Below are positions 1 through 34,939 of a stretch of DNA of 34,939 nt, piece by piece (position 1 is the first letter of the stretch; the number at the start of each line of letters is the position of its first letter). The notes beneath the pieces were generated by a model. That model was not told the origin of the DNA, did no database searches, and saw nothing but the letters and a program-made list of their open reading frames with translations. The stretch is from Nitriliruptorales bacterium (GTDB lineage Bacteria; Actinomycetota; Nitriliruptoria; Euzebyales; JAHELV01), in the NCBI GenBank assembly GCA_024644015.1, contig JAHELV010000010.1, positions 59,983 through 94,921 on the forward strand, written 5' to 3'. The position numbers and the translations under genes are program-made.

Positions 1-9
1 TCACACGCG

Positions 10-81
10 CTCGGGGGGAAGGACTCGAACCCTCAACGACTGGACCAGAACCAGCTGTGTTGCCAATTACACCACCCCCGA
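10..81 (-). tRNA. tRNA-Gln (anticodon CUG)
   Basis: Read on the minus strand the sequence folds as a 72-nt tRNA: acceptor stem TCGGGGG/CCCCCGA, D stem GTGT/ACAC, anticodon stem GCTGG/CCAGT around loop TTCTGGT (anticodon CTG), a 4-nt variable loop, and T stem GAGGG/CCTTC around TTCGAGT. The discriminator is G and no CCA is encoded. It lies 46 nt downstream of gltX in the same direction, so it may be co-transcribed with the enzyme that, in bacteria lacking GlnRS, also charges tRNA-Gln with glutamate. Confidence 0.95.
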
Positions 82-127
82 AGGGCGGTCTCGACGATAG
101 CAGCGGCGACACCGTCCAACAACATCC

Positions 128-1693
128 TCAGACGTCCTGCGAGGCCGCGACCAGCGGCCGGGCGGCGCGGATGCGATCCAGCACGACCGCCCGGTCCATG
201 ACCGCGAGCGTCTCGGGCAGTGGCGGGCTGACCGCGCTGCCCGCCACCGCCACACGCACGGGCTGGAACGTCTTGCCCCGCCCCAGCTCGAGGTCGGCTG
301 CGACGCCGTCGAGCGCCTGCAGGATCGCATCGTCGGACCACGGCTGGAGCTCGTCGAGCGCCGCGACGGCCGCGTCGAGCACCTCACCCGCCCGACCCTT
401 CAGGTGCTTTCGGACCGCCCGCTCGTCATAGCGGATCTCATCGGTGAAGCAGAAGCCGATCAGATCCACGGCCTCGGCCAACGTCTGGATCCGCTCCTGA
501 ACGAGCGGCGTCAGCGCGACGAGCAGGTCACCCTGGTGAGCGGTCACGTCCGGTGGCAGCACTCCCGCCTCGACCAGATAGGGCTCCAGCCGGTCGGCGA
601 GCTCACCGACCGGCAGATCGCGGATCCGGTCACCGTTCATCGACCGCAGCTTGTCCGTGTCGAACGCGGCCGGGTTTCGACCGACCCGGTCGAACGAGAA
701 CCGTTCGATGAGCTCGTCGGTCGTGAAGCGCTCCGTCACGCCGTCGTAGCTCCACCCGCACAGCGCCAGGAAGTTGACCAGCGTCTCGGGGAGGAATCCC
801 TGGCGCCGGAACTCGTCGATCGCCACGGACCCGTGGCGCTTGGACAGCGGTTTGCGGTCGTCACCGACCAGCAGCGGCAGATGCGCATACCGCGGCGGCG
901 ACGGGTCGGTGACACCGTTGACGCCGGCAGATGCCAGCCCACTCACGAGCACCGAGCCACCGTCGCCTGCCGGCGCCAGCAGCCGGGAGGCCAGGAGCAC
1001 CTGCCGTGGCGTGGCCGACAGCAGGTCCTCACCCCTGGCGACCAGCGTGATCCCCATCGCCAGGTCGTCGACGGTGTTCGCCAGCAGGTACGTCGCTGTC
1101 CGATCGGCCCGCTGAATCACGAAATCGGCGACGTCGACCCAATCGAAGGTGACGTTGCCGCGCACGTCGTCGGCGATGGCGACGATGCCGGTATCAGGCG
1201 TACGCAGTCGCAGCACCGGGGTACGGCCCTGGGCGCGGAACTCGTCACGCTGGGCGGCGGTCAGGTCACGATGCCCGCCCTCGTAGCCGGGCGGACGACC
1301 TGCCGACCGCGCGGCCTCGCGCTGCGCCTGCAGCTCCTCGGGGGTCTCGAACGCCTCGTAGGCGGCGCCGGAGCGCAGCAGCAGGTCGGCCACGGCAGCG
1401 TAGAGGTGCTGCCGTTCGCTCTGCCGGTAGGGACCGAACACCCCGCCGACCTGTGGCCCCTCGTCCCAGTACAGGCCCAGGAACTGCAGCGCGTCGATCA
1501 TGCCCTGCATCGACTCGTCGGTGGCCCGCTCGGCGTCCGTGTCCTCGATGCGGAACACGAACGCACCACCGTGGTGGCGTGCGTAGAGCCAGTTGTACAG
1601 CGCCGTCCGGGCGCCGCCGACGTGCAGCCATCCGCTCGGCGCCGGGCAGAAGCGCACCCGCACGGGGTGGGTCGGGGTGGACATCGCGCTCAC
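128..1693 (-). CDS. gltX: glutamyl-tRNA synthetase
   Basis: Class I aminoacyl-tRNA synthetase that ligates glutamate to tRNA-Glu and, in most Actinobacteria, also to tRNA-Gln before GatCAB amidation. The ATP-binding HIGH-type motif is seen as SGWLHVGGARTALYNW near residue 25, followed by FRIEDTD, and the KMSKS loop as KPLSKRHGS. The 521-residue length is normal for the family. The start is taken as GTG at 1693, giving a 4-nt GTGA overlap with the stop of cimA, which suggests translational coupling; an ATG three codons downstream (1684) is an alternative. The signature reads PAPSG instead of the common PSPTG, a variant I associate with deep actinobacterial GluRS. A tRNA-Gln gene follows directly. 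Function is confident; whether it is discriminating cannot be read from the sequence. Confidence 0.95.
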   Translation of the reverse strand: MSAMSTPTHPVRVRFCPAPSGWLHVGGARTALYNWLYARHHGGAFVFRIEDTDAERATDESMQGMIDALQFLGLYWDEGPQVGGVFGPYRQSERQHLYAAVADLLLRSGAAYEAFETPEELQAQREAARSAGRPPGYEGGHRDLTAAQRDEFRAQGRTPVLRLRTPDTGIVAIADDVRGNVTFDWVDVADFVIQRADRTATYLLANTVDDLAMGITLVARGEDLLSATPRQVLLASRLLAPAGDGGSVLVSGLASAGVNGVTDPSPPRYAHLPLLVGDDRKPLSKRHGSVAIDEFRRQGFLPETLVNFLALCGWSYDGVTERFTTDELIERFSFDRVGRNPAAFDTDKLRSMNGDRIRDLPVGELADRLEPYLVEAGVLPPDVTAHQGDLLVALTPLVQERIQTLAEAVDLIGFCFTDEIRYDERAVRKHLKGRAGEVLDAAVAALDELQPWSDDAILQALDGVAADLELGRGKTFQPVRVAVAGSAVSPPLPETLAVMDRAVVLDRIRAARPLVAASQDV

Positions 1694-3312
1694 GCGGTCG
1701 ACACCTCGGCCCCGGCCGTCCTGCGCACGGCGGTCGCGTAGGCGTCCTCCATCGCCTTCCAGGACGCCTCGATGACATTCGACGACACGCCAACCGTGTC
1801 CCAGTCCTGCTCGCCGTCGGTCGAGCGGATCAGCACCCGCGTGGTCGCGCCGGTACCCGCGTTCTGGTCGAGGATCCGCACCTTGTAGTCACGCAGATGC
1901 ATGTCGGCGATGGCGGGCAGTCGTCCGGCGAGCGCCGCACGGAAGGCCTGATCGAGCGCGTCGACGGGGCCGTTGCCCTCGCCCGTGCCGATGAACCGCT
2001 CGTCGCCGACCCACACTCTGACCGTCGCCTCGGCGACGATCCGCCCATCTGCGCGCCGTTCGACGATCGTGCGGTAGCTCTCGAGTCGGAAGTGCTCGCG
2101 CAGCAGGCCGGTCTCGGCACGGACCAGCAACTCGAACGACGCGTCCGCGGCTTCGAACGTGTAGCCGATGTGCTCGAGGTCTTTGATCCTGTCGAGGATC
2201 CGGTCCGCGACCGTTCGGTCGGACTCCAGGTCCAGCCCGAGCTCGCGACCCTTGAGCACGACGGTCGATCGTCCAGCCAGTTCGCTGACCAGCAGTCGCA
2301 GGCTGTTGCCGACGAGCTCCGGCTCGACGTGCTGGTACAGATCGGTCCGACGCGCCAACGCGGAAACGTGCAGCCCCGCCTTGTGTGCGAAGGCGGCATG
2401 CCCGACGTACGGCGCGTGCGGGTCGGGCGTGAGGTTCATGATCTCGGCGACCTCATGGGCGACGTGCGTCAGACGCGACAGGTCGTGGTCGGTCACGACA
2501 TCGAGCCCGAGCTTGAGCTTCAAGTTCGGGATCAACGACATCATGTTGGCGTTCCCGCAGCGCTCGCCGATACCGTTGACCGTGCCCTGGACGTGGCTCG
2601 CTCCTGCCAGCAGGCCGACCACCGAGTTCGCGACCGCGCAGTCTGCATCGTTGTGGACGTGCACGCCGACCGCGGCTCTGGCACCCACGTCGTCGACGAC
2701 CCCTGCCACGACGTCACGGACCTGCGCGGGCAGCGCGCCGCCGTTGGTGTCGCACAGCACCACGCACTCGGCGCCGGCGTCAACAGCGGCCTGCAGGACG
2801 GCGGCCGCATAGCCGGCGTCGCGGCGGTGGCCGTCGAAGAAGTGCTCGGCGTCGAACAGCACGCGGCGGCCCTCGGCGCGTAGCAGCTCGATCGAGCTGG
2901 CCACCATCGCGAGATTCTCATCGCCGCTCGTGCGCAGCGCCGCCTCGACGTGCAGCGTGTCGGACTTGCCGACCAGGCAGATCACCGATGTGTCGGCGCT
3001 GAGCAACGCCTCCAATGTCGGGTCCCCGGCTGCTTGGGCGTTGGGCCGCCTGGTCATGCCGAACGCCGTGAGGACGGCGCGCGACAGCTCGAGCTCACCG
3101 GCGGCGGCGCGTTTGAAGAACTCGGTGTCCTTCGGGTTGGCACCCGGCCATCCGCCCTCGATGAAGGTCACGCCGAGCCCGTCGAGGATGCGCGCGACCC
3201 GCAGCTTGTCCTCGACGGTGAGCGAGATGCCCTCCTGCTGGGTTCCGTCACGCAGCGTCGTGTCATACAGCTGCGGCACAGCTGCGGGCACAGCCTCGGA
3301 TGTCACGGTCAC
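1690..3312 (-). CDS. cimA: (R)-citramalate synthase, CimA type
   Basis: Condenses pyruvate and acetyl-CoA to (R)-citramalate, the first step of the threonine-independent route to 2-oxobutyrate and isoleucine. It has a DRE-TIM barrel starting LYDTTLRDGTQQEG near residue 15, where QQEG replaces the EQAPG of LeuA, then FIEGGWPGANPKD, metal-site HVHND and the GIGERCGNANM loop, and a C-terminal LeuA-dimer-like regulatory domain (about residues 400-520). The 540-residue length and the GGWPG signature favour CimA over LeuA, and a genuine leuA is also in the window. The GTG start at 3312 has GAAAGG about 9 nt upstream. It is the first gene after its own promoter and leader (3313-3515), and its stop overlaps the gltX start. 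Likely regulated by isoleucine through the upstream Ile-codon leader (inference). Confidence 0.9.
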   Translation of the reverse strand: MTVTSEAVPAAVPQLYDTTLRDGTQQEGISLTVEDKLRVARILDGLGVTFIEGGWPGANPKDTEFFKRAAAGELELSRAVLTAFGMTRRPNAQAAGDPTLEALLSADTSVICLVGKSDTLHVEAALRTSGDENLAMVASSIELLRAEGRRVLFDAEHFFDGHRRDAGYAAAVLQAAVDAGAECVVLCDTNGGALPAQVRDVVAGVVDDVGARAAVGVHVHNDADCAVANSVVGLLAGASHVQGTVNGIGERCGNANMMSLIPNLKLKLGLDVVTDHDLSRLTHVAHEVAEIMNLTPDPHAPYVGHAAFAHKAGLHVSALARRTDLYQHVEPELVGNSLRLLVSELAGRSTVVLKGRELGLDLESDRTVADRILDRIKDLEHIGYTFEAADASFELLVRAETGLLREHFRLESYRTIVERRADGRIVAEATVRVWVGDERFIGTGEGNGPVDALDQAFRAALAGRLPAIADMHLRDYKVRILDQNAGTGATTRVLIRSTDGEQDWDTVGVSSNVIEASWKAMEDAYATAVRRTAGAEVSTA

Positions 3313-3342
3313 GGCATGGCCTTTCGGTTCGTTGCAGTGGCC

Positions 3343-3396
3343 GGTGCCGGATGCGGAGCGCGCTGGTGCGGCCCGAGGGCCGGCACCAGCTGCCGG
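3343..3396 (-). promoter_or_regulatory. cimA leader: mutually exclusive hairpins
   Basis: Downstream of the Ile-rich leader peptide four segments can pair in alternative ways on the minus-strand RNA. A (3391-3396, CCGGCA) pairs with TGCCGG inside B. B (3377-3390) pairs with C (3362-3374) in a 13-bp stem with one bulge. The GGTGCCGG of B (3380-3387) is also perfectly complementary to D (3343-3350, CCGGCACC), which sits about 30 nt before the cimA start. Segment A begins 2 nt after the leader stop codon, so a terminating ribosome would cover it. There is no T-run after B:C, so a classical intrinsic terminator is unlikely; control of translation or Rho access is more plausible (inference). Confidence 0.55.
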
Positions 3397-3398
3397 TC

Positions 3399-3479
3399 CT
3401 ATCGGGACCCGCGGATAATGATCATGCAGATCTGGCCGACCACGTGCCGGCGCGTTGAGGATCGCATGATCGCGCGCAT
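3399..3479 (-). CDS. Ile-rich leader peptide of cimA (26 aa)
   Basis: A 26-codon ORF, ATG at 3479 to TAG at 3399, ending in QICMIIIRGSR. Five of its 26 codons are isoleucine, including three consecutive (ATC ATT ATC, residues 20-22) close to the stop. It sits between ilvE and cimA, the isoleucine-specific committed enzyme, and is followed at once by alternative hairpins. No Shine-Dalgarno precedes the ATG, but a promoter-like -10 lies 7 nt upstream, so the peptide is probably translated from a leaderless transcript. I read it as the sensor of an isoleucine attenuator. Family knowledge: such leader peptides stall ribosomes when the cognate charged tRNA is scarce. No homologue search was possible. 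Confidence 0.65.
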   Translation of the reverse strand: MRAIMRSSTRRHVVGQICMIIIRGSR

Positions 3480-3486
3480 GGACGCG

Positions 3487-3515
3487 ATTGTGCCGGAACG
3501 TGACGCAGAACTCAA
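3487..3515 (-). promoter_or_regulatory. putative promoter of the cimA leader
   Basis: On the minus strand TTGAGT (3515-3510) and CACAAT (3492-3487) are separated by exactly 17 nt, resembling a housekeeping sigma-70 promoter. The last base of the -10 is 7 nt from the leader ATG, so transcription would start at or next to that ATG. It lies just after the ilvE stop codon and would give cimA-gltX a promoter independent of leuB-ilvE. Confidence 0.5.
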
Positions 3516-3528
3516 CCGGCCCGCCGGC

Positions 3529-4452
3529 TCACGCGACCTGCACACGATCGAGCATGTGGGCGTAGCGCGGGTCCTTGCCCGCAACGACATCGAAGAAGAC
3601 GTCCTGCAGCCTTCGGGTGATCGGCCCCGGAGGACCGAGTTCGCGATCGTCGACCTCGCGGATCGGTACGACCTCGGCGGCGGTGCCGGTGAAGAAGGCC
3701 TCCTCGGCGACGTACAGGTCCTGGCGCAACAGGTCGCTCTCGGCGAAGGGGATGGACAGGTCGCGCGCGAACTCGATGATCGTGTCACGCGTGACGCCTC
3801 GCAGGACGCCCGCCGTCAGCGGTGGCGTCAGCAGCGTGCCGTCGCGGACGATGAACAGGTTCTCGCCCGAGCCCTCGGCGACATGGCCGTGCTCATTGAG
3901 CAGTACCGCCTCGTCGTAGCCGGCCTGCAGCGCCTCCACCTTGGCCAACGACGAGTTGATGTAGACCCCGCAGGCCTTGGTGCCCGTCGGGATCATGTTG
4001 CTGCCGATGCGGGTCCACGTCGAGGTCTTTGCGCGAACGCCGTTTCTCAGACCCTCCTCGCCGAGGTAGGTACCCCACGGCCACACGGCGATCGCCACCC
4101 GCACACGGCTGGGCAGTGGATTGAGGCCCATCTCGCCATACCCCAGGTAGGCCAACGGGCGGATGTAGCACGACTCGAGCTCGCTGCCGCGGATCAGCTC
4201 GCGGGTCGCAGCCATGAGCTCGTCGACGCTGTAGGGCACGGTCATCTGCAGGATGCGTGCCGATCGGTGGAGCCGCTCCATGTGCGCACGATGCTGAAAG
4301 ACCGCCGGCCCGCCCGCCGTGGCGTAGGCCCTGATGCCCTCGAACACACCCCAGCCGTAGTGCAACGTCGGCGTCAGCACATGGACCGTCGCACTGTCCC
4401 AGTCTACGAACGCACCGTCCATCCAGATCTTGTCGACCGCTGTGATCGGCAT
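3529..4452 (-). CDS. ilvE: branched-chain amino acid aminotransferase
   Basis: PLP-dependent fold-type IV transaminase for the last step of Val, Leu and Ile synthesis, with glutamate as donor. It opens with the family pattern KIWMDGAFVDWDSATV, then HYGWGVFEGIRAY. The Schiff-base lysine is K159 in GTKACGVYINSSLAK, and EGSGENLFIVRDG plus the TAGVLRGVTRDTI phosphate-binding stretch follow. The 307-residue length is typical. ATG at 4452; GGAAGG lies about 12 nt upstream, a rather long spacing. It is 41 nt downstream of leuB, so the two probably form one transcript, and it is followed by the separate cimA promoter and leader. D-amino-acid or aminodeoxychorismate-lyase relatives share the fold, but context and motifs support IlvE. 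Confidence 0.93.
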   Translation of the reverse strand: MPITAVDKIWMDGAFVDWDSATVHVLTPTLHYGWGVFEGIRAYATAGGPAVFQHRAHMERLHRSARILQMTVPYSVDELMAATRELIRGSELESCYIRPLAYLGYGEMGLNPLPSRVRVAIAVWPWGTYLGEEGLRNGVRAKTSTWTRIGSNMIPTGTKACGVYINSSLAKVEALQAGYDEAVLLNEHGHVAEGSGENLFIVRDGTLLTPPLTAGVLRGVTRDTIIEFARDLSIPFAESDLLRQDLYVAEEAFFTGTAAEVVPIREVDDRELGPPGPITRRLQDVFFDVVAGKDPRYAHMLDRVQVA

Positions 4453-4493
4453 CTTCTCACGCCACCTTCCGGTCCCCGTGCGGGTCGAGGCGA

Positions 4494-5627
4494 TCAGGAC
4501 GCGCCGGACGCCACGGCCTGGGCGATCCGGTCGCCGATCTCCTTGGTCGAGTATCCCATGTCGTCGCCACCCATCGTCGCCAGCTGCGGGAGGATGGCCG
4601 CCACTGCGTCCTCGATGGCTGCGGCCGCCTTGTCATGGCCGAGGTGCTCGAGGCACAGCGCGACCGACAGCACGGCGGCGACGGGGTTCGCCTGTCCGGT
4701 CCCGGCGATGTCGGGCGCCGAGCCGTGCACCGGCTCGAACATGCTCGGCGCCTCGCGCGACGGGTTCAGGTTGCCGCTCGCGGCCAGCCCCATGCCGCCC
4801 TGCACCGCCGCACCCAGATCGGTGATGATGTCACCGAACAGGTTGTCGGTCACGATGACATCGAAGCGGCCCGGATCGGTCACGAGGTACAGGCAGGCCG
4901 CGTCGACGTGCACGTAGTCGACCTCGACGTCGGGATGGTCGGCTGCCACGTCATCGGTGGTGCGCTGCCACAGGTCGCCTGCGAATGTGAGCACGTTCGT
5001 CTTGTGGCACAGCGTCAACCGCCGCCGCCGCCGCTGGGCCGTCGTGATCGCGAAACGCACGACGCGCTCGACGCCGCGCCGCGTGTTGATCGACTCCTGG
5101 GTGGCCACCTCTGCCGGCGTGTCGCGGTACACCAGGCCGCCGGCGCCGGCGTAGACGCCTTCGGTGTTCTCCCGCACGACGATCAGGTCGCAGCGGTCGG
5201 GTGTCAGGCCCGCGACCGGCGAGGTGACGCCGGGCAGCAGACGGACGGGCCGCAGGTTGATGTACTGGTCGAATGCGAAGCGCAGCCGTAGCAGCAGCCC
5301 GCGCTCGAGCACGCCGGGTGGGACATCCGGCGTGCCGACGGCGCCCAGCAGGATGGCGTCGTGCTCTGAGAGCTCGCCGAGCACGGTGTCGGGCAGGACA
5401 TCCCCGGTCCGCAGATACCGTTGTCCGCCGAGGTCGTAGCTGGTGGTGTCGACCGCGAAGCCGAAACGCGTCCCGGCCACCCGCAGGGCTTTCAGCGCCT
5501 CGCTGGTGACCTCGGGGCCGACGCCGTCTCCCGCGATCACGGCGATCTGCAGGTCGGGGGACGGTGCGTCAGCTCGCTCGGCCGGGCGCGACGGCGATGT
5601 TCTCACGGGTGATCGATCATCTGGCAT
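4494..5627 (-). CDS. leuB: 3-isopropylmalate dehydrogenase
   Basis: NAD-dependent oxidative decarboxylation of 3-isopropylmalate to 2-oxoisocaproate in leucine synthesis. The Rossmann-like start [13 protein letters not shown] is at about residues 28-40, followed by the [11 protein letters not shown] substrate loop, the metal site in [15 protein letters not shown] and the [20 protein letters not shown] signature. I chose ATG 5627 because GGAG lies 8 nt upstream; the frame stays open to 5759 but has no better start. Even so the protein carries about 26 polar, Pro/Ser/Arg-rich residues before the conserved core, longer than usual (377 aa against about 340-360). It is followed by ilvE. Unlike leuA, leuC and leuD, which are together 9 kb away, leuB is grouped with isoleucine genes. 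Confidence 0.92.
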
Positions 5628-5816
5628 GGTGCGACTCCGGACGACGAGAGGCGGGCGGCATGGCGTAGAGACTGCCACATCCGCAACCGGGCCGGGGCCG
5701 GACATGGCCGTTGCGGCGTGTACGAAACACGAGCGCGGCGCACACAGATCTGGCACCATACAGCGACCGCGTCGTCACGAACGGACGGCGTGTCCTCCCG
5801 GAGGTGAGCGGAGGCC

Positions 5817-6323
5817 TTGGCGACCAAGCTGCATGGTGCCCGCGTCACGCTGCGTCCGGCCACGTCGGCCGATGCCGAGGCTCTGACGCAGATCCTGGCG
5901 CAGCCCGAGGTCACACGATGGTGGCCGCGCTACGACCATGCACGCGTGCGCGACGTGCTCGTCGAGGGCAGCGACACGACGGTGTACGTGATCACGCTCG
6001 ACACGGTCGTCATCGGGTCGGTCCAGTACGTCGAGGAACCCGCAGGCGACTACCGCCACGCCAGCCTCGATCTGTTCCTGGAGCCCGGGGAGCACGGCAG
6101 GGGCTTGGCGACCGACGCGGTCCGCACGTTGGTCCGTCACCTCATCTACGACCGCAGTCACCACCGCATCGCGGTGTACCCCGCGGTCGACAACGACCGG
6201 GCCATCAAGACCTTCTCGCGGGTGGGGTTCCAGTCAGTCGGGGTCATGCGGCAATACGAGCGTGCGCCGGACGGCACCTGGCAGGATTGCCTGCTGATGG
6301 ACCTCCTCGAGCAGGATCTCTGA
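5817..6323 (+). CDS. GNAT-family N-acetyltransferase
   Basis: Acetyl-CoA-dependent N-acetyltransferase of unknown substrate, 168 residues. The start pattern LHGARVTLRPATSADAEAL and the acetyl-CoA pyrophosphate loop EPGEHGRGLATDAVRTLV (about residues 90-107) are typical. The C-terminal segment NDRAIKTFSRVGFQSVGVMRQYERAPDG resembles the RimJ/RimL and AAC(6')-Ib branch, so an aminoglycoside, polyamine or protein N-terminus are all possible acceptors. The only in-frame start is TTG 5817, since a stop lies four codons upstream; GGAGG lies 12 nt before it. It is transcribed divergently from leuB and ends convergent with the NUDIX gene. Confidence 0.8.
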   Translation: MATKLHGARVTLRPATSADAEALTQILAQPEVTRWWPRYDHARVRDVLVEGSDTTVYVITLDTVVIGSVQYVEEPAGDYRHASLDLFLEPGEHGRGLATDAVRTLVRHLIYDRSHHRIAVYPAVDNDRAIKTFSRVGFQSVGVMRQYERAPDGTWQDCLLMDLLEQDL

Positions 6324-6424
6324 CCGCCGTACGCCCCAGCGCGGTCCGGCGGCGTTCGGCATGGTGCTGCGGACGGCTGGTCGGCCCCGCAGACGACGCT
6401 CGCCATGCGGTGACCGGCTTCGGC

Positions 6425-6868
6425 CTACGTGTCTGCCAATCCACCAGCGAAACGGTCGAGGATCTCCCGGTCGCGGGCGTACGTCAGCAGCTCGCGGGCC
6501 GGCGCCAGCGGCAGCCATCGCAGCTCGTCGACCTCCCGGTTCGGGGAGAACCGACCGTGTAGCGCCCGCATGGCCCAGTACATCACCCGTTTGTGCCGCC
6601 CGCGGTGGTCGTAGCGGATCTCACCCAGCGCCTCGCCGACTTCGGTGTGCCATCCCGTCTCCTCCCAGACCTCTCGGATGGCGGCCTGGCGATGGCTCTC
6701 GCCCACGTCCAATTTGCCCTTGGGCAGCGTCCAGTCGTCGTACTTCGGGCGATGAATGATGGCGTAGCATCTGCCGTCGCTGTCGTCGGTCCGCCACAGC
6801 ACTGCCCCGGCAGCCTCGATCGGGCCGGCGGCATCAGGCATGCCGGTGCCGGATGCGGCCTCAGTCAT
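6425..6868 (-). CDS. NUDIX hydrolase
   Basis: Hydrolyses a nucleoside diphosphate linked to another moiety; the substrate cannot be told. The complete Nudix box GX5EX7REUXEEXGU is seen at residues 51-73, from GKLDVGESH to REVWEETGW. The preceding YAIIHRPKYDDWTLPKGKL and the 147-residue length resemble the MutT/Ap4A-pyrophosphohydrolase-like NUDIX proteins of Actinobacteria. ATG 6868 lies 7 nt after the sigma-factor stop, so it is likely translated from the same mRNA. The start has no obvious Shine-Dalgarno, and a start at residue 10 (6841) is possible. Confidence 0.85.
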   Translation of the reverse strand: MTEAASGTGMPDAAGPIEAAGAVLWRTDDSDGRCYAIIHRPKYDDWTLPKGKLDVGESHRQAAIREVWEETGWHTEVGEALGEIRYDHRGRHKRVMYWAMRALHGRFSPNREVDELRWLPLAPARELLTYARDREILDRFAGGLADT

Positions 6869-6875
6869 CGTGGAG

Positions 6876-7847
6876 TCAGGCGGCGGTGTCGCTCAACGCG
6901 CGGCCGCGCGACGGGTGTCGCAGCTTTGACAACGCGCGGGCCTCCAGCTGGCGGATGCGTTCACGGGTCAGACCGAAGTACCGGCCGACGTCGTCGAGGG
7001 TCCTGGCCTCACCGTCGAGCAGGCCGAAGCGCAGCTCCAAGATGATCCGTTCGCGTTCCGGCAGTCCAGCGACGACGTCGAGCAGTTCACGCCGCGCCAT
7101 GCCCTTGGCCGCAACCTCCATGGGGTCGTCTGCGTTGCGGTCCTCGATGAAGTCGCCCAGCTCGGCGTCGCCGTCCTCCCCGACCGGGGTCTCCAACGAG
7201 GTCGGGGTGCGCGCGTATGTCAGCAGCTCCTCGACGGTCTCGACCTCTTCGCCGAGTTCCTCGGCAAGCTCCTCGATCGCGGGCTCCCGCCCGAGGCTTT
7301 CGGCCAGGTCGCGCTGCATCGACAGCGCGCGGCGCACCCGCTCCATCATGTGGACGGGCAACCGGATCGTGCGTCCCTTGTCAGCGACCCCGCGTCCGAC
7401 GGCCTGCCTGATCCACCAGGTCGCATAGGTCGAGAACTTGTACCCGCGACGGTAGTCGAACTTCTCGACGGCACGCAGCAGGCCGAGGTTGCCCTCCTGG
7501 ATCAGGTCGAGCAGTGGGAGCCCCTGACCCTGGTAGCGCTTGGCGACCGAGACGACGAGTCGGAGGTTCGCCTGCACCAGGCGCTCCTTGGCACGTCTCC
7601 CGTCGCGCAGCACCAGCTGCAGCTGACCACGGCGGGTCTGCAGCAGGTTGTCGTTCGAGATCAGGCGATCGGCTTCGAGACCGGCCTCGTACCGCTTCGC
7701 GAGGTCGACCTCCTCTTCGGCTGTCAACAGGGCGGTCCGCGCCATCTCGCGCAGATACAACTGCACGTGATCGTGGAGCGGCATCTCCTCTACGATCTGT
7801 GGCACCGTCGCCGTCACCCTTCTCTCGACCGACCGTTGCCCGTTCAC
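6876..7847 (-). CDS. RNA polymerase sigma-70 factor, group 1/2-like
   Basis: Promoter-recognition subunit. Region 1.2 (VQLYLREMARTALLTAEEE), region 2 including LDLIQEGNLGLLRAVEKFD and KFSTYATWWIRQAVGRG, region 3, and region 4 with LTRERIRQLEARALSKLRHP are all present in order. At 323 residues it lacks the long region 1.1 of a primary sigma, so it resembles the SigB/HrdD-type alternative or short primary factors of Actinobacteria. The most upstream start is GTG 7847, without a clear Shine-Dalgarno; GTG 7805, with AGAAGG 12 nt upstream and ahead of all conserved residues, is an alternative. It precedes a NUDIX gene by 7 nt. No anti-sigma gene is adjacent, although an RsbW-like kinase lies at 19.5 kb. 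Confidence 0.92.
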   Translation of the reverse strand: MNGQRSVERRVTATVPQIVEEMPLHDHVQLYLREMARTALLTAEEEVDLAKRYEAGLEADRLISNDNLLQTRRGQLQLVLRDGRRAKERLVQANLRLVVSVAKRYQGQGLPLLDLIQEGNLGLLRAVEKFDYRRGYKFSTYATWWIRQAVGRGVADKGRTIRLPVHMMERVRRALSMQRDLAESLGREPAIEELAEELGEEVETVEELLTYARTPTSLETPVGEDGDAELGDFIEDRNADDPMEVAAKGMARRELLDVVAGLPERERIILELRFGLLDGEARTLDDVGRYFGLTRERIRQLEARALSKLRHPSRGRALSDTAA

Positions 7848-8205
7848 ACATCCGACCCGCGCCTGGGATCGCCGTCAGGACCCCTGCTGGGACTGACGCG
7901 CAGGCCCGGGGCATGCGGGCGCTCCTGCCAAGATACGACGAACGGGCGGCTCCGGAGCACACGTGTAGCAGTTGACGCTCTGCACATGGTGCGCGGTCGA
8001 GGCCCGGCTTGCAACCCGCCGCGGTTCATCGGCGTCGGGATTCCCGCGGGCAACCCACGCGTCCTACGTCGCGATCGGCGGCGAATCCCGCGCGCCGGCG
8101 GCGATCTCCACCGGTGACAGGTGTGAAATGGACCCCGGGGGAATGCGATCCCAGCAAGTACCATCAGCAGCGACCGGTCATCGCTGTCGACAAACGAGTG
8201 CGAGC
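7848..8205. other. divergent intergenic region, no gene recognised
   Basis: 358 nt between the sigma-factor gene (minus) and the membrane-protein pair (plus). Short open frames here are arginine/proline-rich and look like chance frames. A minus-strand TATCTT (7935-7930) could be a -10 for the sigma gene but has no good -35. On the plus strand TACCAT about 40 nt before the start at 8206 could serve as a -10. I see no RNA gene or strong hairpin. Confidence 0.4.
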
Positions 8206-8649
8206 ATGACGCATCCCGATACCGCCGAGCATCCGACGCCCGGCTCGCGATTCACGTTCGGCGCGCAGCCGACGGTCGGCGCCGCAGCAGCCATCAAGGC
8301 CGTCGCACAGGACACGTCCGAACTGGTCCGCGCCGAGATCGAACTGGCCAAGGCGGAGCTGGCGGACGGCGTCAAAGCCAACGGCCTCGGGGCCGGAATG
8401 ATGGTCGGCGCGGCCGTGATGATGTGGCTCGCAGTGCAGGGCCTGCTGCTCGCGATCGGCTTCGCACTCGCCCTGGTCATGCCAGGATGGGCGGCGGCGC
8501 TGATCGTGACAGTGGTCCTGATCATCATCGGCGTGGTGCTTGCCAGGCTGGGCATGAACAAGCTGGGCACTCCGGTGTCGGTCGACCAGGCGAAGGCAAA
8601 CGTGCAGGAGGATGTGGCGTGGTTCAAGACACACCTGCGAGGACGGTGA
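8206..8649 (+). CDS. phage-holin-III/DUF1469-like membrane protein
   Basis: A 147-residue protein with a hydrophilic N-terminus (TSELVRAEIELAKAELADG, about residues 37-55) and two hydrophobic helices, around GAGMMVGAAVMMWLAVQGLL and ALIVTVVLIIIGVVLARLG, then a charged tail (WFKTHLRGR). This matches the Phage_holin_3_6/Holin-X-like family (DUF1469), common single-copy membrane proteins in Actinobacteria; the name does not imply lysis. ATG 8206 was chosen because it leaves the conserved part intact. Its stop overlaps the GTG of the next gene (GTGA), so the pair is translationally coupled. The exact function is unknown. Confidence 0.75.
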   Translation: MTHPDTAEHPTPGSRFTFGAQPTVGAAAAIKAVAQDTSELVRAEIELAKAELADGVKANGLGAGMMVGAAVMMWLAVQGLLLAIGFALALVMPGWAAALIVTVVLIIIGVVLARLGMNKLGTPVSVDQAKANVQEDVAWFKTHLRGR

Positions 8650-9041
8650 GCGACACCAACGGGCTGCTGCCGCAGCACGAGGCTGTCCGCGCCGCCCGCG
8701 AGCGGTTGGGCCGCGACCTTGACGTCCTCAACGTCGAGATGCGCGCGGAGATGGGGCATGCAATGGAGAAGACCGTCTGGAAGCTCGCGGCGACCGGGGC
8801 GGCCGTGCTGGCCAGCATGGCGGTGCGAAGCCTCCTGATGACCGTGTGGCGTCGCGTCGCGAAGAACGAGCCGCCGAACAACCCCGCCGACCCCGACACG
8901 GGGTGGGGCGAGGCCATCGCGTGGACCGCCGCGACCGGGCTCGTGATCGGTGTGGCGCGCATGGTGGCCAGCCGCGGGGCGGCCGCCGGCTGGCGCAGAG
9001 CGACCGGCTCCCTGCCTCCGGGCCTACAGGACGTCGCCTGA
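8646..9041 (+). CDS. DUF3618/DUF4235 membrane protein
   Basis: A 131-residue protein. The N-terminal VRAARERLGRDLDVLNVEMRA stretch resembles DUF3618 (an amphipathic helix), and from about residue 40 the sequence WKLAATGAAVLASMAVRSLL ... GWGEAIAWTAATGLVIGVAR is a good DUF4235 match with two membrane segments. In other Actinobacteria these domains are usually separate neighbouring genes; here they appear joined in one short ORF. GTG 8646 overlaps the upstream stop by 4 nt. The last 18 nt overlap the 3' end of the opposing SWIM gene. A cell-envelope role is likely but unproven. Confidence 0.7.
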   Translation: MSDTNGLLPQHEAVRAARERLGRDLDVLNVEMRAEMGHAMEKTVWKLAATGAAVLASMAVRSLLMTVWRRVAKNEPPNNPADPDTGWGEAIAWTAATGLVIGVARMVASRGAAAGWRRATGSLPPGLQDVA

Positions 9042-9794
9042 GTCGCCGTCGCCGGACTCGAGCAGTGCGGCGGCGTGATCGGCGGCGGCGACCACCGCAG
9101 GGCTGAACATCGCGACCACGGTGGTGGGCCCGGTCCACCCGGCCGGCTCACCCAGCATGCGCAGCGGACCGGCCGGGGTGGGCGGCCGCCGGACCGGGGG
9201 CAACGGCACCTCCGACGGGTGGACGCGGGCCCGTGACCATCCATCGGTGGTGAGCTCGGCCAGGGCAACGCTGCGTTGTTCGTGGGTCGCCCGCCGGTCG
9301 CGGATCTCGGCGAGCAGCTGTTCGCGACTACGCCCTCGCAGTCGGGTCATGAGGTACGGATCCCCGTCGAGCCGCTCCCGCACGTCCATCCAGACGGCGA
9401 CCTGGTGCACGCACGGCGCCGGCTCATCACACGTGCAGCGCAGGTGCCACTGGCCGGCCTGCGGCAGCAGCGACAGGCCGAGCTCGGTCAACGCGCTGTC
9501 GAACTGATCGGGCAGCTGCCCGGCCAGCAGCCGCGCATAGTGGCGCGCCTGCCGGCCGAGCAGGTCACCGACCGACCGCCACTGCGTGTCGCTCCACACC
9601 GGAAGCGTGAGCTCGACCAGGTGCGGGCGGGCGTGCGAGCCCTGAACGCGACCTTCGATCCGGCCTGCGACCACACGGAGCGAAATGACCCGGCCGCCCG
9701 TGCGCAGACGATCCGCTTCGTTCAGCCGCCAGCGACCCTCCGGCGCGGACGCGTCCAGACCGAGGACGGACAGCCACTCGACCGCTGCCCTCAC
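9024..9794 (-). CDS. SWIM zinc-finger protein
   Basis: A 256-residue protein carrying the SWIM motif CxCxnCxH as CTCDEPAPCVH at about residues 118-128, directly preceded by a tryptophan-containing strand (QWHLR). SWIM fingers bind zinc and mediate DNA or protein contacts, and in bacteria they are commonly encoded beside SNF2 ATPases. The N-terminal 100 residues have the basic strand pattern seen in such partners (GRVISLRVVAGRIEGRVQGS). Its start overlaps the SNF2 stop by 4 nt (9791-9794), so the two are almost certainly made together. The C-terminus is acidic and Pro-rich. Function inferred: accessory subunit of the SNF2 translocase. Confidence 0.85.
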   Translation of the reverse strand: MRAAVEWLSVLGLDASAPEGRWRLNEADRLRTGGRVISLRVVAGRIEGRVQGSHARPHLVELTLPVWSDTQWRSVGDLLGRQARHYARLLAGQLPDQFDSALTELGLSLLPQAGQWHLRCTCDEPAPCVHQVAVWMDVRERLDGDPYLMTRLRGRSREQLLAEIRDRRATHEQRSVALAELTTDGWSRARVHPSEVPLPPVRRPPTPAGPLRMLGEPAGWTGPTTVVAMFSPAVVAAADHAAALLESGDGDSGDVL

Positions 9795-12703
9795 GGCCCC
9801 TCCCCTGCCAGCTCGCCGCTGCCGGTCTCGGCCCCCGTCAGCACGAGCCGGCCGGGGGTGCGCGCGCCGTCACCGAGCTCGACGAGCTCGAGCAGCGCGT
9901 CCGGGGGCAGCTCGGTGATCCAGGTCTCGCCCGACCCGACGATCTCCGAGGCCATTTCACGCTTCGCGTCCAGCATCGCGTCGATGCGCTCCTCCAGCGT
10001 GCCGACCGCCATAAGCCGGTGGATCAGAACCCGTTCGGTCTGGCCGATCCGGTGCGCACGATCAGATGCCTGATCCTCGACCGCGGGGTTCCACCATCGG
10101 TCGTAGTGGATGACCTGGGTCGCTGCGGTCAGGTTCATGCCCGTCCCGCCGGCCCGCAGGCTGGCGACCAGTGCGGGCGGCGCCGTCTCCTCCGTCCGAC
10201 CCTGGAACAGGTCGACGACGCCTTGCCGCGCCGTGGCCGACATGCCGCCGTGCAGGATGGGGATCGCGGTCCCCGAGGCCGCAGACAGCTCGTCGACCAG
10301 GATCCGCGCCATGCCCACGAACTGGGTGAAGACGAGCACACGTTCACCTGCCTGCCTGGCCTCGGCGAGCAACTGATGCGTCACCGCGAGCTTGCCGGAC
10401 CGTCCCACGGTGTGGGTCGCGCCGCCCGCGCCGAGCGCCGGATGATCGCAGATCTGCTTGAGCCGGGTCAGCAACGCCAGGACAGCACCGCGATAGCGCA
10501 TACCGCTTTGCTCCTGCGCTGCCTGGCGTCGGAACTGGTCGACCGCAGCTGCGTAGCGTTGGCGCTGCCCCTCGGTCATCGCGCACGGGACCGTACGCTC
10601 GATTCGGGGCGGCAGGTCGGGCGCGACGCGAGGATCCGACTTGGTGCGCCGGAGGACGAACGGCGCGATCAGGCGGCGCAACTGGTTGCGGATCACGTGA
10701 TCGCCCCGCCGCTCGATTGGTATCGAGAACCGCCGTTCGAACCCGTTCCGCGAACCCAGCAGGCCTGGGTTGGTCAGATCGAGCAGGGACCACAGCTCGC
10801 GCAGCCTGTTCTCGACGGGCGTGCCCGTCAAGGCAACACAGTGCGACGAGCGGAGGCGCCGCACCGCCCGGGCGCCCAGCGTGTCCGGGTTCTTGACCTG
10901 CTGCGCCTCGTCGAGCGCGACCACTCGCCACTCGATACCGGACAGCAGCTCGATGTCGCGACGGAGGGTGCCGTACGAAGTGACGACCACACCGCGCTCG
11001 CCGGCGAGGTTCGACGCCCGGTCGGGACCGTGATGGCGGTCGACGGCGAGGCCCGGCGCGAAGCGTGCGAGCTCTCGCTCCCAGTTCGTCACCACCGATG
11101 TGGGGCACACGACCAGGTGCGGACCCGTTCCCTGCACCAGCAGGTGGGCGATCAGCATGACCGTCTTGCCCAGGCCCATGTCATCGGCGAGCACCGCGCC
11201 CAGGCCCAACCGGTACATCATGTCGAGCCATGCCACGGCGTCGCGCTGGTAGCCCCGAAGGTCCCCGTCGAAGCCTTCCGGCACCTCCCGCTCGCGTGCC
11301 GCCGGCTGGTCGCGCAGACGATCCACCAGCGTGGCCAGTGGCCCGACCGTCGAGATCCGTGTGATCTCTGAGACCGTCGCCGTCGCCGAGCTCGCGCCGA
11401 CACCGGCGACCGCCAGACCGATCGCCTCGATCAGCGGCAGCCGTCCAGCGACGGCGCTCCGCTGCTGCCACTGGGTACGCATCTGCGGTGTGACGCGTAC
11501 CCAGCGGTCCTGCCAGAACACCAGCGGATCGTCGGGCTCGAGCAGATGTTCGATCTCGTCGGCGTCGATCACTTCGTCGCCGACGATGCCCTGCCAGCGC
11601 GCCTCCACGAATGCACCGAGTGGCCCACCGTCGGCGTCCGGGGTACCGAGCTGCAGCCGCGGGCGCAGTTGTGCGACGTCATCCGGCAGTGCGATCACAT
11701 AGCCCGCGTCGCTGAGCAGCGGTGCGGTCTGATCGATGAAGCGCCACGCGTCCGCGATGTCGACCTGCACCGACGTCGGCTGGGGCTCGTCCAAGGCCCG
11801 TTCGACCGGGCGGCAGACGCGTGCTGCCCGCGCCAGCGCCTCGAGCAGTGCCTCGACGCGGTCGGAGTGCTCGGCGCCGTGGCGCCAGACGTCGTCGGCC
11901 GGCACGCGGACCCCGTCGCGGTCGTTCAGCCCGAAGCGCAGCGTCCACGGCCCGGACGGACCGTCCGGCGGCTCGAGTACGAACTCGACGGTGTGTCCGC
12001 TACCGGCCCGCTCGTACGGCCGCAGCCACTCCCGTACATGGGCGAGGGTCTCGCCTCGCTCCGCGCCGAGCGGCACCGCCGGATCGTGAGGATCGGTGCT
12101 TGCCTCCTGCCAACGGGCCGTCCACGGCAGCAGGCGTTCGCGAGGCCGGCCGGTCCCGGTCCAGCCCGCCTGGTGCCTGACGAGGGCGTCTGCGATTCCG
12201 TCGACGAACGCCCGAAGCAATGCGAACGGGTGCCACACGCCGGCGGTCCCGCGCGGAAGCGCATGTGCGGCGACGGGCAACGCATCGGCCAACGCTGCCA
12301 ACGCGTCGGCGGCCATCCCGCCGACGGGCAGCAGCACCTGCCAGGTGGCCACGACCTGATCGTCGACGGAGCGCAGCAGCGGCGCGATCTGATGCTCGGC
12401 CACGAGGCCCACCGCGAGCCGTGCCGCACGCGCGTACCCCGTCACCGACGCGGACGTCCACGGCTCGGTCCGGCCCGGCTGCAGCAGCGCGGGCAACGCC
12501 TCGGTCAGCCGCACGGCAGCGACCGGATGGTTGCGGTACTGCGGGCCGTCCGCGGTTGGCACGACCAGCATGGCGCGATCGGCGTTCGCGGTGACACCGA
12601 GTGCCGCAACGGCGGTCGTCGGCGCGCGATCGCCGCGGAGTCGGTAGAACAGCAGCCGCCCGTCGGCCGGCAGCGCAGGGTTCGGCGAGAACACGAGATG
12701 CAA
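9791..12703 (-). CDS. SNF2-family ATPase/DNA translocase
   Basis: A 970-residue SF2 ATPase. Residues about 315-425 resemble the bacterial SNF2 helicase-associated domain (DUF3670): WRFIDQTAPLLSDAGYVIALP ... WQDRWVRVTPQM. The core has Walker A DDMGLGKT (about 508-515), DEAQ box (LDEAQQVKN, about 598), TGTPVENRL, and a RecA2 lobe with LHGGMSATARQGVVDLFQ (about 818) and the motif VI segment DRAHRIGQTE (about 886). Family knowledge: such proteins remodel protein-DNA or polymerase-DNA complexes and act in repair, transcription recycling or defence. TTG 12703 is the likely start, with GAAAGG 11 nt upstream; no ATG lies nearby. It is coupled to the SWIM gene and preceded 38 nt upstream by an unknown gene. 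Confidence 0.92.
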   Translation of the reverse strand: MHLVFSPNPALPADGRLLFYRLRGDRAPTTAVAALGVTANADRAMLVVPTADGPQYRNHPVAAVRLTEALPALLQPGRTEPWTSASVTGYARAARLAVGLVAEHQIAPLLRSVDDQVVATWQVLLPVGGMAADALAALADALPVAAHALPRGTAGVWHPFALLRAFVDGIADALVRHQAGWTGTGRPRERLLPWTARWQEASTDPHDPAVPLGAERGETLAHVREWLRPYERAGSGHTVEFVLEPPDGPSGPWTLRFGLNDRDGVRVPADDVWRHGAEHSDRVEALLEALARAARVCRPVERALDEPQPTSVQVDIADAWRFIDQTAPLLSDAGYVIALPDDVAQLRPRLQLGTPDADGGPLGAFVEARWQGIVGDEVIDADEIEHLLEPDDPLVFWQDRWVRVTPQMRTQWQQRSAVAGRLPLIEAIGLAVAGVGASSATATVSEITRISTVGPLATLVDRLRDQPAAREREVPEGFDGDLRGYQRDAVAWLDMMYRLGLGAVLADDMGLGKTVMLIAHLLVQGTGPHLVVCPTSVVTNWERELARFAPGLAVDRHHGPDRASNLAGERGVVVTSYGTLRRDIELLSGIEWRVVALDEAQQVKNPDTLGARAVRRLRSSHCVALTGTPVENRLRELWSLLDLTNPGLLGSRNGFERRFSIPIERRGDHVIRNQLRRLIAPFVLRRTKSDPRVAPDLPPRIERTVPCAMTEGQRQRYAAAVDQFRRQAAQEQSGMRYRGAVLALLTRLKQICDHPALGAGGATHTVGRSGKLAVTHQLLAEARQAGERVLVFTQFVGMARILVDELSAASGTAIPILHGGMSATARQGVVDLFQGRTEETAPPALVASLRAGGTGMNLTAATQVIHYDRWWNPAVEDQASDRAHRIGQTERVLIHRLMAVGTLEERIDAMLDAKREMASEIVGSGETWITELPPDALLELVELGDGARTPGRLVLTGAETGSGELAGEGP

Positions 12704-12741
12704 CAGCGCGCAGGCCTTTCGTAAGCGCGGAACCCCCTACG

Positions 12742-13275
12742 CTAGCGGCGGTCGCCGTCGCGCTGCGATTCGTGTTCAAGATGGGCGATCAGCTGACGGA
12801 TCGCCGACGCGGGAACCTGATCGCCGCTCCGTTGTGCGAGGAGGTCGACGAGTGCCGCGATGACCGCCTGGCGCTCCGACCGCGCGGGCGCGGTGTCGCT
12901 GAACAGTGCGGGCTGGTCGACCTGTACCTGTCGTTCGACGAAGTCGTCCGGCGGCCGCCCGGCCAGCGCCGATGCCCACCACACCAGTCCGCGGTCCCAT
13001 GAGACACCAGCCGGCCGCGCGGCGGGAACCCGACCCCGGAACGCGACCTCGGCGATCACCGAGTGGACCGCGTCGCGCACCAGCGGATCCTCGGCGAAGC
13101 TGCGCCGCACCGCCTCCACGAAACCGGGTCGTGGGGGCTGCCCAGTCAGCACGTCGGCCAGGCGTTCGACGATCGGCCGTGAGCGCTGCAGCCAGTCCCA
13201 GGCGTACCGTGGCACCGCGCGCACGGCTGCAGGGTCGGGCGCGGGCTCAGCTGCCACGGGCACTCCATCTAGCAT
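12742..13275 (-). CDS. uncharacterised protein upstream of SNF2
   Basis: I do not recognise this 177-residue protein. It is soluble by composition, mostly helical, with Trp-rich patches (YAWDWLQRSRPIVERLADVL near the N-terminus and WDRGLVWWASALAGRPPDDF in the middle) and a basic C-terminal helix (RQLIAHLEHESQRDGDRR). Codon use matches true genes here. ATG 13275 has GAGG 10 nt upstream; the frame is also open to TTG 13323, which overlaps the stop of the kinase-domain gene by 4 nt and could be the real, coupled start. Its position between a kinase domain and SNF2-SWIM suggests a shared transcript. Confidence 0.6.
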   Translation of the reverse strand: MLDGVPVAAEPAPDPAAVRAVPRYAWDWLQRSRPIVERLADVLTGQPPRPGFVEAVRRSFAEDPLVRDAVHSVIAEVAFRGRVPAARPAGVSWDRGLVWWASALAGRPPDDFVERQVQVDQPALFSDTAPARSERQAVIAALVDLLAQRSGDQVPASAIRQLIAHLEHESQRDGDRR

Positions 13276-13319
13276 CGGGAACCAGCCTCGGCCCAGCGTG
13301 ATGGCGGCGCGACGCGAAA

Positions 13320-13571
13320 TCAAGCATTCGTGGTGTCGCTGAGCGCGTCGATGAGCCCGCGGCAGTCAGCGACGGTCGCATCGGCGATCGCGCGCAGGGC
13401 GCGCAGGGCTGCGCCGACACCGGTCGCGTCGCCGTCCGCGTGATGCAGCAACGCCGTGTCGACGGCCAGTGACAGCGCCGTCACCTGTTGCACGACGCCG
13501 GCATGCAGCTCCTCGGCGAGGCGCCGCCGCTCGCGAACGATCTCCGTGTCCACCGCGTCTCCGTGACCCAT
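13320..13571 (-). CDS. stand-alone HisKA_3 dimerisation domain
   Basis: An 83-residue ORF whose sequence RERRRLAEELHAGVVQQVTALSL aligns by eye with the dimerisation and phosphoacceptor helix of NarL-type (HisKA_3) histidine kinases, followed by a second helix (ALRALRAIADATVADCRGLIDAL). The phosphoacceptor-like His is present, but the acidic residue that normally follows (LHD/LHE) is Ala (LHAG). No sensor precedes it and no ATPase domain follows: the stop is immediately followed by the next gene. ATG 13571 is used; GTG 13553 with GGAG 5 nt upstream is a good alternative. It may be a kinase remnant, or a small four-helix-bundle regulator that lost catalysis. Confidence 0.6.
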   Translation of the reverse strand: MGHGDAVDTEIVRERRRLAEELHAGVVQQVTALSLAVDTALLHHADGDATGVGAALRALRAIADATVADCRGLIDALSDTTNA

Positions 13572-13635
13572 CGACGACGAGCCCACTCAGCCCTCAGGGC
13601 GCTCGGTGCCCTGTGGGGAGCCAGCCACTCACATT

Positions 13636-13674
13636 GGCCAACACGCTCCCCGCGTCGGCCAGTACGCTCCCCGC
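13636..13674. repeat. two tandem 18-nt direct repeats
   Basis: GGCCAACACGCTCCCCGC (13636-13653) and GGCCAGTACGCTCCCCGC (13657-13674) differ at two positions and are spaced with a 21-nt period. They lie directly after the stop of the glycosylase gene in the 104-nt gap before the kinase-domain gene, so they could be a paired binding site or a small duplication. Confidence 0.7.
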
Positions 13675-13675
13675 C

Positions 13676-14884
13676 TCAGCGACGTCGCTCCCGACTTGTC
13701 GCTGGCAGCAGGGTACGACGCAGGGCGTCACCGAGCGCGCAGTCGGCGCTGACCGCCACGCCGTCGAGTCCGAGCCACGCCGCCAGCGTGCACAGCTCGG
13801 TCGCGAGTGGCCCCGCGACCTGGCCGGCGATGGCCGATGCCTCCAGGAACACACCAGGCACACGCAGCAACCCCGCCCGCCGATCGGCTTTGACGTCGAC
13901 GCGCGCCACCAACTCGTCGCCGAGCAGGAACGGCATCACGAAGTAGCCGTACCGCCGCTGGCCGGCTGGGACGTAGAACTCCAGCCGGTAGCGGAAACCG
14001 AAGACGCGCTCGGTCCGCGCACGATCCCACACGAGCGGGTCGAACGGGGTCAGCAGCGCCGCGGCAGCCACACGGCGTGGGGTCCGCGCCCCAGGTGCGC
14101 GGTACGCGGATCGATCCCAGCCGTGCACCTCGACCGGGGCAAGCAGACCTTCGTCAGCCAGTCGCGCCACGATCGGCCGTGCGGTCGGACCGTGCAGCCG
14201 GTGGTAGTCGATGAGGTCGCCGGCGGTCGCGACACCGAGCGCGTCGGCGGCAACCAGGAGCAACTCCCGGTACGCGGCTTCGCGGTCTGGGGTCGGACGG
14301 TTGAGCACCGCGGCCGGGATGACCCGCTCGGTGAGGTCATAGCGCCGCGTCTGTCCGCGACGGTCAGCGATGGCAACCTCCCCCCAGGCGAACAGCGCCT
14401 CGAGCGCCGCCTTGCCCGGTGACCATCCCCACCACGGTCCGCTCCGCTCACCTGGGTCTGTGAGATCGCGAACGGCCAGCGGGCCACGCGCGGCGACCTC
14501 GTCGCGGACGGACGCGATGTATCCGGGTCGCTCGGCCTCCAGACGCGCCGCGCGGCGCCCCGACCAGTGCGCGCGGCGGTGCGAGAGCGCCGGCCAGCGG
14601 TCTATCGCGACCAGGCTCGCTTCGTGCGCCCACGCCTCGAACAGCTCGCGTCGCCGGTAGGCGGCGTCGTCGAGCATGGCCGTCGGGTACGGGCCCAGAC
14701 GCGAGAACAGCGGCAGATACTGCGCGCGTTCGACGGTCTGCACGGCGTCGATCTGCACGAGGTCCAGGCGACGCACGACACCGCGGACATGTCGGACGTC
14801 GACCCGCCCACCGGGCCGTGGACGGTCGAACCCCTGTGCCGCCAACGCGATGCGGCGGACCTGGTCGGGCCGCAGCGACGCCAC
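13676..14884 (-). CDS. AlkZ/YcaQ-like DNA glycosylase (HTH_42 family)
   Basis: A 402-residue winged-helix protein of the COG3214/HTH_42 family, whose characterised members (AlkZ, YcaQ) unhook bulky alkylated bases and interstrand crosslinks. The catalytic Q-hydrophobic-D motif is visible as LVQIDAVQTVERAQYLPLFS, with Q44 and D46; QxD is typical of the YcaQ/AlkZ2 branch rather than QxQ of AlkZ. FEAWAHEASLV and the C-terminal VDVKADRRAGLLRV, a strand pattern common in the family, are also present. The GTG start at 14884 lies 16 nt after leuD in the same direction, so it may be transcribed with the leu genes. Glycosylase activity is inferred from the motif. Confidence 0.82.
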   Translation of the reverse strand: MASLRPDQVRRIALAAQGFDRPRPGGRVDVRHVRGVVRRLDLVQIDAVQTVERAQYLPLFSRLGPYPTAMLDDAAYRRRELFEAWAHEASLVAIDRWPALSHRRAHWSGRRAARLEAERPGYIASVRDEVAARGPLAVRDLTDPGERSGPWWGWSPGKAALEALFAWGEVAIADRRGQTRRYDLTERVIPAAVLNRPTPDREAAYRELLLVAADALGVATAGDLIDYHRLHGPTARPIVARLADEGLLAPVEVHGWDRSAYRAPGARTPRRVAAAALLTPFDPLVWDRARTERVFGFRYRLEFYVPAGQRRYGYFVMPFLLGDELVARVDVKADRRAGLLRVPGVFLEASAIAGQVAGPLATELCTLAAWLGLDGVAVSADCALGDALRRTLLPATSRERRR

Positions 14885-14900
14885 GAGCCGCGTGGGATCG

Positions 14901-15488
14901 TCAGCCTGCCACAGGCATGAACGTCGGCCGCGTCGCCTCGTAGTCGGCGATCTCAGCGTCGCGTGCCAACGTCAGATCGATGGTGTCGAGTCCTTCGACG
15001 AGCAGCCGCTTGGTGTGTGGGTCGACGTCGAAGTGATCGGTCCCCAGCGCGGTGACGACCGTCTGACCCGGGAGGTCCACGCGGATGGACGCCGCGGGAT
15101 CATCTGTGGCGAGTGCGATCAGCGCCTTGCACCGCTCGGCCGGCAGCGTCACGGTGAGCAGGCCGATCTTCGCGCAGTTGTTGCGGAAGATGTCAGCGAA
15201 CGACGGCGCGACGATCGCCTCGAAGCCGTACTGCTGCAGCCCCCACGGCGCGTGCTCGCGTGACGAGCCGGACCCGAAGTTGGCACCCGCCACCAGGACG
15301 TTCGCGCCGGCGTACCGCTCGTCGTTCAGCACGAACGACGGATCGGCGCGCCAATCGTCGAACACGAACGCGCCGAAGCCCGTGCGCTCGATGCGCTTGA
15401 GGTACTGCTTGGGCATGATCTGATCCGTGTCGACGTCGGCGCGGTCCAGCGGGACCATCCGTCCGGCGACGATGCTGACTGGCTGCAC
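14901..15488 (-). CDS. leuD: 3-isopropylmalate dehydratase small subunit
   Basis: Swivelling-domain subunit of isopropylmalate isomerase; with LeuC it converts 2- to 3-isopropylmalate. Recognised by RADVDTDQIMPKQYLKRIER near the N-terminus, then GANFGSGSSREHAPWGLQ and FADIFRNNCAKIGLL. I chose GTG 15488 because GGAGG lies about 8 nt upstream and the product is 195 residues, the normal length; the frame is open further to 15527. It starts 16 nt after the leuC stop, consistent with a leuA-leuC-leuD transcript. Confidence 0.93.
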   Translation of the reverse strand: MQPVSIVAGRMVPLDRADVDTDQIMPKQYLKRIERTGFGAFVFDDWRADPSFVLNDERYAGANVLVAGANFGSGSSREHAPWGLQQYGFEAIVAPSFADIFRNNCAKIGLLTVTLPAERCKALIALATDDPAASIRVDLPGQTVVTALGTDHFDVDPHTKRLLVEGLDTIDLTLARDAEIADYEATRPTFMPVAG

Positions 15489-15504
15489 TGCGTGTCCCTC
15501 CTCG

Positions 15505-16908
15505 TCAGTCGGCCAACTCGCGGACATCCACGAAACGGCCGTGGAGCGCTGCGGCGGCGGCCATCTCCGGTGACACCAGGTGGGTGCGCCCGCCGCGACC
15601 CTGCCTGCCTTCGAAGTTGCGGTTGGACGTCGACGCGCAACGCTCGCCAGGCGCCAGTATGTCGGGGTTCATGCCCAGGCACATCGAACATCCGGGCTCA
15701 CGCCACTCGAAGCCGGCGTCGACGAACACGTCGGCCAGTCCTTCTGACTCCGCCTGCAGCTTGACGGGGTACGAACCCGGAACGACCATCGCGCGGACGG
15801 TGTCGGCGACCCGCCTGCCCTCGACGATCGTCGCCGCGGCGCGAAGGTCTTCGATGCGCGCGTTCGTGCACGATCCGAGAAAGACGCGATCCACGGCGAT
15901 GGCGGTGATCGCCTCGCCGCCGTGCAGGCCCATGTAGTCCAGCGCGCGACGCGTCTGTGCCGGATCAGCGGTCTCGTCGGGGGACGGTACGTGTCCGCCG
16001 ATCGTGACGCTCATGGCCGGCGTCGTGCCCCAGGTGACCGTGGGTTCGATCCGGCCGGCGTCGAACCGCTCGACCCGGTCGAACGACGCGCCCGGATCGG
16101 TGGGCAGACCGCGCCAGTGCTCCAGCGCCTCGTCCCACCGTTGTCCCTGCGGCGCGTGGGGCCGGTCCTTGAGGTAGGCGAACGTCGTTTCGTCCGGTGC
16201 CACCAGACCCGCTCGTGCACCGCCCTCGATGGACATGTTGCAGACCGTCATCCGGCCCTCCATCGACAGGGCGCCGATGGTGCTGCCGCGGTACTCGATC
16301 ACGTGCCCGACGCCGCCGTCCACCCCGATCCGGTTGATGATCGACAGGATGACGTCCTTGGCCGTCACGCCGAACGGCAGGTCGCCGTCGACCTCGACCG
16401 CCATCTGCGCGGGTCTCGCCTGCGGCAGCGTCTGGGTCGCGAGCACGTGCTCGACCTCACTGGTACCGATGCCGAACGCCAGCGCACCGAATGCGCCGTG
16501 CGTCGCGGTGTGGCTGTCGCCGCAGACGATCGTCATGCCCGGTTGCGTGAGCCCCAGTTCGGGCCCGATCATGTGGACGATGCCCTGGCTCCGGGAGTGC
16601 AGGTCGAACAGCCGGATGCCGAACTCGGCACAGTTGCTGCGCAGCGCCTCGATCTGCGCCGCCGACAGCTCGTCGGCCACCGGGCGCGACCGGTCGGTGG
16701 TCGGCACGTTGTGATCCATGGTCGCCAACGTGAGGTCCGGCCGGCGTGGCCGACGACCGGCCAGCCGCAGGCCGTCGAACGCCTGCGGACTGGTCACCTC
16801 GTGAACGAGGTGCAGGTCGACGTACAGCAGCGCAGGTCCGTCGTCGTCGGTGGCGACGACGTGGCTGTCGAACACCTTGTCGACGAGCGTCTTCGGGGAT
16901 TCGGTCAC
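15505..16908 (-). CDS. leuC: 3-isopropylmalate dehydratase large subunit
   Basis: Aconitase-family [4Fe-4S] subunit of isopropylmalate isomerase. The cluster cysteines appear in [14 protein letters not shown] and in [13 protein letters not shown] (CxxC), with [20 protein letters not shown] nearer the N-terminus and [19 protein letters not shown] at the end. GTG 16908 was chosen because GGGGAG lies just upstream and the protein then begins [17 protein letters not shown], matching the family start; length is 467 residues. It lies 17 nt after a 50-codon ORF and then leuA, and is followed by leuD. Confidence 0.94.
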
Positions 16909-16925
16909 CGGCGTCTCCCCTACTG

Positions 16926-17078
16926 CTACTGCTGCCACCGCGAGCTGAGCAGCAGCCGCGACGCCAGCTCACCGGCGATGCGCAGCTGAGCGTCCGGCGT
17001 GACCGCTGCGGCCAGAGCCGCAGCGTCTGTGCCCGTGGTGGTGGCGGCCGGCACCTCGGTCTGGTCGGTCGGTGTCAT
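16926..17078 (-). CDS. small ORF between leuA and leuC (50 aa)
   Basis: A 50-codon ORF with ATG 17078 and AGGAGA about 8 nt upstream. The N-terminal half is Thr/Ala/Pro-rich and looks disordered; the C-terminal half ([19 protein letters not shown]) is a likely amphipathic helix ending RWQQ. It fills the gap between leuA and leuC almost exactly, ending 17 nt before leuC. I recognise no family. It could be a small partner of LeuA or LeuCD, or a translational coupling device carrying ribosomes to leuC. A 10-codon ORF (ATG 17107) overlaps both the leuA stop and this ATG. Confidence 0.6.
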
Positions 17079-17103
17079 CGGCTTGTCTCCTGGATGGGTT
17101 CGC

Positions 17104-18660
17104 TCATGGGGTGTCGGTGACCGCCCGCGCTCGGTGACGCAGGCGGACCGACTTGTTGATCGCGGACAGGAAGGCCCGGGCGCTGGCCTCGACGATGTCG
17201 GTGGATACGCCCCGGCCGGTGATGCGCCTGCCGTCGACCTCGACCTGCACGGTCACGTCACCGAGAGCGTCGATACCTCCGGTGACCGCGGCGACGTTGA
17301 ACGTTACCAACGTCGCATCGACTCCCACCGCGCGGCGGATCGCACCGCAGGCAGCGTCGACCATGCCGTCTCCCATCGCCGACTCGTCGATCGTGACGTC
17401 GTCGACCGTCCTGCGGACGCGCACCGTGGCGGTTGGTGCCGACGCGGTGCCGCCGGAGACCTGCAGGGACTCCAGTTCGAAGACATCGTCGACGCTGGCC
17501 GAGACTTCGTCAGCGACGATGGCTTCGAGATCGATGTCGGTCAGCTCGACCTTGCGGTCGGCCAACTCCTTGAACCGTGTGAACGCGCGAGCCAGCTCGC
17601 CGTCGGACAGCTCGTAGCCCAGCTCGGACAGCTGCTGCGCGAAGGCATGCCGTCCGGAGTGCTTGCCGAGGACGATCTGCGCACCGGTCAGCCCGATGTC
17701 CTCGGCGCGCATGATCTCGTACGTCAAGCGGTCCTGCAGCACGCCGTGCTGGTGGATGCCGGATTCGTGTGCGAAGGCGTTGCGTCCGACGACCGCCTTG
17801 TTGAACTGCACCGGGTAGCCGGTGAGCGCCGTGACCATGCGAGACGTTCGAGCGATCTCCGGCGTGACGATCTGCGTCGAACGTTGCAGCAGATCGGAGC
17901 GGGTCGCCAGCGCCATCACCACCTCTTCCAGCGAGCAGTTCCCGGCGCGCTCCCCGATGCCGTTGACCGCGACCTCGACCTGGCGGGCGCCGTTGCGCAC
18001 GGCTTCCAGCGAGTTCGCGACAGCGAGACCGAGGTCGTTGTGGCAGTGCACGCTGACACCGACGCCCGCGCCCACACGCCCGACGATCTCGGCGATCAGG
18101 GCGCCGAAGTCGTGCGGCAGCGCATACCCCACAGTGTCGGGGATGTTGACGGTCGTGGCGCCGGCCTCGACGGCCACGTCGACGACCTTCAACAGGAAGT
18201 CGTGGTCGGTGCGGGTCGCGTCCTGCGGGCTGAACTCGACGTCGTCGGTGTACGTGCGTGCGTGCCGCACGGACTCGGCGGTCGACGCAAGGATCTCGTC
18301 CTCGGAGGCGCGCAGCATCGCACGCCGGTGGATCTCGGACGTCGACAGGAACACGTGGATCCGTGACCGCGCCGCCCCCTTCAGTGCGGCGGCCGCACGA
18401 TCGATGTCGCCACGCGCGCACCGGGCGAGCGCGGCGATCACGGGCGCGTCGCCTCCGACGCCCACCTCTTCGGCGATCGCCTTGACGCCGTCGAAGTCAC
18501 CCTGCGACGTGATGGGGAATCCGGCTTCGATGACGTTGACGTTCAGCCGGGCCAGCTGGTCGGCGATCTCGAGCTTCTCCTTCACCCCCAGCGATATGCC
18601 CGGAGCCTGCTCGCCGTCGCGCAGCGTCGTGTCGAAGATCTCTACAGCGGTGGTGTGCAT
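17104..18660 (-). CDS. leuA: 2-isopropylmalate synthase
   Basis: Condenses acetyl-CoA and 2-oxoisovalerate, the committed step to leucine. The DRE-TIM barrel begins VEIFDTTLRDGEQAPGISL, followed by VIEAGFPITSQGDF, EFSPQDATRTD, the metal site HCHNDLG, GIGERAGNCSLEEV and GKHSGRHAF. The C-terminal regulatory LeuA-dimer domain with VTGGIDALGDVTVQVE is intact, so leucine feedback inhibition is likely. It is 518 residues, the bacterial type 1 (about 510-520) form rather than the longer form of Mycobacterium. ATG 18660 has GAGGAG 9 nt upstream. That Shine-Dalgarno is complementary to Leu codons of the upstream leader peptide, implying leucine-responsive translation. Downstream come a small ORF, leuC and leuD. 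Confidence 0.95.
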   Translation of the reverse strand: MHTTAVEIFDTTLRDGEQAPGISLGVKEKLEIADQLARLNVNVIEAGFPITSQGDFDGVKAIAEEVGVGGDAPVIAALARCARGDIDRAAAALKGAARSRIHVFLSTSEIHRRAMLRASEDEILASTAESVRHARTYTDDVEFSPQDATRTDHDFLLKVVDVAVEAGATTVNIPDTVGYALPHDFGALIAEIVGRVGAGVGVSVHCHNDLGLAVANSLEAVRNGARQVEVAVNGIGERAGNCSLEEVVMALATRSDLLQRSTQIVTPEIARTSRMVTALTGYPVQFNKAVVGRNAFAHESGIHQHGVLQDRLTYEIMRAEDIGLTGAQIVLGKHSGRHAFAQQLSELGYELSDGELARAFTRFKELADRKVELTDIDLEAIVADEVSASVDDVFELESLQVSGGTASAPTATVRVRRTVDDVTIDESAMGDGMVDAACGAIRRAVGVDATLVTFNVAAVTGGIDALGDVTVQVEVDGRRITGRGVSTDIVEASARAFLSAINKSVRLRHRARAVTDTP

Positions 18661-18669
18661 CGTGGCGGT

Positions 18670-18677
18670 CTCCTCAC
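18670..18677 (-). promoter_or_regulatory. leuA ribosome-binding site paired to leader Leu codons
   Basis: The minus-strand GTGAGGAG that contains the leuA Shine-Dalgarno is complementary (7 Watson-Crick pairs plus one G-U) to CTCCTCAT at 18759-18752, which encodes the last tandem Leu codons (CTC CTC) and the start of the Ile codon of the leader peptide. A ribosome stalled at those codons would block the pairing and expose the site. This is direct in sequence; the regulatory meaning is inference. Confidence 0.55.
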
Positions 18678-18709
18678 GACCGGTGGAGCGGTAGGACCCG
18701 GAAGGCGCT

Positions 18710-18742
18710 CCGCGGGGGGCTCGGTGAGGTTCCGCCCCGCGG
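18710..18742 (-). promoter_or_regulatory. GC-rich hairpin in the leuA leader
   Basis: CCGCGGGG (18742-18735) and CCCCGCGG (18717-18710) form a perfect 8-bp stem with a 17-nt loop that may hold a further short CGG/CCG helix. It starts 2 nt after the leader stop codon and has no T-run, so it is not an intrinsic terminator. It would bring the leader Leu codons and the leuA Shine-Dalgarno close together, consistent with the conserved leuA leader pseudoknot reported in Actinobacteria. Confidence 0.6.
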
Positions 18743-18744
18743 CG

Positions 18745-18837
18745 TCAAAGAATGAGGAGGCCGGCAAGGCACGCGAGCAGCACGAAACGACGCGCGCTCG
18801 TCGAGCACGTGCCGGCTGCTACTTCGCGATCATGCAC
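18745..18837 (-). CDS. Leu-rich leader peptide of leuA (30 aa)
   Basis: A 30-codon ORF, GTG 18837 to TGA 18745, ending FVLLACLAGLLIL. Six of its last eleven residues are leucine, including two adjacent pairs (CTG CTC and CTC CTC) and a final CTT. It lacks a Shine-Dalgarno, but a TTGACA/TAGTAG promoter is positioned so that transcription would start at or next to the GTG. A second GTG two codons upstream (18843) is inside the -10 region and therefore unlikely. It resembles the leucine leader peptides of actinobacterial leuA genes. The hydrophobic end could also mimic a membrane segment, but location and structure favour a leader. Confidence 0.65.
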   Translation of the reverse strand: MHDREVAAGTCSTSARRFVLLACLAGLLIL

Positions 18838-18845
18838 GGCCACTA

Positions 18846-18874
18846 CTACTACGCGCCCGGAGGCGTGATGTCAA
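18846..18874 (-). promoter_or_regulatory. promoter of the leuA leader
   Basis: A consensus -35 TTGACA (18874-18869) lies 17 nt from TAGTAG (18851-18846). Eight nt separate the -10 from the leader GTG at 18837, so the transcript is probably leaderless. The site lies just beyond the 3' end of the LOG-like gene. Confidence 0.6.
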
Positions 18875-18896
18875 CCTGGTCGCGAACGGCGGCGCC

Positions 18897-19361
18897 TCAG
18901 TCCACCTGGCCGGCGGCGACGAGGGCCACGCGAACGGCGTCGTCGGGCGTGTCGACGTGGGTGACGCCGTCGTCGGGCAGCCGCCACGTATCCAGGCCGA
19001 CGACCGGCGCACCGAGCTTGCGCGCGAAGGCCAGCTCCGACAACGTGCCAAACCCTCCGCCGATGGCGATCACGGCCCGCCCGGCCCGGACCACGAGCAG
19101 GTTGCGGGCCTCGCCGATACCGGTCGGCAACGCGAGGTCGACCCAGCGGTTGGCCTCCTCGGCCGCCGTGCCCGGCAGGATGCCGACCGTGCGGCCACCG
19201 CCCGCCCGCGCACCTCGGCAGACCGCCGCCATCACGCCGTCCAGACCGCCACACACGACGACGGCACCGGCCTTCGCCAGAAGCTCGCCGACGCGGACAG
19301 CGATCGCGTCGAGATGTGGGTCGGCGGTGCCGGAGCCGATCACCGACACGGTCAGGTCCAT
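18897..19361 (-). CDS. LOG-like Rossmann-fold protein (TIGR00725 type)
   Basis: A 154-residue protein with VSVIGSG at the N-terminus, a GAVVVCGGLDGVMAAVCRGA loop and GGGFGTLSELAFARKLGAPV, the pattern of the TIGR00725/LOG branch of the so-called lysine decarboxylase family. Relatives include cytokinin-activating phosphoribohydrolases and Mo-cofactor carriers; the real substrate here is unknown. ATG 19361 places the first strand at the N-terminus; ATG 19388, nine codons upstream, is an alternative with AGGG nearby. The two start regions are near copies of each other (GCTGACATG followed by ACCTG), so the gene may have gained a duplicated start. Divergent from the anti-sigma gene. Confidence 0.75.
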   Translation of the reverse strand: MDLTVSVIGSGTADPHLDAIAVRVGELLAKAGAVVVCGGLDGVMAAVCRGARAGGGRTVGILPGTAAEEANRWVDLALPTGIGEARNLLVVRAGRAVIAIGGGFGTLSELAFARKLGAPVVGLDTWRLPDDGVTHVDTPDDAVRVALVAAGQVD

Positions 19362-19494
19362 GTCAGCAACCGTGGCAAGCAGGTGCATGTCAGCGACCCT
19401 GGAAGGCGCATGGCGACCAACACCCTTGGGTAGTGTCCGGACTGGCTGTTGAAGGCCCATATGTACAACGGAGTACGTCCGGGAGGCCGGTGGC

Positions 19495-19980
19495 GTGCAC
19501 ATCGAGATCTCGCTTGCACTGCCACGTGACCGGGAGAGCGTCTCGGCAGTGCGGCGAATCGTCGCCAGCGCGATGGCCGAGGTCGGTGTCGAGCGGTCGT
19601 GCGCCGCCGACGTCGAACTCGCCCTCACCGAGGGCTGCGCGAACGTGGTCCGGCACGCCACGTCGACCGATCGCTACCGCGTCGTATTCGAACTGGATTC
19701 CACGGCCGCGAAGGTCACGATCGCCGACACCGGCAACGGCTTCACGGTGAACGGCAGGCAGCGCATGGCCAGCACCATGTCCGAGGGTGGTCGCGGCCTC
19801 GCGCTGATGCGGATGCTGATGGACGAAGCGGACTTCCGTGTCCAGGAGGGCCACGGGACGGAAGTGCTGCTCACCAAGCAGATCGTCCTCGACGACTCCT
19901 CGATCTTCCACGAGACGACGTTCGTGGACCCTGGTTCCACGAAACATGCGGCGGACCGTTCGCCGACGGACCACCGTTGA
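19495..19980 (+). CDS. RsbW/SpoIIAB-like anti-sigma factor kinase
   Basis: A 161-residue GHKL-type serine-protein kinase domain (HATPase_c_2). The N box is ELALTEGCANVVRHA with E46 and N50, the G1 box IADTGNGF at 76-83, and the G2 box GGRGLALM at 98-105. Family knowledge: such proteins bind a sigma factor and phosphorylate an STAS anti-anti-sigma partner. No sigma or STAS gene is adjacent; the nearest sigma gene is 12 kb away and not of the SigF/SigB-GpR type. GTG 19495 has GGGAGG 8 nt upstream. The C-terminal 35 residues are acidic then polar and variable. It is followed 60 nt later by an ACT-domain gene on the same strand. Confidence 0.85.
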   Translation: MHIEISLALPRDRESVSAVRRIVASAMAEVGVERSCAADVELALTEGCANVVRHATSTDRYRVVFELDSTAAKVTIADTGNGFTVNGRQRMASTMSEGGRGLALMRMLMDEADFRVQEGHGTEVLLTKQIVLDDSSIFHETTFVDPGSTKHAADRSPTDHR

Positions 19981-20040
19981 CGGATAGCGACGTTATTGTG
20001 TAGCGCACGGAGGGCCGTCGTCGCCTAGGCTGCAGAGCCC

Positions 20041-20592
20041 ATGGAACTGATGCTGCGGTGTGCACTGCCGGATCGCCCCGGCGAGCTCGCGCGGCTGGCG
20101 ACCGCCATATCGGCGGTCGGCGGTGACATCCACGGAGTCGACGTCGTCGAGCATCGCGACGGGCGCGCACTCGACGACGTGGAGCTGACGCTCGACGACG
20201 ATCGCGTTGCGACACTGCTCCACCATGTCTCCGCACTCGATGGTGTGATGGTCGTCCACGCCGGACCGTCGCGCGGCCAGTCGGGCGATGCGGTGACCCG
20301 GCTGTCGATCGCCATCGAGTCGCTGCTCGATGGCAGCGCCGAGCCCCGCCGCGGCGTGTGCACACTGATCGGTGGCATGCTGCGCGCGCGCAGCGCCGAG
20401 TTCGTTTCGCCGTCCCAGGTTCCGAACGGCGATCAGCGGGTGCTCACGCTCGACGCCGGCGACCACGTGCTGGTGCTGCGCAGGGACTACCGCTTCACGA
20501 CAACCGAGCGCGAGCGGGCGCAGGCGCTGCTTCGGCTCGCCCGACGGGCGGTGGCGCTCGACGCCACCGACGGAGCGGACCTCAACCGCTAG
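20041..20592 (+). CDS. ACT-domain protein
   Basis: A 183-residue protein with an N-terminal ACT domain (about 1-75: LRCALPDRPGELARLATAIS, then VGGDIHGVDVVE), the fold that binds amino acids in allosteric proteins. The remainder (about 85-180) contains GDHVLVLRRDYRFTTTERER and could be a degenerate GAF-like domain. No enzyme domain is attached, so it is probably a ligand-sensing regulator or partner. ATG 20041 lacks a clear Shine-Dalgarno; a TAGGCT 9 nt upstream raises the possibility of a leaderless transcript. Its last 11 nt overlap the end of the opposing aminotransferase gene. Confidence 0.75.
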   Translation: MELMLRCALPDRPGELARLATAISAVGGDIHGVDVVEHRDGRALDDVELTLDDDRVATLLHHVSALDGVMVVHAGPSRGQSGDAVTRLSIAIESLLDGSAEPRRGVCTLIGGMLRARSAEFVSPSQVPNGDQRVLTLDAGDHVLVLRRDYRFTTTERERAQALLRLARRAVALDATDGADLNR

Positions 20593-21865
20593 CGTCGATG
20601 ACCGCGCGCGTCAGGATGCGGGCTCCAGCGTCGATCTCGTCGGACGTGACCGTCATGGGCGGTGCGATCCGCAGCACGTTGCCGTACAACCCGCCCTTGC
20701 CGACCAGCAGCCCGGCCTCGCGGCACCGTTCGAGCGTCGCGGCAGCCACCGCGGGACGGGGGGTTCGGTCGTCGGCTGCGAACTCGATCGCCAACATCAG
20801 GCCCTTGCCCCGGATGTCGGCGACACCCGGCACGCCGCTGAGCTCGACGGCGATGCTTCTGCGCAGCTGGTGACCCATCTTGTGCGCCTGCTCCTGCAAC
20901 CCGTGCGCCAGCAGGTAGCGCAGGTTCGCGAGTCCGCCCGCGGTCGCCAGCGGATTGCCGCCGAAGGTCGAGATCGAGTTCGCCGGCACGCTGTCCATGA
21001 GTGCGGCTGGTGCAACCACACCAGCCAGGCTGAGCCCGTTGCCGAGCCCCTTCGCAAACGTCAGCACGTCCGGTGTGACGTCGTGAGCCTCGAACCCCCA
21101 GAAATGCTCACCCGTGCGCCCCCATCCGGTCTGGACCTCATCGGTGATGAACAGGATGCCCCGCTCGGCCAGCACGTCGGCCAGCGCACCGTAGAAGCCG
21201 TCCGGTGGGTGGGCGAACCCGCCGACGCCTTGGATCGGCTCGGTGATCATGCATGCCACGTCACCGGCGGTCGTCGTGTCGAGCACGTCGACCAGGTCGG
21301 CGACACCTGCGGCAATGTAGTCGGCGTCGGACAGATCACGCCATGGACTGCGGTATCGGTATCCACCCTGGACGTAGCTGGTCTGCACTGGCGAGAGGCT
21401 CGACGCCGACCAGCCGCGGTTGCCCGTGATCGCCATCGCGGCGAACGATCGCCCGTGGTAGCTGTTGCGCATCGCGAGGATCTGGTTGGAGCGACGCGCG
21501 GTGCACGCGAGCAGCAGCGCCGCTTCGTTGGCCTCGGTGCCCGAAGTCGTGAAGAACACCTTCGCGTCCTCCATCGGCACTAGTTCGGCGATCTGCTCCG
21601 CCAGCTCGATCTGCGACTCGATCAGGTAGAGGGTCGACGTGTGCATGATCCTGCCGGCCTGCTCGCGAACGGCCGCGACGACCTCCGGGAGCGCGTGTGC
21701 CGTCATGGTCGTCAGGATGCCCCCGAAGAAGTCGAGGTAGCGGTTGCCTTCCGCATCCCACACGTGGCGACCCTCACCACGCTGCAGCGCGATCGGCTGG
21801 TCGTAGTACAACGCCATCCATGACGGCAGCACCGCGTTGTGCCTCGACAGCAGATCGGCGTGCAT
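20582..21865 (-). CDS. class III PLP aminotransferase
   Basis: A 427-residue omega-aminotransferase. Seen in order: GRHVWDAEGNRYLDFFGGI, TSGTEANEAALLLA, NSYHGRSFAAMAITG, ITEPIQGVGGF, ITDEVQTGWGRTG, the PLP lysine in TFAKGLGNGL (about residue 270), and STFGGNPLATA. It resembles the AGXT2/4-aminobutyrate branch; the amino donor could be beta-alanine, GABA, beta-aminoisobutyrate or ornithine. It lies 147 nt downstream of the 2-oxoacid dehydrogenase E2 in the same direction. Beta-aminoisobutyrate or valine-derived substrates would suit that context, but this is inference. ATG 21865 is the start. Confidence 0.85.
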   Translation of the reverse strand: MHADLLSRHNAVLPSWMALYYDQPIALQRGEGRHVWDAEGNRYLDFFGGILTTMTAHALPEVVAAVREQAGRIMHTSTLYLIESQIELAEQIAELVPMEDAKVFFTTSGTEANEAALLLACTARRSNQILAMRNSYHGRSFAAMAITGNRGWSASSLSPVQTSYVQGGYRYRSPWRDLSDADYIAAGVADLVDVLDTTTAGDVACMITEPIQGVGGFAHPPDGFYGALADVLAERGILFITDEVQTGWGRTGEHFWGFEAHDVTPDVLTFAKGLGNGLSLAGVVAPAALMDSVPANSISTFGGNPLATAGGLANLRYLLAHGLQEQAHKMGHQLRRSIAVELSGVPGVADIRGKGLMLAIEFAADDRTPRPAVAAATLERCREAGLLVGKGGLYGNVLRIAPPMTVTSDEIDAGARILTRAVIDASG

Positions 21866-21995
21866 AGTCGGGTCCAGTCACCAGCGCGCACCGCGCAACG
21901 AATCCGGTCAACGCACGATAACGCCCATCGCACGTATGTGACATCCCCCGACGGGCGGTGCGCCGCACACCGGGCGCGCTGGCGACGGCGGGGTG

Positions 21996-22010
21996 GCCGC
22001 CCGGGGCGGC
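21996..22010 (-). terminator. short GC hairpin after E2 gene
   Basis: GCCGCC/GGCGGC with a 3-nt loop begins 2 nt after the E2 stop codon. There is no T-run, so it may only mark the 3' end of the dehydrogenase transcript or slow polymerase before the aminotransferase gene. Confidence 0.3.
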
Positions 22011-22012
22011 GG

Positions 22013-23296
22013 TCAGTGCGCGAGCAGCAGGGTGGGCCGCTCCACCAGGTCGGCGAGCAGTCGCAGAAACCCTGCCGCTTCGGCGCCGTCACACACACGG
22101 TGATCGAACGACAGCGACAGCCCGACGACATCACGCGGGACAACGGCGTCGTCGACGACCCACGGCCGGGACGCGATCCGTCCGACGCCGAGGATCCCCG
22201 CCTCGGGGTGGTTGATGATCGGGCCACCACCGTCGATGCCGAACGCGCCGAAGTTCGAGACCGTGAACGTGCTGCCGACCAGATCAGCGGGAGGCAGCCG
22301 GTTCGCACGCGCCAGTGACGCCAGCCGTTCGACCTCAGCGGCAAGCTCGAGGACCGACAACGCCGCAGCGTCGCGAACCACCGGAACGAGCAGGCCGCGG
22401 TCGGTCTGCGTGGCCACGCCGAGGTCGATGCGCCCATGGTGGACGATCTCTCGTGCAGCGGCATCGAAGCTGGAGTTGAGCCGGGGTACCTCGCCCAACG
22501 CCACCGCACAACACCGCAGGATGAGGGCCAGCGGCGTGAGCCGGACGTCTGGATGGGCGCTCGCAAGCTCGCGTCGCACCGCGAGCAACGCGGTGGCGTC
22601 GCTCTCGACCCAGCACGAGGCCGCCGGAATCTCCCGCCACGCGATCGACAGGTGGTCGGCGATCCGTGCGCGGACGCCGGTGACCGCCTCCCGACGGACC
22701 GGCGGCGCCTGCGCGGCGCCCGCCTCGATCGTTGGCGAGGCTCCCGCCGCGGCGTGCACGTCGTCGCGGGTGATCCGCCCGTCCGGGCCGCTCCCCTCGA
22801 TGACGTCGAGGTCCACACCGAGATCCTTGGCCAGCTTGCGCACGGGTGGCTTGGCGCGCGGACGAGTGTCGCGCGGCGACGTGGACCCGTGGCGCACGCG
22901 CGCCCGGCGACGACGGCCCCGGCCGCCGCCGGTCCCGTAGCCTACGAGCACGTTGCCGCTGGCCCCTTCGGCTTCAGTGGCCTGGTCGTCGGCGCGATCG
23001 ACCGACGAGCCGGCGGTCGCACCCACCTCCGTGTCCGTGACAGGAGCCGGATGTCCCCCGACCTCGACCGACAGGATCGGCGCGCCGACCGCGACCTCCT
23101 CGCCCTCGCCGGCGTGCAGCTCGGCGACGGTACCGGCGTACGGTGCCGGTAACTCCACGGTGGCCTTCGCGGTCTCGACCTCGGCGACCAGCTGGTCTTC
23201 GGCGATCACCTCGCCGACCGCGACCAGCCACCGCACGACGGTCGCCTCGGTCAGGCCCTCGCCGAGATCTGGCAGACGCACCTGCTCCACAGGCAT
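22013..23296 (-). CDS. branched-chain 2-oxoacid dehydrogenase E2
   Basis: Dihydrolipoyl acyltransferase core of a 2-oxoacid dehydrogenase complex, 427 residues. There is one lipoyl domain (1-80) with lipoylated K44 in VETAKATVELP; ETAKA rather than ETDKA is typical of branched-chain complexes. A charged Gly/Arg-rich linker follows (about 85-150), then the E1/E3-binding domain KLAKDLGVDLDVIEGSGPDG and the catalytic domain ending with SFDHRVCDG (HxxxDG). ATG 23296 has AGGAG 11 nt upstream and lies 14 nt after E1-beta. No E3 (lpd) gene is nearby, so dihydrolipoamide dehydrogenase must come from elsewhere. Pyruvate cannot be excluded as substrate. Confidence 0.9.
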   Translation of the reverse strand: MPVEQVRLPDLGEGLTEATVVRWLVAVGEVIAEDQLVAEVETAKATVELPAPYAGTVAELHAGEGEEVAVGAPILSVEVGGHPAPVTDTEVGATAGSSVDRADDQATEAEGASGNVLVGYGTGGGRGRRRRARVRHGSTSPRDTRPRAKPPVRKLAKDLGVDLDVIEGSGPDGRITRDDVHAAAGASPTIEAGAAQAPPVRREAVTGVRARIADHLSIAWREIPAASCWVESDATALLAVRRELASAHPDVRLTPLALILRCCAVALGEVPRLNSSFDAAAREIVHHGRIDLGVATQTDRGLLVPVVRDAAALSVLELAAEVERLASLARANRLPPADLVGSTFTVSNFGAFGIDGGGPIINHPEAGILGVGRIASRPWVVDDAVVPRDVVGLSLSFDHRVCDGAEAAGFLRLLADLVERPTLLLAH

Positions 23297-23310
23297 CGGA
23301 TCATCAGCTC

Positions 23311-24285
23311 CTAGTAGGCGAGGCTGCGCTCGACCGCGTCGAGGATGCGGTCGACGTCGGGCAGGTGGTAGTGCTCCAGGCGCGAGGCCGGATACGGGAT
23401 GTCGAACCCACCGACCCGCAGCACGGGCGCCTCGAGCAGGTAGAAGGCGCGCTCGAGGAGCTCAGCGGCGATCTCCGCGCCAATGCCCCCGAACACGCTC
23501 GCCTCGTGCACGACGATCGCGCGCCCCGTCGCCCCGACCGCCGCCACGAGCGTGTCGATGTCGAGGGGCACGAGCGACCGCACGTCGATGACCTGCAGGT
23601 CCCAGCCCTCCTCGGCGGCCGCTGCGGCCGCCTCCAGGCAGGTGGCGACGGTGGGCCCGTAGCTGATCAACGTCGCCGTCGTGCCTGCGCGACGGACGAC
23701 CGCCTGGCCGATCGCCTCGGTCTCCACCGGCAGCTCGACGTCCTCCTTCGCCCAGTAGCGCCGCTTCGGCTCGAAGAAGAGCACGGGATCGGGTGACGTG
23801 ATGGACGCGCGCAGCAGCGCGTAGGCGTCACTGGGCGTCGACGGCGTCACGATCTTGAGCCCGGCGGTGTGGGCGTACAGCGCCTCGGGGCTCTCGGAGT
23901 GGTGCTCGACCGCACCGATGCCGCCACCGAAGGGAATCCGCACGACGACCGGCAGCCGCACGGTCCCACGCGACCGGTTGGGCATCTTGGCCAGATGCGA
24001 CGTGATCTGTTCGAATGCCGGGTAGCTGAAACCGTCGAACTGGATCTCGACGACGGGCCGGTAGCCGTACATCGCCATGCCGATCGCGGTACCGACGATG
24101 CCGGCCTCGGCCAGCGGCGTGTCGAAGCAGCGGTCCGTGCCGAACCGCTCGACCAGCTTGTCGGTCACGCGGAACACGCCACCCAGTTCGGCGACGTCCT
24201 CACCGAAGATGACGACGCGGTCATCTTCGTCCATTGCGTCGTGCAGGGCGCGGTTGAGCGCCCCCGCCATCGTGATCGCGACCAT
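23311..24285 (-). CDS. branched-chain 2-oxoacid dehydrogenase E1 beta
   Basis: A 324-residue transketolase-like subunit of the E1 heterotetramer. It has VVIFGEDVAELGGVFRVTDK, RCFDTPLAEAGIVGTAIGMA, the QFDGFSYPAFEQI stretch and the C-terminal transketolase domain (LISYGPTVATCLEAA; DIPYPASRLEHYHLP). FDTPLAE and the DIPYP end are common in the branched-chain rather than pyruvate group. ATG 24285 overlaps the E1-alpha stop (ATGA), giving equal translation of the two subunits. E2 follows 14 nt later. Confidence 0.9.
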   Translation of the reverse strand: MVAITMAGALNRALHDAMDEDDRVVIFGEDVAELGGVFRVTDKLVERFGTDRCFDTPLAEAGIVGTAIGMAMYGYRPVVEIQFDGFSYPAFEQITSHLAKMPNRSRGTVRLPVVVRIPFGGGIGAVEHHSESPEALYAHTAGLKIVTPSTPSDAYALLRASITSPDPVLFFEPKRRYWAKEDVELPVETEAIGQAVVRRAGTTATLISYGPTVATCLEAAAAAAEEGWDLQVIDVRSLVPLDIDTLVAAVGATGRAIVVHEASVFGGIGAEIAAELLERAFYLLEAPVLRVGGFDIPYPASRLEHYHLPDVDRILDAVERSLAY

Positions 24286-25391
24286 CAGGCGTCCTGACCA
24301 CTCAGCTCGTCCTGCAGCAGCGCGCGCTGGTCGCGCAGCTGCTGCGTCGGCTCGGCGTAGACGTAGCTGAACAGCTCCAGCGGGTCACCATGCGGCGCGT
24401 CGTAGATCGCCGCGCGCACCGACTGCGCCTCGGCTTTCGCCACCTGATCGACGGTCTGCGCGACGTCGTCGTCGACGACGCCGCGGCCGCGCAGGAAGCG
24501 CTCGAAGCGGGAGAGCGGGTCGCGCGCCCGCCACCGCTCGAGCTCCGCATCGTCGCGGTAGCGCGTCGGGTCGTCAGCCGTCGTGTGGGCTTCCATGCGG
24601 TAGGTGACGGCCTCAACGAGCACGGGCCCGTTGCCGTCGCGCGCGTGGCGCAACGCCTTGCGCATGACGGCGTAGGTCCCCAGCACGTCGTTGCCGTCGC
24701 AGCGGTACCCCGGCATGCCGTACCCGATCGCCTTGTGGGCGATGGTCGGCGCCTTCGTCTGACGCGTCACCGGCACGCTGATCGCGTACTGGTTGTTCTG
24801 CACGAAGAACACGCACGGGGCGTCGAAGACGCTGGCGAAGTTGAAGGCCTCGTGGGCGTCGCCCTCGCTGGTCGCGCCGTCGCCCATGTACGCCACGGCA
24901 CACGCGTCGGAGCCATCGAGCTTCGCGCCCATGGCGAAACCCGCTGCGTGCAGCGCCTGCGTGGCGATCGAGATCGTGATCAGTGCGAAGCGGTGCTTGG
25001 CCGGGTCGTGTGCGCCCAGCCACGTCCCACGGAAGACGTGCAGCAGATCAGCCGGGTCGACACCGCGGACCAGTGCGACACCCATCTCGCGGTACGACGG
25101 GAACACCCAGTCCTGGGGCGCGAGGGCGAACGCGCTCCCGATCTGCGCGGCCTCCTGCCCACGCAACGAGGCGTAGACGCCGAGCTGCCCTTGGCGCTGC
25201 AGCGTGATGGCCTGTGCGTCAATCTGGCGGGCCATGACCATCAAGCGGTACAGCTCGACGAGCTGGTCGTCGCCCAGATCGATGGGCCAGCGTGGATCCT
25301 CCGTGAGGGTGCCGTCGACGTCGAGGAGCTGGATGGGCCGGTCGGTGGGCAGCAGGTCACGGGGATCTGGAGAGGATGAATCAATCGCCAT
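24285..25391 (-). CDS. branched-chain 2-oxoacid dehydrogenase E1 alpha
   Basis: A 368-residue thiamine-diphosphate subunit that decarboxylates 2-oxo acids and passes the acyl group to E2 lipoyl. The ThDP motif runs from MGDGATSEGD to FVQNNQYAISVP. RLMVMARQIDAQAITLQRQG near the N-terminus, FPSYREMGVALVRGVDP, and YRMEAHTTADDPTRYR, typical of branched-chain E1-alpha, are also seen. I chose ATG 25391 because AAGGAG lies 6 nt upstream; the longer frame is arginine-rich and not conserved. It is first in E1a-E1b-E2, with a plausible promoter at 25533-25561, and divergent from the chelatase gene. Substrate is inferred from motifs and from the branched-chain synthesis genes nearby. Confidence 0.9.
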   Translation of the reverse strand: MAIDSSSPDPRDLLPTDRPIQLLDVDGTLTEDPRWPIDLGDDQLVELYRLMVMARQIDAQAITLQRQGQLGVYASLRGQEAAQIGSAFALAPQDWVFPSYREMGVALVRGVDPADLLHVFRGTWLGAHDPAKHRFALITISIATQALHAAGFAMGAKLDGSDACAVAYMGDGATSEGDAHEAFNFASVFDAPCVFFVQNNQYAISVPVTRQTKAPTIAHKAIGYGMPGYRCDGNDVLGTYAVMRKALRHARDGNGPVLVEAVTYRMEAHTTADDPTRYRDDAELERWRARDPLSRFERFLRGRGVVDDDVAQTVDQVAKAEAQSVRAAIYDAPHGDPLELFSYVYAEPTQQLRDQRALLQDELSGQDA

Positions 25392-25532
25392 GGCGACTCC
25401 TTCGGTACGGGCGTGCACGGGATCGCCGTGCGACGCACAGTCGTCGGGACGCGAGATCGGAGCCGGCATCGGCCAGCAGGCTCTGACGCGGTCGCCCGGC
25501 GGGTCGCGTCGGGAAACCGCAGCGCTATCACA

Positions 25533-25561
25533 ATGGTACGAGATCCGCGCCTCGAGTGAAA
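25533..25561 (-). promoter_or_regulatory. putative promoter of the E1a-E1b-E2 genes
   Basis: Minus-strand TTTCAC (25561-25556) and TACCAT (25538-25533) are 17 nt apart, about 140 nt before the E1-alpha start. The region is the least GC-rich part of the 210-nt divergent gap with the chelatase gene. Confidence 0.4.
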
Positions 25562-25601
25562 GTGGGCGCGCTCCCCGCCGCGACGCCAACAGGGCCCTGA
25601 C

Positions 25602-26468
25602 ATGACCACCGACGAGCCAGCCGTGCTGCTCATCGCGCATGGCACCCGCAACCCCGCAGGACCCACCGAGATGGGGCGACTGTGCGACCTGTTGCGCGCA
25701 CGCCTCGACGTGCCCGTCGCCGCGGCGTGGCTGGAGGACTTCGCCGATCCCGACGCGGTCTCTGCGGCGGCCCGGCTGACCGAGGCCGGTGCACGTCACA
25801 TCGTCACGCTGCCGTTCCTGGTCCTCGGGGCGGGCCATGCGAAGACCGACGTACCCGCGGCGGTCGCGGCGGTCCGCGCGGCACGGCCCGACGTCCCGGT
25901 CACGCACGGGCGCGTCCTCGGCCTGCACGCCACGTTGTTCGACCTGGCCTGCGCGCGCGTCGACGACGTGTCCGACGATGATCGCGCCGACGAGGTGCTG
26001 GTGGTCACGGGCGCGGGGTCGAGTGATCCCGATGCGAACGGCGACCTGAGCAAGGCGGCCCGCATGCTTGCGGAGCTGACGGGGCACCGGTGGGCCGAGA
26101 TCGCCTACGCCGGTGTCACGTGGCCGCGCGCCGACGCACTGTTCGACCGACTCGAGGGTGCCGGCGTCCGACGGGTCGTGCGCTTCTCGTGGTCGCTGCT
26201 GGCCGGCGTCCTGGAACAGCGTGTCGATCGCTGGGCCGACGAGGTCAGCGCTCGCGGGATGCTGGAGATCCGCGACGCCGGACGGTTCGGACCCGATCCG
26301 CTGGTCGCCGATGCCGTGGTCGATCGGTACCGCGAAGCGCTCGAGGGCGACGCCAGGATGAACTGCGACCTGTGTGCGTACCGACGCCCGCTGCCGGGTT
26401 TCGAGCCACGCGTGGGCGCGCCGTCCGCGGGCGGCGCCGGCACCGCGCTACATCCGTCGGCTCCCTGA
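25602..26468 (+). CDS. cbiX: CbiX-type sirohydrochlorin chelatase
   Basis: Class II chelatase that inserts a metal (Co or Fe) into sirohydrochlorin for B12 or siroheme. Metal-ligand histidines are H13 in LLIAHGTRNP and H79 in FLVLGAGHAKTD; the second half has the VVTGAGSSDPDANGDL pattern of the long, duplicated form. A C-terminal segment MNCDLCAYRRPLPGFE, with a CxxC that in related long CbiX proteins accompanies an Fe-S cluster or metal site, is present. The protein is 288 residues. ATG 25602 has AGGG 8 nt upstream. No other cobalamin or siroheme genes are in the window. Co or Fe specificity cannot be told. Confidence 0.85.
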   Translation: MTTDEPAVLLIAHGTRNPAGPTEMGRLCDLLRARLDVPVAAAWLEDFADPDAVSAAARLTEAGARHIVTLPFLVLGAGHAKTDVPAAVAAVRAARPDVPVTHGRVLGLHATLFDLACARVDDVSDDDRADEVLVVTGAGSSDPDANGDLSKAARMLAELTGHRWAEIAYAGVTWPRADALFDRLEGAGVRRVVRFSWSLLAGVLEQRVDRWADEVSARGMLEIRDAGRFGPDPLVADAVVDRYREALEGDARMNCDLCAYRRPLPGFEPRVGAPSAGGAGTALHPSAP

Positions 26469-26529
26469 GACCTCGCGTGCGCACCAGCCGCCCACACAGG
26501 TAGCCAGCGGCCACGCCCAGGCTGCGACG

Positions 26530-27450
26530 TCAGTAGCCGAGGTCGGGATCGACGACACCGATCAGCTCGCCGTGCGCGGCGAAGCGACGCACGTTCTCAG
26601 CGATCCGCGCCGCCAGCAGCGGCTTGGCCATGTCCTCGGTGTTGGCGGTGTGCGGGGTGATCAGGCAGTTGGGCAGCCGCCACAGCGGATGCCCGTCGGG
26701 CAGCGGCTCGGGATCGGTCACGTCCAGCGCAGCGCCACCGATCACGTCTTCGCGCAGCGCGATCACCAGGTCCTCGGTGACGACGTGGGCACCGCGCGCG
26801 ACGTTGACCAGCCAGGCGTGCGGCTCCATCAGCTCGAACTCGACCCTCGAGATCACACCGGCCGTCTCGGGCGTCAGCGCCAACGCCAGCACGACCGCGT
26901 CCGCGCCCTTGAGCGCCTCGTAGCGGTGGTCGAACGGCAAGACCCGCTCGACGCCCTCGATCGGTTCCGCGGTACGTCGCACCACGGTGATCGAGCAGTC
27001 GAACGGCTGCAGCAGCCGAACCAGCTCGCTGGTGACGCCGCCGGCCCCGAAGATCGTGATGGCGCCGCCGATCAGGCTGATGCCTGCATCGGACGTCCAC
27101 GTCACCTCCTGCGCGTACCGCGGCAGCTCGCGGAGCCCGGCGAGCGTCAATGCCAGTGCATGCTCGGCGACGGGTTCCGCGTACACACCTTTTCCGGACG
27201 TCCACAGCCGGTCGCCGTCGAACAGGCCGGCTTCGGCGTACGGCTCGACACCCGCCCACGGCAGCTGCACCCACTCGATCTGCGTGTGGGTGGACAGCAG
27301 CGTTGACAGCTCGTGTGGTGCATCCTCGGCGGTCCACACCAGCCCGCGCGCGGCCGAGACGTCGACGACGTCGCCACCGCCTTCACGGACCGCGTCGGCG
27401 ATGTAGTCCCGCATGCCCTGTGGTTGGACGGCGATCGGTGGTGCGCTCAC
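26530..27450 (-). CDS. D-2-hydroxyacid dehydrogenase
   Basis: NAD(P)-dependent reductase of the 2-hydroxyacid dehydrogenase family, 306 residues. The nucleotide-binding loop is ITIFGAGGVTSELVRLL, and the catalytic triad is visible as Arg in LVNVARGAHVV, Glu in DPEPLPDGHP and His in ITPHTANT. The N-terminal WVQLPWAGVEPYAEAG resembles the GhrA-like glyoxylate/hydroxypyruvate reductase group. GTG 27450 was preferred because GAGGAAG lies about 6 nt upstream; the frame is open to 27477. It lies 51 nt downstream of serA in the same direction and is likely the last gene of the ilv-ser run. True substrate unknown. Confidence 0.87.
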   Translation of the reverse strand: MSAPPIAVQPQGMRDYIADAVREGGGDVVDVSAARGLVWTAEDAPHELSTLLSTHTQIEWVQLPWAGVEPYAEAGLFDGDRLWTSGKGVYAEPVAEHALALTLAGLRELPRYAQEVTWTSDAGISLIGGAITIFGAGGVTSELVRLLQPFDCSITVVRRTAEPIEGVERVLPFDHRYEALKGADAVVLALALTPETAGVISRVEFELMEPHAWLVNVARGAHVVTEDLVIALREDVIGGAALDVTDPEPLPDGHPLWRLPNCLITPHTANTEDMAKPLLAARIAENVRRFAAHGELIGVVDPDLGY

Positions 27451-27501
27451 GTTGCTTCCTCGATCGGGGTACGGCACTTGATCACGCGTGCGGGCATTCT
27501 G

Positions 27502-29079
27502 TCACGTCTGCGGCAGGCTGATCGTGCGGGCCTGTGTCGCACCGATGACGTGGGCGATCTCCCGGGCGATATCGGGTGAGACCGCGGAGTCGGTGGCCAT
27601 CGCGATCAGAGCGTCACCACCCATCTCGTGGCGGCCGACCTGCATGGTGGCGATGTTGATGTCCGCGTCGCCCAGCAGGCTGCCGATCTTGCCGATGACG
27701 CCGGGCCGGTCGACATAGCGGAAGAACAGCATGTGCTCGGTCGGCTCCATGTCGATCTCGAACCCCCACAACTCGACGAGCCGCTCCTTGTTGGCAGGCC
27801 CGATCAGCGTACCGGCGACCGCGTTCTCCCCTTCGGCGGTCAACCGGACGACCGAAACGAAGTCGCGGGCGGTCGACGAGGTCATCGTTGTCAGCTTCAG
27901 CCCGCGCTCGGCAGCCGTGAGCGGTGCATTGACGTACGTGACCGGTTCGTCGACCACGTCCGACAGCAGGCCTTTGAGGGTGGCGAGGTTCAGCGCACTG
28001 GTGTCCTCCTCGGCGATCCGCCCGCGGTACTCAACCGTGATCGCACTGGTGACACCCTCGTGCAGCGCGGTGAACAGCCGTCCGAGCTTGGTCGTCAGAC
28101 CCATGAACGCGCGCACCGTGTCGGTCACCGCGGCGGTGACCTGCAGGTTGACCGCGCTCGGCACGAACTCACCCGCCAGGGCGAGGTCGACGGCATCGGC
28201 CACCATGGTCCCCGCCTTGTCCTGCGCCTGCTTCGTCGAAGCCCCCAGGTGGGGCGTGACCACGACGTTGGGCAGCGCGAACAGCGGTGAGTCGGTGATC
28301 GGCTCCCGGGCGAACACGTCGAGCGCGGCACCGCCGATGGTCCCGTCACGCAACGCCGCCAGCAGGGCCGCCTCGTCGACGATACCGCCCCGCGCGGTGT
28401 TGACGAGCATCCCGTCGGGTCCCAACGCACGCAGCTGCCGGGCACCGACGAGACCGATGGTGTCCGGCGTACGCGGCAGGTGGATGGTGACGAAGTCGGC
28501 GATCTCGCACAGCAACGTCGGTGACTCGATGAGCTGGATGTTCAGATGATCTGCACGCTCCGTCGAGACGTACGGGTCGAACGCCACCAGACGCATGCCG
28601 AACGCCGCGCACCGCTGCGCGACCAACGTCCCCACACGGCCCAACCCCATCACACCGAGCGTGCGCCCATGCAGCTCGACGCCCTCGAACGTGCTTCGGT
28701 CCCACGCCCCGTTGCGCAGCGTGTGGTCAGCCGCAGGGATCCTGCGGACCAGCGCGAGCAGCAGAGCGACCGTGTGCTCGGCGGCGCTCATCGTGTTCGA
28801 CTGCGGCGCGTTGCAGACGATGATGCCGCGCGCGGTCGCCGCCTCGACGTCGATGTTGTCGACGCCGATGCCGGCGCGGGCGATCACCCTCAGCCGGTCC
28901 GCGGCGGCGATCACATCGGCGTCGATCACGGTCGCCGACCGCACGACGACGGCGTCGTAGCCGCCGACGACGGCGACCAGCTCGGGCTTGGACAGGCCGG
29001 CGCGGACGTCGACCTCGTGGGACTGGCGGAGTGCGCTGACACCCGCTTCCGACAGCTGGTCGACGACGAGCACGCGCAT
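27502..29079 (-). CDS. serA: D-3-phosphoglycerate dehydrogenase
   Basis: First enzyme of serine synthesis. At 525 residues it is the long type: split substrate domain, NAD domain with GVMGLGRVGTLVAQ, catalytic Arg in NTARGGIVDE, Glu in FAREPITDS and His in VVTPHLGAST, an intervening allosteric domain (about 315-450), and a C-terminal ACT domain (FFRYVDRPGVIGKIGSLLGD) that binds serine in the mycobacterial enzyme. ATG 29079 has GGAGG 6 nt upstream, a strong ribosome site; the frame is open further but not conserved. It follows metF by 53 nt. Serine feedback through the ACT domain is expected from the family. Confidence 0.94.
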   Translation of the reverse strand: MRVLVVDQLSEAGVSALRQSHEVDVRAGLSKPELVAVVGGYDAVVVRSATVIDADVIAAADRLRVIARAGIGVDNIDVEAATARGIIVCNAPQSNTMSAAEHTVALLLALVRRIPAADHTLRNGAWDRSTFEGVELHGRTLGVMGLGRVGTLVAQRCAAFGMRLVAFDPYVSTERADHLNIQLIESPTLLCEIADFVTIHLPRTPDTIGLVGARQLRALGPDGMLVNTARGGIVDEAALLAALRDGTIGGAALDVFAREPITDSPLFALPNVVVTPHLGASTKQAQDKAGTMVADAVDLALAGEFVPSAVNLQVTAAVTDTVRAFMGLTTKLGRLFTALHEGVTSAITVEYRGRIAEEDTSALNLATLKGLLSDVVDEPVTYVNAPLTAAERGLKLTTMTSSTARDFVSVVRLTAEGENAVAGTLIGPANKERLVELWGFEIDMEPTEHMLFFRYVDRPGVIGKIGSLLGDADINIATMQVGRHEMGGDALIAMATDSAVSPDIAREIAHVIGATQARTISLPQT

Positions 29080-29132
29080 GGCGGACCTCCGGTAGTACGG
29101 GGGGGCGGGCATCAGGGTAGTAGGCGACCAGG

Positions 29133-30041
29133 TCACAACGTCACGGTGTGCGGCGCACGCCAGACCCCGGCGCGGTGCAGCTCCGCGCAGACCTCGCGGG
29201 TCGCCGCCGCGCGGTTGAGCGTGTACAGGTGCAGCCCTGGCGCGCCGCACGCGATGAGCTGGAGGGCCAGGTCGACGGCACACCTGACACCCAGTTCGTG
29301 GACCGCCGCCGGATCGTGCTCGACCTCGCGGAACGCGGCGTCGAGCTCCGCAGGAAACGTGGCCCCGACCTTCGCCGCGAACCTGCGCGTCTGCGCGGGG
29401 TTCGTGACGGGCAACAGCCCCGGCACGACCGGTGTGGCACAGCCGATCGCCCGCAGGTCGTCGACCAGACAGACGTACTGCTCGACGTCGAAGAAGAACT
29501 GGGTGATCGCGTACCGGGCTCCGGACGCGCACTTGTCCGCCAGCCGCTGGCGGTCGACGCCGCGGTTCGGGGCCTCCGGGTGACCCTCGGGGAACGCCGC
29601 GACGCCGACGTCGAACGGTCCGAGATCAGTGAGCAACCGAACGAGGTCCTCGGCGTAGCGCAGGCCGTCGGGCGTGGGCGTCCAGTCGGCGCCGGGGTCG
29701 CCGGGGGGATCGCCACGTAGCGCCAGCACGTCGGTGATGCCGCGGTCCAGCAGGTGCCGGGCGATGCGGCCCAGCTCGTCGCTGGTCGTCCCGACGCACG
29801 TCAGATGCATCACCGGGCGCAGGGAGGTGTCTGAGCGCAGCCGTTCGACGACGTCCAGTGTGCGGTCACGGGTCGACCCACCGGCACCGTACGTGACCGA
29901 CACGAAGTCGGGCGCCAGCCCTTCGAGCTCGCGCACGGTCCGCCACAACGCCGACTGGCCCTCGACGGTCTTCGGCGGGAAGAACTCGAACGACAGCGTC
30001 GGCCGTTCGGCCTCCAGCAGCGCACTGATCGCGGGTGGCAT
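29133..30041 (-). CDS. metF: 5,10-methylenetetrahydrofolate reductase
   Basis: FAD-dependent reductase producing 5-methyl-THF for methionine synthesis. It has the N-terminal LSFEFFPPKT, FVSVTYGAGGSTRDRTLDVV, HLTCVGTTSDEL, LALRGDPPGD, FAITQ-like YAITQFFFDVEQYV and GLLPVTN, all barrel-lining motifs in the right order. It is 302 residues. ATG 30041 is the first Met before the conserved start and lacks a strong Shine-Dalgarno. It sits 95 nt after ilvC and 53 nt before serA, an unusual association: serine supplies the one-carbon units this enzyme reduces. Confidence 0.92.
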   Translation of the reverse strand: MPPAISALLEAERPTLSFEFFPPKTVEGQSALWRTVRELEGLAPDFVSVTYGAGGSTRDRTLDVVERLRSDTSLRPVMHLTCVGTTSDELGRIARHLLDRGITDVLALRGDPPGDPGADWTPTPDGLRYAEDLVRLLTDLGPFDVGVAAFPEGHPEAPNRGVDRQRLADKCASGARYAITQFFFDVEQYVCLVDDLRAIGCATPVVPGLLPVTNPAQTRRFAAKVGATFPAELDAAFREVEHDPAAVHELGVRCAVDLALQLIACGAPGLHLYTLNRAAATREVCAELHRAGVWRAPHTVTL

Positions 30042-30136
30042 GCCGTGCAGCCTAGCCACGGGCGCAGTCCGGTCCACGCAGGCCGTGAGGGCAACAGTGT
30101 CTACCCGTCGCCCGCCCCGGCCGGCGCCGAGAGGGC

Positions 30137-31138
<1,002 letters not shown>

Positions 31139-31178
31139 TGCTTTCTCCGTTTCGGCGTGACGTTGGGGGCCGGTGGCG

Positions 31179-31703
31179 TCAGGCGGAGCGCTGGAGCCGC
31201 AGGGTCCGGCCCTCGGTGATGCTGCGTGACCCGCGGCCGAGCGCGATCGTGCCCGACCGGACCAACTCGCGGATGCCGTACGGCTCGAGCAGCCGAACGA
31301 GCGCCTCGAGCTTGTCGGCCGAGCCCGTGACCTCGACCGTGACCGACTCGACGGCGACGTCGACGACCTTCGCGCGGAACACGTCGGCGATCTCGATGAT
31401 CTCGCTGCGGGTCGTGCCCGTCGCCGCGACCTTGATCAGCTGCAGCTCGCGTTGCACGGCGTCAGACGCCGTCAGCTCGACGATCTTGAGCACGTTGATC
31501 AGCTTGTTCAGCTGCTTGGTGACCTGTTCGAGCGGTGAGTGTTCCGCGTCGACGACGATCGTCATCCGCGAGACGTGCGGCGACTCGGTCGTGCCGACCG
31601 ACAGCGATTCGATGTTGAACCCACGCCGGCTGAACAGGCCCGCCACGCGAGCCAGCACGCCGGGCTTGTTCTCGACCAGGACGCTCAGGGTGTGCATGCT
31701 CAT
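31179..31703 (-). CDS. ilvN: acetohydroxyacid synthase regulatory subunit
   Basis: Small subunit of AHAS, 174 residues: an N-terminal ACT domain ([23 protein letters not shown]) that binds valine, and a C-terminal domain with [13 protein letters not shown] and [16 protein letters not shown] 31703 has AAGGA 6 nt upstream; it lies 39 nt after ilvB. Confers valine feedback and stimulates the catalytic subunit, by family knowledge. Confidence 0.95.
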
Positions 31704-31742
31704 CTCAGGTCCTTCGTTGATCGCGTGGTCCGCCGGCGCGGC

Positions 31743-33530
31743 CTACACCGACGCGGCCGCGGGCAGGCCGTCGCCACCCGGCTCGCCGGCACCGCCTTTC
31801 GGCGTGTCCTTGCGTGCGTACCACTGGTCGGCGGACTCGATCACGTCGTCGTTGCTGCCCCCCGCGGGGACCATGGGGAACACCTTCTCCGTCGGATCGA
31901 CGCGGAAGTCGACCAGCACCGGCGCCTCGCCGACCGCGAAGGCCTTATCGAGCGTCTGATCGACGTCCTCAGCACGGTCGCAGCGGTAGCCGACGCAGCC
32001 CATGGCGTCCGCGAGCTTGACCAGGTCCGGCACGTCCGTGCCGAGATCGACCTGCGAGTACCGCTGCTCGTAGAACAGCTCCTGCCACTGGCGGACCATG
32101 CCGAGGACACCGTTGTTGATCACGCAGAAGATCACCGGGACGCGCTCGGTGCTGGCCGTCGCCAGTTCCTGCAGCGTCATCTGAAAGCTGCCGTCGCCGT
32201 CGATGGCGACCACGGGGACGTCGGGCCTTCCGACCTTGGCACCGATCGCGGCCGGCACGCAGAACCCCATGGTCCCCAGACCGCCGGAGTTGATCCATGT
32301 GCGCGGTGTGCGGTACTGGATCAGCTGGCTGGCCCACATCTGGTGCTGTCCGACACCGCTGACGATGATCCCGGCGCCACTGAGCTTGTCGCCGATCGCC
32401 TGAATGACGGTCTGCGGCTTCAGTGGCCCGTCCGCCTGCTGGTCCCACTGGAGGGGATGTTCGCCCTGCCAGGCGTTCAGCTGCCGCCACCACGGATCGA
32501 GGTCGGGGACGACTGCACCGTCGGCGAGGAGCCGCTCCACCGCTTCGGTGATCTGCTGGGTCACGACGGCGCCGTCACCGACGATGGGCACGTCGGGTTC
32601 GCGGTTCTTGCCGATCTCGGCGGGGTCGATGTCGACGTGGATGACCTTCGCCCTGGGGGCGAAACGGCGCAGGTCGCCGGTCACCCGGTCATCGAACCGC
32701 GTGCCCAGCGCAACGAGCAGGTCCGCCTGCTGCAGCGCCGTGATGGCCGTCCAGTGCCCGTGCATGCCCGGCATGCCGAGGTGCTGGTCGTGACTGTCGG
32801 GAAACACGCCGCGACCCATCAGGGTGGTGACCACTGGCAGTCGGAGCCGCTCGGCGAGTTGCCGCAGCTCGGCGTGTGCGCCGGCGTTGATCATGCCGCC
32901 ACCGGCGTAGATCACCGGGCGCTGTGCTTCGAGGATGACCCGAGCAGCTTCGCGGACCATCTTGGTGTGGCCGCGTACCGTCGGGCGGTAGCCAGGCAGG
33001 CTCAGCTGATCGGGATAGCGATAGTCGAACGACGCGTTGAGCACGTCCTTGGGCACGTCGACCAGCACCGGGCCGGGCCGTCCCGTGAACGCGATGTGGA
33101 ACGCCTCCTTGATCGCACCGGCGATGCGTTCGGGGTCGCGTACGAGCTCGTTGTGCTTGGTCACCGGCATCGTGATGCCGGTGATGTCCGCCTCCTGGAA
33201 CGCGTCGCCGCCGACGGCGGCACGCGCGACCTGGCCGGTGATCGCCACGACCGGTACCGAGTCCATGTGCGCGTCGGCCAGCGCGGTCACCAGGTTGGTG
33301 CCGCCCGGTCCAGACGTGGCGATCACCACACCGACCCGCCCGGTCGCGTGGGCGTAGCCCTCTGCCATGTGCCCCGCGCCCTGCTCGTGACGCGCCAGCA
33401 CGTGGCGCAGCGGGGAGTCGAGCAGCGGGTCGTAAGCGGGCAGGATCGCTCCACCGGGATGCCCGAACATCACATCGACACCCTCGGCCTCGAGCGTCGC
33501 GATCACTGCCTGCGCACCGGTCATCTGCAT
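31743..33530 (-). CDS. ilvB: acetohydroxyacid synthase catalytic subunit
   Basis: ThDP-dependent carboligase common to Val, Leu and Ile synthesis, 595 residues. The ThDP-activating glutamate is E49 in [14 protein letters not shown]; the diphosphate-binding motif is [15 protein letters not shown] running to [14 protein letters not shown] (about 441-475); the central FAD domain carries [12 protein letters not shown] chose ATG 33530 because AGAAGG lies 10 nt upstream and the protein then starts [18 protein letters not shown]; the TTG at 33548 lies inside the attenuator T-run. The gene begins just past an intrinsic terminator preceded by a leader peptide, so transcription is probably attenuated by branched-chain amino acids. 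ilvN and ilvC follow. Confidence 0.95.
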
Positions 33531-33546
33531 GGAGGCGACCCTTCTC

Positions 33547-33580
33547 AAACAAAAAGCCCTTCGCCTTATGGCGGAGGGCT
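33547..33580 (-). terminator. ilvB attenuator terminator
   Basis: On the minus strand AGCCCTCCGCC (33580-33570) and GGCGAAGGGCT (33565-33555) form an 11-bp stem with one C-A mismatch and an ATAA loop, followed directly by TTTTGTTT. This is a clear intrinsic terminator placed between the ilvL peptide and ilvB. CCTCCG of its 5' arm (33577-33572) is complementary to CGGAGG inside the end of the leader peptide (33613-33608), a candidate 6-bp antiterminator. Confidence 0.85.
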
Positions 33581-33600
33581 GGCTCGACGTCTTTGCGCTG

Positions 33601-33675
33601 CTACCGACCTCCGACCGAGGGCGCGATGAGTACGAGCGCGACGAGCGACTGGAGTGTGGTCCAGTGCAGCTTCAT
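33601..33675 (-). CDS. ilvL: ilvB leader peptide (24 aa)
   Basis: A 24-codon ORF with ATG 33675, GAGGAAG about 6 nt upstream, and TAG at 33601. The middle reads [13 protein letters not shown]: across the peptide there are five Leu, three Val and one Ile, and the end SVGGR is encoded by the CGGAGG segment that can pair with the terminator 5' arm. A ribosome reaching the stop would mask this segment and allow termination; one stalled on the Leu/Val/Ile codons would leave it free for antitermination. Leader peptides with terminators before ilvB are known in Corynebacterium, Mycobacterium and Streptomyces. Confidence 0.8.
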
Positions 33676-33719
33676 GGTCGCTTCCTCGTCTCGCGCCTCG
33701 ACCAGCGCGGTAGTCGCAC
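33672..33719 (-). CDS. possible 15-aa uORF coupled to ilvL
   Basis: GTG 33719 begins 6 nt after the putative -10 and opens a 15-codon frame rich in Arg ([14 protein letters not shown]) whose TGA overlaps the ilvL ATG (ATGA). If the transcript is leaderless like those of cimA and leuA, ribosomes would load here and pass to ilvL. It could equally be chance, since ilvL has its own Shine-Dalgarno. Confidence 0.25.
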   Translation of the reverse strand: MRLPRWSRRETRKRP

Positions 33720-33725
33720 CCCTGC

Positions 33726-33754
33726 AGTCTGCGCCGTGATGACCGCCATTGCAA
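33726..33754 (-). promoter_or_regulatory. putative ilvB operon promoter
   Basis: TTGCAA (33754-33749) and CAGACT (33731-33726) are 17 nt apart, 51 nt before the ilvL ATG. The hexamers are imperfect (4/6 and 3/6 of consensus), but the spacing matches the two other leader promoters and no better pair is seen. Confidence 0.4.
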
Positions 33755-33850
33755 CCTGCGGTGGACAGGACGCAACTCGACGGCCGGAAACGCGGGCCAG
33801 ACGGTCGACGGCGGACCAGTCGTTACCGCATCCGCGGACTTGCAAAGAAC

Positions 33851-33895
33851 TTTGAAGGTGTCCGAGCGAACAGTGCGCGGCTGACCACCTCAAAA
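33851..33895. repeat. inverted repeat upstream of the ilvB promoter
   Basis: TTTGAAGGTG (33851-33860) and CACCTCAAAA (33886-33895) are complementary except for one bulged base, separated by 25 nt. The half sites are AT-richer than the surroundings and lie about 100 nt upstream of the putative promoter, so they may be a regulator-binding site. Confidence 0.35.
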
Positions 33896-33940
33896 CCTTC
33901 CAATGGGGGTGGAATCGAGTAGAGTGGAGCACACCGCTAG

Positions 33941-33988
33941 GCACCATGCGGGGGGCGGGTTCCCGCCCCCTCCCCCCGCAGCCGGTGC
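33941..33988 (-). terminator. large GC hairpin after the response regulator
   Basis: A nested inverted repeat: outer GCACC/GGTGC (33941-33945 and 33984-33988) and a long core in which GGGGGCGGG pairs with CCCGCCCCC on the minus strand. It lies 37 nt after the response-regulator stop and has no T-run; a factor-assisted terminator or transcription barrier before the ilvB leader is the likely role. Confidence 0.5.
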
Positions 33989-34025
33989 ACATTGCTCCAG
34001 CCGGCCCGGGGATGATGTCCTGGGG

Positions 34026-34706
34026 CTATCGCACCAGCCCGTGCCGCATGGCCGTCACGACCGCCTGCACCCGATCGTCCGCCTTCAGTTTCGCGTAGAT
34101 CCTCGACAGATGGCTCTTGACGGTCTCCTCGCTGATGCACAGCACGTCGGCGATGTCGCGGGTGGTGCCTCCGGTCGCCATGACCTCGAGCACCTCCTGC
34201 TCGCGATGCGTGAGCGGTTCGATCCCGGCGTGGATCGCCAGTGGCCCGACCCGTTCGAGAAACGGCCGGGTGACGTCCGGGTGTAGGAAGCCCTTGCCGG
34301 CCGCGACCGCCCGCACCGCCTGGATCAGCTCCTTGCGTCTGACGTTCTTCGGCAGGTATCCGGCGACGCCGGCTGCGACCGCGCGCGTCACGGTGTCGTG
34401 GTCGATGAACATGGTCAACGCCATCATCCTGGTCGGCACGTCGTGCTTGAGGATCTGACGTACCGCCGTCAGTCCGTCCATGCCGATCAGGTTGACGTCG
34501 ACGAGCGCGAGATCGGGACGTTCGGTCAGCACGAACTCGACGAGCTGCTCACCGGACGTCACGATCGACTGCACCTGCATGTCGTCCTCGAACGACAGCA
34601 TCGTCGCGAGGCCGTCCGCGACGACCCCGTGGTCCTCCGCGATGACGATGCGGATGACCGCACTGCCGGTCGGCTGCGTGTCGATGACAGGCGTCGCGAA
34701 GGTCAC
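34026..34706 (-). CDS. NarL/FixJ-family response regulator
   Basis: A 226-residue two-component regulator. The receiver domain shows IRIVIAEDHGVVADGLATML, phosphoacceptor D70 in LALVDVNLIGMDG, and K in GYLPKNVRRKELIQAV; the LuxR-type HTH is LTHREQEVLEVMATGG followed by TRDIADVLCISEETVKSHLS. GTG 34706 gives a 4-nt GTGA overlap with the kinase stop; GTG 34709 is one codon longer. About 18 poorly conserved residues precede the receiver. Partner kinase is the upstream gene. Target genes cannot be inferred. Confidence 0.9.
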   Translation of the reverse strand: MTFATPVIDTQPTGSAVIRIVIAEDHGVVADGLATMLSFEDDMQVQSIVTSGEQLVEFVLTERPDLALVDVNLIGMDGLTAVRQILKHDVPTRMMALTMFIDHDTVTRAVAAGVAGYLPKNVRRKELIQAVRAVAAGKGFLHPDVTRPFLERVGPLAIHAGIEPLTHREQEVLEVMATGGTTRDIADVLCISEETVKSHLSRIYAKLKADDRVQAVVTAMRHGLVR

Positions 34707-34939
34707 CACGTCGGCACCTCGAGTCGCACGGTGGTTCCGACGCCGGACGTGCCGGTGATCTCGAAGGCGCCGCGCGCGAGTTCAGCGCGCTGCTGCATCA
34801 GCGCAACCCCATGGCTGCGCTCGCCGATCGCCGTCGGGTCGAACCCTCGACCGTCGTCCTGCATCAGGACGACAAGCCTACCCTCGTCGAGCCGGAACTC
34901 GACCTGCACAGATGACGCGTGCGCGTGCTTCTCGACGTT
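34703..34939 (-). CDS. histidine kinase, C-terminal part (cut by window)
   Basis: Only the last 78 codons are inside the window. They form the end of a GHKL ATPase domain: NVEKHAHASSVQVEF (N box) at the window edge, LMQDDGRGFDP (G1) and SHGVALMQQRAELARGAFEI ending GVGTTVRLEVP (G2). The N box of the KHA type is characteristic of HisKA_3 (NarX/DesK-like) kinases, matching the NarL-type regulator that overlaps its stop. The sensor and phosphoacceptor regions lie beyond position 34939. Confidence 0.88.
   Translation of the reverse strand, partial: NVEKHAHASSVQVEFRLDEGRLVVLMQDDGRGFDPTAIGERSHGVALMQQRAELARGAFEITGTSGVGTTVRLEVPTW

Follow-up and report, generated by a model that had tools for sequence, protein, structure and literature searches.

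In this study, we believed that cimA, the citramalate synthase gene, is probably tuned to the isoleucine supply through charged tRNA-Ile by a ribosome-mediated attenuator, and comparison of its upstream regions makes it very likely that the short leader in front of the gene senses Ile for cimA. The locus was analysed in a stretch of 34,939 nt from a Nitriliruptorales bacterium (the whole of this stretch is called the window below), in its relatives and in other Actinomycetota.

The isoleucine leader upstream of cimA and its conservation in Nitriliruptoria

The leader ORF sits between ilvE and cimA, and all three are on the minus strand. The features of the locus, in window coordinates, are as follows.

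3529..4452, minus strand: ilvE, the gene upstream of the leader, given as context (TIGR01122, 406.9 bits, cut-off 245.55)
3510..3515, minus strand: -35-like hexamer TTGAGT, read from the sequence; the identical hexamer occurs at 17 nt in the congener L004
3487..3492, minus strand: -10-like hexamer CACAAT, 7 nt upstream of the leader ATG
3399..3479, minus strand: leader peptide ORF of 26 codons, MRAIMRSSTRRHVVGQICMIIIRGSR and stop, from ATG at 3479 to TAG at 3399
3414..3422, minus strand: putative regulatory Ile run ATC ATT ATC, within the leader end CMIIIRGSR
3320..3325, minus strand: Shine-Dalgarno sequence (SD) GAAAGG of cimA, read from the sequence
1690..3312, minus strand: cimA, citramalate synthase, the putative regulated gene (TIGR00977, 658.7 bits, cut-off 450)

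The cimA product scores about 200 bits above the cut-off of the citramalate synthase equivalog model; its gene starts with GTG at 3312, and 86 nt separate the leader stop from it. The initial annotation had described a 26-codon ORF with an ATC ATT ATC run before cimA and a promoter-like pair at 17-nt spacing, and both are present. The two hexamers jointly match 8 of 12 consensus bases and were missing from the list of the promoter scan because its threshold was 9 of 12. Since the leader ATG follows the -10-like hexamer at 7 nt, the arrangement suggests leaderless or near-leaderless translation. It had also been argued that cells using the citramalate route need to sense Ile at cimA and not at ilvA. 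This argument was weakened, because the genome also encodes a threonine dehydratase, which scores above the cut-off of TIGR01127, and citramalate therefore need not be its only route.

The genus, order and class of the window were searched with cimA, and the upstream regions were read in cimA orientation. Among 37 orthologous leaders from the class Nitriliruptoria, which are mutually related and some of which were found through the stem/Ile motif, 34 have a run of two or more Ile codons close to the stop, and in 29 the run reaches three; an Ile adjoins the last Ile in 34/37 and another stands two codons before it in 29/37. In the set anchored on cimA itself, the stem/Ile motif was found in 25 of 30 loci, the loci without it being L010, L012, L016, L017 and L023. 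These five belong to family f2 of the same order, in which cimA has no Ile leader of any kind. In families f1, f3 and f4, the Ile-rich short ORF ends about 90-165 nt upstream of the cimA match, and it is found upstream of cimA in degraded form in family f5 (L025).

ATC and ATT interchange within the Ile run of the 37 sequences, as would be expected if the amino acid rather than the bases were conserved. ATT makes up 34 of the 113 Ile codons in the Nitriliruptoria leaders versus 3 of 475 in the cimA coding sequences (p ~2e-23), and 2.8% of the Ile codons in sampled coding sequences of the window's own genome (own-genome controls were sampled from stretches of up to 20 kb). A CACACT, CACAAT or CAGACT hexamer directly precedes the in-frame leader start in all 17 pattern-bearing loci (families f1 and f3), and at each of these 17 loci with a recognised -10-like pattern the start is in frame with the stop that follows the Ile codons. 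From this frame and codon evidence, the leader looks translated. The search for Ile enrichment in orthologous leaders, proposed as a check, came out positive: the run, ATT, the frame and a covarying hairpin are kept through Nitriliruptoria.

A covariance model (R1) was built on the leader core and scanned against 397 genomes of the phylum. It matched in 31 genomes, 30 of which belong to the window's class with one strong match each, and the 29 in-class matches that were directly checked are all located before cimA. This indicates a specific element, with one R1 match per class genome, directly upstream of a gene of the Ile pathway. The 31st match (G208/L063) was an unrelated plain terminator and was taken as chance, and so were two matches in the window's own genome (L031 and L033), which lie inside coding sequence.

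Isoleucine leaders before cimA in other Actinomycetota

In 52 named cimA upstream regions from other Actinomycetota, an upstream ORF with at least two consecutive Ile near its stop was present in 22, compared with 1.8 expected from dinucleotide shuffles of the same regions and none on the reverse strand; for Ile triplets, 7 were observed and about 0.1 were expected in total. Rare ATT was again in excess, with 20 of 42 leader Ile codons versus 11 of 298 in cimA (p ~3e-13). Many of these leaders share a plan, namely a short, apparently leaderless Ile leader, a strongly covarying GCGCG hairpin and an intrinsic terminator with a U-run, which was seen in Nonomuraea, Acrocarpospora, Kribbella, Amycolatopsis, Kutzneria, Micromonospora, Cellulosimicrobium, Cellulomonas and others. 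An antiterminator pairing was looked for in this U-run form by folding and was not found. A survey of 80 cimA upstream regions, which was skewed towards the best-scoring TIGR00977 members, gave 8 Ile pairs versus 8.7 in shuffles and 6 triplets versus 0.7. In other phyla, Ile pairs were not enriched (5 versus 5.1). A single case was noted in Anaerolineales of the Chloroflexota (L128), where an upstream ORF ending QQQAIIIS and a stop lies about 110 nt before cimA, with a hairpin and then a T run after it.

A second model (R2), describing the U-run form of the cimA leader, was scanned across the phylum. The best 14 R2 matches all precede cimA, and most of them are from a Streptomyces-like genus with genomes of 6-10 Mb. 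The tally of 62 genomes matched by R2 was rejected as a count of cimA leaders, as the weaker matches resemble ilvB, leuA or leuS leaders. The leaders of the Streptomyces-like genus (L146, L147 and L149-L157, near position 1500) have a hairpin with a conserved long loop, CCGGTCCGCAGTGACC..., and their matches span 118-126 nt versus about 78 nt elsewhere, with the cimA match 220-320 nt downstream. The cimA leaders of family f27 (L235, L236, L243, L246, L247 and L271) end in IIIIR, IIIIL, IIIIS or IIIP, and most of them have, after the hairpin, another GC-rich hairpin that carries a T run, which is the U-run form.

Alternative hairpins and the proposed switch

Between the end of the leader and cimA, two hairpins (S1 and S2) and a spacer were recognised in the window.

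3399..3409, minus strand: 5' arm of S1, GGTCCCGATAG, the leader's last codons and stop, in a stem that covaries class-wide
3370..3376, minus strand: 3' arm of S1, TCGGGCC, which by inspection pairs with 3402-3409 and leaves one bulge
3362..3390, minus strand: alternative hairpin S2, GCTGGTGCCGGCC-CTCG-GGCCGCACCAGC (p=0.011 in the window)
3326..3361, minus strand: C-rich, G-poor spacer without a T run, from S2 to the cimA ribosome-binding site, a possible Rho entry

In the class form of S1, CCGCTCCCGTAG pairs with CTGCGGGAGCGG and encloses CCGG..CCGG, and the stop codon of the leader lies within the stem. In an alignment of 32 relatives, which was fitted to the structure and thus biases the counts, six pairs showed double changes, none of 500 shuffles reached that number, and 93.5% of the cells pair; when just the 12 seed sequences were taken, covariation did not exceed that of shuffles. 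S1 was better than random 5' arms from the same locus at p<=0.05 in 33/37 sequences, and S2 was better than random 3' tails at the same level in 29/37. S2 uses the 3' arm of S1 as its top (mostly as a GGGA loop) while the flanking segments pair, and the two are mutually exclusive as nested hairpins. The Ile codons lie outside both of them. The last Ile codon is 8 nt from the S1 core in every sequence with a recognised core, and the first Ile of the run is mostly 11-14 nt from S1.

A simple folding model, in which the ribosome masks RNA to about 13 nt from the A site, was applied to the 37 sequences. With no ribosome, S1 won in 31/37; with the ribosome on the first, second and last Ile, it won in 24, 12 and 1, respectively, and S2 won in 25 on the second Ile and in 36 on the last. 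With the ribosome on the stop, S2 kept at least 4 pairs in 31/37. Because S1 still wins at the first Ile in 24/37 and the stop favours S2 in 31/37, the direction of the switch is uncertain. The S1 of the window itself is weak (p=0.064) and did not form in this model; S2 won in every modelled ribosome state of this sequence, and the predicted switch is therefore argued for this genome from its relatives.

Over the 110 nt that follow the leader stop, no U-run was found (the longest T run is 3 in the class and 1 in the window), and the scan of the minus strand listed no terminator-like site. Because no U-run follows, the leader, judged from its downstream bases, is not an ordinary intrinsic-terminator attenuator of the trp or ilvB type. 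The earlier claim of a leader-peptide attenuator on cimA therefore stands for the Ile run, the frame and the stem, which are conserved, and falls in the narrow sense of an intrinsic terminator with a U-run. The window's own genome has a leuS leader, MAAALLLSPPR and stop, with a U-run terminator (L174, about 578-660, G000:C81), so the absence of the U-run at cimA is no property of the organism. The congeners G002 and G003 have similar Leu leaders upstream of leuS. A second candidate leader was noted in the window at 18837..18745 on the minus strand, before leuA (17104..18660); this GTG-initiated ORF of 30 codons, VHDREVAAGTCSTSARRFVLLACLAGLLIL and stop, has a Leu-rich end, lies after TTGACA-17-TAGTAG and is followed by a GC-rich hairpin without a U-run.

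The spacer of the window holds about 17 C and 8 G in 35 nt, as counted by eye. In the class, its mean composition is 0.45 C and 0.30 G, with C above G in 35/36, and C exceeded G in about 40% of the gene upstream regions sampled from the own genome, a small control of 20 regions. By its base composition, the C-rich spacer fits Rho-dependent termination. We speculated that, when Ile-tRNA is sufficient, the ribosome would clear the Ile run, end at the stop and leave; S1 would then form, the short C-rich leader transcript would be ended early and cimA would stay low. Given the missing U-run, Rho would probably assist this early end. Under a shortage of Ile-tRNA, the ribosome would wait on the ATC/ATT codons and cover the 5' arm of S1, S2 would form instead, and cimA would be made. 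In this scheme, an output through termination rather than through translation control is rather likely, and the assignment of S1 as the OFF structure is an even bet.

The polarity could also be reversed as in the classical trp scheme. S1 would then be the antiterminator, formed while the ribosome is stalled on the first Ile, and S2 the terminating hairpin, formed while it sits on the stop. The distance of the first Ile from S1, which is about that of the leading edge of the ribosome, and the modelled outcomes at the first Ile and at the stop speak for this order, but S2 lacks a U-run too and wins once the ribosome stands on the second or the last Ile, and we consider the reversed order rather unlikely. 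Slightly less likely still is translational attenuation, in which the alternative hairpins would expose or hide the ribosome-binding site of cimA and transcription would not be ended. The missing U-run would agree with it, and so would actinobacterial precedents without obvious terminators, namely the LEU element of leuA and the cys leaders (PMC1262725); in the thermodynamic folding model, the SD became more open with a stalled ribosome in 13 sequences and less open in 4. However, the mean unpaired probability of the SD rose only from 0.38 to 0.43, inconsistently across sequences, the ends of S1 and S2 lie some 40-115 nt upstream of the start codon, and an anti-SD shared among the sequences was not seen. 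Sequestration of the SD, tried by folding, showed no consistent effect.

Two further readings would do away with the attenuator itself, and both are very improbable. The window alone shows just a short ORF, and a conserved hairpin could constrain the last codons of a chance Ile-rich frame, or persist without any translated leader; but the Ile run is not part of S1 and hardly varies except by exchange of ATC and ATT, rare codons are in excess, the start is in frame at every recognised locus, and the enrichment is on the sense strand only. Similarly, a T-box, a riboswitch or a protein-binding element might merely overlap the ORF, and ileS is indeed under T-box control in some Actinobacteria (PMC1262725). 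However, the window region and ten loci gave no Rfam match at the gathering score, to the T-box model or any other, only chance-level ones with E above 1, and the middle part of the leader RNA is not conserved among relatives. We therefore kept to ribosome-mediated attenuation as the preferred explanation. Across the phylum, we tentatively propose, at somewhat less than even confidence, that Ile attenuators act on cimA widely and that Nitriliruptoria, instead of the intrinsic terminator, use a U-less two-hairpin switch with the stop codon in the stem, which would probably end transcription with the help of Rho.

Comparison with known attenuators

Studies have shown that trp, cys, ilvB, leuA, leuS and ileS are preceded by regulatory elements in Actinobacteria (Seliverstov et al. 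2005, PMC1262725), and RNA-seq of S. lividans has listed eight leaders, alaL, ilvL, thrL, trpL1/2, leuL1/2 and metL (PMC8079986, Table 4); neither source has one at cimA. The initial annotation knew of no described Ile-leader attenuator for citramalate synthase, and no description of one was found in the open literature, to which the paper search was confined, or in Rfam. Neither Rfam, searched with the window region and ten loci, nor NCBIfam, searched with the leader peptides, returned a match. Attenuation at ilvB and leuA is well known, but no account was found of a leader that controls the entry to isoleucine by way of citramalate. If our reading is true, a large part of the Actinomycetota, including the Streptomyces-like group, would sense Ile at cimA. 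It would supply a missing regulatory step to the pathway in many genomes and matter for the metabolic engineering of Ile and of products derived from 2-ketobutyrate, and attenuators with and without a U-run on the same gene would offer a natural comparison.

The cimA leader resembles the actinobacterial ilvB (ilvBNC) attenuators, for example Corynebacterium IlvL MTIIRLVVVTARRLP (PMC1262725, PMC10272879, PMC11857589), in its short leader with branched-chain codons, its target in branched-chain biosynthesis, its hairpins that overlap or follow the leader end, and its start at or next to the transcription start, which is here predicted from sequence. IlvL is reported to be translated from leaderless or nearly leaderless mRNA (PMC11857589). 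In contrast to the ilvB attenuators, the target is cimA, the codons are those of Ile, and in the Nitriliruptoria form a U-run terminator is missing and the stop codon sits inside the stem. Similarly, the S. lividans leaders are short, mostly leaderless and carry regulatory codons, and leuL1 is also without a typical terminator (PMC8079986); a cimA leader is absent from that list, whereas one is present in a Streptomyces-like genus here. The LEU element at leuA likewise has an amino-acid codon run that overlaps RNA structure and no intrinsic terminator (PMC1262725), but its codon run pairs with the SD of leuA, whereas the Ile codons of the cimA leader are not part of the stem, and in the folding model no consistent pairing of the SD was found.

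From its sequence features, we believe that the cimA leader resembles a leader-peptide attenuator and probably functions as one, and we keep it out of the intrinsic-terminator family because the U-run feature fails. It also has counterparts in the phylum-wide cimA leaders of the R2 form, with the same gene, an Ile run, rare ATT and a hairpin about 11-14 nt past the first Ile; in those leaders an intrinsic terminator directly follows the hairpin, whereas the class of the window has S2 and a C-rich spacer.

Follow-up and report, generated by a model that had tools for sequence, protein, structure and literature searches.

What does a histidine-kinase dimerization hairpin do when it is encoded on its own, with neither a sensor nor an ATPase domain, and with no acidic residue after its phosphoacceptor histidine? 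The question is raised by a small ORF in the 34,939-nucleotide stretch of a Nitriliruptorales contig analyzed here, the whole of which we call the window. The ORF at 13320–13586 is a real coding gene. We regard it as a small, lineage-specific variant of a known domain, with a function that is putative.

A HisKA_3 Hairpin Encoded Alone

The coordinates of the gene and of the features around it are given in Table 1. An in-frame ATG at 13571 offers a shorter form of the same ORF (13320–13571, 83 aa). An initial annotation, made from the letters alone, had described a HisKA_3-like helix pair without sensor or ATPase domains, and profile searches bear this out. PF07730 (HisKA_3) matches residues 19–84 of the 88-aa protein over profile positions 1–65 of 68 at 33.4 bits (E 6.7e-08), above its cut-off of 24. 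No other Pfam family matches the 88-aa protein up to E 1; the same scan finds no sensor or ATPase domain in the ORF and no ATPase family in the next gene, that of the 193-aa protein. NCBIfam reports two kinase families only, both far below their cut-offs.

Table 1. Features of the hairpin locus and of the corresponding locus in G027
Feature	Position	Strand	Remarks
Stand-alone HisKA_3 (DHp) hairpin gene	13320..13586	minus	88 aa from GTG 13586
AlkZ-like (YcaQ-type) DNA glycosylase	13676..14884	minus	Pfam AlkZ-like 227 bits; directly upstream of hairpin gene
193-aa uncharacterized conserved gene	12742..13323	minus	Listed start TTG; precedes SNF2
Promoter-like element TTGATT-N17-CACGCT	13295..13323	minus	Aligned in four congeners
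SNF2-family helicase	9791..12703	minus	Pfam SNF2-rel_dom 217 bits, Helicase_C, DUF3670; NCBIfam SCO1167-like below cut-off
G027 ATPase-less HisKA_3-like protein	L032:806-1453		215 aa from ATG, other starts possible (about 200–215 aa)

An AF2 model built on two sequences is a hairpin of two helices (residues 8–48 and 54–87; pLDDT 76.9, pTM 0.48). The DHp domain of DesK is its top Foldseek match in the PDB (ranks 1, 3, 6, 9, and 34), but its E value is 1.0, and not one of the 52 matches reaches E ≤0.001. A phmmer search of PDB sequences up to E 1 gives two matches, neither of them meaningful: a designed protein at E 0.032 and, weakly, a kinase at E 0.81. Spo0B and ChpT are not among them.

The Altered H-box

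The H-box of the window protein is RRRLAEELHAGVVQQ (LHAGVVQQ), with the phosphoacceptor His at residue 28 of the 88-aa form and Ala directly after it, as the initial annotation had seen. Three orthologues, described below, have Ala, Ala, and Gly at this H+1 position (G000, the window genome, then G001 and G002), and all three share the His, Gln H+5, Thr H+8, and Leu H+12. By comparison, Asp or Glu follows the His at all 52 compared loci with longer HisKA_3 frames. These comprise 17 of the 25 non-orthologous matches from a search of 101 relatives, all 23 HisKA_3 loci of another search, and 12 of 35 from a search of the phylum; two of them (L008 and L095) are the same place fetched twice, and the 52 loci hold 49 distinct sequences, 48 with H-D and one with H-E, read by alignment or by direct translation of the match. 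Two automatic readings of H-I and H-P were chance alignments off the match, both loci having H-D at the match itself, and for another four loci, which gave no alignment, the residue was taken from a translation of the match. Because every longer frame compared has H-D or H-E, the loss of the acid is, as far as these sequences go, specific to this gene, and three species keep it.

We take Gln H+5, Thr H+8, and Leu H+12 to correspond to DesK Gln193, Ser196, and Leu200. According to passages of PMC5231405, those three DesK residues touch the response regulator DesR. Passages of PMC3510030 state that the acid at H+1 is required for kinase activity in HisKA kinases, and that the DxxxQ motif is required for phosphatase activity in the HisKA_3 kinase NarX, the latter citing Huynh et al. 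2010. Judged by its residues, the window protein keeps the Gln of the HisKA_3 DxxxQ phosphatase motif but not the acid. Self-phosphorylation is ruled out, because the ATPase domain is missing.

The dimerization hairpin itself is intact, and the window genome has seven further HisKA_3 matches in longer frames, so the protein might pair with complete HisKA_3 kinases and inhibit or adjust their activity, as the dominant modulator that the initial annotation suggested. Its closest counterpart elsewhere in that genome, however, is only 33% identical over 67 aa (21.5 bits), and such distant relatives would not be expected to pair through their DHp hairpins. The specific partner proposed in the initial annotation, a NarX-like kinase at the window end, finds no support: its likely counterparts in G002 and G003, which lie at a similar distance, have a different H-box (ERSRIAM.VHDDVLPLFAAAQMQIDN; VHDDVLPLF) and failed to align with the hairpin, and G003 keeps the kinase without the hairpin gene. 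With no close match in its own genome, and with the nearby NarX-like kinase both strongly different and present where the hairpin gene is missing, mixed dimers seem unlikely.

At the window end itself (34026–34939, minus strand) lie a receiver-LuxR regulator (34026–34709) and the end of a kinase ATPase domain, the contig end cutting the kinase.

Distribution

With the hairpin protein as query, matches were found in 24 of 101 relatives at E 0.001; a three-row profile matched in 37 of 396 genomes of the phylum at E 1e-5 and in 19 of 66 genomes of the class at E 1e-4. In each search, among the matches listed, only the G000, G001, and G002 copies score above 75 bits, in frames of 72–103 aa. The other matches listed stay under 40 bits, and the frames that hold them are no shorter than 201 aa (101 relatives), 302 aa (phylum), and 201 aa (class). 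Because no more than 13 candidates per genome were scored in the phylum search, weak relatives may be missed, as the longer G027 protein described below was. A GTDB contig scan with exact short peptide patterns, which detects close relatives only, found a single locus (L080), in a metagenome-assembled Actinomycetota genome that is apparently the record behind G001. Within the searches made, the stand-alone form has been seen only in one uncultured genus. No match to the protein was found among 72,556 plasmid records at E 0.01 and no confirmed match among viral contigs, and a mobile or plasmid origin has no support from either. The open-access titles and abstracts searched contain no description of a stand-alone HisKA_3 hairpin protein, which is weak evidence of absence.

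The Locus in the Genus and the Order

On the strand of the hairpin gene, the order of genes is leuC, leuD, the AlkZ-like gene, the hairpin gene, the 193-aa gene, SNF2, and a 256-aa gene (9024–9794); leuC and the name leuD are our own reading, Pfam showing only Aconitase_C for the latter. The initial annotation had placed the gene upstream of SNF2. The helicase does lie downstream on the same strand, but not directly, since the 193-aa gene comes between. A repeat of about 21 bases (GCGGGGAGCGT..TGGCC) is visible by eye at ~13630–13700, between the AlkZ-like and hairpin genes, in two clear copies and one degenerate copy; it is not apparent in the G001 stretch compared.

The genus is represented by four genomes (G000 to G003), and the AlkZ-like gene neighbors the locus in all of them. 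The G001 copy is intact and has LHAG; it encodes 91 aa from a TTG in an open frame of 103, is 63% identical over 75 aa, and scores 30.5 bits against HisKA_3. The G002 copy has LHGG and is 76% identical over 54 aa, and it is broken by two frameshifts, the first immediately ahead of the H-box and the second close to where helix 2 ends; its 54-aa open piece scores 17.7 bits, below the HisKA_3 cut-off. Since the six G002 neighbors (leuC, leuD, AlkZ-like, 193-aa, SNF2, and 256-aa) show no stops within their aligned matches, true decay of this copy is likelier than a general assembly error, and G002 probably broke the gene recently. In G003 the hairpin gene is absent, ~220 bases separating the glycosylase and 193-aa matches. 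Absent from one genome and frameshifted in another, the gene must be dispensable.

With the hairpin protein as query, nothing was found at E 1e-3 near the 193-aa gene of 20 other genomes of the order (flanks 1.5 kb, one shorter). The same loci were checked with a HisKA_3 profile of 37 rows, from which rows below 26 bits, shorter than 50 aa, or containing stops had been excluded. This profile recovers all seven controls kept outside it (five kinase loci and the G001 and G002 copies), finds nothing at the G003 locus, and gives one weak match among the 20 genomes, in G027 (21.2 bits, E 3e-5). The same stand-alone gene before SNF2, which the initial annotation had suggested looking for elsewhere, is thus present in G001 and, broken, in G002, and was found neither in G003 nor in the 20 other genomes.

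The initial annotation had also reasoned that a full-length kinase at this place in relatives would mark the gene as a recent truncation. No ATPase-bearing kinase was found at the locus in three congeners and the 20 other genomes; one of the 20, G027, has a longer protein there, likewise without an ATPase domain. With the stand-alone form present in three congeners and no ATPase-bearing kinase at the locus, we reject the idea that a full kinase recently lost its ATPase domain here. It is possible, since the G027 protein at the same place is longer and also lacks the ATPase domain, that an N-terminal part was lost in the genus.

The G027 gene sits after an apparent ABC permease and directly before the 193-aa gene. 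Its protein ends in a C-terminal hairpin with the H-box RLHDGPVQ, has no ATPase domain, and scores 18.9 bits against HisKA_3 (E 0.0023, below cut-off). It resembles the window protein in position, in the missing ATPase domain, in the C-terminal hairpin, and in a stop codon that lies inside the promoter-like TTGA described below; it differs in its extra N-terminal part, in keeping H-D, in its subthreshold HisKA_3 score, and in showing no special sequence closeness. Scored against a profile of the genus copies, it comes 36th among 38 DHp sequences (10.3 bits). As a clear orthologue by sequence it is unsupported, linked to the window gene only by its position and by the stop shared with the promoter-like element. 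Among 66 genomes of the class it has no full-length relative, and one weak match to its hairpin part, in G026; its N-terminal part belongs to no assigned family and has no relative in the same 66 genomes.

In two other genomes of the order, G029 and G025 (L118 1348–3286 and L119 756–3201), an ABC ATPase and an ABC-2 permease lie between the AlkZ-like and 193-aa genes, so that different lineages hold different genes at this spot. No kinase lies between the glycosylase and the 193-aa gene in either, and there too the glycosylase follows leuD.

Selection on the Hairpin Gene

Nei-Gojobori dN/dS values for the hairpin gene are 0.37 between G000 and G001 (75 codons), 0.13 between G000 and G002 (54 codons), and 0.35 between G001 and G002 (54 codons), as against 0.16 for the AlkZ-like glycosylase between G000 and G001. 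Synonymous change exceeds nonsynonymous change in all three pairs (Fisher p 5e-4, 2e-8, and 2e-3, respectively), and third-position changes exceed those at first and second positions, by a weaker test (p 0.021, 1e-4, and 0.052). These patterns indicate that the protein was under purifying selection over much of the divergence, less strictly than its glycosylase neighbor. In a GC-rich region dense with overlapping ORFs, an ORF this short could in principle be a chance or mis-called frame; with a Pfam match that spans nearly the full domain, orthologues at the same place, and the codon-position pattern and dN/dS just given, we consider that extremely improbable here.

Another explanation is that the gene is a captured or left-over kinase-like fragment with a marginal role, decaying across the genus and without a present phosphorelay function. 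Two of four congeners are intact, the third is frameshifted twice amid six stop-free neighbors, and the fourth is without the gene; constraint is weaker than on the AlkZ-like neighbor, and the longer G027 protein could be the kind of gene that was cut down. Such decay sits less easily with dN/dS of 0.13–0.37 and its clear synonymous excess, with a comparable H-box change retained by three species, and with a next gene that holds no ATPase-domain remnant recognizable by Pfam. We rate it a real possibility, short of even odds, and decay of a dispensable fragment is nearly as likely as the phosphotransfer reading that we prefer below.

A Stop Codon Inside a Promoter-like Element

The hairpin gene ends where the next transcription unit appears to begin. 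The −35-like hexamer of the promoter-like element in Table 1 contains its stop TGA (13320–13322). The core TTGATTTC-N15-CACGCT is conserved in all four congeners, including G003, which is without the hairpin gene, and TTGATTTC-N13..16-CACG occurs once in the genome. In 16 of 24 genomes of the order (the four congeners and 20 others; six of 30 are without a 193-aa match), TTGA-N18..20-NANNNT lies upstream of the 193-aa gene, and it is absent in eight; the spacer is 17 bases in all 16. As controls, stretches drawn at random from these loci contain the pattern at a rate of 1.9%, and shuffled sequence at 1.1%. The binomial p for 16/24, 1.4e-22, is overstated, the pattern having been chosen after seeing the congeners and the genomes being related. 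A sigma-70 consensus scan found nothing at the element.

The 193-aa protein belongs to no Pfam or NCBIfam family and is matched in 48 of 61 genomes, most matches beginning at residue 14 or later. Its true start is probably the ATG at 13275, below the element, the listed TTG being probably too early on this alignment of matches. The 193-aa/SNF2 cluster is probably driven by its own promoter-like element, inside which the hairpin gene ends, and the hairpin gene probably lies outside the SNF2 operon; read-through transcription of the cluster from upstream is possible. Membership of the hairpin gene in an SNF2 operon through an overlapping TTGA stop/start was judged unlikely, the element being present also in G003 without the gene and in 16 of 24 genomes. 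For the annotation of the SNF2 cluster, it is useful that a stop codon falls within a promoter-like element that the order conserves.

The neighborhood suggests a further role, as a structural helix bundle or adaptor that works with the AlkZ-like glycosylase or the SNF2 cluster and transfers no phosphate. The gene stands directly behind the AlkZ-like gene in all three of its occurrences and directly before the 193-aa/SNF2 cluster, where G027 has another hairpin-ending protein. Yet G003 and 15 more genomes of the order have the AlkZ-like gene without the hairpin gene (some loci near contig ends), and the 193-aa/SNF2 pair, besides having its own promoter-like element in 16 of 24 genomes, is without a detectable hairpin gene in 20 of the 24. 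An adaptor role is therefore quite unlikely.

A Proposed Function

A histidine and a regulator-contacting face that are kept while autokinase activity and the phosphatase acid are lost would fit a phosphate carrier, and for this reason we propose, at a probability of roughly 0.4, that the gene encodes a regulator-facing hairpin module: a dimeric, HPt-like phosphate shuttle or sink, accessory in nature and droppable by single lineages. The protein would probably be made from the last gene of a transcript behind the AlkZ-like gene. Two hairpins would most likely pair into a four-helix bundle with one His exposed on each side. This bundle would be unable to phosphorylate itself, having no ATPase domain, and would be without the DxxxQ phosphatase acid. 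The His and the helix-1 face formed by Gln H+5, Thr H+8, and Leu H+12, the face that contacts the response regulator in DesK, are kept, and phosphate might be passed on or absorbed through the His in the manner of Spo0B or ChpT, on a HisKA_3-derived scaffold. These two proteins illustrate that a hairpin dimer can serve as an HPt: passages of PMC3433190 describe Spo0B as building its bundle from a pair of hairpins, and ChpT as an HPt that dimerizes and has no autokinase activity.

The second ATPase-less, hairpin-ending protein at the same place in G027 counts for a phosphate shuttle or sink. Against it, the adjoining genes are a DNA glycosylase, the 193-aa gene, and SNF2, and the sole regulator identified in the window (34026–34709) is 20 kb off. 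The gene is dispensable, as its loss in G003 and its two frameshifts in G002 show; the kept residues are general HisKA_3 residues that would also serve folding; the constraint is weaker than on the glycosylase; and the G027 protein keeps H-D and shows no special closeness.

A bolder form of the proposal is that the genus has evolved a bare-DHp dimeric phosphotransferase from HisKA_3, in which loss of the H+1 acid turned a kinase/phosphatase module into a shuttle or sink, an independent Spo0B-like origin within the Actinomycetota. We put this forward as a doubtful extension; if it were true, the G027 protein would belong to the same class, as an earlier or a parallel case. A functional hairpin would be among the smallest kinase-derived signaling parts, and would allow the role of H+1 to be addressed directly without an ATPase domain. 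A decaying one would show, across several species of one genus, a kinase fragment that selection maintained for a time before it disappeared.

Comparison with Known Phosphotransfer Modules

In monomeric HPt domains, the His sits in a helical bundle and needs no acidic neighbor. These domains are four-helix bundles of a single chain, whereas the window hairpin would have to dimerize. With the HisKA_3 DHp domains of NarX and DesK, the window protein shares the predicted hairpin, the His, and Gln H+5, and DesK is its top, though not significant, structural match; it differs from both in the missing sensor and ATPase domains and in the Ala or Gly that replaces the acid after the His. The way of working proposed here is that of Spo0B, ChpT, and PhyT, kinase-like DHp dimers used as phosphotransferases. 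None of the three is known to be a HisKA_3 protein, and Spo0B presumably also keeps an altered ATPase-like part. Such a part is retained in ChpT and PhyT according to passages of PMC3433190 and PMC5898713, whereas the window protein is a bare hairpin.
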